A stretch of 64,000 bases of DNA from Bemisia tabaci. Its lineage: Eukaryota > Arthropoda > Insecta > Hemiptera > Aleyrodidae. This document shows, piece after piece, positions 1 to 64,000 of this stretch. The stretch spans positions 47,457,440 to 47,521,439 of the forward strand of contig NC_092800.1 of NCBI RefSeq assembly GCF_918797505.1. Direction: 5' to 3'. Made by a program: the position numbers and the translations under genes. The notes under the pieces are model-generated. The model made no database searches, was not told the origin of the DNA, and saw only the letters and a program-made list of their open reading frames with translations. Each line of letters opens with the position of its first letter. The stretch's first letter is position 1.

Positions 1-1370
1 GAGGTCGGTTTCGGTTTGGTTCGGCTTGGTTCGGCCAGTACAATCGTACTTGGGCACCTTTACCAACGTTACGTTCCACTTCACATAGGTCGCGTATATG
101 CATTTTCTGGCTTGGACACCTGTCCTTCAACCGAACCAAAACCACACTTGGTTTGGTTTGGTTCGGATTGGTTGTGGTTGGTTGGGCCCATTTTGATTGG
201 TTGAGCTTGGTTTGGTTTTGGTTTGGTTTGGTTGAGTGTTGATTTGTTTTCCAGGCTTGGTTTGGTTTGGTTTGGTTTGAAATGGGTGAGGTTGGTTTGG
301 TTTTTGCTTTGGTTGAGGTTTGGTTGAGGTTCGTTGGAGCCGTTCATTCCAAACCAGTTTGGTTTCGGTTTGTTTCAGTTTTTGGTTTGAGTTGGTTGAG
401 GTTGGTTTGGTTTTGGTTCCGTTAAGGTTTGATTGAGGTTCGTTGGGGCCGTTCATTCCCGGTTGGACGCCTTCACCACCTTTTTGTTCCACTTCTCATA
501 GGTCGTGTATATGCATCTCTGCCTTGGACACCTGTCCCTCAACCCAACCAAAAACCACACATTTCGGTCTCGGTTGGGTTTGCTTGGTTGAGCTTCGTTA
601 AGGTTTGGTTGAGGTTGGTTGAGGTTGGGTTTGTTTGCTGAGGACTCGGTTTGGCTTGGTCGAGCTCCGTTGAGGTCGGATTTGGTTCGGTTTTGGCTAG
701 GTTCAGGGTGGTTTGATTCGGTTAAGCTTGGATTTGGTTGAGCTTGGTTGAGGTTGGTTTTTTGTTTTGTTGGGTTGGTTTTGTTTTCTTGCTGCTGGTT
801 AAGGTCCGTTTTGGTTCTGCTTCGGCTTGGTTCAGGATGGTTTTTGATCCGGGTAAGGTTAGTCTTTGGTTGAGGTTGGTTGAGGTTAGGTTTGTTTTGT
901 TGGGTTGGTATTGTTTCGTTGAGCTGGTTAAGGTCGGTTTTCGGTTCCGTTTCGGCTCGGTTGAGGTTGATGGGGATTGGTTTTGTTCGGTTGAGCTTGG
1001 TTGATGAATGGTTTATTTGTTGGTTAAGCTCGGTTGCGGGGTTGGTTTCCTTTTGGTTGGGTTTGGTTCGGACTGGTCGAGTTCGGTTGGTTTTGGTTTT
1101 CTCGGTTGAGTTCGGTGGGGGTTGGTTTAACTTGGTTGAGCATTGGTTTGGTCCGGTTAAGCTTGGTTGAGATTCGTTCGCTTAGGTTAAGTTCGATTTG
1201 CTTGAGGTTGGTATGCATTGGTTAGGGTTGCTTCTGTTTGGTTGAGTCTGGTGCAGCTTGGTTACGATTGGTTTAGCTTCGGTTGAGCTTGTTTTTTTTT
1301 GGTTGAGGATTGGTTGGGATTAGCTCTCGTTCGGTTGATCTTGGTTGAGATTGGTTAGGCCTCCCTTGCA
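1..1370. repeat. Degenerate GGTTTGGTTGAG-type satellite
   Basis: The stretch is almost wholly built from loose variants of GGTTTGGTT, GGTTGAGGTT and GGTTGAGCTTGG, so the plus strand is G/T-rich and the minus strand C/A-rich. A block of about 110 bp (cacttcacataggtcgcg, then tatatgcat and ttggacacctgtcc) at about 45-155 recurs at about 460-565, so a larger unit of about 410 bp was also duplicated. Long open frames in all phases come from the lack of stop codons in the repeat and are not read as genes. Confidence 0.8.
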
Positions 1371-2938
1371 AAATACTGTACACCCGGTTCTCGGGGAAAG
1401 AATAATAAAAAACTGTACAAAGATGAGCTCAATCCCGTTTGGATTCAGTGATTTAAGGGAGTGTCATATCAATATGACCGAATTTCTCTCAGTTTAACCC
1501 ATTTCTGAGAATTTCTTTTCAAAACCTTCCCACTTATTGCTGAAGAGAAGATCTTGGCCTTCCTTTCTTTTCCCTTCTCATTTCCTTCTTTTAGAATTAA
1601 ACATTTACCGGTGTTTGGGTGAACAAAGGAAAAAGTCGCATACTGCTGACGCGGTAACATAATACTTGACCCCTTTACTCCCCTGATTCTGGCCCGAACC
1701 GGAAACGTCGGCGTTTGAATCCCAGCCGTTTCGTACGCTGATCTCACATGAGACGCGTTTCGGCCGTCAGCATCGTCAACACAACTAAACTGTCGTACGT
1801 TGGTTGAAATTTAATGAAGATTAAGATTTTGGATTTATAATTTGTGATTCCCGCTGACTTTAACGAAATTCCTCGAACGACCCTATGAAATAGATTTCTC
1901 ATTCATAAACCGAAAAATCCGGCCCTGCTTAAAAACAAGTAATGTGACGTGAGATTTGCTATGTACATAAGAGTTTTTCCACTTGACTTCCAATGTACAG
2001 ATCCGACTTCAAAAATGCAGTTCATATGACGTTCCGTCGGGTCCCTTAGGCAAGCTGCATCGAATCGACCTTCCTGAGGATTAGTGTGTTTTTATTAGAT
2101 TACTCCTGGTGCTCAGATAATTAGGTAATCCCAAGGCTCAGACCAGGCGTTCATTTCGCTTTCCTTCCCCTTCCCTCTTCTACCTCGACTACATTGCGTT
2201 TGGTTCTAGTCCTGCTTGTTTGAATTTTTTTTAAACACTTTCGGTTGATTCCGTTACCTCTTCCACATGTATGGGAGCGCCACGGTTGTCCTGATTGCCA
2301 GCAAAATTGTCCCTGCATAATGCATGACATGCTTCGGCTCGGTGTTCCTCTTTACTATTTTCATCCTTTCACCCATTCGTTGCAGCTCGCTTCCCCTAAT
2401 TAATACTGGGATTTCATACGGGGCTCGGTGCACCTCGTACTCGATGCGCTTAAAATCCGAATAGGTTTCAGTGTGGGAAGATTATCTTCAAAAATCTTCT
2501 TCCATTTTGCAGCCGCTTCCTCTAATTTCCAAACGACAAGAAACAAAAAAACACGACATCTCCTGTTCCATAAGTAGGAACCTATACGTTTAACAAAGCG
2601 AGTACCGACTCTGACACGTGTACTGTAATTATTCTTAAATAATCCACTTACTTACTGACAATTTTCAAGATTCTGCATCCATATATTATAAGACTCCTCA
2701 AAGGGAAATATGTCGGTTGATCAACACTACACGTGTCACAAGAAAACCCCCAAGGAAATCGATCATTTCGTAAGGACAATGTTATGATTGTCATCAAATT
2801 AAATATCCCCAATTCTTCACAGAGGCTTTACACCTAATCCGCAGATTGATAAATTTTTCAGAAGAATGCGCAACTACCTAATCACGTTCACAATCACCTG
2901 TCCGGCCTCGCACCGACATGCCCTCAGCTTGTCAAGCA
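1371..2938. other. Non-coding stretch, no recognised feature
   Basis: AT-rich unique-looking DNA. A 92-codon frame on the minus strand (1469-1747) has no recognisable domain or flanking gene signals and is not accepted. Nothing else could be supported. Confidence 0.4.
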
Positions 2939-3618
2939 CACCGCACTACGGTCCGAATAGCCCGTTTAAGCGGCAATAAATCGAAAAAGTGAAGTTTGGA
3001 AAAAGTTAGATTTTAAGCGGTAGATCGATAGTACATGCAGCAGAGAAGAATCCTGTAAAACTTCACTTCGATTAAAGCACTAATAGAGATGTGACAAGCC
3101 TGGGAAGTGCGGCGTGCGGAGCACTTTATGAGTGCGATTCCAGTTAACGAGCGGCAGTGGTGTGTTTAAAGGCTTGTTTTCGTCGTTTCACCGTACCTGA
3201 AAGTGTTTGGGCACTTGATTCACAAAATATAAGATAAGTTTAAGATGTTTCATGCTGAAACTGTTCTTTTTCTTCATATCTAATGTTCTAGATTAACCCT
3301 TAGACATAGTCACTTTTTTCAATAAATTCGCAAAAGTATGACCCAAAAAATATACTTGGCACCTCTGAGCACCCCGTACTTTTACTCGGAAGTTATCGTC
3401 ATGACTCTAGACTACCTTTTAGTCTGAGTGGCAGAACCATAGTCCACCATGGCCTCAAGTTATTTCTCATGAAAAATGACGTTTTCGCGTTTCTTTGCAG
3501 TCACCACTGTTAGCTATCATATGCCATTGACCATGCATTTTATCATGTTCCATTGTCATATTCTAGCAAATCGAATGCATTAGAGCCTAAATCTGCCCAG
3601 GGAGAATAATACGAGTTG

Positions 3619-4028
3619 ATGGGGTTGATCGGGACCAATTGAAACTTGTGCTCAAGAACAGCAAAGAATCGCCTCGGGAGGCTACTTTGAGGCCCCGTAA
3701 AAGTTTTTTTTTTTGACGTTTTAAGTGTTTCAAACATATAATCTATCAGTGTAGATATATGTTAGCATAAGTTTAGCTTGGCAGACGAAAACAAGTCTAA
3801 ACGGTTGATCGGTGGGACTTGAAAGTAAGGCTCCCGAGCAATGAAATTGTCTTAGGAAGCCACTTTGAGGTCCCGTAAACGTTTTTTTTTTTTTACGTTT
3901 ACCCATGTTTCAAACAAATAATCTATCAAAATGGATATATTTAAGCTTAAGTTTAGCTTGGCAGACGAAAACAAGTTCAAACGGCTAATCGGTGGGACTT
4001 GAAAGTAGGCCTCTGGAGCCATGAAACG
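3619..4028. repeat. Tandem repeat, about 181-bp unit, 2.3 copies
   Basis: The segment from 'ggttgatcggtgggacttg' through 'ccactttgaggtcccgtaaa', a T-run and 'gtttagcttggcagacgaaa' appears at about 3619, 3801 and (partly) 3981. It lies inside the Transib-like element. Confidence 0.8.
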
Positions 4029-4155
4029 TAGAAGTATTATCCTGAGCTGTCTTTTTCGACTTCCCTTGATAGTAGTGTTTGACGAGGCTCTACTTTTAGC
4101 TTCTTATAGTCCATCCAATGTAAAATTAATTTTTAAACTTATAAAAAAAAAAAAA

Positions 4156-4235
4156 AAATAAATCTACCGAGCATCGAACCCGGGATATCAAGAAGACCAG
4201 TGAGACGCGATGTCAACTGCTCCACCGCGTCAACT
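4156..4235 (-). repeat. tRNA-derived (SINE-type) sequence
   Basis: On the minus strand the sequence contains a box A-like motif (GGTGGAGCAGTTG) and a box B-like motif (GGGTTCGATGC) at tRNA spacing. A T-run (pol III terminator-like) follows at 4142-4157. The acceptor stem is not convincing, so this is a tRNA-derived repeat rather than a working tRNA. It sits inside the Transib-like element. Confidence 0.5.
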
Positions 4236-4446
4236 TGAATTTCACGCCTCAATTTAAGGTTTCTGAACAAAATATTACCACACTTATATAAAGTATAAAA
4301 ATGTTAAAAATGGAATTTTCTTGAAGAATATTAGCATTTTTGCACTCAGCGACCCTAAAAACCCCTGAAAACTCATGTTGCGATGTTTAAACATACATAT
4401 CCGATTTCATGCCGCTTAAACCGGCTATTCGGACCATAGTGCACCG

Positions 4447-5280
4447 TTTCGATAGCATGCAAGTAGACACCCTCTTCTCATTCCTCACACTTTTCATCTA
4501 CCTTCCAATCGGAAATAAACAAAATTACAGAATACACTCCTGTTCGACGTGTACAAGCTTAACGAGGAGACCTCATAAATGCCACCGTACACAATTAATG
4601 TTAAATACTCCATGTCCTGACACTTCCAACCGTTCCTCATTCAGTCCATCGACGACTCAACGGAGGTGTTCAGCCAACACCATATCAAGTGTCTCCTGCG
4701 GATAGGTGACTATTGGAATGCATCACTGCATCCACCATTCCGCCTTCCCCTTCCAGTTGATGGGTACGCCTCGCGGCTGCAATAAAGCCCATTTGGTTGG
4801 ATCCTAGTCAACCTTCAGCGTACGGATTACGGCCCATTCAATTTCGGTACCTGCATCGACTTCCTTATGCGCCGTAGATCGCCAAGTTCTGCCATTCTTT
4901 ACGTTCACCTGTTGAAGGCAAAGTACTGCTGCCACTTCGATAATACAATAATTGTCTTTCTAACGAAGTTGTCTTATGTGTTCACAGAAGCTGCATAGAT
5001 GCCGAGCTCCATAGCTGATCCCGCAATCATGATATGTGCATTCAAATCGTCAACGTTTAATTTTAAACTTGTCTACCTCCGGTGATGCTCAATTTCCTTC
5101 ATCTAACGATTCTGTCACATTCTGTCACACCACCCACCAGGAGTGAGCCACCATTGCCTTTACAGTAATAGGCATCCCATCGTGTTGTAAAAAGAAAATG
5201 AAATCTTTTCAATTAAAACCTGCTCCTTACTATCTTCCTCGTGTCTCGTCTTCGACCACTCGGCTTTCCTTTCCCCCCAC
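4447..5280. other. Non-coding stretch, no recognised feature
   Basis: No coding or structured feature is convincing here. A 98-codon frame (4409-4705) starts inside the Transib end and has no domain. Confidence 0.4.
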
Positions 5281-5284
5281 CCAA

Positions 5285-5830
5285 GGAGCGGAGATTGCAA
5301 CAACTTTCAACAAAAGCGTTTGATTCTTGCAAATAATACCGATTTGCATTTTTTGAATGTAAAAGTTCCGAAAAGTTGACAGAATTTTCGTATTACTTCC
5401 AAGAAATTTTCATCTTCCGGTCAACTTTTCGTCGACGAGCGGCTAAGTGCCGCTTCTCGGCGATCCGATCGGAAGACAAAGTTACCACCTGCCGTGATTG
5501 CAAAATTGCCGCACCCCAATCGTTACAAATCTAAAGACAGGCAACCAGCAATACTTCGAAGCTGAGACATGTTTCCACTTACATGCAACTAGTTCGGACA
5601 ACCGCAGCTCCTTCGGGCGAGGGACTACGCAATCTGCACATCAATCTACCCAAGTAGCACAGGTTGCAACAACTTGCAACGAAAGCGTTCGATTCTTACA
5701 ACTCATAGATTGATGTGCAGAGCGCCTACCCTCGCTCTCGAAGGAGGTAGCATCGGCGGAAGTAGTTGCAAATAAAGCGAAACATGGTTCAACTTCAAAG
5801 TATTGCTGGTTGCCTATCTTCAGATGGTAA
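5285..5830. repeat. Fold-back repeat plus direct copy of its core
   Basis: The segments 5525-5660 and 5700-5828 are imperfect inverted copies; for example, aggcaaccagcaatacttcg pairs with cagtattgctggttgcct-type sequence around a centre near 5680. A core block (ttgcaacaacttgcaacg, then agcgttcgattctt) at about 5657-5700 is also present in direct orientation at about 5294-5335. Confidence 0.65.
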
Positions 5831-5965
5831 ACAACTTTGGTTCAGCAATTGACCAATCTCTGCTGATCCGACAACCCCGATCGACTATTCCTTCCGATCA
5901 GATGACCGAAAATTTGCCGTCACATCCTGCCTTAACGAATTTCTCAATTTCCGCTTATTGCCAGA

Positions 5966-6375
5966 TTCATTTCACTTGATAGATAAAATGTAATTGTCGA
6001 TTGAAAAACGTTCCTATTCAAATGGAAAATATCCGTTTCTGTTTGGACATTCTACGACTTCAAATGACAAGAAGGACTTCCCATTCGGTCATTTCTTCTT
6101 TTCATACAACACAAGAAAAGTCAGGCACATGTATGCCAGGATTTCTTCTCTAAAGGGATATCGGCTCCGGGAGGCATATACGGGTAAAACATCGAAAGGG
6201 TTAATCTCCGATTACTTGAAGATTATTGCCACTTGATCGATAAAATCTACTTGTCCATCGAAAAACTTTCTCCTATTTAAGTGAGAAAAATATATATTTT
6301 CGTTTGAACATTTGATTCAGTCAAAAAAAAAAAACAAAAAATTTCCACTCAACGATTTCTTCTTCGCATATGACA
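5966..6375. repeat. Direct duplication of about 145 bp
   Basis: The blocks 5966-6112 and 6226-6375 align along their length: 'cacttgat.gataaaat', then 'ttgtc.attgaaaaac', 'catttcttctt' and 'atgacaag' in the same order. They are two diverged direct copies about 260 bp apart. The 80-codon frame in the first copy is not accepted as a gene. Confidence 0.6.
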
Positions 6376-6548
6376 AGAAGTAAAATCAGGACTATTAATG
6401 TCGCGGCCCCAGCCAGAGAGAGAACTCGGAGGACCAGGCCTATCCACCGAAGGGATTGTGGGCCTTCTCAGAGTCGCGATGACGTCGCGAGACAGTCACA
6501 TGCGGGTTTCATCAGCGAGCGCCAGGGAGAAAAGAGAGAGAGGAAAAA

Positions 6549-7015
6549 CCTAGTATCCACGTCTGGCATACTCAAACGTGCAAGAGAGAGAAGAGAGTAT
6601 CCACATCTGATGCCATACTCAGAGAGAGAAAGAGACGGAGCAAAAAGGGAGCATCCACATTTGGCGTACTCAAAAAGAGATAGAACGAAAAGGGAGCATC
6701 CACATTTGGTGTGCTCAATAAGAGAGAGAAAGAAAAAGAGAGCATCAACATTTGGCGTGCTCAAAAAGAGAGAGAAAGAAAAAGGAGGATCCAAATTTGA
6801 CGTGCTCAAAAAGAGAGAGAAAGAAAAGGGAGCATCCACTAGTGGCGTGCTCAAAAAGAGAGAGAAAGAAAAGGGAGCATCCACGTTTGGCGTGCTTTAG
6901 AGTGAGAGAGAGCAAGAGGAAAGCATCCACATTTGGCGTGCTTTAAAGGGGGGAGAGAGAGCAAGAGGAGAGCATCCACATTTGGCGTGCTTTAGAGGGG
7001 GAGAGAGAGCGGTGG
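6549..7015. repeat. Minisatellite, 45-49-bp unit, about 10 copies
   Basis: The unit is agcatccacatttggcgtgc followed by tcaaaaagagagagaaagaa and a few more purines. Unit starts are at about 6649, 6695, 6741, 6786, 6831, 6876, 6922 and 6971. The unit is close to a multiple of three and poor in stops, so plus-strand frames (6370-6900 and 6752-6946) and minus-strand frames all stay open. The protein view is a 15-residue K/R/E-rich repeat. With several phases open at once there is no reason to call a gene. Confidence 0.85.
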
Positions 7016-7074
7016 AGAGCGAGAGAGAGTGCGTAGCAAAAACTGCAGAGAGACAGTAAGCGAATTTTCGCCAT

Positions 7075-7104
7075 CGAATATCATTCACCGTTGAATGATA
7101 TTCG
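7075..7104. repeat. Perfect 13-bp hairpin
   Basis: cgaatatcattca is followed by four bases and then its exact complement tgaatgatattcg. Function unknown. Confidence 0.7.
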
Positions 7105-8130
7105 ACGATTGTGCATTTCATTTCAATTATATTCGACTTCTTCGTTGGTCTCACCAGAGACCGTTGAAATCCATCAATTTGAAATTTCGAATTCACCTAG
7201 ACATCGGATCACTGGCGCACTGAGTTCGCCCTTGAAATTTCAAAAGACCTCATAAATTTCAATTTTTTTGAAAAATTGATTTATTTGCCCGATAATTCCT
7301 TTTTTTCACTCATGCTCCTAAATTTAATAATAATACATTTTCTTGTTGTTCCTCATGCCTGTTTATTTCTTGCTTTCCGATTAGCTAGTCTTGTTACTCT
7401 CCTATAAATAATATGGCATCGTAAAACAATTGTGTCCCTCGAAAAATAGTCATGATTGTGCTATTCATTTCAGTAGGTAAAATTCTTCTCTAAGATTAGA
7501 ATAAATAGTATGTACCTAAGTACCTTTCTTTTCTATTGCTCTAAACTTTATTTGCATTTAAATGATAAATTTCAAGAATTATAGATGAAGAGCCCAGTAC
7601 TCAGTGCATTGTATGTAACGTTGGTTGGAGTACATATTTCTGCTGTTTTTTATTTTTTTGGTTTTTTCTACCGTTTTTTTATTTTTTTTATTTTTTTTTA
7701 TTTTTTTTTTTACTGAAAATCATTTTCTTCGCAGTGAATACATGAAGTTTAGAGCCAAAAGAATACGAACAACGAAAAGTAAAGGTAGGAATTTTATGAT
7801 CATTTTGTCTCAGTTGCCCGGCAAAAATCTACAGTACCAAAAATCTATGGCGCGAATGCGGACAAAACAAACAACGACGGTTGAATCATTTCGATTTTAG
7901 CCGCCATTTTGTTGCGTGACGGCAAGAGGGCACGAGATACGACTCCCTAATACTCCCCATGCATATTCGTCTTGTTGTGGCAAGCAGTTGGGCAGAAAAA
8001 ATTACTAGAATCAAAAAATTACTGAAAATCAAGCTTAGATTTTAATTTTTCACGGTCTCAATGAAATTTCATGAAATTTCAAGTGAAATTTCAAGTGAAA
8101 TTTCAAAAGCTCAATTTTTCATGAAGTTTT
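7105..8130. other. AT-rich non-coding stretch
   Basis: Contains T-runs (7640-7710) and a short tandem repeat of 'aatttcaagtga' type at about 8060-8110. No gene is supported. Confidence 0.4.
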
Positions 8131-8139
8131 CCATCTCAG

Positions 8140-8400
8140 CGGCGCAGCGTCACAGTATTCATACCCGTCGCGTGAGATAGCGCTTTGCCGTGAGCTCGGC
8201 TGCGATTGGTCGACGCGCGCGCTGTGTGAGAAATTGGCGGGAGTACCGCTATGCGAGTTTGAACTTGGTGGGAGCTCCGTTCTGCGAGTTTGAACTTGGC
8301 GGGCGCTGAGAGACTAAGTTTTTTGAGCGTTTTGAATTTCGCGCCCGCGCGCGGCTCGTTATTGGTGCGCTGCCTCGCGTTCATTCTGAGGCTGGGGCCA
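8140..8400. promoter_or_regulatory. GC-rich histone-type promoter motifs
   Basis: This GC-rich block has CCAAT boxes in inverse orientation (cgattggtcg, tattggtgcg) and three copies of ttggcggg or ttggtggg. One of these, gaaattggcggga, matches the promoter of the H3 copy at 16.6 kb read on the minus strand. Twice the text tgcgagtttgaacttgg is repeated. TTGGCGGG resembles E2F-type sites. No coding sequence follows on either side. Confidence 0.4.
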
Positions 8401-8665
8401 ATGGAATTCAGCGGAACTTATTGCTCCCGGGATCATCACTGTGATTGGCTTTCTAATGATTATTAATCTTGTTCGTCACTGTGATTGGATTTCTAATGAT
8501 TATTATTTTGTAGGTGAAACCGAACAAGACCCAAAAAATATAAATTTTGCAAAACCAAACTTGAAAAATCGATTGTTGTACCATTTTAATCATCTACCTA
8601 AAGTTATCGTAACAGAAAAGAATATTTGTAAATAGAAATAAACTTGAGGGTGCTCGAAACTTGAT

Positions 8666-8681
8666 GGCCGTAACAAGGGCC
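8666..8681 (-). promoter_or_regulatory. Degenerate histone 3' stem-loop
   Basis: Read on the minus strand: AAAACGGCCCTTGTTACGGC followed by CATCA. This is the histone 3' processing hairpin with one mismatch in the six-pair stem. The bases upstream (ctccatctcttcaccctcta) resemble the 3' leader of the unit at 17.3 kb. There is no histone coding sequence upstream. Confidence 0.6.
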
Positions 8682-8749
8682 GTTTTAGAGGGTGAAGAGA
8701 TGGAGCAGGTCTGAGCGGTGCTAGAACAAGCGGGACCGCTAGAGCGAGC

Positions 8750-8905
8750 TCATCTCACCTGTGATTCCGCGCCCGTACGTCACACGGGACGGGACTCACG
8801 TCACCACGCAGCACGCAGCGGACATCATGCAGCCGGCCGGCTTCCCCTTTCCAACGGCTCTTCTTAGAGCCACCACATCTCGAGCACCTCTCATGGCTTA
8901 TTAGT
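8750..8905 (+). pseudogene. Histone 3' region without coding sequence
   Basis: From gcgcccgtacgtcacacggg to ctctcatggctta the plus strand matches the minus strand of 22.60-22.72 kb. It ends in an intact stem-loop (8856-8871), but no histone codons precede it. It is a member of the 'empty histone unit' family. It lies back-to-back with the minus-strand stem-loop at 8666, so two histone 3' ends meet with no gene bodies between them. Confidence 0.6.
8856..8871 (+). promoter_or_regulatory. Histone 3' stem-loop, intact
   Basis: GGCTCT-TCTT-AGAGCC in the context CAAC(stem-loop)ACCACA. This is a six-pair stem, four-base loop structure of the SLBP-bound histone mRNA type. Confidence 0.85.
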
Positions 8906-9015
8906 CCATAATTTGTTTTACCCGTTAACAGGGTAAGTCATATTATCCATTTAAATATGTGCTAATTTCCTTTCATCATGAACCCCCCCCCCCCCTTTAG
9001 GTCATGCATGTTGTA

Positions 9016-10437
9016 CAGGGTGTTTCAGACCACCCGTACCAGGCCTTTTTCTCGGTTGATTTCAGTCGCACGATGTCAGAGACCGCGGGGTTGAATAGGA
9101 AATTGACCCCAAGGATTCCGAATTTTGTGGTCCCGATACCCCGTCACCTCCGCATGGGGAGTAAAAGGGAGCTCACGATGCTAAAAGTCACGGTTCTCGA
9201 CCGAATTGCGGATCGATCGCATCAGAATTCAAAAGCACGGAAAATTTCACGTGCAATTAACCCCTAAAAATCCAAAATCGGACCATCCAAGGCCCAAAAA
9301 TGATCCCCTAAAGAGGGGGACAGTACCCCCCTCCATAACTTCTCTTCCGTCTCAAAATTGACGTTAAATCTCCAGAAAAAGACGGTGTCCCAGGTAATCG
9401 ACCTCGAGAAATCGAAATTTCATGGTCCCAAAGCTCCTCTAGCCCCCCTCGGAAAGTAAACGGGGGCCCCAATTTTAAAAATCTGGGCTCCTTTCCGATT
9501 CGCAAATGTGTTGCATCCAAATTGAGGAGCAGAACTTACTTACATCTTAAGTGACTCCTAAGAGTTCTAATAGACGCCCCTGAACGGCAGAAAGTAATCC
9601 TCTGAGGAAGGGGGCCTCGCCCCTGTCAAAAATTTCTCAGGATTCCTCTTCGGTCGCAAAATTGACGTCGATTCTCCAGAAAATGACCGTCTGCCATGTA
9701 ATCCATCCCGAGGAGCTCAGGGAACATGAAATTGAGAGTCCTCGGGGTCGATTACATGGGATACTGTCTTTTTCTGGTGAATCGAAGTCAATTTTGCGAC
9801 CAAAGAGGAATGCTGAGAAATGTTTGGCGGAGGCGAGGCCCCCTTCCTCAGGGGATTACTTTCCGTCGTTCAGGGGTGTCAATTAGAACTCCTAGGAGTC
9901 ACTTAAGATGTAAATGTCTTCTGCCCCTCAATTTGGATGCAATCAATTTGCGATTCGGAAAGGAGCCCCGATTTTTAAAATTGGGACCCCCCGTTTACTC
10001 CCCAAGGGGCGCTGGAGGAGCTTCGGCACCACGAAATTTGGATTTCTCGAGGTCGATTACCTGGGAAACGGTCTTTTTCTGGAGGATTTACGTCAATTTT
10101 CAGACCAAAGAGAAATTATGGAGGGGGGTACTGTCCCCCTCTTCAGGGGATCATTTTTGGGCCTTGGATGGTCCGATTTTGAATTTTTAGGGGTCAATTC
10201 CACGTGAAATTTTCCGTGCTTTTCAATTCTGATACGATCGATCCACAATTCGGTCGGGAACCGTGACTTTCAGCATCGTGACCCCCCTTTACCTCCCAAG
10301 GGGGGTGGGGGGGGTTTCGGGACCACAAAATTCGGATTCCTCGGGGTCAATTCCCTATTCAGCCCCGCGGTCTCCGACTTCGTACGACCTAAAACAACCG
10401 AGAAAAAGGCCTGGTTCGGTTCGTCTGAAACACCCTG
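9016..10437. mobile_element. 1,422-bp near-complete palindrome (fold-back element)
   Basis: The ends are CAGGGTGTTTCAGACC and its complement. The arms pair almost to the centre (about 9725), each about 700 bp. The flanks are gttgTA on the left and TAtagtt on the right. The inverted copy of this flank at about 12030 reads gttgTAtactt with no insert, so it is an empty site that fixes the target duplication as TA. Frames inside (for example 9726-10190) are shadows of the palindrome. No transposase is seen. Confidence 0.8.
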
Positions 10438-10589
10438 TATAGTTAATAAATTTCAACGGTCGCGCTTGAAGATAATGTTATTATTTTAGGCTTTCTTATT
10501 CAAATTAAATTTGTCAACAAATCCTCTTTTTTCAAAGTAACTAAAAGGAAATGAATTAATACAGAATATAGAAAGAGGGAGTTTACATT

Positions 10590-11280
10590 CATCCTCTGCT
10601 TCCTCTTCGATCAGTGTTTCAGCTTGATTCCTGCATCCCAAGCCGGAAGAATGTAGACCAAAGCCACTGCATGGTACACCAGCTCTCTTACAATAGCAGT
10701 GGGCACTACAGCCTTTCGAACATGTACATGAGATGATTTGTAAAAGTTCTTGGGGGGGAGGGGGAGGGGTCACGCGGGTTGAGCATAGGCACAAGGAGAA
10801 GCCTGAGTTCCGAAGATTTCCACCCCCATTCCTTGGGATTCCGATTTCTTCCTCTCAAGAGTTGAACTTGATAATATACACGTAAGAAGTTTTGTTTGCA
10901 CGCATCTGAAGTTGGAGGCAACGTTTTCAGTTTCACCTCAGATTTTGCCTTGCCAAAGCACGATTAAAACATTGAAATCTGCTGATATTTGCATTTGTTC
11001 AAAGCAGTAGGTAACTGATTTTTCACCACCATACAGCAAAAGAACGAGTTGCTCACCCCCTTAACAAAGCTCATCTTGAGTGCAGTCGGTTTCATCAAAA
11101 TTCTCAGCAATATACAAGAGTCTTCGCCACATTTCTCTAACAGTTTAATAAATTTGCCTTTCCCCTTGCCACGAAATGCTGAAGTAGGTAGTATGACATC
11201 CACTGACGACATAGATAAACAGAATGCTCTTCTTCAAATTTACGTTCGATGTTCGCAATCGATTTGAGGTAAAAATTTTG
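10590..11280 (-). pseudogene. Decayed C-terminal part of a Cys-rich mobile-element protein
   Basis: Minus-strand frames in order along the strand: 11212-10964 (GKGKGKFIKLL, then KPTALK), 10936-10706 (LPPTSDACKQNFLRVYYQ, then NPKEWGWK) and 10794-10486 (CTCSKGCSAHCYCKRAGVPC, then GLGCRNQ). The order lysine-rich segment, LPPT...ALR-type helix, EWGW, then a Cys-rich C-terminus is, from memory, a recurrent arrangement in uncharacterised proteins carried by arthropod repeats; no function is known to me. Here it is broken by frame changes and stops and lacks the N-terminal part. Its last codons run into the inverted-repeat arm of the host element. Confidence 0.45.
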
Positions 11281-11573
11281 GCTGCATATTTGCCCTCATA
11301 CCTGGTTTGAGTGATAGGACGTCGCTTGATGCAGGCGTCAAAGCTATCATTAGAACAAGGAGGTCAATGTCTTCACCAAAGATTAGAGTACCTATATTGA
11401 GAGAGTATGGCCACCGGTGTTACCACCTCTAATTGGCTCTGGCTCAGCCATCTTAGGCTAAATGGAGCCCTTAGGACCCAAAAATGGCGGACGCCATAAA
11501 TTAATGTGATCCAAAATGACTCAAATTGTACATTTCTTTGCTTATCGTAACGAGAAATTTACCCAAATGCACT

Positions 11574-11823
11574 AAACTACCAAACCACGTATCTCGGTTT
11601 GCGACGTCGCAGACTTCCTGTCATACTTTATTTTTTAAATGAAAAACTACTCAACGTCCAGCCTTGAAAATTTCTGTGATTTTTCCTCTTCGTGCGGAGA
11701 AAATTCTGTAAAAATTTCAAGGAATGATATTGATTTGGTCTACTTCAAAAAAATAAAATGCGAGCGTAGATTTTTAAACACCGCAAACGAGATACGTGGT
11801 TTGGTAGTTTCACCGTCGATATA
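11574..11823. mobile_element. MITE with ACTACCAAACCACG ends, copy 1
   Basis: Left end aaactaccaaaccacgtatc; right end is its complement, extended by caccgtcgatat. The interior matches the minus strand of the copy at 63148-63408 along its whole length. The outer 13 bases of the left end (atatcgacggtga) are missing here. The 61-codon frame inside is a shadow. Confidence 0.8.
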
Positions 11824-12079
11824 GGTATTAATAAACGATTCCACCGCTTAAGGTAATAAACGAAGAAATCCTTGTCTCATTCCTATTTCTATATTTCGTA
11901 TTAATTCATTTCCTTCTAGTTACTTTGAAAAAAAAAAAAAAGATTTGTTGTTTGACAAATTTAATTTGAATAATAAAGCATCAAATAATAACATTATCTT
12001 CAAGACCGACCGTTGACATTTATTAAGTATACAACATGCCGACGTAAAGGGGGTGGAGGGGACATTTGTATCACCCTGT

Positions 12080-13275
12080 ATGATCGATACCCCCCTCTAA
12101 CTTTTTACTTAATTGAGCTAAAGATTTGAAACTTGCGTTACGTTTTTACGATTAGAGTCGATGCAGTCAGGAAAAACATCTATTTTCACTAGTATTTCTC
12201 AAACAGAAGGTGTTTTTTTGGAATCTGCGGCATTTCTTTAATAATCTCCGGCCTTTCTGTAAAAAACTCCGCCTTTTTTCAAAGGGTCTCCGGCATTTCA
12301 TCTGGGAACACTGCGGGGAAGAGCGTTCGCCTCAGGCAATTAGCATCAGACAATTAAGGCGAGAGATCTATAATTTTGCACATTTTTAGGATATTTTTCT
12401 CTTTTTTTTCTTGATTCTAAGGAAAATGGTCGATAAAATCACATTGTAAGGGCGGAGTTAATAAACTGCTGTTTTACAGGATTAAGCCAAGCTTTGAAAC
12501 TTTTGTCATTGTTTTCTAGAAGTAAATTTTACGCTCTTTTCAATGAGTTTAACAATTTTTTTCTGAGATAATCTTGGCTGGAGATATGAACCAAAGTTTC
12601 TCCTAAAATTAGCAAAAATGTGGCTTTTTTAAAGCTAGTTTTTGACGAAAACGTTAATTTAACGACCAAAAAAAAAGAATTCAGCTAGGAAAAGGAAAGG
12701 AGAGTGGTTTCCGTAGGAAATTTTATGTCCTTTCTGCCGGTATTTTTGTTTTTTTCGTAAGATTAACCGTTGAGGAGATATTTACAAAAAACTGATCGTG
12801 GGTTTGATCGTGGGATCTGAAAATACTGATGTCCTTGCCTCTCATGAATGATTCGATCCCATTCAATTTTTCCCGACGCCTCAAGGATCGGATCGGAAAG
12901 ACCGGATCGTCATATGAAGATTCCGTCGGGGAAAATACTGGTTACGATTAATTATTGGACGAAAATATCGTCAAAAGCTCCGCATAGTCGGAAAACACTG
13001 CTGAGCACCGATCTCAAAACAAAAATCTCCACACACTACATATTAATGTAATGAACGTTCAGTAATCGTCTGTTATCAAAAAAATTAGTTATGCTCATTG
13101 TTCATTTGTTGAAGAAGCCGATTCAAGATCGTCGCGCGACAATTTCAGCATATTCGATTGGCTTATTTTGCAAGTTTTGTTCGGCGGGAAACATCGGATC
13201 GTCGCGTCGGATCTGCGTTTAAGGAAACTGCGTAACACGTATTGACCGAGCTCTTCCTGCTAGGGAAATGGGTTC
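12080..13275. other. Non-coding stretch
   Basis: The first 60 bp (ccctctaactttttactt, then gatttgaaact) resemble the subterminal part of the CAGGGTGAT elements, so a small fragment is probably present. The rest is AT-rich without supported features. Confidence 0.35.
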
Positions 13276-13281
13276 GTATAT

Positions 13282-13447
13282 CCGGGACAGCGCGAACGCA
13301 GTCCCGACTCCCAAAAATTACGCGCCCGACGTATCTACACATTTGAGATACTCGCAGGGGTCAGCCCGACCGGAGCGCAGCGGAAGGGCCTCGCCCTGGG
13401 GGAGTCGCCTTCTTGATCACGGTAACCCCCACGCTACGCTAATATTA
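13282..13447 (-). ncRNA. U1: U1 snRNA-like gene (variant or pseudogene)
   Basis: Read on the minus strand, the segment follows U1 snRNA almost end to end. Stem-loop I has ACCGTGATCAAGAAGGCG. Stem-loop II has AGGGCGAGGCCC followed by CTGCGCTCCGG. Next come GCTGACCCCTGCGA, the Sm site GTAATTTTTGGG, and the final hairpin GGGACTGCGTTCGCGCTGTC. The length of about 166 nt fits U1 (about 164). Oddities: the 5' end, which should read ATACTTACCTG to pair with 5' splice sites, is instead AATATTAGCGTAG. The U1-70K loop has A for C (ATCAAGAAG), and the U1A loop reads CTGCGCTCC rather than TTGCACTCC. Either a divergent U1 paralogue with new 5' splice-site preference or a decaying copy; a pseudogene is the safer reading. 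Confidence 0.85.
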
Positions 13448-13449
13448 CC

Positions 13450-15000
13450 GTGGAAGAGTCACTACTGGATACGGCTGTAAAGAGAAACTCTTTCCTCCAC
13501 CGAGAGTGTTGCAAATTTATTCGGCTTGTTTTGATGCTTCAAAGTTTTTCAAGATAAATTTTTTCGCTTTTTTGAATGAACAATTGACTTTCTCCACGAA
13601 AAACACGATGAAACCGTAGCTTCGAACAGATTAAATTCCAAAAAATAAATCAGAAATCGATATAAGAAATAGATCGAAAAGATCGAGTCGTCGTGCACAT
13701 GCTACAAAATGCCCTCAGCAATAACTGCGACAAACAGCCGCATGGAGCGCTGGGTTGCACGGTCGGTAGATTGTGCTGTACACTTCCAGAGGGAGTCTCT
13801 TCCGACCAGCGCGATTTTTAAATGCTGCGTGCGTGATCCGACAGTTCGTAGGATCATACTGCTTCCTTAAAATGGCTTTCCTTCCTCACATTTGGTGCCC
13901 ATTCGCCAAAAAATGTCCTCGCAATTGTAAATCCTCGAATCATTCCAAACCGGGAACAGCTCCCGAAGTCGCCTAAGGTTTGCATTCGAATTAAGGGAAG
14001 TTTAAAGAGATCCGTCCATTTTAGAGAGTCCCCCATTTCAGACGACATTTTTGACAACTCTCCAGGAAAATTTGACCATTAAGCTTAGAAGATGGACCCA
14101 TGCGAGGGATTATTACAATGATTTGCCTCCGAAAAAATTAACGAGAAAAACGCCCTCCCCACATGTAATATGTGCTTCAAATGTGCTTTGGATGAAAACA
14201 TTTTATTTACATTGCACACGGATAACGATAAGTACATATAGAAACTGTAGTTTGGTGGTGGCCTACGAAAAAACGTAACACATTGCGGATCGGTCGTTCG
14301 AGAGGCGGGCGGGGTTCCCATTGAACTGAAAAGCAAAATTGAAAGATCGGAAATTTTTGCGAGTCATATCATGAAATTTCGCGAAGCTGTGAAAATATAT
14401 GAGTCTCATATCTCTCATATTTTCAAGGGCTGAGCATGGAAAGTAACACGGAGACACACCAGAAAGCAAACCCCCCCCCCCCATTTTTTGGCCGTAAAAT
14501 TTCGAACCTTATTTTTCAATGTAAAATACCACATACCCACGAAAAATTAAAAAAATCGGCGCCGACTTCCGCTCGAGATTTTCCTCATATCAACCCGGGA
14601 CTCCTCCGACGCGATCTGCACTTACAACGACGATTTGAAGGGATATTCAGTAAGAAATATTAAAATAAAACAATTTTTTAAAAGTAAATCTCGACATCCA
14701 GTCTGTGCCGAATTTCTTTGTTTTCCGTGGTGCCTATTCGTCTCTAAAAAAAAAAATATCTTCGATAGAAAGGTCCCGCTGCACTGCTAATAATTGACGT
14801 TTTTAATTGTATAATGTTTTCATAAAAGGGACAACGTAGATCACTTTAATGTGAGGGTGCCATTGACAAGTCTCATAAGTCATAAGCCGAGGGTCATATT
14901 CATGGATTTCCGGCACTTCAGGTCCTGCACTAGTAGGCGGCGGCGCAACTGTTGACGGAAGGAGGAGTTTATGGCCAAAGACCAGATGTGGTGCTCTTGT
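13450..15000. other. Non-coding stretch
   Basis: AT-rich with a C-run at 14471-14482. It contains whatever upstream element served the U1-like gene (about 13450-13560), but no proximal sequence element could be identified with confidence. No gene is supported. Confidence 0.35.
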
Positions 15001-15006
15001 GTTGGT

Positions 15007-15022
15007 GGCTCTAAGAAGAGCC
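15007..15022 (-). promoter_or_regulatory. Histone 3' stem-loop, intact
   Basis: Minus strand: TTCAAC-GGCTCT-TCTT-AGAGCC-ACCAA. Perfect six-pair stem. Confidence 0.85.
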
Positions 15023-15135
15023 GTTGAAAAGGGCAAGCCGGCCGGCTGCGAGAGGTCCGCTGGATGGTGATGTGGTCCGTGTGGTTGACGGGAGCGGAGT
15101 GACCAGGGCAAGATCCATCCATATAGGTCAGTCAT
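15007..15135 (-). pseudogene. 'Empty' histone unit: TATA and stem-loop, no coding region
   Basis: On the minus strand a TATA-like motif (cctatatgg, 15119-15127) lies only about 100 bp upstream of an intact stem-loop. The intervening DNA (gatcttgccctggtcactcc ... gcagccggccggcttgccct) has no ATG-initiated histone reading frame. The 3' part matches units at 8.8, 22.6 and 26.3 kb. Upstream lies an inverted duplication that brings a second copy of the TATA segment in opposite orientation (15689-15725). Confidence 0.55.
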
Positions 15136-15725
15136 TGCGCAGATTTCCCCGCTCGGGGTAAGCCCCTTTCCATTGGCTCGTGACGTCAGCATTACTGCCG
15201 CGAAAACCAGAAAAGTCGGAAACAATGCTTTTCTTATGGGAGAGAGCAAATTTTTCTTAATGAATCATTTAAATTTTTTACTTTTAAATCCTTTGAAACT
15301 TTCTGTGTGTCGAAAAGAACGTTTAGACATTAGCATTCAGGGTTTCGATTTTGCCGAATTTGTGTTCTTTCATTTTTACAGTTTACTCTGCATCAGCCAT
15401 TTTTACACGCGAATCTATACCACTAGATGGCTTGTTACATCGCTGACTTCAAAAATCATTTAAAAATATAAGAACGCAAATTCAGCTGAATTAAAACCCT
15501 TGACGCTAATTTCTAAACGTTCCTTTCGACACTCAGAAAGCTTCAAAGAATTTAAAAGTAAGAAATTTAAATGATTCATTAAGAAAAATTTGTCCTCTCC
15601 CATAAGAAAAGCATTGTTTCCGACATTTCTGGTTTTCGCGGCAGTAATGCTGACGTCATGCGCAGAAGATTCTCATTTGGGTTTCGGGAATGACTGACCT
15701 ATATGGATGGATCTTGGACCAGGGA
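15101..15725. repeat. Inverted duplication around the histone unit
   Basis: The main arms are 15181-15385 and 15455-15659, both starting at TGACGTCAGCATTACTGCCG. Outside them, ccatccatataggtcagtca (15115-) pairs with its complement at 15689-15715, with a diverged spacer between. The TGACGTCA at each outer boundary is a CRE-type palindrome. The structure could be a MITE inserted in an already inverted promoter, or one large fold-back. Confidence 0.75.
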
Positions 15726-15729
15726 CGGT

Positions 15730-15845
15730 GAGGTCACGGCATATGAAGCCGTGGTTGAGATTGCGTCGGCCAATCAGGAGCGAGCATGGGCTGCGTCGCC
15801 AGAGGTGTGCGGTGATTGGCCGCCACAAGTTGCACTCAGAAATTT
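15730..15845 (-). promoter_or_regulatory. Histone-type promoter with two CCAAT boxes
   Basis: Minus strand: ggcggCCAATcacc and gattGGCCGACGC-type motifs, the first identical to that in the unit at 17.5 kb. A weak TATA candidate (ttcatatgcc) follows. Downstream on the minus strand comes the inverted duplication, not a gene. Confidence 0.45.
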
Positions 15846-16101
15846 TCTACTGATAAGTGAAACTTTCAAGGGCGGAGGCATTATTTGATCGTTTTGACTT
15901 TTTCAGCACGAGCAAATTTTGTCTCCTTAGAGTTTTTGCAGGCCCATAAAAATTATAGATTTAAGATTTATTCAAAAATTCACTTATTCGAATTTACGTC
16001 GCCTAGATATCAGATCGGGCTTTGGAATTCACGTGCATTGCCGAGGTGCGGACTTATACATAAGGCCCCTGTAGCGGCGCGGGGTTGCTCTGCGGTTTGG
16101 T

Positions 16102-16117
16102 GGCCCTAAAAAGGGCC
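16102..16117 (-). promoter_or_regulatory. Histone 3' stem-loop of the H3 copy
   Basis: Minus strand: AAAC-GGCCCT-TTTT-AGGGCC-ACCAAACC, 33 bp after the H3 stop codon. A perfect stem, and the usual distance for histone mRNAs. Confidence 0.9.
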
Positions 16118-16123
16118 GTTTCA

Positions 16124-16564
<441 letters not shown>

Positions 16565-16638
16565 TCACTGTGCGAGTGCGAGCGATGACTAAGACTGAAT
16601 CAACAAAATGATAGCGCATGCATGGAGGGTGCTCCGAG

Positions 16639-16692
16639 TATTTATAGTAGAACTTCCCGCCAATTTCGCTCCCCAGTCGAACAGCAGCCAAT
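16639..16692 (-). promoter_or_regulatory. H3 promoter: TATA and CCAAT
   Basis: Minus strand: TATAAATA (16639-16646), cttcccgccaatttcg just upstream, and an ATTGG at 16688-16692. The TATA box lies 78 bp upstream of the H3 ATG, typical for a histone gene. Confidence 0.7.
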
Positions 16693-16699
16693 GGGAGCC

Positions 16700-17320
16700 T
16701 TTCGCAGTGGCGCTCGATTTGAAAACCGGTAATCCTGCGAGCGGCGGGGGGTTTTAAGTACATCGCAGGCGAATAGTAAGTAAATTCGCCCAAACAGTAA
16801 TCAAATCTCATCAATAAAGTAGTACTAACTCGACAAAATGCCTGTGGCCTAGACCGACAGTCAAATGGACTGAATATTGCAATTTGGAACTATAAATTCT
16901 GGCTCATCTGAAAAAAACACTTTTGTGGATAGGGAAACCAATTGCACATACGCTGTTTTTAAACCGGGGTAAAATTTATAGTTCTTTATTGCAAAATGTA
17001 GTCCAAATGTTCTTACGTAGCTTGAAATTCTCATTAAGTCCGTAATGTAATATCATACGAAATAATTCGTATCTCCTGCAAGAAAGAATTCTCAGTAGAA
17101 ATGTACATCACCCGATGGCATTTACAACAATGTTCAGCTTTTGAACAAACATTTTTCTGGAAATCTTCAGTATGGCATAAAATACAGAGTCTTTAAAAGT
17201 TAAAAAAGAATTTAAATTGGCAGGATCATGTTCAGTACGTTATTAAAAAAAATTAAAAAAACCCTCTATCCAATCAGATGACTAACCAGACTTGTATCAG
17301 ATTTGTTTGTGGGTGCTCAA
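16700..17320. other. Non-coding stretch
   Basis: AT-rich spacer between the H3 promoter and the next histone unit. A short inverted relation exists between gaactataaattctggctc (16888) and aaaatttatagttctttatt (16972). No gene. Confidence 0.35.
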
Positions 17321-17330
17321 GTGATGTGGT

Positions 17331-17346
17331 GGCCCTGAAAAGGGCC
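17331..17346 (-). promoter_or_regulatory. Histone 3' stem-loop, intact
   Basis: Minus strand: TAAAAC-GGCCCT-TTTC-AGGGCC-ACCACA, the canonical sequence. Confidence 0.9.
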
Positions 17347-17565
17347 GTTTTAGGTGGTGATGAGAGACAGGATGGATGGCGTCTGGAGCGGGCTAAGACT
17401 GGAGCAGCGTGGCTAGTACTACTGGACTTGACTGACTTGAGGACTGAGCACGAGTGCCGTGGGTGGCCGGGGGCGCTGGTCTTATACCCTCGGGGAGCGA
17501 CCGTGTCGGCCGATCACGGGCGAGCGCGGGATGCGCCGCGCTGGAGAGGCGGTGATTGGCCGCCA
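17331..17565 (-). pseudogene. 'Empty' histone unit: full promoter and stem-loop, no coding region
   Basis: On the minus strand: ggcggCCAATcacc (CCAAT complement at 17555-17559), GGGTATAAGACC (TATA 17481-17486), then only about 135 bp to a perfect stem-loop. A start about 30 bp below TATA gives a predicted transcript of roughly 105-120 nt. That stretch contains no ATG at all, so it cannot encode a histone. The 3' leader (catcctgtctctcatcacca) resembles histone 3' UTR. It reads as a histone gene from which the coding region was removed cleanly, or as a genuine short stem-loop RNA gene. The missing histone (H1 or H4) cannot be told. Confidence 0.6.
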
Positions 17566-18137
17566 CACAAATTACAATACTCATAAGGAAGCTATTAGAT
17601 ACATAAGTCATCTAAGAAATTCTAATACTTTGGTTCAAGAAAGTTTTCTCCTCATTTAGTATCAAATGCAACCATTTCACTTCCGCGCCTAACCTCTCCG
17701 CTTAGACGTTCAGAAATCAAATTGATGCAACACATCAAGATTATCTCTCTTCCTCTCCCTGGTGGAGTTTACTAATTTGCTACGCTCTGAAATCAGAAAT
17801 TAAATTTAAATGTTAGGGGGAAATTGTGCGGATTTAACTGTATAGATGGACTCATGAGACAGTGACTCACCTTACCAAAGGACTGAACTCAGAAATCGAA
17901 CGAGTACCGGAACTACGTCGGCTTCAATTTCAGTTCATTCACCATGCTTCATTCATCATTTCATTTTTGTCCGGATTTCATTCCGTTATGTGCGCAAAGC
18001 CTCTGTTCAATTAAATGGAATAAGCTATGAGGAGGCCAGCAGCTGTACTCGTTGAGACGCCGAGGAACAAGGACCTGTGTGACGCGCCTGCTGCGGCGAC
18101 CCCTCACACGATCGAAGTTGCTAGCCGCGCCCTCCTC

Positions 18138-18175
18138 CCATTGGCTGCCGGAAGGCAGTCGCGCAAGTATAAATA
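18138..18175 (+). promoter_or_regulatory. H2A promoter: CCAAT (inverse) and TATAAATA
   Basis: cccattggctg (18138-18148) and TATAAATA (18168-18175), 80 bp before the H2A ATG. The 5' leader is gtggtcattcgtttgtcgtt ... acgcagcagatc. Confidence 0.75.
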
Positions 18176-18254
18176 CCCAAGCTTGGTACCTTGTGGTCAT
18201 TCGTTTGTCGTTTCGCTCTCTCGACACGCAGCAGATCTAAACGCTCAATTCATC

Positions 18255-18748
<494 letters not shown>

Positions 18749-18987
18749 TAGAATAGAAGGTTAATAATAAGGGCCCGACTCAATGCTAGAGAATTGAAAA
18801 AGAAGCGCTCGCTGGCAACGTACGCAACTACTATTTTCTACTGTTTTTCAGTGACTAGCGGCGGGTATGTTGCTGCCGGACCACCTCCACATAGGCAATT
18901 TTTTATACATCGTCCGTCGGCAACTCTCGCTTAACTGATCAGCGCGCAGTGGTAATGACTTCTGTTTCTATTCTTCCCTATCCAGTC

Positions 18988-19285
18988 GGGCTCGTAAGGC
19001 CTCGATAGACGATCAAATTCCGAACCAATTCCGATCAAAGTAGACACGCTGATGACTGGTGGTCACCATCTACCATCAAATTTGGACGGGCCCCACTTTT
19101 TTGATCAAGGTAAGATTAGACCGGAGTACAACCATTCATCATTCTCTGCTACAGGTAACATTTCTGCCAAGTTTTCATTTTAAAATGAAGCAAATTAATG
19201 AATTTCAGACTGATGACTCCCGACACTTTGATGCTACTTTGATCGGAATTGGTTCGGGAATTTGATCGTCTATGCAGGCCTTAAC
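18988..19285. mobile_element. MITE with GATCAAATTCC ends
   Basis: taaggcctcgatagacgatc ... at the left pairs with its complement at 19240-19285. The interior (gatgactggtggtcaccatc ... tcccgacactttgatg) is shared with a second, more diverged copy at 43605-43880. Confidence 0.65.
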
Positions 19286-19339
19286 CTTCTATACTCTCTG
19301 CCGTAAATACAGTAACCCAACTTGTAGGTGTACGTGTTT

Positions 19340-19565
19340 CCACTCACTGATCCACTGCACTGTACAATCAATCAACCGACGGTCTTTGAGCGTTGTCTCT
19401 AAAATCGTCCATGGACAATTTATTTTCTTGAGGAAATTTAAAAATCAACTTTGTGAACGCTAAAACTTTGGACACTGGATAAGAAAGATCTTCATTTACT
19501 GCTATGAAAGTTCACTTTTCATTTCAAATTCCTAGTTTCGCAAAGTTTTTCCGTTCTTCCGAAGG
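19340..19565. repeat. Dispersed repeat, inverse copy of 22.84-23.29 kb
   Basis: ctaaaatcgtccatggacaa, ttcacttttcatttcaaatt and cctagtttcg match the minus strand of 22845-23290. It is a non-coding repeat found three times in the window. Confidence 0.65.
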
Positions 19566-19569
19566 CATG

Positions 19570-20500
19570 TTTAGACCTGTGATTTTCAAGGTTTGGACCG
19601 GAATAATCAGTAATCAGCATTCACTACCAACCATCTAGAAACTGCAGATTGGTCCTGGCTTGGATTTCGAGTTATTCCTCCAAAAGACTCCGTGTAGAAA
19701 GTAAACTTTAACGCCTCATTTCACAAAATGATAATTTTTTTTTCGACTTTGAATATTTTGGCAGAAGAAAATATGAAACTAGAGGAACTCAAAAGCATCC
19801 TCAACTCGATTTTTTCAAAGATGTGGGTTGGTTCCTTTCTGATGAACTCGGTTCACTTGTGCTCTATGGATCTGACGGGAGTTTACAAAATGAATTATTT
19901 AATGTTGAAATTTTAATCGTAAACTCACTTGAGGAATTAATGATTCTTTGGAGCTGAGTAGACCAACTCCGGGACAGTTTACGGCGTAGAACGAAACGTC
20001 CGCAACAAAGGTACATTAATCGGATCCCATTTAGTAAAGAAGGAACCAGCGCAATAAATAGTTTTCGTTTCCAACCCCAAAAAATTGTTGATTTTAAGGG
20101 AAAATAATTTTGTGAATTTTAAAGCTGTACATTTACTGAGTATTTTTAAAAATAAAGAAGAATTTGCACGATTTTGAAAGCACTGTAATCGCGCTGGTTC
20201 CTTTTCGCTGAATGCGTCCCGGTCAATCTTCGAAAAATTTTGAATGAATGTTTCGGGCTGAGCAGATCAACTCCGGGACAGTTTACGGCATAGAACGAGA
20301 CGTCCGCAACAAAAGTTATCGCCGGGCTGAGGTACTCATGATACGGAAGGTAGCGCATGAGAACCTTAAATACGGAATTTATAATAAACTCTACGACTGA
20401 GCGGTCTGCGCTGAACGTACAACGGAATATTATACGAGCCCGCCACCGGAGAGGACAAAAGAGTAGAGAGGGGAAATGGGCAAGCACCTGGCGCCCCACC
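19570..20500. other. Non-coding stretch with a local repeat
   Basis: The phrase gaccaactccgggacagttt (about 19960) followed by acggc.tagaacgaaacgtc recurs near 20265. No gene is supported. Confidence 0.4.
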
Positions 20501-20524
20501 GCGAGCCGGCTAGACCGCCTCGGG

Positions 20525-20560
20525 ATTGGGCGCAGCGAGGCGGCCCGTTGTATATAAAAA
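20525..20560 (+). promoter_or_regulatory. H2B promoter: CCAAT (inverse) and TATATAAAAA
   Basis: gggattgggcgcagc (inverse CCAAT) and TATATAAAAA at 20551-20560, 57 bp upstream of the H2B first codon. Confidence 0.75.
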
Positions 20561-20616
20561 CCCGAGCCGAGCTAGCACAGTCATTCGTTTGCAGATGGAC
20601 CGAACAGAGTGACGCA

Positions 20617-20988
20617 ATTGCACCGAAAGCAAGCGGTAAGGCAGTGAAGAATGCCGGCAAGGCCCAGAAGAACATTACCTAGGGTGACGAAAAGAAGAAG
20701 CGTAGGAGGTAGGAATCCTACGCCATCTACTTATACAAAGATTTGAAGCTAGTTCACCCCGACACCGGAGTTTCCTCCAAGGCTATGTCTATCATGAACT
20801 CCTTCGTCAACGACATCTTCGAACGTATCGCCGCCGAGGCTAGCCGTCTCTCCCACTACAACAAAAGATCCACCATCACCACCCGGGAAATCCAGACCGC
20901 TGTCAGGCTCCTCCTCCCCGGAAAATTGGCCAAGCACGCCGTCTCGGAAGGAACCAAGGCCGTCACCAAGTACACCAGCTCGAAGTAG
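20617..20988 (+). pseudogene. H2B: Histone H2B with lost start and two in-frame TAG codons
   Basis: Core histone partner of H2A. A single frame of 124 codons encodes APKASGKAVKNAGKAQKNIT, then stop, GDEKKKRRR, stop, [20 protein letters not shown] ... to [11 protein letters not shown]. Lesions: the initiator is ATT (20617-20619) instead of ATG. Two conserved Lys codons are TAG (20680-20682 and 20710-20712), each one base from AAG. There is no indel. Replacements such as YKDLKLVHP for the usual YKVLKQVHP and LLPGKLAKH for LLPGELAKH add to the picture of mutation without selection. TATA, leader and stem-loop remain perfect. From the first internal ATG (20779) only the histone-fold core could be made. 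Substitutions rather than indels argue for real decay, not assembly error. Confidence 0.92.
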
Positions 20989-21021
20989 ATTATCTGTTCA
21001 TCCGGCTCCACACTTTAGAAC

Positions 21022-21037
21022 GGCCCTTTTCAGGGCC
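21022..21037 (+). promoter_or_regulatory. Histone 3' stem-loop of H2B
   Basis: TTTAGAAC-GGCCCT-TTTC-AGGGCC-ACCAAA, 33 bp after the H2B stop. Confidence 0.9.
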
Positions 21038-21126
21038 ACCAAATTTACGAGCACTTTGACCCATCCATTCCATCACCAGTGAGTATGATGAAAGGTCAGA
21101 GGCACGATTGGACAGGGTAAACCTGA

Positions 21127-21305
21127 AACACAAATTTGCCATAAAAGCAAGAAGTTGCGTACGTCGACGCGAGAGCGCGTTAGCTCTGCAACTCGTTAAT
21201 AGATTTGCAATAGTTAGCGTCATCACTGACCAATGAGCGAGCTGTAGGTACTAGCGCGCTCTCGTGTCAACGTACGCAACTTCTTCAACTTCTGTTTCAG
21301 TTTCC
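21127..21305. mobile_element. MITE with TTGCGTACGT-containing ends
   Basis: aagaagttgcgtacgtcgac and gcgagagcgcg at 21148-21180 pair with the complement at about 21252-21287; outer parts (cctgaaacacaa / ctgtttcagtttcc) also pair. Half-copies occur at 18800-18835 and 21775-21815. Confidence 0.65.
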
Positions 21306-21449
21306 TATCATTGAGTTGGACCTCTAACCTTACAGCTAATGGCTATTCTTCCTTCACCTATTCATGGAACGTAGCTGTTAACCGCACAATCATGTTTGAT
21401 TTCCTTAGTCTCTGTCCATCACGAACCCAAAGATTAAGCTGAGATAAAG

Positions 21450-21656
21450 ATTGTGCTGACATAAAACACCACTTAAATATATTAAATCTATAAGTAAAAA
21501 AAAGATATTAATCATTAGCAATAGAGAAGGAGAGGTAGAATAACATATACATAAAGTAATATAGCTATTAATATTTAAGTGCTGACATAAAACAGCACTT
21601 AAATATATTAAATCTATAAGTAAAAAAAAGATATTAATCATTAGCAATAGAAAGCA
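21450..21656. repeat. Direct repeat of about 75 bp, 131-bp spacing
   Basis: gctgacataaaacaccactt ... attagcaatagagaag at about 21457 recurs as gctgacataaaacagcactt ... at about 21581, with very few differences. Confidence 0.85.
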
Positions 21657-21659
21657 TCA

Positions 21660-22610
21660 TTAGCATTAGCATGATTAGCATCATTAGTCAAAGGAATGAC
21701 TTAATCTCGTGCCATCTCAAAGTTCAAAGCTAGGCCCGACTGAATAGGGAAGAATTGAAACACAAGTTGAGCCGTGAGCAAGCAGTTGCGTACGTTGGCG
21801 CGAGAGTGCGCGGCGAGCGGGAATCCCATATACCACTGCACTGATACAAAAAATTACATGGAGAAAGGAAGTTTGAACTCACATCGGATGCTTAAAACTT
21901 GGATTTTTTCAGCGAATTCGTCACGATTATATTTCAAGAATAACTGGATAAAAATTTGCAATAAGGAACCACAATCTCTGTCTCTTCCACGAGAGCACCT
22001 TCCTGCACAGGGTAACCGATGATTTACATGTTGTTTCAAAAATGTTTCCTTCGTGCAAAATGTGGTCCGATTATAGCTGAAATCGCTTATTATCTCGATT
22101 CTCCAGCTACTCCACACGTACGCGCCTCATCAGTTGAACCCCTTAATCGAAATGGTGAGCAGGTGTGCTCCAAAACGCACATTTGCCTCGAATGGGCACT
22201 ACATGTAGATGTACCATAATAATAACTATTAATGGAGATGATTCTTCCTCGTGATACTGGCGGAAGAAGGATCGGGTAAGTCAGGTGAGTTTGGCTGAAA
22301 AATTTACAGTGTTTACTTCTGGACTAGGGATTGCTGGATTTCTTTCTTTTCTGGGATTCATAAGTAAACGTTGTTTAGTGGTTATTTTTGGTGTTTTAAT
22401 TTTAGATTGTAATTACATTAATAATCTTGTATTCTTTATAATCAGTTTATTTTTATTAATAAATATTATTTTTGTTACGAGAAATTTCCGTAGACGTTCA
22501 AAATCGTATAACAATGGATTTATCAAGTTTGGTTTGGTAACATTTGTATTTTTTAGGTCTGACCGATTTTTATGTTAATACGGACTAAGCCATGAGAGGT
22601 GCTCATCGTT
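21660..22610. other. AT-rich non-coding stretch
   Basis: Contains one half-copy of the TTGCGTACGT repeat. A 97-codon hydrophobic frame (22285-22578) has no recognised family and sits in very AT-rich DNA; it is not accepted as a gene. Confidence 0.35.
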
Positions 22611-22614
22611 TGAT

Positions 22615-22630
22615 GGCCCTAAGAAGGGCC
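22615..22630 (-). promoter_or_regulatory. Histone 3' stem-loop
   Basis: Minus strand: CCAAC-GGCCCT-TCTT-AGGGCC-ATCAAA. Perfect stem. Confidence 0.85.
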
Positions 22631-22800
22631 GTTGGAAAGGGCGAGCCGGCCGGCTGCATGATGTCCACTGGGTTCTGTACGACGACGTGAGTCCCGTGTG
22701 ACGTACGGGCGCGGAGTGTTAAATGAGATGACCTCGCGGCTAGATATAGCCGTGGTGGCAGTGTCGAGCTCCAGCCAATGAGCTGTGGTGGTTGGCGGAG
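22615..22800 (-). pseudogene. 'Empty' histone unit: CCAAT, TATA and stem-loop, no coding region
   Basis: Minus strand: gctCATTGGctgg, then GGCTATATCTAGCC (TATA about 22745), then about 115 bp to the stem-loop. The transcribed part (gcgcccgtacgtcacacggg ... catcatgcagccggccggct) matches the plus strand at 8.77-8.86 kb and has no histone codons. The 3' end (gcacctctcatggctta) also matches the flank of the H2A copy at 26.2 kb. Confidence 0.6.
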
Positions 22801-23012
22801 TGGTGGGTTGCCACCACACCTTCACAAGAACAGGAACACGTTTCGAAACTAGGAATTTGAAATGAGAAGTGAACTCTCATATCAGGAAATCGAAGATTTT
22901 TCTTATCCTGTGTTCAAAGTTACCGTTCACAAAGATGATTTTTAAATTTCCTCTAGGAAAATTGTCCATGGACGATTCGGACGGAGTTTAACAGAAAGGA
23001 ACCAAGCCACAT

Positions 23013-23289
23013 CGGGATCGAATCGAGAAAAAGAGGTTCAAAGTTTAGCCCCCCATAAGACTCAATGCAAAAGATAAACTTCAATTCAATTTCTGCAAAA
23101 TTTGCTGCAACAAAAACTTCGACTTCTTGGCGATAGAAAGCAGAGCTGTGGTTGAGCTCGAAACCATTCATAACTCAATTTTTCCAAAATGTAGGTTGGT
23201 TCCTTTCTGCTTAACTCAGTCCATTTAAGAGACAACGGCGATAACGCTCGAAGACATCGGTTGATAGATTGAACGGTGCAGTTCGTTTC
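23013..23289. repeat. 277-bp direct repeat, copy 1
   Basis: cgggatcgaatcgagaaaaa ... gaacggtgcagttcgtttc. The same text follows the Jockey copy at 24559-24766 plus 25817-25890. This copy preserves the empty site (gcttaactcagtccattt) for the fold-back insertion in copy 2. Confidence 0.9.
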
Positions 23290-24252
23290 CTTGATGTAGC
23301 ACAAGCGTTCGATCGAGTCTGGCATGAGAGGCTCGTCGATAAACTTTTCACCATGCTCCCATGTAACCTGTGTGTGCTCCTATCGTCCTTTCTTACTGGA
23401 AGACAGTTCAGAGTCAGATATGAAAACACAACATCAGGTTTCAGACAAATACGAGCGGGGGTTCCACAGGGCTCCTGTCTTTCCCCTCTTCTCTACTCTC
23501 TCTTTACCACAGACATCCCACAGTCTGGAAGGAGGGGGAAACTGGGAGTTTATGCCGACGATACTCCCGTGCTAGCCATGTCTAAAAGCTATACAGAGGC
23601 ACGTCATACAGCTCAGCAACACTTGAATAAAATAAATAAATGGACAATGAGAGATAAAACAAAATTAAATGCCTCAAAATCAGCTGAAGTAATTTTTACT
23701 AATCGTCCATATATTCACATCCCGCTTTCTTTAGGAGAAGATAAAATTCCACACAACTCTGTCGCCGAATATCTTGGACTTCAGCTGGATTCCAGGCTCA
23801 GGTGGGGCAACCATATTAAAAAAAAAGTAGCACAATTGCGACTGAAATTTTCCAATGTGCAGTGGCTCATCGGACGTAAGTCACGGTTATCGCTAAATAT
23901 TAAGTTGCTCCTCTACAAATCAATGTTGAGGCCTGTTTGGAGTTACGGTTGCCAATTGTGGGGTTGCGCAGCCAAGTCAAATTTAGATAAAATGGAAATC
24001 ATGCAAATGAAGATCCTGAGAAGTATTACTAAAGCAAGATGGTACGAGACGAATGTAGATATTCGCACGGACCTCAACATTGATTCAGTGGAGGACTACA
24101 TCACCAAGATGTACACTGCATACGAATTTCGTCTACACCGGCACCACAACCCTGAAGCTGTTGAGCTCTTGGAATGGGACCGATGTCGTCGAAGATTAAG
24201 ACGTCGCAAGCCCTACGAGCTTGGAATCCAGGGCTTCTCAAAATTTCCTTAA
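23262..24252 (+). mobile_element. Jockey-type non-LTR retrotransposon, reverse transcriptase (5'-truncated)
   Basis: Reverse transcriptase for target-primed retrotransposition. The frame from 23269 gives 327 residues: VRFLDVAQAFDRVWHERL (RT motif with catalytic Asp), GVPQGSCLSPLLYSLFTTDI, then YADDTPVLA (catalytic box), TKLNASKSAEVIFTN, EYLGLQLDSRLRWGNHI, and a C-terminal SMLRPVWSYGCQLWGCA segment typical of the Jockey clade, ending in GIQGFSKFP. The endonuclease and first RT motifs are missing. A 3' UTR of about 280 bp leads to an A-rich tract at 24532-24554. The surviving frame is open, so the insertion is not very old; it cannot move by itself. Confidence 0.9.
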
Positions 24253-25012
24253 TCAGTTAAACCACACCTGCCTCCCTACGCTCTTAAGACGTAATCGGAG
24301 GTTTTTCGGGCTTTGACCGAGTCCGGTAGCCCAATTCCACACAGATAAATTAATAACGCCTTTTTACTTTGAAGTAAATCTGTCTGTTTCTTCCTCCTTA
24401 ATATTATAAAGGTAGTACTTTTTATAAAACGTACCTACAATTAGTTTAATATTACTTCGACAATTAAGACAAGCTTTTAAAAGACTTACATGAAGTCTAA
24501 AAGTGTTTATTGTACAAAATTTCTATTGTGCAAAAAAAAAAAGAAAAAAAAAAATATTCGGGATCGAATCGAGAAAAAGAGGTTCAAAGTTCAGCCCCCC
24601 ATAAGACTCAATGCAAAAGATAAACTTCAAGTTCAATTTCTGCAAAATTTGCTGCAACAAAAACTTCGACTTCTTGGCGATACATAGCAGAGCAGTGGTT
24701 GAGCTCAAAACCATTCATAATTCAATTTTTTCCAAAATGTAGGTTGGCTCCTTTCTGCTTAACTCACAAGGGGAGTCTACGAAGTGACATCCTGGGATTG
24801 GGTTCATTTTGCTTGTACATGAAGAAGAGACAAATCTAAGGTTGACGTATTTTTTTTTAGCCGCCACCTCCCAACCGTTCTCGAGATATCGATTTTTAAA
24901 GTTACGATTTTTGCACGTTTCCGCGCGGAGTTCCGGCGAGTCAACTGAGCGCCGGCAAGCTGCACGAAGCGCGTTTCCTATCAGCGCTGCAGACCGGCCA
25001 TTCTTATCAATA

Positions 25013-25082
25013 GTTCCGTGGCCAAGTGGTAGAGTGTTCGCCTACCGTTCCATGGATCGCGGGTTCGATTCCCGCTTTGTGC
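25013..25082 (+). repeat. tRNA-like sequence in left arm
   Basis: Box A tggccaagtggtagag and box B gggttcgattcccgc at tRNA spacing, with a T-arm that pairs (gcggg/cccgc). The acceptor strands (gttccgt and tttgtgc) do not pair, so it is tRNA-derived and not a functional tRNA. Confidence 0.55.
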
Positions 25083-25502
25083 CGTAGCTTGTAGGGTACG
25101 CCGCAATGCGTTTTTACAAGTTTTCTTTATTTTTATCACTCACCAAGGGGTCCGCCCCCTGGCCGCTGCGCGGCCCAGCCCCCGGGGCGAAAAGGCGCGC
25201 TTCGCGGCAAGCGAAATCATCGAAATCGACCGTTGACGGTTACTGGGTAAATAATTTTAATTGAATGATAAAATGATGTTTCAAATAAAAATTTCCCACC
25301 ACACTATATTCTTAATGACTTTTTCTTTACTCTGACTTTGCAACCGTCAACGGTCAATTTCGATGATTTCGCTCGCCGCGAAGCGCGCCTTTTCGCCACG
25401 GGGGTTGGGCCGCGTAGCGGCCAGGGGGCGGACCCCTTGGTGTGTGATAAAAATAAAGAAAACTTGTAAAAACGCATTGCGGCGTACCCTGTAAGCTACG
25501 GC

Positions 25503-25570
25503 TCAAAGCGGGATTCGAACTCGCGATCCTTTAAACGGTAGGCGAACCCTCTACCACTCGGCCACGGAAC
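25503..25570 (-). repeat. tRNA-like sequence in right arm
   Basis: Mirror copy of the left-arm sequence: box A tggccgagtggtagag, box B gagttcgaatcccgc. It differs mainly in the anticodon-arm region (ccgtttaaagg against ccgttccatgg). Confidence 0.55.
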
Positions 25571-25890
25571 TATTTATAAGAATGGCCGGTCTGCAGCGCT
25601 GATAGGAAACGCGCTTCGTGCAGCTTGCCGGCGCTCACTTGACTCGCCGGAACTCCGCGCGGAAACGTGCAAAAATCGTAACTTTAAAAATCGATATCTC
25701 GAGAACGGTTGGGAGGTGGCGGCTGAAAAAAAATACGTCAACCTTAGATTTGTCTCTTCTTCATGTACAAGCAAAATGAACCCAATCCCAGGATGTCACT
25801 TCGTAGACTCCCCTTGTCAGTCCATTTAAGAGACAACGGCGATAACGCTCGAAGACATCGGTTGATAGATTGAACGGTGCAGTTCGTTTC

Positions 25891-26290
25891 TGCGCCAGGG
25901 TGGCCAAATTTCATGAAAAATAAAATCTTAAAATTTCACGGGAAATATTTCATGTAATCTCAGATATTTATGAAACATATTGAAAAATACAAGTTCCTTT
26001 TTATGTTTCGAAGGTTGTAAAAATCGTTACTCTCCTTTTACTTTCGGGTGCTTGAATGCGTGTTGCATACTCGGGCCCCTGAAAAATACGAATTATCTCA
26101 CACTGCCTCGTGAAATTTCATGAAAGATTTCACTGAAATTTCCAATTTTTGATTTCCTTCTTACGCTTCATGCCACTCTGTCCGTTACCATAAGATCCTA
26201 ACGTGGACGTGTTTCCACTCCCTGCTGCACTGGGTGGCATGTACGGACGGATAAGCCATGAGAAGTGCCATGAGGGCAAACCGGCCGGCT
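25891..26290. other. Non-coding stretch
   Basis: AT-rich, with a short 'aaatttcatgaa'-type repeat around 26110-26140. The last 60 bp carry the H2A-type 3' flank (gataagccatgagaagtgcc). Confidence 0.4.
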
Positions 26291-26299
26291 CCATGACGC

Positions 26300-26648
26300 G
26301 GCTTGGATGTTGGGCAGGACACCTCCTTGGGCGATGGTGACACCAGAGAGAAGCTTGTTCAATTCCTCACCGTTACGGATGGCAAGTTGTAAGTGACGGG
26401 GGATGATCCTCGTTTTCTTGTTGTCACGAGCGGCATTTCCAGTCAACTCAAGGACTTCAGCGGCCAAGTATTCCATGACAGCGGGAAGATAGACGGGAGC
26501 TCCAGCAACAACTGGCTCGGCATTGTTTCCTTTGCGGAGAAGTCGGTGGATACGTCCTACTGGAAATTGGATGGAGCCCAGCACGGGGTGAGCGGGTCTT
26601 GGACTTGCCCTTGGCCTTGGTCTTTCCACTTTTACCTCTTCCAGACCT
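26300..26648 (-). pseudogene. H2A: Histone H2A, second copy, disabled and truncated
   Basis: Minus strand. [20 protein letters not shown] follows an AGG where ATG should be (26646-26648). A small insertion in the RAGLQFPVG segment shifts frame. H2A continues as [20 protein letters not shown] ... [20 protein letters not shown] and then stops resembling H2A: the [11 protein letters not shown] tail is replaced by 3'-flank sequence (gcgtcatggagccggccgg) and the stem-loop is gone (gccctcatggcacttctcat). The upstream leader matches the 18.2-kb H2A, but the CCAAT/TATA block is deleted (ctcccaaaggcaatacctaa). It is clearly a dead, inverted duplicate. Confidence 0.9.
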
Positions 26649-27070
26649 GTTGAGTTGTGCGTTAAGGTCTGCTGCGTGTTGGTAGAACGAAACGAATGAC
26701 CACCGGAGCTCAAGCTTAGGTATTGCCTTTGGGAGGAGCGCTGCTAGCAACTTCGATCGTGTGAGGGGTCGCCACAGCAGGCGCGTCACACAGGTCCTTG
26801 TTCCTCGACGTTTCAACGAGCACAGCTGCCCGCGTCCTCATAACTTATTCCATTCATTTGGACAGAGGTTTTGCGCACATTACGGAATAAAATCAGGACA
26901 AAAATGACACGATGAATGAAGCATGGTGAATGAACTGAAATTGAAGCCGACCTACTTGCCGTATTCGTGCTTGCTGAGTATAGTCCTACGGTAGGGTGAG
27001 TCAATGAGTCATTGACTAGTGAGGTCATCTATACAGTTAAATCCGCACAATTCTCCCCTAGCATTTAAAT
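26300..27070. repeat. Segmental inverted duplication, copy B
   Basis: Inverse copy of about 17800-18640, more diverged, including the second H2A pseudogene and about 400 bp upstream of it. Confidence 0.85.
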
Positions 27071-28070
27071 TATTCTGCTTCAAATTCGTGCGGCCGCGAG
27101 ATATTTCGTCATAGTCTCCGCGCGCCCTTCTTCACATATTTTATAGTAATCGGTTTTATGCTCGCTAACTTACCGCCATCTTCGTTCCTGGGAGGTTTCT
27201 CACTGTCCTTGATGCCTATGAAAAACGAATGCGAGGAGAAGCAGAGATAATGAAGAAATAATAAGTTATAATCCAGTGAAGGTAAAGATAGATGAGAGGC
27301 ATACGACACGCAGCAATTAAAAAAAAAAGGAGAGAAGAGGATGGGAGACTATGGGCGGAACTAATTTAGGGGGGAGGGGGCAAACGCCCCTCCCCATCCA
27401 AGAATCTACTCAGTCCCTCCCGAAAAATGTGAGATTTTTCTAAATAAGGCTGCGGGATATTTTTCACCTTCCTTTTCAATTTTAATTCCATTTCTAAACT
27501 TGTTGGTAGAGCAGCAAAAAATTGTTCCTGAGACGACCCAAGTTCTCGACATTTTCCTGCGGGAGGCCCTGACCCCCTTGGAAACTTGGGAAATCCTCTG
27601 AGCCCTTCTTTGGAACAGGGGAAACCCAATATACCCTTTGAAGGAATGATTTTTTTACTGTCACATAGACCTCCCTTAATGACGAGGTGTCCCTCTGACC
27701 CTCCAAAAGTAGTTCCGCCCTTGTACGAAATAAAGGGGGGGAGGGCACGGTACGCTTGATCCAAGAAAAAACTTTTCCAATAGGTAGAGCAATCTTTGGC
27801 AACTACATATTGGAAAGTTTTCTCTTGGATCAATGTGCCTTTTCCTGTAGATGGTCACACGGATTTGTTTCAATTTTATAAACAAAGATAGGACGTCGAA
27901 GGATGGTCAGTTTGCCTCCTAACCCTCCCTCAAAAAAGTAATTCCTGGTTCCATCCATGCTCGCTGCTTTATAAAAGCCAACGGAAGAAAGCAAGAGAGG
28001 CATTCCAGTTCATGCTTTAGAAGTTGTTGGTGGTAACAGCATGAGGATACGTATCTGCCGCAGGACTTGT
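27071..28070. other. Non-coding stretch
   Basis: G-rich patch (ggggggaggggg, 27369-27380) followed by pyrimidine-rich text. Minus-strand frames at 27366-27833 and 27494-27802 overlap in different phases and show no domain. Confidence 0.35.
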
Positions 28071-28071
28071 C

Positions 28072-28512
28072 TTGTTTGACTAAATCAGGCATTTTGACAA
28101 ATGCCTAGGCAAATAGTCAAATAATCTTATTTCCATTGAAATTCCGATTATTTTGCTAATTTTACACAAAATAATTATTGTCTCAAGAACATAAGGAGTT
28201 TTTGTAAAAATTAGGATCAAACAATTGTAAATAAATTACATCTAGGTACCCCTTAAACGAGCTTTCATCTCGGGATTTTCAGCATGTCATATAATACAGA
28301 CTTTTTAAAATTCTGATAGTTAAAATATACGAGGAGCATCCGGAGCGCAAAATACAAGATAAGTTGGTAGTTTTGATGAATTATTACTTTCAATTTTCAA
28401 ATTAATGAAAACTAGATGGTTCCTCGTCAAAAACTCACGAGTCTTTGTAAACCATCAAAATTTGACTATCTGCCTGGGCATTTGATGAAATGTCTGATTT
28501 GACTATTTGCCT
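28072..28512. repeat. Fold-back repeat with caaatagtcaaa arms
   Basis: gtttgactaaatcaggcatt ... gcctaggcaaatagtcaaa near 28077-28122 is inverted at about 28467-28512 (tttgactatctgcctgggca). AT-rich interior, no frame. Confidence 0.65.
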
Positions 28513-28514
28513 GC

Positions 28515-29720
28515 GACATATCCATACTGATGGCTGAAGTAAAAAAATCCGTTCCTCAGATTGAGATGTTGCAAATTCCTGCTCATGTTTCAAGTATTTT
28601 TCCTTAAAAATCAATACAAATGAAAACCTCTTAATGAAGCTTTAGTAAATTTTATTCACTCAGTCAAAATATTCGAAGAGGATTTCAAGGAAATACATTG
28701 ATTATATTTTTTTTCGAAAGCCATAAAACATGCATGATCGCAGATTTAGTAACAAGCCAAAGTCACTGATATAATACATGCATCATGATGAACCTCATAA
28801 GAGAAGTAGATAAGACCTATTCCAAAGTTCCTTTCAAATGACGCCTTGAACTGTTTTTGGAATTTAGGAAAAAGAGGGGAAAAATCAAGGCCCACTTGAC
28901 GAGAAATTACTTCACTTGTCCTGTTACTGATGCCGAGACCTCTAAATTTTTTATGAAGGGTGCAGGACTGGATACTAGCACAGGAATTCTTTCCTTTTTA
29001 TTTTGGAAGGACAGGAGTTCAGCAGCTGAAAGCCAAAATTATGAACCTGGCAAGGGAGGGATGATTTCCTCCAAAATTTTGATATGAACTTAGAGAAGTG
29101 AGTATAGATTACGTATTTAAGGAAAGAGGCTTGGAAGAAAAGTGGCATAAGTGCAGTTCTTGAAAAAATTGAGATAGGTATAAATGATTTCACATTAAAC
29201 TAGTCTTAAAATATATCATACGAAAAATTAACTACTAAGTGAAATCCAATTTTTTAGCATCTATGTTTGAACTAGCAAAGTTTGAACTCTCTTTCTTCAA
29301 TAGAGCTCTGCATGATTTTGAAACGTTAAACATATATTTCTAGAAATAACAAAATCTACTGTTATTCCACTTGCCCTCTAAGTCACTGAGCTATACTGTC
29401 ACAGTCCATAAGAGATGGGTTGCCATTACCATGACGCAGGCTATTTTAATGGAGGAGGGAAAAACAAACTCACACAAATTGAGAAACGATCATTCTTTTA
29501 TTTCTGAGTCTACGGACTTACTTACAAATAGCTAGTATTACTTTCACCAAACTCGGAGCCTCTTTTCTCTGACATCATTGCTTGCATTGCAAAATCAGCT
29601 CGAGTGAAGAGTAGGTAAATTAGGAAGACCAAACCACGTACAAAAAAAGAAGTTAAACTTTGAAACGATTATACGTAGGTACATACAACTCAATTAAAGT
29701 AGAGGAAAATAATTTTATTT
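28515..29720. other. AT-rich non-coding stretch
   Basis: No supported feature. Confidence 0.4.
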
Positions 29721-29929
29721 ATATCTTATCTTATCTTATTACTATAGTAAAAAAATATAAGGCCTTTTTTGTGTGTACGTCCGTGTCATTTCGCATGCTC
29801 ATTGGTCTTCCATTAACCAATCAGAAAACTTCATTGAAAATCCCCGGGAAATTTAAATGTATTCTTCCGTAAAGGAATTAATGATAGGTAGACACGTATA
29901 AAAATGGGATGTATTTCTTCTAATCAACC

Positions 29930-31820
29930 AGGATAAAAAGGGAGGAATATTACCTATACAGGATAGTCCTGGAAAAACGGGATGTACCTATATTAATAAA
30001 CCGGGATAACAGGACGAATATCGATCTTTATATATCGATATTCGATATATCGTTTGATTTAAAGAAGTATTGACTGGGATAAAAGGTGATTTACGGGATT
30101 TCTTCAAAGTGACCGGGATAATATGCAGTAATTTTACCTATATACAGTATAGTCATGGATAAAACTGGATGTAACTATATTAAGAAACCGGGATAACAGG
30201 AAGGATATCGATCTTTGTGTATCGATTTTCGATACATCGTTTGTTCTAAAGCAGTATTGACTGGGATAAAACGGGATTTCATCATAATAACCGGGATAAA
30301 AGGGAGGGATTTTACCTATACAGGATAGTCATGGATAAAACGGGATGTAACTATATCAAGAAACCGGGATAACAGGAAGGATATCGATCTTTATATATCG
30401 ATATTTGATATATCGTTTGATTTAAAGAAGTATTGACTGGGATAAAAGGTGATTTACGGGATTTCTTCAAAGTGACCGGGATAATATGCAGTAATTTTAC
30501 CTATATACAGTATAGTCATGGATAAAACTGGATGTAACTATATTAAGAAACCGGGATAACAGGAAGGATATCGATCTTTATATATCGATATTCGATATAT
30601 CGTTTGATTTAAAGGAGTATTGACTGGGATAAAACGGGATTTCTTCATAATAACCGGGATAAAAGGGAGGGATTTTACCTATACAGGATAGTCATGGATA
30701 AAACGGGATGTACCTATATTAATAAACCGGGATAACAGGACGAATATCGATCTTTATATATCGATATTCGATATATCGTTTGATTTAAAGGAGTATTGAC
30801 TGGGATAAAAGGTGATTTACGGGATTTCTTCAAAGTGACCGGGATATTATGCAGTAATTTTACCTATATACAGTATAGCCATGGATAAAACTGGATGTAA
30901 CTATGTTAAGAAACCGGGATAAGAGGACGGATATCGATCTTCGATACATCGTTTGTTCTAAAGCAGTATTGACTGAGATAAAACTGGATTTCTTCATAAT
31001 AACCGGGATAAAAGGGAGGGATTTTACCTATACAGGATAGTCATGGATAAAGCGGGATGTAACTATATTAAGAAACCGGGATAACAGGAAGGATATCCAT
31101 CTTTATATGTCGATATTCGATATATTGTTAATCGTTATCGTTATCGTTAAAGGAATTAATGATAGTTAGACACGTATAAAAATGGGAGGGATTTCTTCTA
31201 ATTAACCAGGATAAAAGGGAGAAACATTACCTACACAGGATAGTCCTGGAAAAACGGGATGTGCCTATATTAATAAACCGGGATAACAGGACGAATATCG
31301 ATCTTTGTGTATCGATCTTCGATACATCGTTTGTTCTAAAACAGTATTGACTGAGATAAAACGGGATTTTTTCATAATAACCGGGATAAAAGGGAGGGAT
31401 TTTACCTATACAGGATAGTCATGGATATAGCGGGATGTAACTATATTAAGAAACCGGGATAACAGGAAGGATATCGATCTTTGTGTATCGATCTTCGATA
31501 CATCGTCTGTTCTAAAGCAGTATTGACTGGGATAAAACGGGATTTCTTCATAATAACCGGGATAAAAGGGAGGGATTTTACCTATACAGGATAGTCATGG
31601 ATAAAACGGGATGTAACTATATCAAGAAACCGGGATAACAGGAAGGATATCGATCTTTATATATCGATATTCGATATATCGTTTGATTTAAAGGAGTATT
31701 GACTGGGATAAAAGGTGATTTACGGGATTTCTTCAAAGTGACCGGGATAATATGCAGTAATTTTACCTATATACAGTATAGTCATGGATAAAACTGGATG
31801 TAACTATGTTAAGAAACCGG
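29930..31820. repeat. About 180-bp tandem repeats with 'ccgggataa' motif
   Basis: Roughly ten units each containing aaaccgggataacaggaagg, atcgatctttatatatcgat, tattgactgggataaaa, ttacctatacaggatagtca and ggataaaacgggatgtaact. Two subtypes partly alternate: 'ggtgatttacgggatttctt' and 'aaacgggatttcttcataat'. Confidence 0.9.
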
Positions 31821-31823
31821 GAT

Positions 31824-32170
31824 AAAACACATCAAATGCATCATGAAACACAGCAAACACATCAAACACATCATGAAACACTTCAAACACAACAAACACA
31901 TCATGAAACACAGCAAACACATCATGAAACACAGCAAACACATCATGAAACACAGCAAACACATCATGAAACACAGCAAACACATCATGAAACACTCCAA
32001 CACATCATGAAACACAATCAAACACATCAAACACATCACGAAACACAGCAAACAGATCATGAAACACAATCAAACACATCAAACACAACAAACACATCAT
32101 GAAACACAATCAAACACAACAAACACATCATGAAACACAATCAAACAAATCAAATACATCAAACTGATAA
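31824..32170. repeat. 21-bp minisatellite AAACACATCATGAAACACAGC
   Basis: Near-perfect repeats of 18-30 bp built from 'aaacacatca' and 'tgaaacacagc'. The unit keeps frames open on both strands; these are not genes. Confidence 0.9.
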
Positions 32171-32195
32171 TCGCATGTATCGATAATCGCATGTT

Positions 32196-32534
32196 TCATT
32201 GAACCCTTCAGGAATGCCAAGTCAAAATTTAAAGTTAAAAGAAGGAGCAGTGGTTATGTTACTACGCAACATTTGTATCGAGGATGGATTGTGCAATGGG
32301 ACAAGATTAATTGTCTTAAAAATAAACAAATGCATTTTGCATTGCTCAGTTTTAAAAGGAGAAAATAAAGGAAAAATAGTTGCACTACCAAAAATTACAC
32401 TTAACACAAAAGAAGAAACAAACCTACCTTTTGTTTTGAATAGGAAACAATTCCCCGTTAGATTAGCATTTGCTATGACTATTAGTAAAAGCCAAGGGCA
32501 ATCGTTTGACAGAGTGGGAATTTTTATAGATAAA
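32196..32534 (+). pseudogene. Helitron Pif1-type helicase, C-terminal part 1
   Basis: The frame encodes LNPSGMPSQNLKLKEGAVVM, LLRNICIEDGLCNGTRLIVL, NRKQFPVRLAFAMTISKSQG and QSFDRVGIFIDK. This is the SF1B helicase C-terminal region of Helitron proteins, including the conserved FPVR-AFAMTI-K(S/A)QGQ(S/T)F-RVG motif VI area. The frame is cut at 32534 by the inserted element, which adds a read-through tail of unrelated codons to 32582. No N-terminal helicase motifs (Walker A/B) are upstream; tandem repeats lie there instead. Confidence 0.9.
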
Positions 32535-32814
32535 CTAGAGGGCTCCGCCCCCTGGCCGCTCCGCGGCCCAACCCCCTCGTAGATTCTGTCAATTCATGAT
32601 GAAAATATCACATAATTTTTTTTTAATTCCCATTTTTCTTGTAATTTTTATTGATACTGCTGAAGTTTTGTTAGATACTTATTCATTCAAAACATCATCA
32701 TCAATTTAGCTACAAACTTACTTCAATTAAGTTTGGAATTTTAAGATAAGGTGAATAATCTGTTTGAAACGGTTTATATGGGATAAAACATGATGGATGG
32801 AAAGTAAACATGAT

Positions 32815-35320
32815 GGCCTTTTTTGTGCGTACGTCCGTGTCATTCCGCATTCTCATTGATCTTTCATTAACCAATCAGAAAACGTCATTGAAAATCCCCG
32901 GGAAATTTAAATGTATTCTTCCGTAAATCATTCGATATTAATGATAGGTAGACACGGATAAAAATGGGATGTATTTCTTCTAGTTAACCAGGATAAAATG
33001 GAGGAATATTACCTATACAGGATAGTCCTGGAAAAACGGGATGTACCTCTATTAATAAACTGGGATGAAGGGAAGGATATCGATCTTCGTGTATCGCTCT
33101 TCGATATATCGCTTGATTTAAAGGAGTATTGATTGGGATAAAAGGTGATTTCTTCTCATTAAACAGTATAAAAGGTAGTAATATTACCTATACAGGATAG
33201 TCTTGAAAATAACGGGATGTACCTTTATTAATAAACCGGGATAACAGGAAGGATATCGATCTTTGTGTATCGATCTTCGATACATCATTTGTTCTAAAGC
33301 AGTATTGACTGGGATAAACGGGATTTCTTCATAATGACCGGGATAAAAGGGAGGAATTTTACCTATACAGGATAGTCATGGATAAAACGGGATGTAATTA
33401 TATTAAGAAACCGGGTTAACAGGAAGGATCTTTGTGTATCGCTCTTCGATACATCGTTTGATTGAAAGCAGTATTGACTGGGATAAAACGGGATTTCTTC
33501 ATAGTGACCGGGATAATATGCAGTAATTTTACCTATCCAGGATAGTCATGGATAAAACGGGATGTAAAAATGTTAAAAAACCGGGATAACAGGTCGGGCT
33601 TCTCCGATTTTATCCCGGTCGTGATTTAGGGATTTTATCGTCCAAAAATGGGAAAATTGGGGAGAGGAACGGGCAGCCTCGCCGTATTGTGATTATCGAT
33701 ACATGCGATTATCAGTTTGATGTGTTTTTTGTGTTTGTTGTGTGTTTCGTGTCACAAAAAACACATCAAATGCATCATGAAACACAGCAAACACATCCAA
33801 CACATCATGAAACACAATCAAACATATCAAACACATCAAACACATCATGAAACACAGCAAACACATCATGAAACACATCAAACACATCAAACACAACAAA
33901 CACATCATGAAACACAATCAAACACATCAAACACAGCAAACACATCATGAAAAACAGCAAACACATCAAACACATCATGAAACACAATCAAACACAACAA
34001 ACACACCATGAAACACAATCAAACAAATCAAACACATCAAACTGACAATCGCATGTATCGATAATCGCAATGACAATTTTACCTAAACAGGTTAGTCATG
34101 GATAATCCCGTTGTATCCCAGTCAATTTTGCTTTAGAAGAAACGATGTATCGAAGATCGATACACAAAGATCGATATCCTTCCTGTTATCCCGGTTTATT
34201 TATGTAGGTACATCCCGTTTGTTCCAAGACTATCCTGTATAGGTAATATTCCTACCTTTTATACTGGTTAATGAGAAGAAATCACCTTTTACACCAGTCA
34301 ATACTCCTTTAAATGAAACGATATATCGAATATCGATAAAACACATCAAACACATCAAACTGATAATCGAATGTATCCATAATCGCAACACGGCGATGCT
34401 GCGGTTGCTTAGCAACCGCGGACCCGTTCCTCTCCTCAATTTTCCCATTTTTTCACGATAAAATCCCTAAATCACGACCGGGATAAAATCGGAGTAGCCC
34501 GACCTGTTATCCCGGTTTCTTAACATTGTTACATCCCGTTTTATCCATGACTATCCTGTATAGGTAGAATTCCTCCCTTTTATCCCGGTTATTATGAAGA
34601 AATCCCGTTTTATCCCAGTCAAAACTGCTTTAGAACAAACGATGTATCGAAGATCGATATCCTTCCTGTTATCCCGGTTTCTTAACATAGTTACATCCCG
34701 TTTTATCCATGACTATCCTGTATAGGTAAAATTCCTCCCTTTTATCCCGGTTATTATGAAGAAATCCCGTTTTATCCCAGTCAATACTGCTTTAGAACAA
34801 ATGATGTATCGAAGATCGATATCCTTCCTGTTATCCCGGTTTATTAATCCCTTTATTTCACATCCCTATATTCCCTTTATTTTCCCTTTTTTTTTACATC
34901 CCTTTATTTCTAAGACTATCCTGTATAGGTAATATTACTACCTTTTATACTGGTTAATGAGAAGAAATCACCTTTTATCCCAGTCAATATTCCTTTTAAT
35001 CAAACGATATATCGAAGAGCGATACATAAAGATCGATATCCTTCCCTTCATCCCAGTTTATTAATAGAGGTACATCCCGTTTTTCCAGGAATATCCTGTA
35101 TAGGTAATATTCCTCCATTTTATCCTGGCTAATTAGAAGAAATACATCCTATTTTTATCCGTGTCTACCTATCATTAATATCGAATGATTTACGGAAGAA
35201 TACCTTTAAATTTCCCGGGGATTTTCAATGACGTTTTCTGATTGGTTAATGAAAGACCAATGAGAATGCGAAATGACACGGACGTACACACAAAAAAGGC
35301 CTTATTTTTTTTTACTATAG
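32815..35320. repeat. 2.5-kb inverted repeat inside the nested element
   Basis: ggccttttttgtgcgtacgt at 32815 is mirrored at about 35300, and bgcggatatcgat-type ccgggataa units run outward in both arms. The centre holds the second minisatellite. gtcgggcttctccgatttta (33591) pairs with its complement near 34485. Confidence 0.8.
33755..34050. repeat. AAACACATCATGAAACACA minisatellite, second array
   Basis: Same 21-bp family as 31.8-32.2 kb, at the centre of the nested inverted repeat. Flanked by acatgcgattatcagtttga and catcaaactgacaatcgcat, which are complementary. Confidence 0.85.
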
Positions 35321-35331
35321 TAAGATAAAGA

Positions 35332-35520
35332 CCAATGTTCGCTCACGGGCAACTGTATGTAGCATTGACTAGATGTAGGACTAAAGAAGGTTTAAAAATA
35401 AAAATCATTAATTTTGATGACAACAAAAATAAAAACACAGCAATGAACATTGTGTATCAAGAAGTTCTGCTAAAACTTTGTTTATTTTCTACTGTTAAAA
35501 TTGAAGAATGCAGTATGTAA
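35332..35520 (+). pseudogene. Helitron Pif1-type helicase, C-terminal part 2
   Basis: Encodes PMFAHGQLYVALTRCRTKEG, then LKIKIINFD and NIVYQEVL, the direct continuation of the helicase fragment ending at 32534. It includes the (F/S)HGQLYVA(L/C)(S/T)R motif. It ends at a natural stop codon, about 240 bp before the Helitron 3' terminus, the normal layout. Confidence 0.88.
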
Positions 35521-35671
35521 TTATTATCTTCAAAACAATTAATTTTGTCACTATGAACAAAACATTTTTTATTATGAATATAACTTAAAACAAGCAGTGA
35601 ACTCCAACACAATGTGTTTATAAGGCGCGTCATTAAATCGCACATATCAACCCCTACAAACAATGATGTAT

Positions 35672-35764
35672 AAAAAAAAAATTATGTGATATTTTCATCA
35701 TTAATTAACAGAATTCAAGAGGGGGTTGGGCCGCGGAGCGGCCAGGGGGCGTAGCCCTCTAGTT
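35672..35764 (+). repeat. Helitron 3' terminal hairpin and its inverted twin
   Basis: The segment is complementary to 32533-32625: ttatgtgatattttcatcat, gaattc, ggggttgggccgcggagcgg and gcgtagccctctag pair with the other copy. Each is the 3' end of one Helitron in this nest. Confidence 0.8.
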
Positions 35765-36290
35765 ATTAAATATAAACTTACCACTACTAATACTGATATA
35801 ATTCTATACCTTAGAAGGAAAAGGATACCTACTTCCAGTTTTAAGGGATGGAGATGGATACAAAATGCAGTCTTGCTGGCTGATGAGTAAAAAACAATTT
35901 TATTACGGCTCAAAAAAAGGGACTTTTAGAATTGGATTCGTTTCATTTCAATGATTTATTCACTAATTTATTTTTATTGATCGACAATCTGTTGTTTTAT
36001 TTCTATAAGCAGGGTAATAATATCCAAATGAAGTAGGGTCCTTTTGGCGTGGAGGTGAACCTTTCCAGATTTTTTTTCAAATATAACCTATGGACAAAAA
36101 GACAAAACGACTTGATACAAAATCTCCTAAAGAATACAGGTACCAACATACACAGTCGAAAAACACGTAACTCCAACTGCTTTGCACTGATACAGTTAAA
36201 AGTCTCCGTTAACGTTCTATTACAAAGGGAATACACCAATTGTCAAGGAATCTTTTTGTTGGGTTTTCAGACCCAAAGGATAGTTTTATT
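35765..36290. other. AT-rich non-coding stretch
   Basis: No supported feature. Confidence 0.4.
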
Positions 36291-36440
36291 TGTCATTTTT
36301 AGTGGATGTACTTTCAGTTGATTCTTCCCGCTATTTCTACCGTGCTGCCCACCTTCTCATCTCTCCCCGCGTTGTCACCCGCGCCGCCTTATCTTTTCGC
36401 AGCGGGCTCGCCGACATCGGCGCAGCTTTTCTGCGCAACC

Positions 36441-36528
36441 ATGCCTCGCGGTGGCCGGACCGCAGCCCGTGGACGAGTAGGCCAGCATTCAGTTTCCAGC
36501 CGGCGCAGCAGATCTCGTCTCTCCCGCG
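36441..36528 (+). CDS. Possible first coding exon (Arg-rich)
   Basis: The ATG is in good context (cgcaaccATGcc) after a C/T-rich leader, and encodes MPRGGRTAARGRVGQHSVSS then RRSRSRLSR. A 5' splice-site candidate follows (CCGCG|GTACGC). An Arg/Ser-rich start of the MPRxGR type is seen at the N-terminus of CHCHD2/CHCHD10-like proteins, but the match is too short to name the gene. No downstream exon was recognised. The GC content is higher than the surroundings. Confidence 0.25.
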
Positions 36529-36529
36529 G

Positions 36530-38355
36530 TACGCTCGACGTCACTTTTTATTTACGTATATTTTCGCCACGACGTTTTTCCGTGGTATGATTTCCACTTT
36601 CCTCAGGAAGCACATACCTTGAGAAGACCCTAGGGACGCTCATTCCCCTGTTTGCCCCAGGACGATTTTCCGTGGGAAGCTCATTTCCCCAGGACGGTTT
36701 TCCCCTGGGAAGTTTATCGTTTCATCGTTTCGGTATTTTCCTTCATTCTTCTCGTGGTGGGATGCCTAGGTACGCGGTACGCCTACTTGCCTTGGGTTGT
36801 CCCCGAGATGATCCTCTCTCTTTCTTTTTAGTCATTTTTCTCGTTTTCTCCTTCTATTTTTCACGGTCCTCCGAACCCTCTTTTTCACTCCGTCTACGGA
36901 CGCGACACTTTTCTTTGAAAAGTTTACACCGAACTCCTCCATTTGCCAGCACGTCACACCTGCCAACATATTCCCCTTGCTGCAAGGTTCCGCCTATCAA
37001 TCCTTATTACCTTAAAGACTCCCTCGTGATATTTCCGTACAGAAGGATCATTATGGAGAAGACGTTTTTACGACAAGTAACTGGAAAAGTAACCAAGTAT
37101 CGCAAAGCCTCGTATCACGGGCCTTTAAACCTTCCTCTCAGGGTTCCGCTACGCTGTTATCCGATCATTATCCGACGGAGATTACATTAGCCCTGTATAC
37201 TCGATCCCTGAGATCTGTCGCAACGTAAATCACGCCGAGCTGCGGACACATGCTTTATTTCATGTGTGTTTCTTTCTTCTCCTCTTCAATTTTAAATTCC
37301 ACATCCTAGGCGGGATCCGCCTATGGAAGGGACGGCGTCTGGAGCGTGATTGAAGAAACGTTTCCTTTACCTCCAAATTTGTAAAAGAATGAAGGTGCCT
37401 TCAACGTAGGACCTTCTCTTTGAAGTATTAAATCAATACTTCTCATTAGACTCGCAGAATATTCCGTAAAGAAACAAGTCGTACGCGGTAATTTACCTGC
37501 TTGTCGTAGGCTCCCCTGGTTTTGATTGCTCAATCGTCCTGTTCAGTTGCGGGATTCGTGTTGTCGCCGGAAATCTATTGTCATTCCTAGGACAGAGGAA
37601 AATTTAACTTTGAAATATACTGTAAAAAGTGAACTTCTCACTCCAACTACTATCGTTAAAGACCCCCAAATTGTACAATCGAAACCGTTACGTTTAGAAG
37701 CCCGCCAAAAGCGACTACTCGCAGTAACAATGCACGTACCTTTATATAGAGGGAATCCCAAGATGCTACAAATGAACATCTTTTCAATGAACAGAATAAT
37801 TCCCGACGTTTAAACATACAGATGATACCTCCTTTTAACGATACGTGTAAAATTTATCTATAACTATTTGACATTGAATTCAGTACCACATATCACATTA
37901 TTAAATTAAAAAGGTAATTACTACATTTTACTTTTTCCCCCTAGACTTCAAAAATATTGCTCTGCTCATGAACCTCTTTCAAATTCCAGAAACTTCCACG
38001 AACTCCCAGAGCATCATCCCAACGAATCATCCAGCTCAAATTCACCGGCTCGGTTACTGATACTGTGACTTTAAGCAATACAGTAACCGGTTGGGTGTTC
38101 ATACACGATTCAGTAACCCTGTAGAGTGAACGATTCATCCATAATTTTGCCGATGTGGAAACACTCTATTTCAATTCCCGAAGCACCAGATGAAATTACT
38201 GCAAAATGCACTCCGCACAAAATTCAAGACGCACATAACTCGAATAGCCGTCACTATCCTGAATAAGTAATAGTTCCAATTAAGGAAAATGACGCTTCCA
38301 GCTCACGACAAAAAATAACCGTTTCCATACGAACCGCTAGTGGGCCAGTAGTTCA
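36530..38355. other. Non-coding stretch, pyrimidine-rich in part
   Basis: Frames at 36672-37190 and 37526-37813 have no recognisable domain. Could be intron if the exon at 36.44 kb is real. Confidence 0.3.
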
Positions 38356-38357
38356 TA

Positions 38358-39853
38358 CAGGGTGATCCAAAAGTCCCTTCCACCACCACTACCTTTTCAC
38401 CTAATAAAGGTACAGATTTGAAACTTGGGGGATATTCCGAGGTCAAATTGAGGTACATTTTGGCTCCCCGAAAATTTTCAGGAGCCCCCCCCCCCCCCAA
38501 ACTCTTCTTTTTCAAATGGGAAGACCACCTTTGTGAAAGCTTCTTCCAAAGAGCATACAAAAAAAAGAGCGGGAAAGTTATAATACTGTCGTATTAGAAA
38601 AGCGCTCAGGTTTTAGTGAATGTATTTAGTGCAGAAAGGAAGTATAAACTCCGTCTACTTGGGTGGGAAATGGAAATAAAACATCGGCTGATAGCAAACA
38701 AAGGTTACCAAGGAAACCGTAGACACGTATTTTCGTTCCCCGAAAATGATAGCCACCGTTGAGCTCATCAGGCGCGTTTTTTTTAGGCTTTATTTCATGT
38801 CAACGATCAATTTCGATAATAATTACTTTACCACCAAGGAATTGTCGTATAGACAAACGATCGAAATCGAAACCACCTGCCCATTACGTTAGAAGCATAA
38901 AATACATTTTTCACAGCTTGATGTATTTTAAAAATGGAAACCCTCCCCCCCCCCCCAAAAAAAAAAGCCTACACATCCATGAGGTGATGCGCCATTTAAA
39001 CGAATTACCACTAGTATACTAGTACTCTAGAGTCAAGTCGAAATTAAGAAGCGCTGCTTGTCAGCTGATCGCTTAAGACTTTCCTCGCAAAGCCGAACTC
39101 AATATCTCAAACCGTTTCAAAATGGCCGCCGGTTAAATTTCAAAATGGCCGAAATTCACACCGGTTATTTGTCGATGGATTTCCGCAAAAATCCGTATGT
39201 AGGGGTATTTTGACAAGAAAAAAACCGATTTGACGTTACATTTTAGAAAAAAAAACAAATTTCCGAAATGGCCACCGGTTCGAGTTTAAAATAGACGAAA
39301 ATCGTCACCTCCATGGTTCCTGATGGAGTCGCCTAAAACTTGGAATTTGAGAGTATTTTGCCATAAGATAAACAAATTTGATAACCGAGATTTCTAAAAC
39401 AAAATCTATGTTTGGTCAATTTGAACTTTAACCTTCGGCCATTTTGAATATTTCGGTTTTTTGGAAAATGTAACGTCAAAATCGTTTTTCTCGTGTCAAA
39501 ATACCCCTACATACCGATTTCCGCAGAAATCCATCGAAAAATAACCGGTGTGAATTTTCGGCCATTTTGAAATTTAACAGGCCGCCATTTTGAAACGGTT
39601 TGAGATATTGACTTCGGGTTTACCCGAATAGGTTTCTTTTTTATGCTCTTGCGAACGAGCTATCACTAAGGGGATCTTCCTATTTGAAATTAAAAGTTGG
39701 GGTCCGTTGCCCCCCAAGGGGGCCCCCTGAAAATTTTAAGGGGACCAAAACGGAGTTCCCTTTAACGTATAGGAATATCCCCCAAATTTCAAATCATTAT
39801 CTCAATTAGGTAAAAACTTAGAGGGGGTGGAAGGTACTTTCCGATCACCCTCT
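38358..39853. mobile_element. CAGGGTGATC-ended fold-back element, TA target
   Basis: Left end cagggtgatccaaaagtccc; right end complementary (atcaccctc), flanked by TA on both sides. Subterminal parts (gatttgaaacttgggggata) pair, and an inner pair of arms (39100-39280 with 39440-39612, caaaccgtttcaaaatggcc) completes the fold-back. Same type of ends as the element ending at 12075. No protein. Confidence 0.7.
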
Positions 39854-39854
39854 A

Positions 39855-40905
39855 TAAGCGATCATCCACACCCTATCCAATTGTAACATCTTAACTTCAC
39901 TGTCGGAAGCAGGACCCTTCTACACCATACTACTTCTCTACTAATCCGTTCCGAGGGACAAAATCTAACATTAATAATTAAAGATCGGAATAGTGGTACC
40001 TATTCAATCCGTCTGTGACTATTTTCTATCCCTAGGAAGAAGTTTATTTAACGGGAAGTCGGTATCGTTCTAATGAGCCCTCGCCGTTTAGTAAATCTGT
40101 AGTGATAAACTGCGCGGGAGTTGCACCAAGTAATGTCATCACCTTGTCAACTTCATTGTCCGAATCAAGGCCCCTGTAGACTGTCCTACTTTCAATTTAC
40201 CTCGAAAATGCGTGGGGTAAAATTACCCAGTTTCAATGAATTTCCGAAAAACGTATCCTCCCCTTCAAATTGCTGTTACATCCCGGAGAGAGACTGTAAC
40301 GCGTCTCAAACGGTTCCATTATTGCCCAGCCACTTTCTGTGTGGAAAAAAAAAAAAAAAAAAAATTCTCCTTACGTTTGAAAATAATTTTCCATGTGAAA
40401 CTCAATGCCGCCAGCATCCAACACAAATTGCCAATGTGATTCAAAAAAAAAAAGAAGTGCAGGGCCTACTTCTACCTCGTGCCTATACTCTTACCCCCAC
40501 CTACCGTATCCAGAGTATCACACGCCCGAAGGGGGACGACATTTAGAAGCGGTCCCATCTTCGTCGGTGATATCTCAATATACTCGTCTTGCCATGGCCC
40601 TTTAAACAACATACATTCTCACATACTTTCTAGAACCATCCCTTATCCTGATACTCTCATGCGAATTCATTCCTACGAAGCCTCTCCCGCACATTCTTAG
40701 TAATTGAAACCTATTAGGCTGCTGCGTTTTGACGTTACCAGTTTAAAACCTCTCTCCCCAACCATTTCCCTTACTACTGTCGTTCCCTAATAGAAAATTA
40801 CCTACTTCTTCAGTCAAAGGGGAAGAGTCTCCTTTCCCTCGAACCGAGTCAAAGTCCGTCCACAACTTACATGTCCTTGAAGAGGGGAAATCCACACGGA
40901 TCCAT
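39855..40905. other. Non-coding stretch
   Basis: Includes an A-run at 40343-40362. The 141-codon frame (40121-40546) reads through it and is not accepted. Confidence 0.35.
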
Positions 40906-40910
40906 ATCCG

Positions 40911-41932
40911 CGGTGTAAGTCGGCAATCACATAACTCCAGTTTCGGCCGTTTTGAGTTACCTACAGAAATGATTTGCGGTACATGCCCTTTACCTGCTAT
41001 GAAAATATTTCTGTCGGAAAAAACCTAGAATCCACCCAAAAACGTACAACTCAAAACACGTATCTAGGAGTGAATTCCAATAACCCAAAACTCGTGACGT
41101 CGCGCCGCAATTTTACACAACGCGCCCTCTCCCGGGAAGAACCGTGAATAGTTTATGAGGGTAAATTAAAAGTTAGTAGGTCACGGAATCTTCAAAGAAC
41201 CAAAAAATTCTTATTGTTTTACCAACTAACGTCTAATCCGACGGATAACTGATCGATCGTCCGCTTAATTTTATCTTCAATTCATTTTAATTCGTAAATC
41301 GACGGCGTAAGTTCGCAATCACATAATTATCTCCTTCACGGTGGCTGATAATCTCCTCTCCTACGACACATTCGACATCATTACTTGCAGTTTATACCGA
41401 ATTCTCTTCGCATATAAAAGAAAACTTACGGCAGTTTTAAAGAATTTCCGTTGAGTAATTTTCCGTTTAAAAAATGAAGTGTGACAGGAAGTCTGCGACG
41501 TCGTACACCGAGCTATGCGATTGCCGAGCTACACCGTCGAATCGTTTTCCAGTGTCATTCTACAGATACGCTACCAATTAAAGCTTGGTAGAAGGAACTG
41601 TAGACTACTTTTATAGTGTGAGGAGTCTTATTCAGTCTTTATTCAGTCAACCTCGGCAAAGAATGGGTTCGCATTAGTCATTCGCAATCACGTATCTCGT
41701 AATTCAGTGTTGGACCTTACTTCCACGAACACATAACTCGGTTTTTCGGTCAATTCTGCTGACAGACGGGAATATTATTCAAAATGATAAGGGTCGTAGA
41801 CAGCATCTTATCTTTGCTGTCTCTAAGAATTATTTCCCCTATACCTTCAAAGATGAACAAAGTAGAGAGTTTTTTCCCTCTCCTGAAAAAACGTCTTTTC
41901 CGAGTTATGTGATTGCCGCCTTACCTACACCG
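40911..41932. mobile_element. TIR element with CGGTGTAAGTCGGCAATC ends, with a nested smaller one
   Basis: cggtgtaagtcggcaatcac at 40911 is mirrored at 41901-41932 (gagttatgtgattgccgcc then cacaccg-type end). Inside, 41303-41540 has a second pair of the same ends (cgacggcgtaagttcgcaat / gattgccgagctacaccgtc). The 41463-41500 part matches the interior end of the ACTACCAAACC MITE (gtgacaggaagtctgcgacg), linking the families. Confidence 0.6.
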
Positions 41933-41934
41933 TC

Positions 41935-43600
41935 CATATGCAACTCACAACTTTCCGCCGTGGAATCATACATAAATATTTATCACTATGTTACAGGAAA
42001 ACTTCCAGAAACTTGTATTGCAAAAGAGTGAAGGCAACTTCTTACCCTGTAATCGTTGCAAGTGTTGGGTTACGGGTCCGTTGGTACTCGTTAGACGTCT
42101 CCATCAAAACCACCTAACTCGGCACTATTTAAACTACCCCCCCCCACACCCACCCACACGTCTTCCGAAACGTTGGTCCCTAATATTTCCCTCGACTTCT
42201 AATAAGACAGACGTTTCCTTTACTGCATCCCAGCTATTTTACGCTATTCCTTTTCTGAAGTAAATATATCGAACTCAGTACGCAGTAAATTAGTGTACAT
42301 AGGATCTTCGACAAGTCACCTCCCCCTGTAAATTTTTTCCATCTAAAATATATGGAATTTGGAAGCTTGGCCTATTGTTACTACGCCAAGAGGAGATACT
42401 TTCTACCCGAGATATGGTGGTGGTGGGTGGGGGGGGGGGCGTGCGTGTCCCGTTATATACCAACACCAATGTTTCATTTCAAGTGGGAAGATACACCTTT
42501 TTATACGTTCTTTGAAATAAGTCTAAGAATTATAACTGTTCGTCGGTTTGAAGTCGACATCTTCATCTGTTTCAGAAAGGACGCCGGTAGAACTTTAACA
42601 TTGCCGAAAATTGTCATGTATGTTTTGCTGTTATGGTTTTTACTGAAACAGTGTATTCCGTCAGGAAAGGGGGGGGGGGTGTAATTGAAACACGTCATAA
42701 ACGAATTTCACCTTTAAGTTCCAAATTATCAAAAATTAGCAAATTGCCGCTATTTGAATTTCAAAATTGGTCAGAAGCCGTTTTTTTCCATCAAATGCGA
42801 TTTAAAAATAATGAATTTCATGCCTAAGAACGTCTCCCTTCCCTGATGTCTGACACGTGTTGATTCGCCAATAACCGACATCCCCCATTTACTGCCGTTT
42901 TTCACTCCAAGGCAGACACAATTTCTATAATTTCTGTTTTTTGGGATTATCTATTCTCAAATTCGTATGTCCAGCGTTGAGATACCTGTTAGTACTGACT
43001 TTCAGTAAAATCCTTCGACCAACAATTCGACATAACATTCCGCCATCTTAAACGGTAGGCCGACCTCAATTTGAAACGTCTTACGATAATCAGTTCCCAT
43101 TTACGTGAAAAATTTCCCTCTTTTGCCCTCTTCCCATGCACAAGGGACCTCTTCGCGTTTACGGAAAACTTCGGGGTCTATCAACCTTTGGAGACTCCTA
43201 GTGTTAAATGTCTACCCCGATTACTCCCAAAAATCAGGGTTGGGGGGCTGGGTTCGTGTCGTCAATTTTCCAACACTCCGTGCAATCATCTGCATTCGAG
43301 TCAGGTCCGTAGGACATTCCATCCTCCGAAGTTCTTCCGAAGCGATGAAAAAGACGGCTCTTTAGCATTTTTCTCACAGGTTCATTCGTAAAATTTGAAA
43401 CTTACACTTCCTATCACCTGCCTTAAATTCGGAGAAACTGTCACATTAGATAATTTTTCCTCCCTTTTTTCGAGAGGAAACGTACTCAAACGTCTCCCGC
43501 TCCGTTTTCATCATGTCGTAGGCAGTGGAATTCACAATCGAACTCCATACGGCTTCTCGAAACACAGGCTCGCCGGAAATAATTTTGACTTATTTTATCT
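41935..43600. other. Non-coding stretch
   Basis: Has C-runs and G-runs (42138, 42429, 42668) and several short frames without domains. No gene is supported. Confidence 0.35.
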
Positions 43601-43604
43601 CACG

Positions 43605-43880
43605 AAAGTCTCGATACACCAACAAATTTCGAACAAATATTCATCAAAGTGGATCTCTCGATGACTGATCGTCACCATCCAACAGTTATCCTTCATCAAA
43701 ATTTCACGGGCTGGCAAATTTTTATGAGAATTACACTCTCCTCATTCTTCAATTTTTTTGCCACAGGACACCTATCTGGCAACTTTCTTTTTAAAATTAG
43801 GCAAAAAGTTTTTACTTGACTCCTGATGTGTCCCGACACTTTGATGGTAATCGATTCGAGAATTTGATCGTGTATCAATT
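43605..43880. mobile_element. MITE with GATCAAATTC ends, diverged copy
   Basis: gatgactgatcgtcaccatc and tcccgacactttgatgg, then cgagaatttgatcgtgtatc, follow the same order as the copy at 18988-19285. Confidence 0.6.
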
Positions 43881-43884
43881 TTTT

Positions 43885-45990
43885 TTTAAAAACCCGATCC
43901 CTTGATCGATTTGTTGCCTCCTTATTCAAAACAATGTAGGTCCTTCTCGAATATTAATCCGCTCTTGTGAAATTATAAACGTCACATTATTGTACATTTC
44001 CTTTCACTTTTCCACCGTTAAAGTGAGATTTATAATTTTCGTCATGCTTTTCGCCTACAACTCCTACTTCATGATGTACGTTTTGATAGCTACTACTACT
44101 ATTCACCTCGTGTCACAAACCTCATTTGGATATCAATCATAGTTTGCAACTCCCACCCTTATTCCCAATGGACCATTAAACATTCCACGGATTTCAGCAT
44201 ACCGATAAAAGTTCCTTAAACCAAAATTCCCGTTTAAGACGATGCCCACGTGAAATTTACCGTTATCAACTTCTTACGAACATTTTTAATGATGTTTGAT
44301 TTTCGAATTCAAAGCACCCGCTCATGAAAACTCAATCCTCTACGTGATGCACATCCCACTCAAAACGTTTTCATGAGTGACTCCGCGATATACAAATGTG
44401 GCAATCTTAATCTTGTCGCTTCGCCTCACCTATACCAGATTGCTTATACTTTGAGCAACACATGGTGGGAAATGGACATTCCTCGACTTAAAATCTTGCT
44501 ACTACTGTTGTGAAGCGCTATTTTACTCACCTATAACTTCTAGTTTCTTGTGAGCGGGTAGTTCAAATTACGCGTAACCAATGCGAAGTAAAAACGTCAA
44601 TATCTTAGTTAGCAATTCGTGTCAATAATATTCGTTGGGCCAATCGTCTTCTACGCGAAATTATGTTTCAGAAACACATATCACAGCCGTTAAATTCGTA
44701 CATTGTCTAGTATTTCATTCTTTTGTGACGACTTCCACAAATCCCCGAATCCACCTTTAAAAACTTGAGGGAAGAAAACTCCAATATAAAGCAATAACTT
44801 TCCCCATATAAGGTTCTGCATGAAACTAAATGTATTGAATTATTTGTGGAAAATTTCCAATTTACTTGATTCGTTTTCTGAAAGAAATATATTTGACATA
44901 AAAGTAAAGCAAAACTAAACAAAAATTACAATCATAAGAAGATTCAACACAATCACATACTTCCATACTTTAAAGATAAAAATTATAGAAGAAATTCCAA
45001 AACCAAATATCAGTAGAGTAAGTGAGCTTATAACATATACGAGGAACATCATTCACACTAAAAGAAATTTTCCCGATCAGATCCACATCAACTGTAGGTG
45101 CATGGACACATCACCGAAAGAACATAAATGTACAACACTTAAAGAAGGGGATAAAAATTATTTTTTTTTTTTTTTTATAATAATACAAATAATCGGGTAC
45201 CACTACACAATCAATCCACCTATGTTTTCAAATCTCACAAACCATCTGACATTAGGGATATTTCAGTGGCACATTGACACAAATACGAAGGAATTTTCCT
45301 CGAGGGAACAGACGAAGTAAAAACATTTATAACGGAAACTTTACACGTCTCCTATATAAGCAGTCCCATATCGATTACATGATCCCTCAAAAGATTATGC
45401 GAACCGTCAAATCATAGATGTCAATTGAAAGTCTTATCAAATTATTCATAATTATGAGAATCCTTACCTAATACCACAATAGCGGCAACAAGACCATGTT
45501 AACAAACCCATTCAATAAAACCGATGAACCACTGAAAATAATAGTTGTACATACGAAAAAAACTAAATCCATACCGTCATTTGAAATAAAAACTATAAAA
45601 GTAGGAAACGTTACGAAGGATAAATATCCGAATAGAAATGTAAAGAGACAAATTTAAGTACTAATCCCTTATAAAGAAAACTTTTACAAAAATTAGTACT
45701 TCTAAAAGACCTCCAAGAAGCGTCAGAATCTACTCTCCTCAACTAATCCTAATCTTCTCATATACTACTCCGCTCCTTGTGTAACGGTTATTCCTCTTAA
45801 AGTAAAAGCTATACAACCCCCTAAGAAAAGTCGATTGCAATAATAACGTTTATGTCTCGTCAACATGTGAAAATCACTTACATTTCAATTCTTCATCCCC
45901 CGACGCTGTCACATTTTTCAAAGTGGGTCGTCTATCTGATGCGACTTTAGGTACTGCCAAACATAAATTTGGAACTTCAACACCCGGTTC
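43885..45990. other. AT-rich non-coding stretch
   Basis: No supported feature; a T-run at 45161-45176. Confidence 0.4.
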
Positions 45991-45994
45991 TTAT

Positions 45995-46349
45995 CTACAC
46001 CATCGTTCCAATAAAAATGTCGGGTTCGAAATTATCATCGTCCAGCTCCGCTTCCCGCCGGATGATAGAGTATATCCTCTGCCGAACGGCATTTGCTGTC
46101 CTTCCTGGGAGCTCCCTCCTAAGAAATTCAGGCGTCATGAGCCTCGCCACGTCGTGACGAGAGGGACGCCGCCCCGATTCCAAGATGTCGGAGAAGACGT
46201 CCTTTATCTTCGAGTCCTCTTCTTCCGTCCATCGTAAAATGGGTCGGCGCCCCTCTGCAGAGCAGGTAGGTTCGTCAACCCGGAACTCTCCGTCTGATCC
46301 TTCCTCAAATGTGCACGTTATCATTACCGGCACCTTCCGTCTCTTACCA
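45995..46349 (-). CDS. Putative terminal exon with a Myb/SANT-like domain
   Basis: On the minus strand a pyrimidine-rich tract ends in AAAAG at 46350 (acceptor candidate). After it comes an open frame GKRRKVPVMITCTFEEG ... RPILRWTEEEDSKIKDVFSD ... PSRHDVARLMTPEFLRRELP and GRTANAVRQRIYSIIRREAE, ending in FIGTMV and a stop at 45995. WTEEED with two following amphipathic helices and a basic third helix is the pattern of a Myb/SANT-like DNA-binding domain. Acidic segments flank it. In arthropods such domains are common in both host and transposon proteins. The hydrophobic stretch before the acceptor is judged intron. Confidence 0.5.
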
Positions 46350-46524
46350 CTTTTCAAACAGAAGAAAACAAAGAAAACGTACCCATCAATATACAGGCAG
46401 CAGGCGCAAAATATCCATACAGTGACTTTAGGCACTTTGCCCCCACAATTTTCCTATTGAATATACAGGTCAACTAACTTTCATCTCGTTTTCATGGGCT
46501 TAGCATCCGTCCTTGACCTCTATA

Positions 46525-47494
46525 CGAGGTCTGTTCAATAAGTTTCGGGACTTTTGCCACAAAAACGGCAATACTGCTTAAATTTTACTTTTCTCGATGT
46601 CAATAAAAAGTAGGAAGCAAGACAAAAACAATGCTTTTCACAGATTTAATAAATCAGTATTGTTTCTCAAGTTACAGGAGCCTAAAGTGACCGACTCAAA
46701 GCCGAGCTGCGAGTTTTAGGATTCAGAAATCAGTTATTTTTTTTTTTCGTCGCCAAAATACTGTAATTTTTTGGTCGGCCAATCATATGAAAAGGAAAGA
46801 TATTCACAAATAAATTTTAAAGAATAACCTGATATCTGTGTCCCTTGACTGCTAAACCCCTTCAAAACACTGGACTTGGGCGACGATGCATTGCCGCCAT
46901 CGATCTGCCAAATCACCGAGGGCTTCTTGAAAACTCTCCGAGTTGATATGCCACAACCTTCGGATCGTGTTCATTTGAACATCCTCCACAAAACTGAAGC
47001 AACCCTTAAAAGGTCGAAGATTCGTATCTCTCGAGGACGTAGAAATGAACACGATCCGAACGTTGCGGCACATCAACTCGGGGACTTTTCAAAAAGCCTT
47101 CGGTGATTTGGCAGATCGATGGCGGCAATGCATCGTCGGCCAAGTCCAGTGTTTTGAAGGGGTTTAGCAGTCAAGGGACACAAATATCAGGTTATTCTTT
47201 AAAATTTATTTGTGAATATCTTTCCTTCTTCATATGATTGGCCGAGCAAAAAATTACAATATTTTGGCGACGAAAAAAAAAATAACTGATTTCTGAATCC
47301 TAAAACTCGCAGCGTGGCTTTGAGTCCGTCACTTTCGGCTGCTGTAACTTGAGAAACAATATTGATTTAATAAATCTGTGAAAACCATAGTATTTGTCAT
47401 GCTTTCTACTTTTTATTGACCCCAAGAAAAGTAAAATTGAAGCAGTATTAGCGTTATTTCGGCAAAATTCCTGAAACTCATTGAACAGACCTCG
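46525..47494. mobile_element. Palindromic mariner-family remnant (970 bp), TA-flanked
   Basis: The ends are cgaggtctgttcaataagtt and its complement, with TA immediately outside on both sides (46523-46524, 47495-47496), as for Tc1/mariner. The two halves are inverted copies meeting near 47000. Each half contains the tail of a transposase-like frame (GDLADRWRQCI then QCFEGV), the position-specific end of mariner transposases. No complete transposase and no catalytic DDD residues remain. Confidence 0.75.
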
Positions 47495-47499
47495 TATGA

Positions 47500-48795
47500 C
47501 CACTCGCTTAACAAACACGTAACTTCCGCCATTCTTCCTCTGCATCGTGCCAATCCGTTAGTGTGATCTGATAAAATGCAGTATCCACTCGTCTATCCCT
47601 GTGGGATAATCCTTTTCCCAACATCCCTTGCACGGCGTCATACTTCCAATCATTGGCTGAGGACACCGTACCTTATTCAACGTTACGAACATAAGTTATG
47701 CGAAAATATGTCTTGCTAAATATTAAAAAATATTGCTTTATAAAATAAATACTACCGCATCGTTGGCAAGAAACCTCTGAACCTGCAACCGGCGAAAGGA
47801 ATATTGACCCCCACTTCCCTGCCGCAGTGACGACTCACTTTTTCAATTTCTGACTAAATGTGAACTCCTAATTTAAAATTCTCACTCCCCCCTCAAGTTC
47901 CGTCCTATCCGCTGCGAAGGTGTGAGTAAACTATTCGAAGATGATCGCCCCATCCTCTAGCTCTTAGCTTCTCCGATCCTCCCTGCTCCCTTAGAAAATG
48001 AGAGTAAGCCCCTCGACGAGGTTCCTTCGGAATTTTCTCATAAATTCGTGAATTTCCGTTGGCTTCGGGTGATTGTAATGCTCGATCAGCCAGTTAAGAA
48101 CTCATCCTTAAATGGACCGGGTTCCTGATCGATTCGATGGCCTCTTTCCTCCACCAACCAAATTTTCAGCTCAGTGCAAGAGAGATATCCTCTACGGCTT
48201 CCACCCTTAAATTTAAGAATTTCCCTCCTTGAATAAATTCTGTATTTCCCGTCCTACACGTCACGGTAATTCCACACGACAATCTCCCCCAACAAATAAT
48301 GTACACTTTACTCTTCTAATAGAATCACGGCAAGTTCTCATCCCAACTGTCCTTTACGAACCAGTCAACTCAAACACGTAAGCGTGAACATACAAAACCG
48401 GGTTTCTCAAAGATTTTCGCTCCATGAAAATCCCGAAAATTCACCACGTTATCTCCTCTCATGGTACTTTCAGAATATTCAATAAAATAAACAAGGTTCA
48501 GTGACCCATAGTTCGTCCGAATTTTTCTATCAATTATGAAACGTGAAATTCACCAAAATAAAACTGGAAAAATCGATTTTTCTTCACGAAAAATTAACTC
48601 TCCTCATATTTTCGAGGGAACGCGTCGGTTCCGTCCGAAACTTCGTCAACACGACACCACCACCACTACGAACATAACTGACACGGTTCCGGTGCCAACC
48701 TAAAAAAAAATTCGGGAAAAAAGTCGGGTGCCGCCTTTTACCCCGTGCTGCCTCTTACCATCACCGACCCTATGCGAGCCAATCAATCGTAATAT
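47500..48795. other. Non-coding stretch
   Basis: No supported feature. Confidence 0.4.
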
Positions 48796-50395
48796 GGGCC
48801 TGTTGCACCAATTTTTTTTAGTGATTTAATCGAAAGAACTGAGGCTCCTGATGTGAAAGGAATTTTCCTGGAGTTTCTTGATCACCGGAAAACCCCGAAA
48901 AATCAACTTAAGAACGCTTCATAATTCGGATTTCCAAAACGGTCGTTTAGGGTCCGCCATACTTGTGACGTGAAATGATTTGACAGACCTGGTTCCTTCC
49001 TCACTTACAATGTATTTTCCCGTAAGGAAATGGTAGCCGCTTTTCAAATGCAAATATCGAGTCAATCGATAATTTTCTGATCAAAATGGAACTCAGAAAT
49101 GGATTCCTCGTACGTTTAAATTGTTTAAACCTTCATTAGATAAATAAGAACCGACGGGATAGACCCTATTTTTATTTTTAAGGAAGACTGTAGTCAATGG
49201 GCGATTGTTTACATCTGCTTAGTGATAGCAGACATGGACATTAGCTCAATATTTGGCCATTTTCATCAGTTTTTACTTTTCTGTCACTATTTGAAGGTAA
49301 GTTTATTTTATAAATCAATTGTTCAGTGCCTTAGGATCATGTTAAAAGCTGTAAAGGTATACTTTGTTACTTATTAACTCAGAACCCACTCCGGTAGTCC
49401 AACGCTCAATCCTGGAAGTAGCGAGTCAGTTGTTATTTCCTATTATTTCACCCTTTATTGCTTCACTGAAGACACCAAAATGATAGTATGAATCATTGAT
49501 GATGAAAAAAACTTACCTTCGACAATAGTGATGAGATGAGGAGACTGGTATGTTTTAGCTGGAGCCAAGGAAAGCACACGTGGGGATCCTTCTTCGGTTA
49601 CCAGACTATATCGATAAATTTTTCTGTACAGTGTTACACTTAAAACACACAGGATTTTAAAAAAACATAAGTTCACATAATGTGGGAACGTTCTGAATGA
49701 TATTGATTTGCTTGTCGAAGAGTTGAGAATGATTTACACGCATTGAGAGAACATCCATTATTCGAACGTTGGACTGCCGGAGTGTGTTTCGGATTAATAA
49801 GCAACAAAGTATACCTTTATACCTTTTAACATGATCGTAAGGCACTGAATAATAAATTTACGAAATAAACTTACCTTCAAATAGTGACAAAAAAGTAAAA
49901 TCTCATGACAAAGGCTAAATATTGACGTAATGTCCGTGTCTTTTATCGCTAAGCAGATGTACACAATACCGCCCATCGACTTCCGTCTTCCTTAAAATTA
50001 GGGTTCATCCCGTCGGTTCTCATTTATCTGATGAAGGTTTTAAACGTTTAAACGAACGAGGAATCCATTTCTGAGTTCCATTTTGATCAGAAAATTTTCG
50101 ATTGACTCGATATTTGCATTTGAAAAGCGGCTGCCATTTCCTTACGGGAAAATACATTGTGACTGATGAAGAAAGCAGGTCTGTCATATCATTTCACGTC
50201 ACCAGCACAGAATCCACCAATCACAAGTATGGCGGTTGAAAAACGACCGTTTTGAATGGGTCGGTTCCAAAAACAGCTTTTCCTGAGTTTGAGAGGTCAT
50301 TTCAAGGTTTTTTAGTAGCGCCATCGTTCTTTTCGTGAAATTTGCCATAAGAATCAGGCATCAATTTGGAAATCCCAGCACCCTGCAACAGGCCC
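48796..50395. mobile_element. Fold-back element with GGGCCTGTTGCA ends (1.6 kb)
   Basis: gggcctgttgcacc at 48796 pairs with ctgcaacaggccc at 50395. The inner arms (49010-49410 and 49760-50170) pair strongly, for example cccgtaaggaaatggtagcc. Same terminal motif as the element at 58.5 kb. No coding sequence. Confidence 0.75.
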
Positions 50396-50776
50396 ATTCC
50401 AATATACTTAATCTGCCAACCCACGACCCCTTGCGAAAAACTATAAAACAGAGTCACCCATCAGGAGTTACCGAGGGTTCTCGTCACCCTGTTCAAACGT
50501 CTACGATCGCGTGGAGGATCCCTTTGTCTCTGCCCGCAGTCAGTTCATACCTTTCTCCGTTCTTTTACGGCTTGATCCTCTCAGTTCCGTGATACCGTAT
50601 AAATTCTATACAGGGATTAAAGGACATCTTCCTAATATGCTCACCTCTATGTCCTCGCAAGGCTCTAGCCTCGGGTAACCGACCTACATTCCTATTAAAT
50701 ATTTCCAAAAAGTCCCACGCACAACCTCAAATGTGTACCGTTTCGAAGCGAGGAAGTTATCTATTGGAATAGGTAC
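50396..50776. other. Non-coding stretch
   Basis: No supported feature. Confidence 0.35.
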
Positions 50777-51136
50777 CTTTGCGTTGTGACTGCTCCGATC
50801 TTTCCATCTGCGACAGCCTCTTTGTCTGCGGTCGTAGGCTTCACGAACGACGACGTCGATGATTGTGCGGGAGCTGATACTCTGAAGACGTGTGTTCCCC
50901 TGTCAACCGTTGTCGGCTTGATTCCGGGTTGTGGATTGTAACCTGGTGGTGCCGTGTAAGGGGGTATTGTCTTGCGACAGGGTGATGCCTTGAAAGATGG
51001 GAGTGGCGTCAGACCTTGTGGTGCCCCGCAAGCGGCAGGTGCCTTAGTAGGGGCCCGTAACGGTTCTCTTCGGTGATCCTCCCTCCAACTTTCGTTCAGG
51101 TTCTGCTTCAGGAGCGAGACGTCCACCGGGGAAGAC
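50777..51136 (-). CDS. Putative internal exon, Pro/Ala-rich
   Basis: Minus strand, bounded by an acceptor candidate (ctgcaacAG|GTCTTCC) and a donor candidate (CGCAAAG|GTACCT). The 360-nt interval is open: VDVSLLKQNLNESWREDHRR, then a low-complexity Pro/Ala/Thr-rich part (PPYTAPPGYNPQPGIKPTT) and KIGAVTTQR. The sequence composition is biased towards disorder and no domain is recognised. It may belong to the same minus-strand gene as the exons at 46.0 and 52.6 kb, but splice phases do not join directly with the latter, so further exons would be needed. Confidence 0.35.
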
Positions 51137-51139
51137 CTG

Positions 51140-52620
51140 TTGCAGTAACATTAAGACAATCAGAACAGTTCTCCTGAAAAGATTAGGTTGAATGACCTTT
51201 CCCTTTACCACGCAACTTTGCCCGTAACCAAAGGCCCCGTAGTATCTTAAAAAAATCTGTCCTACCTTTACTCCCCGCGGCTACACAAAATGAAGGGTGC
51301 CAGCCGAAAGCGTGATAAAAGCAATTCGTTCCTAAGCGAGTCCATTGATGAGAGGTGCACAAACTGGGTTATCATCAGACATTCATATCCGTGGTTGGGT
51401 TATGAAGAACAGGGTATCTTTGACAAATAATCTTCTTCCTCAGGTTCCGGTAGGAACAATTACCTACCCGAAGATTGTTCACCCACCCTCCTCCGAAACG
51501 TGTTGCGAAGCATATTTAAAAATAAATCTTATAAAGTACGTGGGGACGGAAAATCAAAGATAAAGGTCAATCCTGGCTACCATCATCCCCCTAAGTTCAA
51601 CCCTCGGTAATTTGGATGAATCGAGTTTTATTCGTATCGATCGTCCTTTCCCTTCTTCGTTTATTCGGAACCTCTCATCAGTCCCCTGTTCTTAATATTG
51701 CTCCATATTCATCAGCTTCAATATCGGTATAGGTATCGGTAAATTGTATAATGTATATGCACGGGGAAATAAGAAGGTGTACGTAAATCCAACTTTGATT
51801 CGAATCTTTTTTCGACTGTAGGTAAATGAAGACTTCCGACTGATAAATTAAAATAGCAGTGATAACTGAAATAGATACTATCACAAACATCGCCTCGTAC
51901 TTTTCACATACATCACTCGCATTAATTGTCTTACGAAACTGACCGTTTCAATGGCCTTTCTTTAAAATTATACAAATTACCGAATATTCATGAGTTGTAT
52001 GAGAAAATCGTCCACATCCTCATGAGTACGGTCAAAACAAAAATAAATCTTTAGGTTCAGTTGGGGTAGCCTAGGTTAGGTTAGGTTACGTTATGTTTAG
52101 GTAACGTACGGTTAGGAACTTTTCTACCCACTTCATTCTTCGACAAATCGAATTTCTATTTCCAATTTCAATACGTTGCTACGTTTCCGTACACGTTCAG
52201 TGAATCAGGGAAACTAATTACTCGACGCAGCCCCATGGATACCGAGGAAGTTTTAAAGATTACCGTTTTTATTTCAACTTCACCTTACGAGCGCGTGGGC
52301 GACGTCTGCATGCCTCGCCTTCCCCCTTCCTAGCGCCAGGGTGACTAACCTTCTCCAGGCGAAACCGAGTTAGGCCCCGTTTAGGTATGAGTCACTTAAC
52401 GACCGCCCCCCCCCAAAAAAAAAGGAAAAAAAAAAAAAAAAAACGCAGGAACAATGTACATCAAAGCATTCCTCACATCGTGAAAGAAAAACATACTGAA
52501 AATTCTCCTCTGTACCGATTGTACCTTTACCTGCTGCGCTTCATTTCATAACGACGTCGTCCCACTTAATCGATGAACGATTGAAACGTTAACTAAGAAC
52601 CCTCTTTCCGTTTGAGCTTA
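51140..52620. other. Non-coding stretch (possible intron)
   Basis: Contains a short (TTAGG)n-like patch at about 52075-52120 (ggttaggttaggttacg) and an A-run at 52412-52443. Confidence 0.35.
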
Positions 52621-52621
52621 C

Positions 52622-52768
52622 CTTCTTGTATCCTCTGAAAGAGGGGAGGAGGCCGGTCTTTTGGAGCCGAATTTTCCACTCTCCGTTTCGCTTCCTCCTC
52701 GAGTTGGATTTCTTTTTCCTTGTTCGTTTCCTGTTTCGCTCCGCCCTGAAGAAGTAGGCAACGTTCGG
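52622..52768 (-). CDS. Putative exon, charged/coiled
   Basis: Minus strand: acceptor candidates ttttcaacAG (exon end 52768) or cttcttcAG (52745), and a strong donor CAAGAAG|GTAAGC at 52622/52621. The frame reads GGAKQETNKEKEIQLEEEAK then RRVENSAPKDRPPPLFQRIQ. The K/E-rich half could form a helix. Family unknown. Confidence 0.4.
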
Positions 52769-52769
52769 C

Positions 52770-53940
52770 TGTTGAAAATAGAATTTCTGTCAATACATTT
52801 TCCTTAATCGAGGAGAAGCAGTTAATCCAATCAATACATAATGGGAACCTTTCGAAACTGCTTACTGGTCCTCTTAAATCCGTTAATTACATTCATTACA
52901 CATAATCAATCAGATCACTAAGTTGGTCGTAAATCAAGCCCTCTCTACTCTGCTTCGCGCCGTCCATTTATGCCAAAAGAGGGGCTTTCATGCTTCCCGC
53001 CGTAAATGAAGGGTCCATCACATGGGTTCGCTGTAAAATAACTTGGCAACAAGTGCAAGAAAGAGAAACTGCACTGCGGCAACGTTGATGAATGACTTTT
53101 AAACTAATGTATCTTCAAAATTGACTGACGAATACATTCAATCGCAGAGATTTTTTGGGTACGTTGTTTTGACCCTTACTGAATAGATAATAAATGAACC
53201 CCTCCGTTTACTTGGTATTAATGACTTGTCTACGTTCCGCTTGATTCAATACCATCTCTTCACTGAAATTTACCGACGAAAACTGAGGGACAGTTATTTT
53301 TTCAACCTCATTTTCGGGTTTCTTTCCATTCCACCACCAGGAGTAGGCGACTGTGAAGCTTTCTGTTTGATTGCAAACTCCCCTCAAAACACCGATAAAT
53401 ATCGAAAGTCACTGATTATATATTACGAATTTACACTGAAGAAAATGCTACATTCCCTCCTCAAATGTGCGCAGAGACCACTTCCGACCCATCCACGTTA
53501 CCACCTAAAAACTTACTAAAATACATACGAGCACAACCATATCCATGTGACTACCCACATCTGTCATCGCGGGACGCAAATGCCCCCTCAACTATTTCCG
53601 CCGCGACCCAAGTTGGATTTTCTTCCACCGCGGGACCCAAGTCTGATTCATCCCGTCTCTTATCCTCCGGGTTCAATCATAACCCCTCAGAATACATTCA
53701 AGGACCTTACTCTACCTCCGTCGACAAATACATGTTTTGCAGGAAAAGAACGTACCGCCGGGCCCGATTGACACTTTCGTATCTGAAACGGAAATGCGAT
53801 AGAACAACTAGAATACCAATCATTTCAATTTCGACACTTCCCTTAACGGAATTCTTGAATACTTTGGAAGGACCAGGATTACCCCAACATGAATTGACAT
53901 CTACATTTTAGGGCACCTAGAATTTTAGTATGAAATCTAA
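52770..53940. other. Non-coding stretch
   Basis: Overlapping plus-strand frames at 53465-53911 and 53547-53771 are Pro/Ser-rich. The latter (PPQLFPPRPKLDFLPPRD) might be an eroded upstream part of the Helitron protein that follows, but no motif shows it. Confidence 0.3.
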
Positions 53941-53944
53941 ACCC

Positions 53945-54225
53945 AGCTGCATTGTGCAATGGTACAAGACTAGGCATTAAAAAAATGAACAAAAGGTAAA
54001 TACTTAGAAGCTGAAATTTTATCAGGAAAGTGTGCAGGTGAAACAGTATATTCGCCAACCATAGTCATCGTACCTACAAATTATCCTTTCCGATTGAAAA
54101 GAATACACTTTCCAAATAAATGACGCTACGCAATGACAATAATCAAGGCGCAAAGCCATACATTCGAGATAGCTGGTATTGATCCCACGTGTAAATGTTT
54201 GTCGCTTGGTCACTTATATGGAGCG
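53945..54225 (+). pseudogene. Decayed Helitron Pif1-type helicase, C-terminal
   Basis: One plus-strand frame with stops reads NPAALCNGTRLGIKKMNKR, stop, YLEAEILSGKCAGETVYSPT, IVIVPTNYPFRLKRIHFPNK, stop, RYAMTIIKAQSHTFEIAGID. This is the same helicase region as at 32.2-32.5 kb (LCNGTRL, PF-L-R-FP, AMTI-KAQ-TFE-AGID) but from a different, older family member. Two in-frame stops are near 54000 and 54120. No CTAG-type 3' end was identified. Confidence 0.75.
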
Positions 54226-54519
54226 TTCCCCCATGCTTCAGTTGTCCAACAAACTTATTCATTGCTTCCCCTAACGGGGGCAGACCAAACACAGTATTCA
54301 AAGAAGTATTAATTTGAATACAGATTTTCCAGTCCGCCATTAGAGGAGAAAAGAAACTATCCTTATCTACTAGAAATAACATCTGACAAGTTTTCGTCAT
54401 CTAAAATTGTTTCGAACGAGTGTCGGAAATTTTACAAAGAATGGACTGCTCTCTGAACAAAATATCCAACATAAGCATATACACTAATTGATACGATTAC
54501 GTAGCATGGTGTCAACGAT

Positions 54520-54570
54520 CATGGTGTCAACAAACGGTTTTTCTTCGTTCTTGTTGACACCATGATCATT
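54520..54570. repeat. Hairpin around atcatggtgtcaacaa
   Basis: atcatggtgtcaacaa and ttgttgacaccatgat flank a 15-bp spacer; a further related piece (atcacggtgttaacgatgac) lies at 54609. Confidence 0.7.
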
Positions 54571-54696
54571 CAAAAATAACAAAAAATTCTGACTCTTTTT
54601 AAATCTGATCACGGTGTTAACGATGACGACGTCAACGAAACTTACAACTTGCCTCAATAACATCTTTCAAATTTCAAGTCCTTGTGTTATTTACTC

Positions 54697-54752
54697 TCAC
54701 CTAACCTAATCTAGCCAAACCCTAACCTAACCTAACCTAACCTAACCTTCTC
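54697..54752. repeat. Short (CCTAA)n telomere-type tract
   Basis: cctaacctaacctaaccta repeated; the complement is TTAGG, the insect telomere repeat. Interstitial. Confidence 0.85.
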
Positions 54753-55095
54753 CCATTATACCTAACATTACTCAACTTCACCTTACAAGACATAGCCCTT
54801 TCCTCATAGAGCTTAACTGGACAGCTTTATGCAATAAGGAACTAGGGTCAAATTTTCATTTTTTTTTTCTTTTTTTTTATGATGAATTCCGTATCAGGAG
54901 GGTATTTACTTACTATTGAGGAAAAGATAATCCTCAAAAACAATTTTTATACCGTCTCAGTGACCCCGCAAAAATTTGCCGTCGCAGGATCACGCGTGGT
55001 TCATTTTGCAATTGAAACCTATACTATGCTTCCCTATTGCGTAATGCGAAACTCGGATTTCCCATTTTGCAATTCGGAACCATAGGCAGGACGGC

Positions 55096-55640
55096 AAAAT
55101 GCTATCTCGAAATTCTCGGCTCCTGTTCGATGGATCTTGCTGATTTTTGGGAGGGGGGGGGGGTGATTTTTTGACGGGATACTCGAATTTCTGCTCAAAA
55201 TTTGAAAATCCAAAAATCCCAGATGGCTGTTGTGGCCTAAAATGCTATCTCGGCTCCTGTTCGATGGATCTTGCTGATTTTTGGTACCCGGACGTATTTT
55301 TCGACGGGAAACTCGAATTTCGGGTTAAATTTTGAAAATTCAAAAATCCGAGATAGCGGATGCGGCCTAAAATGCTATCTCGGCTCCTGTTCGATGGATC
55401 TTGCTGACTTTTGGTACCCGGACGTATTTTTCGACGGGAAACTCGAAATTCCGGTTAAATTTTGAAAATTCAAAAATTCATGAGGGCGGATGCGGCTTAA
55501 AATGCTATCTCGGCTCCTGTTGGATTGATCTTGCTAATTTTTGGAGCCGTCGGGTATTTTTAGATGGGAAACTCGAATTTCTGGTCAAATTTCGAAAAAT
55601 TAGAAAATGCAAGATGGTGGATGTCGCCTAAAATGATCTT
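55096..55640. repeat. Tandem repeat, about 130-bp unit (left arm)
   Basis: Units begin aaaatgctatctcggctcct at 55096, 55239, 55369 and 55499, with a truncated unit at 55629. Each contains gatggatcttgctgattttt and acgggaaactcgaatttc. The three overlapping 62-76-codon frames are the repeat read in frame. Confidence 0.92.
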
Positions 55641-55644
55641 ATTT

Positions 55645-57590
55645 GAGTAGGTATCCCATCGGGGGATGTTTCCCGGAATCGGAAAAAAGAGTCTGTGTCA
55701 ATCTTGTGGTTCCACTGACACAAGATCGGGAGAGAAGGTTGTCACAAGAGTGTCACAAGGTTTTGACAATCTTGCTTTGTTCATTTTTTATCGTTGAGAT
55801 CGGAATATTGTGATAAGATTGCCGCGAGAAGCTTTCTGAAAGGTTCGTGCTTGAAGCTTGCCAAAAGGTTGATGTCTCGATGACATCGAAGTCTTGCAGG
55901 AAAATTGTATCAATATCGTAGTAATATTGTAGTAATAATGACACGTTCCTGTTTTATCCGCCGATGGAAAATATTGAGACAATTTTGATGCACTAATATT
56001 GTCAGATGGTTGATTTTTGAACGAAGTCAAAACCCTGTGGCAAAATTGTACCAATACTGTACCAATCTAGCCATGATGTAACCTTCATTGGCGAATATTG
56101 GGACAAAGTTGAAGATGCAGTCTTGTCTAAAGGTTGGAATCTCAATGAACTTTGAATCTTGTGCGAAGATTCCATGAACATTTATACAAAACCGACGCCG
56201 TCATATCTGGCATCTCTGCGGAAGAAAAGTCATGGCCTCGTATTGGTCGCACTGCTTAAGGAGGGCACACGGAACGTTGGAGTGCCGAGAGACTTAGTAA
56301 AATCAGTTACTTCCTTGACTGCTTTCATTGGCTTGAGCGCACTGCCCAGGCGAAACGAGAAGTAACCCCATTGACGGGGCGGCCTCTCGCGGACCGTTGC
56401 CAAAAAGCACCATTTGAGCCCTTGACCTAAGAATATCGGTAACATGGGTTAGACGCTTGTGGATCATGTGCCTACTACGTTAAAAAGCGAAAGACGCAGT
56501 TTATGCCCGTTAATTTCCCCATAAACGGAACCGCAACGGCAGATCCGCGGTGAGCGTGCCCTGATGGCGGATACAGAAAAACGCCGTCGAATTGTCCTCG
56601 CTGTCCACAATACTGTGTCAATATTATGACAATATTACAAACAGAAGCTTAAAATGTTAATTTTCTTAATACTGTTGCAATGTTAAAATGCGAATATTAC
56701 TACAATATAAAAAATAATGTTATGACAGTATTATGTTACCGACATTGTATACCAACATCGTGTCAACATTGTGACAATATTAGAATCGGCAAGCGATACC
56801 TCACATTGGATTTCCAATTTTGTTAATAATGGCCGAATATTAATAGACTGAGGTTATATTTAGTATTAATGGTGTGTTGTACCAAGATTCTCAGGCCAAC
56901 CTTACTGTTAAAATCTGCTCATAATCTCGCTAAGGTTACCACAATATTATTTCAATCTCCCCAATGTCAAATTTTTGATTACGACAACCTCGTTTTGGAA
57001 AACTTTAAGAAGGAACCGAAATTAAAATTGCCTCAAGGTTGAAAAACCAAGGTTAATGTAAACTTGCGGTTTGAAAATTGCTTCCATCTCTGAAACGTCA
57101 GCTTCGGTTCGGATTTAATTTCCAATTTGTAGTTCAGATTTTTCAGTGAACCTCAACCAACTTTGAAATTCTAATACTGTATCGATATTGTTTTACGGTC
57201 CAAACTGAAAGTTTAGGTTTACAATACAAGCAGGATATTGAGGAAACCTTGGCATGGAAATCACTACCAAGCTTATTTCATTAATATTGCCCCAAGTTTG
57301 CGTGGCCCTGGGGATGTAAAGGTTAAGTTAATCTTAAAGTATAATCGTTGCTTCAATCTGTCTGCCTTCCGCTTCATAATAAATAATAATAATTATAATA
57401 ATTTTTACAAATTAATTTCTCAGCAATCTCAACTCTTATCAGACCAATTCACAAAATTAAAACGTGTAAAATGATGTAAAATTGTGATGTTGCCAAACGG
57501 GCTCCTTTTCAAGCATTATGATCAATGTAGCTTAACCTTGGTGATCGGGCGAACAACTCTACACTACACGTCAACTTTCAACCGCACAGT
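55645..57590. other. Non-coding interior of the giant fold-back
   Basis: Rich in short variants of 'acaatattg' and 'gtcacaatcttg'. A slightly GC-richer patch at 56180-56450 has overlapping frames on both strands but no recognised family. Confidence 0.4.
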
Positions 57591-57619
57591 AATGAGATCT
57601 TTTGTTCAGCAGCACGCAA

Positions 57620-57844
57620 GCGCCGCCGCCAATGACGAGTCAGCGCGCAATCGCCGTACCCGCCGCAGCCAATCACAAGTCACGACGGCGCACGAGATTC
57701 GAACTTCGCCACAACAGAGCCCCCGCCATACAAATTCAGCGGCCACCGGCAGATTTCCCGCCCAATCACGCTTGCTTCGCGAACCGACCAATCAAAAGCA
57801 ACTTGGTTTCCCGCATTCGCACACAAATGAAATCTGCATATAAG
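57620..57844 (+). promoter_or_regulatory. Promoter-like region: four CCAAT boxes and TATAAG
   Basis: cgCCAATgacg (57628), agCCAATcaca (57668), gcCCAATcacg (57761) and gaCCAATcaaa (57787), then gcaTATAAGtat (57839-57844). The arrangement resembles the histone promoters in this window. The 500 bp downstream contain no histone codons and no histone stem-loop; another hairpin (gcctggtaacctttcaggtt) occurs at about 58280. Confidence 0.45.
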
Positions 57845-58535
57845 TATACCCACAAATCGCTAATGAATTCACTCTGAATGCAGCAGTCGACCAAGAAGCA
57901 CCTCACTCTCAAGCTCTCATCAAGGATTAAGTCAAATCAAGCCCAGCAAGCAGCTGAAGAAACTTCCTGAGTAGCTCAGAAAGAAATTGGCGTTTTGTGG
58001 ATGAAGACCGAACTTCAGTTTCCCGTTCCGTTGACATCAAAGTCAAAACACGAGCCGTCATCATAACACAGAACGAAGCAAATTCATCATCTCAAGCATT
58101 CAAAATTATTCACCTTCAAGTCATCTCTATTTCTGACTCATACAGTTTGTAAACCACCTACAATTTGGAGAAGCCGATTCTTCGGAATCTGAAATTATAA
58201 TAAGTCCAAAAGCACATAGCGTTCAATATTCAAACCCTTCTGCTTTTCCTGCTCACTGCAGAAGCCGGGGTACTATACGCCTGGTAACCTTTCAGGTTCC
58301 CTAAGACAGGATAGTAGCCGATTCACTCTGAGTCAGGAAAAAATAAAAACCCCTATAGCTAGGCTCTCCTCCGGATCATTACAATCAATTTTTGCAGTCT
58401 CCTCAAATCTTTCCCTCGTCACTCTAATTTTCCGAGCCAAGGCAAATTGGGGGGTCGCTACGGCTCTTCACTTGTCTCACTTCAAAACCTCATATCCTAT
58501 TCCATCTTTTCTTTATTTCCTATCATTTCTACAAT

Positions 58536-59129
58536 GGGCCTGTTGCAAACTTTTGCTAGAGCAAAAATAAGAGTTGTTTCTTACAGATAATGCCTCAAAA
58601 ATCACGATGAGCGGATCGGCAAAGTCTGAAATGCACTCATAACTTCACAATCTGCGTAAGAAATTTGCGTTCTTTTGACCTTCCCGCTTCAAAAACGATA
58701 CTACGGCACAGGTGAACATTTTGTTAGAGGAGTCGTTCCATCGTCGGCAATATTCATCATGGCCGCTGCTTTCGCAGTTCCGTGCGTGATTCGGGGAGCG
58801 GGCGAAGAAAATATGAGCGTAAACACGCCGATTGTTATCTGGTCTAATCCTGATGAGGTGTTATCTCGTCCCATCACACGTGTTTTGGCGGATTACCGTC
58901 GGCAATGATGAATATTGCCGACGATGGGACGACTCCTCTAACAAAATGTTCATCTATGCTGTAGTATCGTTTTTAAAGCGGGAAGCTCAAAAAACCGCAA
59001 ATTTCTTACGCAGATTGTGAAGTTATGAGTGCATTTCAGACTTTCCCGATGCGCTCATTGTGATTTTTGAGGCATTATCTATAAGGAATAACTATTAGTT
59101 TTGCTGTAGCAAAAGTTTGCAACAGGCCC
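58536..59129. mobile_element. Fold-back MITE with GGGCCTGTTGCA ends (594 bp)
   Basis: gggcctgttgcaaacttttg and its complement at the ends; arms of about 240 bp pair nearly throughout (ctcataacttcacaatctgc / gcagattgtgaagttatgag). Nested in the giant fold-back. Frames inside are mirror shadows. Confidence 0.85.
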
Positions 59130-59725
59130 ATTGGTCCCTCGGTACAATTCTCTCTCAACCTTTAGGTCTATTGTTGTTTTTTCACCATTTTTCAGCCGTC
59201 ATTCTTCACAATCTTCAAAACACAAGCTTTATTTTGAATTGAAAGATTAATTTTTATGACAGGATTAATACTGAATCTTGCAGTGGTTCCAAATTTACAG
59301 TATTGCAGCAATATTTAAATTGCAGGCTCTAAATATTCTAAATTTTAAAATATAGGTACAATATTATTTCCGAAAGCTTCAATTTTCAATGGAAAATAAA
59401 TATTCAGACAATAACTTTTAGCTAACCGAGGATTTCAAAGGTTTTCATAATATTGTTTCAAGATTTTTTTTCCTACCTTTACTTGACCAACATTCTGCAA
59501 TGTTCCTCAAGCTTGCCTCAATATTTATGCAACGTCTTTTTCCGATTGGGTCATTCCTCGGAGACACGCGTTTAAAGAGGAGCTCAGAAGTCGCAACCTC
59601 AAACTTGTTTTTCGTGGATTGAAATGCCAAAAATATCGGTAAAAATTATTGTGGCTTATCCGTAGTAAATACTTCAAAATATGCAAAAATCAGAAATTAC
59701 TGAACAAGCTCATTGACAAAATTGG
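59130..59725. other. Non-coding stretch
   Basis: Continues the 'caatatt'-rich interior of the giant fold-back. No gene. Confidence 0.4.
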
Positions 59726-59729
59726 GGAA

Positions 59730-60240
59730 ACTTGCAATTTTTCGAAACTTGGCTAGGAATTACAGTTTCCCGTCTAAAAATACCCCCTAAACCACCGGAA
59801 TTCACAACGATAGGTCGAACAGCCCGAGATAGCATTTTAGGCCGCATCCACCATCGTGGATTTTCGAATTTTCGAAATTTGACCAGAAACTCGAGTTTCC
59901 CATGGAAAGATACCCCACGGCACCAAATATTAGCAAGATCGACCCGACAGGAGCCGAGATACCATTTAGGCACATCCGCCATCTTGGATTTTTTGATTTT
60001 TAAAATTTGACCAGAAATTCGACTTTCCCGTCTAAAAATACTCCCTGATACCGACAATCAGCATGATCGATCGAACAGGAGGCGAGATAGTTTTTTAGGC
60101 CACATCCGCCATCTTTGATTTTTGAATTTTTAAATTTTGACTAGAAATTCCAGTTTCGCGTCGGAGAAGTACCGCGGTTGCTAAAAATCATCAAGATCGA
60201 TGGAACAGGAGACGAGAATGCCGCGAAAGCATTTTGCCAT
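59730..60240. repeat. Tandem repeat, about 128-bp unit (right arm, inverse)
   Basis: Units recognised by cgagatagcattttaggcc (near 59825), cgagataccatttaggcaca (59950), cgagatagttttttaggcca (60080) and a partial one at 60210. Inverse orientation to the left-arm repeats and more diverged. Confidence 0.85.
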
Positions 60241-60529
60241 TCTGCCTACAGTTCCGAATTCCACAATGGGTAATCCGAGTCTCCCATTACGCAATAGGGA
60301 ACCATAGTATAGGTCCTAATGGCAAAATGAACCTCCCGTGATCCTGCGACGGCAAATTTTTCCGGGGTCGCTGAAGCCGGATAAAAATCGTTTTTGAGGA
60401 TTTTTTTTCTCAATAGTAAGTAAATACCCTCCTGATACGGAATTCATCTTAAAGAAAAAGAAAAACGAAAATTTAACCGTACTTCTTTATTGCATAAAAC
60501 TGTCCAATTCTCCATTTATTTTGGGAATC

Positions 60530-61870
60530 ATCTGAAAAACGCAAAATAATTTTAATACTATGTATTATTATTGATTTTATATTCTCTTCATTGGCCTACA
60601 TTCAATTGGTGCAAAAATATTCACGGCTAACTGTCCGTGCGGAGGACGAGCTGCTCTGCTAGTATCTCCATAAATTGCCATGAACGTAATCACGATTACC
60701 AACCTAAAAAATTGCTACTTGCGGCTAACACTCACCGGGCCGGAGAGAATGTTGCTTTCGGTGTTGATGCGGCAAGTCCTGAAGCTTCCATTCCCGACAA
60801 CGATTCTGAACTTGACGTCAACTCAACAGTGAACGACGTTTCGAACTCGTCTCTGCACAAAATGAAAAATGAATCAGTACCTTTCCTTGCACAGGAATCT
60901 CTTCCCGAACCTAGTAGGAGTGGAGAAACAACTATTTCACTGTCAGCTTATGTTCCCTTCTCAGTTAGCGTGTAATGTTGATAGGATATCCAAAATACAG
61001 ATTCAATACAGGCTTCGTTGGCATCCACCGACTCCCTCTTCTTATAACAACCTACTCCTAGTGTTCACGTCCATCAGTTTACATACATTTCTAGTGATGC
61101 TAAAAGTATGAATGTGATTCATGTAACTATAAGTAAGAAGAAAATCTTTACGAACCTCCACATTCCGAACCGAAGCCTACCCGTATCCCGATGGGAAATC
61201 GGAGTAGACATTTCTGAAGGAGGGTGTATCGAATCGAATTGATTCACTACTAAATCCTTTGGACACAACAGTCCCACAAGAATAATTTATCCTCCGCCAA
61301 ATATTTCGGACGAATACTTGTGTCTTCACAATCTAAATGATCTTATCGTCTTCTACTTTGAATCGAGCATTCTTCCATCTCAAAGACAAGAACTCATGTA
61401 CATCACCTACTATACATACAGGGAGAACTATAATTCCTAGACACACCCCTCCTTCTTAAGGTTTGAACGCATCACTTATCTAAACGAAATTCTCGGGATG
61501 CTTCTTCATCAATCACACTTACTTCTCGGCACATCTAAAATCGGGGGGAAGTACCTCTTCTGCAAGGACCTTACACTATCTCGAAATTTTCAAAATGTTC
61601 CCCTTTCATGATATACATCTTCAAAAGATACCTAATATTAAGAAAAAGAAATAAAAAAATTTTTTTGCCCACACCGGATGTCCTAAAACTTCCTCCTCTC
61701 GAGTTATCCTCTATCAAACTTCGAAAGAGGCCTCCTTTCAAAAAATCACAAGTCCGACTCAGAGTGGCACGGACAGACGAAAGGCGGGAAAAATATCCGC
61801 ATCGGTTCTGCTTTCGGTAAAAAAATCGTACGAAACAATAACCGCTACCCCAACTATAATTGTAGCCCCT
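60530..61870. other. Non-coding stretch
   Basis: A plus-strand frame 60637-60975 (HDYQPKKLLLAANTHRAGEN, acidic/Ser-rich after that) has no recognised domain and no convincing splice sites; left unannotated. Confidence 0.3.
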
Positions 61871-61875
61871 CCTTA

Positions 61876-62579
61876 TGGAATTATTTCCGTAAACTTCGCC
61901 CGCGTTCACGAAACCTCGCCCGCGTTCACGAAACCTCGCCCGCGTTCACGAAAAAAGTCGGCGCGTGAGCAGCAGAGTCGTCGCGTGAGCAGTAGAGTCG
62001 GCGCGCGCAAAGAATCTTCGCGCGAGCGAAAAAATCTCTCCGCGCGCGAAGTAATCTCACCGCGCGCGAAGAAATGTCGAAGGTCACGACAATACCTCGC
62101 GCGGGGGAAAATCTCTCGCGCCCGCTGCTACAGAGCCTAAACAAGGTCGAGACAGGGCTGCCAAATGTAGATTTAATTTTAGCTTAATAGTAGGTTAGGT
62201 TAGGTTAGGTTAGGTTATTTTAGGTTAGGTTGGGTTAGGTTATGTTAGGTTAGGTTGTGTTAGGATAGTTTAGGTTAGGTTAGGTTAGGTTAGGTTACGT
62301 TAGGTTAGGTTAGGTTAGGTTAGGTTTTAAACTTAAATTAAAAAGACGTTTGGCAACATACAACCTTGAGCCATGCGATCCTACATGGCGCGCGGCGGGT
62401 TTGCTCTCGCGCGCGTCGAGTTACACCTCGCGCGGAGAAATACTGACAGCGCGCAGCGATACCTATGTCGCGCGCTATGGAAGTGCTCCGCGCCAGTGGC
62501 GCAACCACGCGCCGACTTTCTTTGTGAACACGCGCGAGGTTTCGTGAACGCGCGCGAGGTTTACGGAAATAATTCCATA
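61876..62579. mobile_element. GC-rich fold-back with (TTAGG)n centre
   Basis: atggaattatttccgtaaac at the left pairs with gtttacggaaataattccat at the right. The arms are crowded with CGCGCG and cgcccgcgttcacgaaacct repeats, contrasting with the AT-rich surroundings. The innermost arm parts (ccaaatgtagatttaatttt / aaattaaaaagacgtttggc) directly flank the TTAGG tract. No protein. Confidence 0.75.
62190..62326. repeat. Interstitial (TTAGG)n tract
   Basis: About 27 pentamers with few variants (ttattttagg, ttacg, ttgtg). It sits exactly between the two arms of the fold-back. Confidence 0.92.
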
Positions 62580-62584
62580 TAATT

Positions 62585-63145
62585 CCATACCTCCTCCCGT
62601 GACTAACTGTCTTCCTTAGGAGCGCAGTGGCCCACTTCAAGTGGGGTGGAAGGTAGAGCAATATAACTACCTGTCGTTCCCCTCCCTATCTGATGGGGGT
62701 CGGGGGTCATCGCCTCCCGACCAATACGTCTCCTCGAAGAAGAATTACTATTATTGCTTAAAACCGTCGATTTTACAATTTTTCACCACTTTGTCTAAAA
62801 ATGATAAATATCCACGGAAAATTTCCTAAAAATGAAATAAAATTACAACTTACAGGGGGTTTTTGGGGGGGGGGTGGGCGTGTCGGTGACTTTCCTCTGA
62901 CCCCCTATCGACGAAAGAAGTGGATGAATACGAAGTAACTGATTAACCTTTGGGACGTTACTACATTCTATTCCCTTTACGTACATCGCCCCACCCCTTA
63001 TCCATAAGCATACCAACATAAAACAAACAAACAATTTCATCTGCTTCATTTTTGTAGCTTTGAACTCCTATTGATAAGTAATGTCCTTCTGGGATACGTC
63101 AAAAGAAACCCTCTCCTCCCAGTCCTGTTTTGAGGCGCCCAAAAT
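62585..63145. other. Non-coding stretch
   Basis: Contains a G-run (62860-62874). No gene. Confidence 0.35.
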
Positions 63146-63147
63146 GC

Positions 63148-63408
63148 ATATCGACGGTGAAACTACCAAACCACGTATCTCGTTTGCTGTGTTTAAAAAT
63201 CTACGCTCACATTTTATTTTTTTGAAGTAGACCAAATCAATATCATTCCTTGAAATTTTCACGGAATTTTCTCCGCACAAATAGGAAAAATCACAGAAAT
63301 TTTCAAGACTGGATGTTCAGTAGTTTTTCATTTAAAAAATAAAGTATGACAGGAAGTCTGCGACGTCGCAAACCGAGATACGTGGTTTGGTAGTTTCACC
63401 GTCGATAT
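63148..63408. mobile_element. MITE with ACTACCAAACCACG ends, copy 2 (261 bp)
   Basis: Complete terminal inverted repeats of about 40 bp beginning atatcgacggtgaaactacc. Inverse to copy 1 at 11574-11823, with high similarity. Confidence 0.88.
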
Positions 63409-63594
63409 CTAACAACTTAACCCTGACCCGTCATCTCTTTCTGCTTTCAAGTACTTAGTCAGCAGTAAATTACATCGAACCGACTAAGGATGCATACCTT
63501 CATGACAAAATATAGTATGGAGTAACCCTTCAATCCCCCAATCTCCGTTATTTTACATTCCTTCGTCCCAACGTTTCATATAAAGCACATGGAT

Positions 63595-64000
63595 TTGTAA
63601 CAACCCCTCCATCTTTGCAGAGATTGTTTTAACTTCGTCTTGTGTGAAAGGGATAATTTCCTCGTCCACAGTAGTCTGCTGCTTAGAGATAATGGTGTGC
63701 AATGGGAAAAGCTCAGAGACGACTGTCCTCAATTCGGCCTCACATAATAACTCATTGTCATTAGATTTAGGTGACTTGAACTTGCTGCGTATTATTTTGT
63801 ATGCTCTCCCCCAGCCATCAACCTCGAGTTCATCTAGAAGGTTATCCCAACAACGAGTCTTAGATCTGTAGATCGCATCGTTCCAAAGTTTGCGAGAGTT
63901 TCAGAACTCTTGGTATCGTTTATTACTTTCAGCGTTAGAAATGCCTTTCATTTTATACAGGCGCCTGCGAGCTTTAAGACATGTTTTACGAAGGGATGCA
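63595..64000 (-). mobile_element. R1-like non-LTR retrotransposon, linker before RT (partial)
   Basis: Minus strand, one frame from the window edge: RKTCLKARRRLYKMKGISNA, then a stop after YQEF, then RSKTRCWDNLLDELEVDGWG, RAYKIIRSKF, RTVVSELFPLH and EEIIPFTQDEVKTISAKMEG. The W-x(n)-WGRAYK pattern followed by LFP and F(T)xxE is the linker between endonuclease and reverse transcriptase in R1/Jockey-group elements. The frame ends near 63595, before the expected KAPGPD motif. The element's upstream part lies beyond the window. Confidence 0.75.

Follow-up and report, generated by a model that had tools for sequence, protein, structure and literature searches.

Probable UTR-only histone pseudogenes in a decaying histone cluster of the whitefly Bemisia tabaci

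How do histone control regions come to stand in a genome with no histone gene between them? In a 64,000-nt stretch of Bemisia tabaci DNA (contig NC_092800.1, positions 47,457,440 to 47,521,439; hereafter the window), several short units end in a histone-type 3′ stem-loop, and three of them begin with a promoter, while the coding region is missing. Tandem histone genes give rise to orphons and pseudogenes, copies that are dispersed and in decay, and a first-pass annotation of the window weighed recurrent deletion of the coding region against the possibility that the units are genuine stem-loop RNAs of S phase. Their arrangement, their kinship and their divergence bear on both accounts, and they point to a third, in which a coding-less copy arose once or twice and was then duplicated as such.

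The unit at 17.3 kb (U17; 17327..17565, minus strand) comprises a promoter, a 109-nt leader and a stem-loop followed by ACCA. Its promoter, read on the minus strand, holds a CCAAT box at 17559-17555, a second box, GATCGGC, at 17515-17509 and TATAA at 17486-17482, with transcription predicted to start at 17455 (starts in this and the two other promoter-bearing units were predicted from TATA spacing and initiator-like letters). The stem-loop, GGCCCTTTTCAGGGCC, occupies 17346-17331 and is perfect, and GAGCA sits 12 nt past it. ATG is absent from the minus strand across 17331-17565, and the CCAAT box, TATA box and perfect stem-loop that had been described at 17.3 kb without an ATG were all located there.

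Similar minus-strand units had been reported at 15.0 and 22.6 kb, and both follow the plan of the 17.3-kb unit, each with a departure from it. The 15.0-kb unit (U15; 15003..15860) is split at its predicted start (15100) by a 608-nt foldback MITE (15109-15716) with 203-nt arms that are 89% complementary. The 8-nt target duplication of the element, GACCAGGG, lies at 15101-15108 and 15717-15724, so that element and duplications together cover 15101..15724; we take a duplication of this length to be hAT-like. On the promoter side (15717-15850) are found CCAAT (15815-15819), ATTGG (15770-15774) and a TATA-like CATATG (15740-15745), all on the minus strand, and on the other side a 78-nt leader and a stem-loop at 15007-15022. 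Further repetitive and mobile-element-like sequences occur elsewhere in the window. A reverse transcriptase frame at 23353-24252, with relatives in PF00078 and jockey-like by the names of its weaker matches, has a Bemisia tabaci protein as its closest named relative (93% identity over 77% of the length) and a top match overall of 84% over 100%; an inverted repeat at 24762-25241/25342-25821 has 480-nt arms that are 96% complementary and 100 nt apart; and at 31806-32582 a repetitive frame with THHETQQ repeats is followed by a 122-aa frame that we presume to resemble the end of a PIF1-type helicase, possibly from a Helitron.

At 22.6 kb (U22; 22611..22830) a promoter with ATTGG at 22775-22779 and TATAT at 22744-22748 precedes a predicted start at 22717, an 87-nt leader and a stem-loop at 22615-22630, all on the minus strand. 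Its departure from the plan is that the predicted RNA does contain an ATG (22659-22657, minus strand), within the motif CATCATG of the leader. A short peptide beginning at this ATG was considered and rejected: by eye, its frame crosses the stem-loop and meets no stop before ATCA, and the predicted RNAs of the 15.0- and 17.3-kb units have no ATG.

Two 3′ ends described as standing alone at 8.66 and 8.86 kb both exist, but the latter (U8p; 8744..8900, plus strand; stem-loop at 8856-8871) also carries the body of the 22.6-kb unit. Across body and 3′ end, 152 sites can be aligned between the two, starting on the U22 side at 22737, below the TATA box; the U8p body has an ATG at 8827, and no promoter match was found at 8.86 kb. 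The 8.66-kb copy (U8m; 8644..8700, minus strand) is a degenerate histone 3′ end alone, with one of the six pairs of its stem-loop (8681-8666) broken, a spacer of 10 between stem-loop and GAGCA, and no promoter found. It is nearest to the 3′ end of the H2A copy at 18.6 kb (82% over 51 nt) and next to that of U17 (76% over 59 nt), a likeness by which it may be a separate remnant. Within 8644-8900, the H2A-like 3′ end (minus strand) and the U22-like unit (plus strand) stand head to head, about 40 nt apart, and the gap holds no recognised promoter. A further block that comes after U22 (22444..22560, minus strand) matches 8527-8644 on the plus strand, which comes before U8m and U8p, a placement expected if the units were once in tandem.

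The 3′ ends of these units are of histone type. A stem-loop pattern allowing up to three mismatches matches the window 10 times, against an expected 1.25 ± 1.12, and none of 100 shuffles reaches that number. The matches fall at eight places (two being counted on both strands), seven of them histone-type, and one, at 6460, is probably a chance match. Perfect six-pair stems number eight in the window; the seven of histone type are divided between four coding-less units (8.86, 15.0, 17.3 and 22.6 kb) and three pseudogenes (H3, H2A and H2B). The Rfam Histone3 model (RF00032) finds seven places at E values up to 0.0061, although its curated cut-off of 34 bits is reached by the H2A stem-loop alone (37.8 bits): the coding-less units score 24.3-29.9 bits, and the stem-loops of the H2B and H3 pseudogenes also stay below the cut-off. 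All eight ends that possess a stem-loop have GAGCA 10-12 nt downstream of it. The coding-less units thus share with replication-dependent histone genes, whose 3′ ends depend on the stem-loop, SLBP and U7, a CCAAT/TATA promoter, the six-pair stem-loop, ACCA (ATCA in U22 and U8m) and the downstream element 10-12 nt away, the broken pair of U8m being a further exception; they differ from such genes in having no coding sequence and in their sub-threshold Rfam scores.

The histone coding copies of the same window are also in decay. A tblastn search of the whole window with five histone queries located four copies, all of them broken. The H3 pseudogene (16102..16609, minus strand; coding 16561-16153) keeps its start codon but has an in-frame stop and a frameshift near its end, with an intact stem-loop at 16102-16117. 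On the plus strand, an H2A pseudogene (18199..18679; coding from 18255) has a frameshift and, past its last matched residue, a TTA codon rather than a stop, and an H2B pseudogene (20583..21037; coding from 20617) has ATT at the start place and two in-frame stops; both end in intact stem-loops (18664-18679 and 21022-21037). The second H2A pseudogene (26250..26700, minus strand; coding 26645-26300) has AGG at the start place, and its coding homology stops at PNIQA, from where it continues into a 3′ end of the U22 type (profile E 0.00043) with the stem-loop missing. The two H2A copies, mutually inverted, are 80.7% alike over 808 nt, up to near the coding end, beyond which their 3′ ends differ; coding copies did, therefore, become joined to such 3′ ends at this locus. 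Perfect stem-loops in three of the four broken copies likewise mean that an intact stem-loop alone is no proof of function here. The search returned no credible match to H4 or H1 anywhere in the window and no convincing histone coding match in the coding-less units, the only hit being a chance-level one to H3 (E 2.6, 8720-8848). A U1 snRNA-like sequence is also present in the window (13282-13445, minus strand; 114 bits, above cut-off); its 5′ end, the part of U1 meant for base-pairing to the 5′ splice site, departs from the model consensus, and the sequence is possibly a U1 pseudogene.

The kinship among the units indicates how many losses of coding sequence must be assumed. Compared without their stem-loops, the bodies of U22, U15 and U8p are clearly related (z 16.4 for U22-U15, 25.4 for U22-U8p and 11.0 for U15-U8p, with none of 500 shuffles as good in any pair), while that of U17 reaches only z 2.3 against U15 (15/500 shuffles), -0.9 against U22, 0.3 against U8p and a non-significant 1.6 against U8m (46/500). 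The promoters, compared among the three units that have one (none having been found at U8m and U8p, these were left out), link U15 both to U17 (z 13.3) and to U22 (z 5.2), again with 0/500 shuffles each, and the U22-U17 likeness is weak (z 2.6, 11/500). The latter is no better than that between the U22 promoter and the H3 promoter (z 2.5, 14/500) and below that between U17 and H2B (z 3.3, 7/500), which are the two highest of 12 pairings of unit with coding promoters, the remaining ten reaching at most 1.8. A profile built from the U15, U17 and U22 promoters finds no further copy in the window at E<1. For neither the promoters nor the bodies of the units did the window yield a confident match to a coding copy.

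We consider it fairly likely, with a probability of about 0.7, that the units are UTR-only histone pseudogenes amplified within a decaying, orphon-like histone cluster of this insect. Under this interpretation of the sequence, the source would be an ancestral histone gene whose promoter bore no clear resemblance to those of the local H2A, H2B and H3 copies; a deletion running from the 5′ UTR, or from just past the start codon, to the 3′ UTR would have removed its coding region once or twice; and the coding-less remnant would then have been copied, inverted and partly fused to its neighbours as the cluster was rearranged. Since the units retain no trace of histone coding sequence, the lost coding region is something that we infer rather than see. 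The lengths of the units nevertheless agree with its loss: from predicted start to stem-loop they measure 109, 78 and 87 nt (U17, U15 and U22), about the length of two joined UTRs, as expected if the coding region alone was lost, given that in the coding pseudogenes the 5′ and 3′ UTRs sum to 91 (H2A), 67 (H2B) and 80 nt (H3) with predicted starts. Furthermore, CATCATG, which is the H2A start context at 18251, is kept in both U22 and U8p, 58 nt from the predicted U22 start, and suggests that the deletion began just past a start codon. Because neither H4 nor H1 was found in the window, our guess is that one of them was the gene lost. In their disrupted coding capacity and background-level divergence the units resemble histone pseudogenes and orphons, and with these the window shares rearranged and mutated copies that vary in histone class and orientation and that in several cases keep their 3′ elements intact. 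It differs from them in that several of its copies lack a coding region entirely and yet have a body in common, which implies that they were duplicated in that state.

The pseudogene interpretation agrees with the first-pass annotation in preferring a deletion between leader and 3′ UTR, the reading with most support here, but parts with it over recurrence. The annotation had emphasized a repeated clean loss of the coding region, which the body common to three units and the kinship of the promoters make unneeded: the four units can be explained by one deletion, or two, with later duplication, and a separate loss for every unit can be rejected on the same evidence. Independent deletions, each unit arising by its own recombination between leader and 3′ UTR, are the best of the alternatives and still unlikely. 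The U17 body, without clear kinship to those of U15, U22 and U8p, leaves a single common deletion for all units unproven and at least two events possible; U8m, closer to an H2A 3′ end than to U17, is perhaps a remnant of separate origin; and the novel 3′ junction of the second H2A copy is further evidence in favor of this view. Recurrence for each unit is nonetheless unnecessary, given one body shared by U15, U22 and U8p and a U15 promoter akin to those of both U17 and U22.

Another alternative is a functional one: the units would form a family of short S-phase RNAs, coding-less and ending in the stem-loop, that the histone 3′ processing machinery would produce and that could sequester SLBP or U7 snRNP or have a role at the histone locus body. 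The near-complete set of signals at U17, U15 and U22 (promoter, stem-loop, ACCA or ATCA, and GAGCA) and the kinship of their promoters would suit such a role, and the divergence of the units speaks against it. Body copies differ at 25 of 152 sites between U22 and U8p (0.164), 13 of 74 between U22 and U15 (0.176) and 10 of 73 between U8p and U15 (0.137); U17 and U8m, comparable in the 3′ end only, differ by 0.211 per site, and the U15 and U17 promoters by 0.306. Nearby non-coding duplicates differ by 0.171 (the block after U22), 0.114 (19.4/22.9 kb), 0.120 (H2A upstream) and 0.281 (H2A promoter to 5′ UTR), and the H2A coding copies by 0.135. By this measure of sequence change, the units show no better preservation than the non-coding duplicates that surround them.

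The stem-loop itself offers a more favorable signal. Between U22 and U8p, differences number 15/80 in the leader, 2/27 in the 27 nt before the stem-loop, 2/16 in the stem-loop and 6/29 downstream, and the two in the stem-loop form a compensatory pair, by which the U22 stem also differs from that of U15. Four of the five coding-less 3′ ends have perfect stems, and the neutral probability of at least four is 0.244, 0.073, 0.030, 0.010 and 0.0025 at 0.05, 0.08, 0.10, 0.12 and 0.15 changes per copy, on the assumption that the copies are independent. With 0.08-0.10, about half of the pairwise difference, as the relevant range, stem survival gives a borderline indication of constraint (P 0.073-0.030), computed on five ends; it omits the tail of the second H2A copy, whose stem-loop is lost and whose inclusion would weaken the result. 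The survival of four stems in five would also be expected had the cluster died recently.

Folding adds little to this signal. When the stem-loop is included, the fold of U15 is better than that of most shuffled sequences (z -2.62, 4/200), followed by U8p (-1.65), U17 (-1.24) and U22 (-0.70); without it, the leaders fold like shuffled sequences (z -1.32 for U15, +1.07 for U22, +0.11 for U17, -0.32 for U8p and -0.95 for U8m). For the three related leaders, a consensus fold has a slight advantage over column shuffles (z -1.80, 12/300), which shrinks to z -0.94 (49/300) when U17 is included; these models give the leaders no clear conserved fold. The functional alternative has, in addition, to accommodate a U15 broken by a MITE, the lack of a detected promoter at U8p and U8m, and the broken stem of the latter. 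With divergence at background level, leaders that fold much as shuffles do and all four coding histones dead, the proposal that S-phase RNAs from these units titrate SLBP finds little support; we hold it to be quite improbable, and we infer that the units yield no functional RNA. Marginally less probable still is a bolder form of the idea, in which whiteflies would possess a family with its own promoter class, producing coding-less S-phase RNAs of about 98-129 nt as SLBP/U7 snRNP decoys that tune histone mRNA output, the window holding decayed and possibly live members. An assembly artefact, with coding regions collapsed or dropped, is hardly credible even though clusters of repeated genes are easily misassembled, because the body copies are 14-18% different, their flanks differ in part and one has a MITE inside, and collapse is unlikely to produce three such copies with the same joined body.

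Literature and database searches yielded few parallels. Among the listed matches on stem-loop RNAs, orphons and whitefly or insect histones, titles and opening lines of abstracts mention no coding-less histone stem-loop units. In excerpts of two retrieved papers (PMC1872034, PMC5011920) the word orphon occurs solely in the bibliography, in entries for a mussel histone paper, and a third gives names of human histone pseudogenes (PMC10886805). Another study reports, among its top 200 SLBP clusters, one non-histone RNA (given there as PPP1R5B) whose structures resemble the histone stem-loop, and suggests that SLBP might bind more than histone mRNA (PMC6451120); the units of the window are not known to be expressed or bound in this way. 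The 27-nt motif common to U15, U22 and U8p has no exact match among the viral contigs or the genome contigs of the viral and prokaryotic collections searched, a negative of little weight since these may exclude sequence from the genome of the window itself.

Both outcomes would be informative for histone biology. Should one of the units be transcribed in S phase, it would constitute a natural coding-less substrate of SLBP and U7 snRNP, and it would permit a direct test of whether the supply of these factors limits histone mRNA. If, on the other hand, the units are relics, they would illustrate a mode of histone cluster decay in which coding regions are lost but short control regions persist and become duplicated, and in which annotation based on promoters or stem-loops can be misled.
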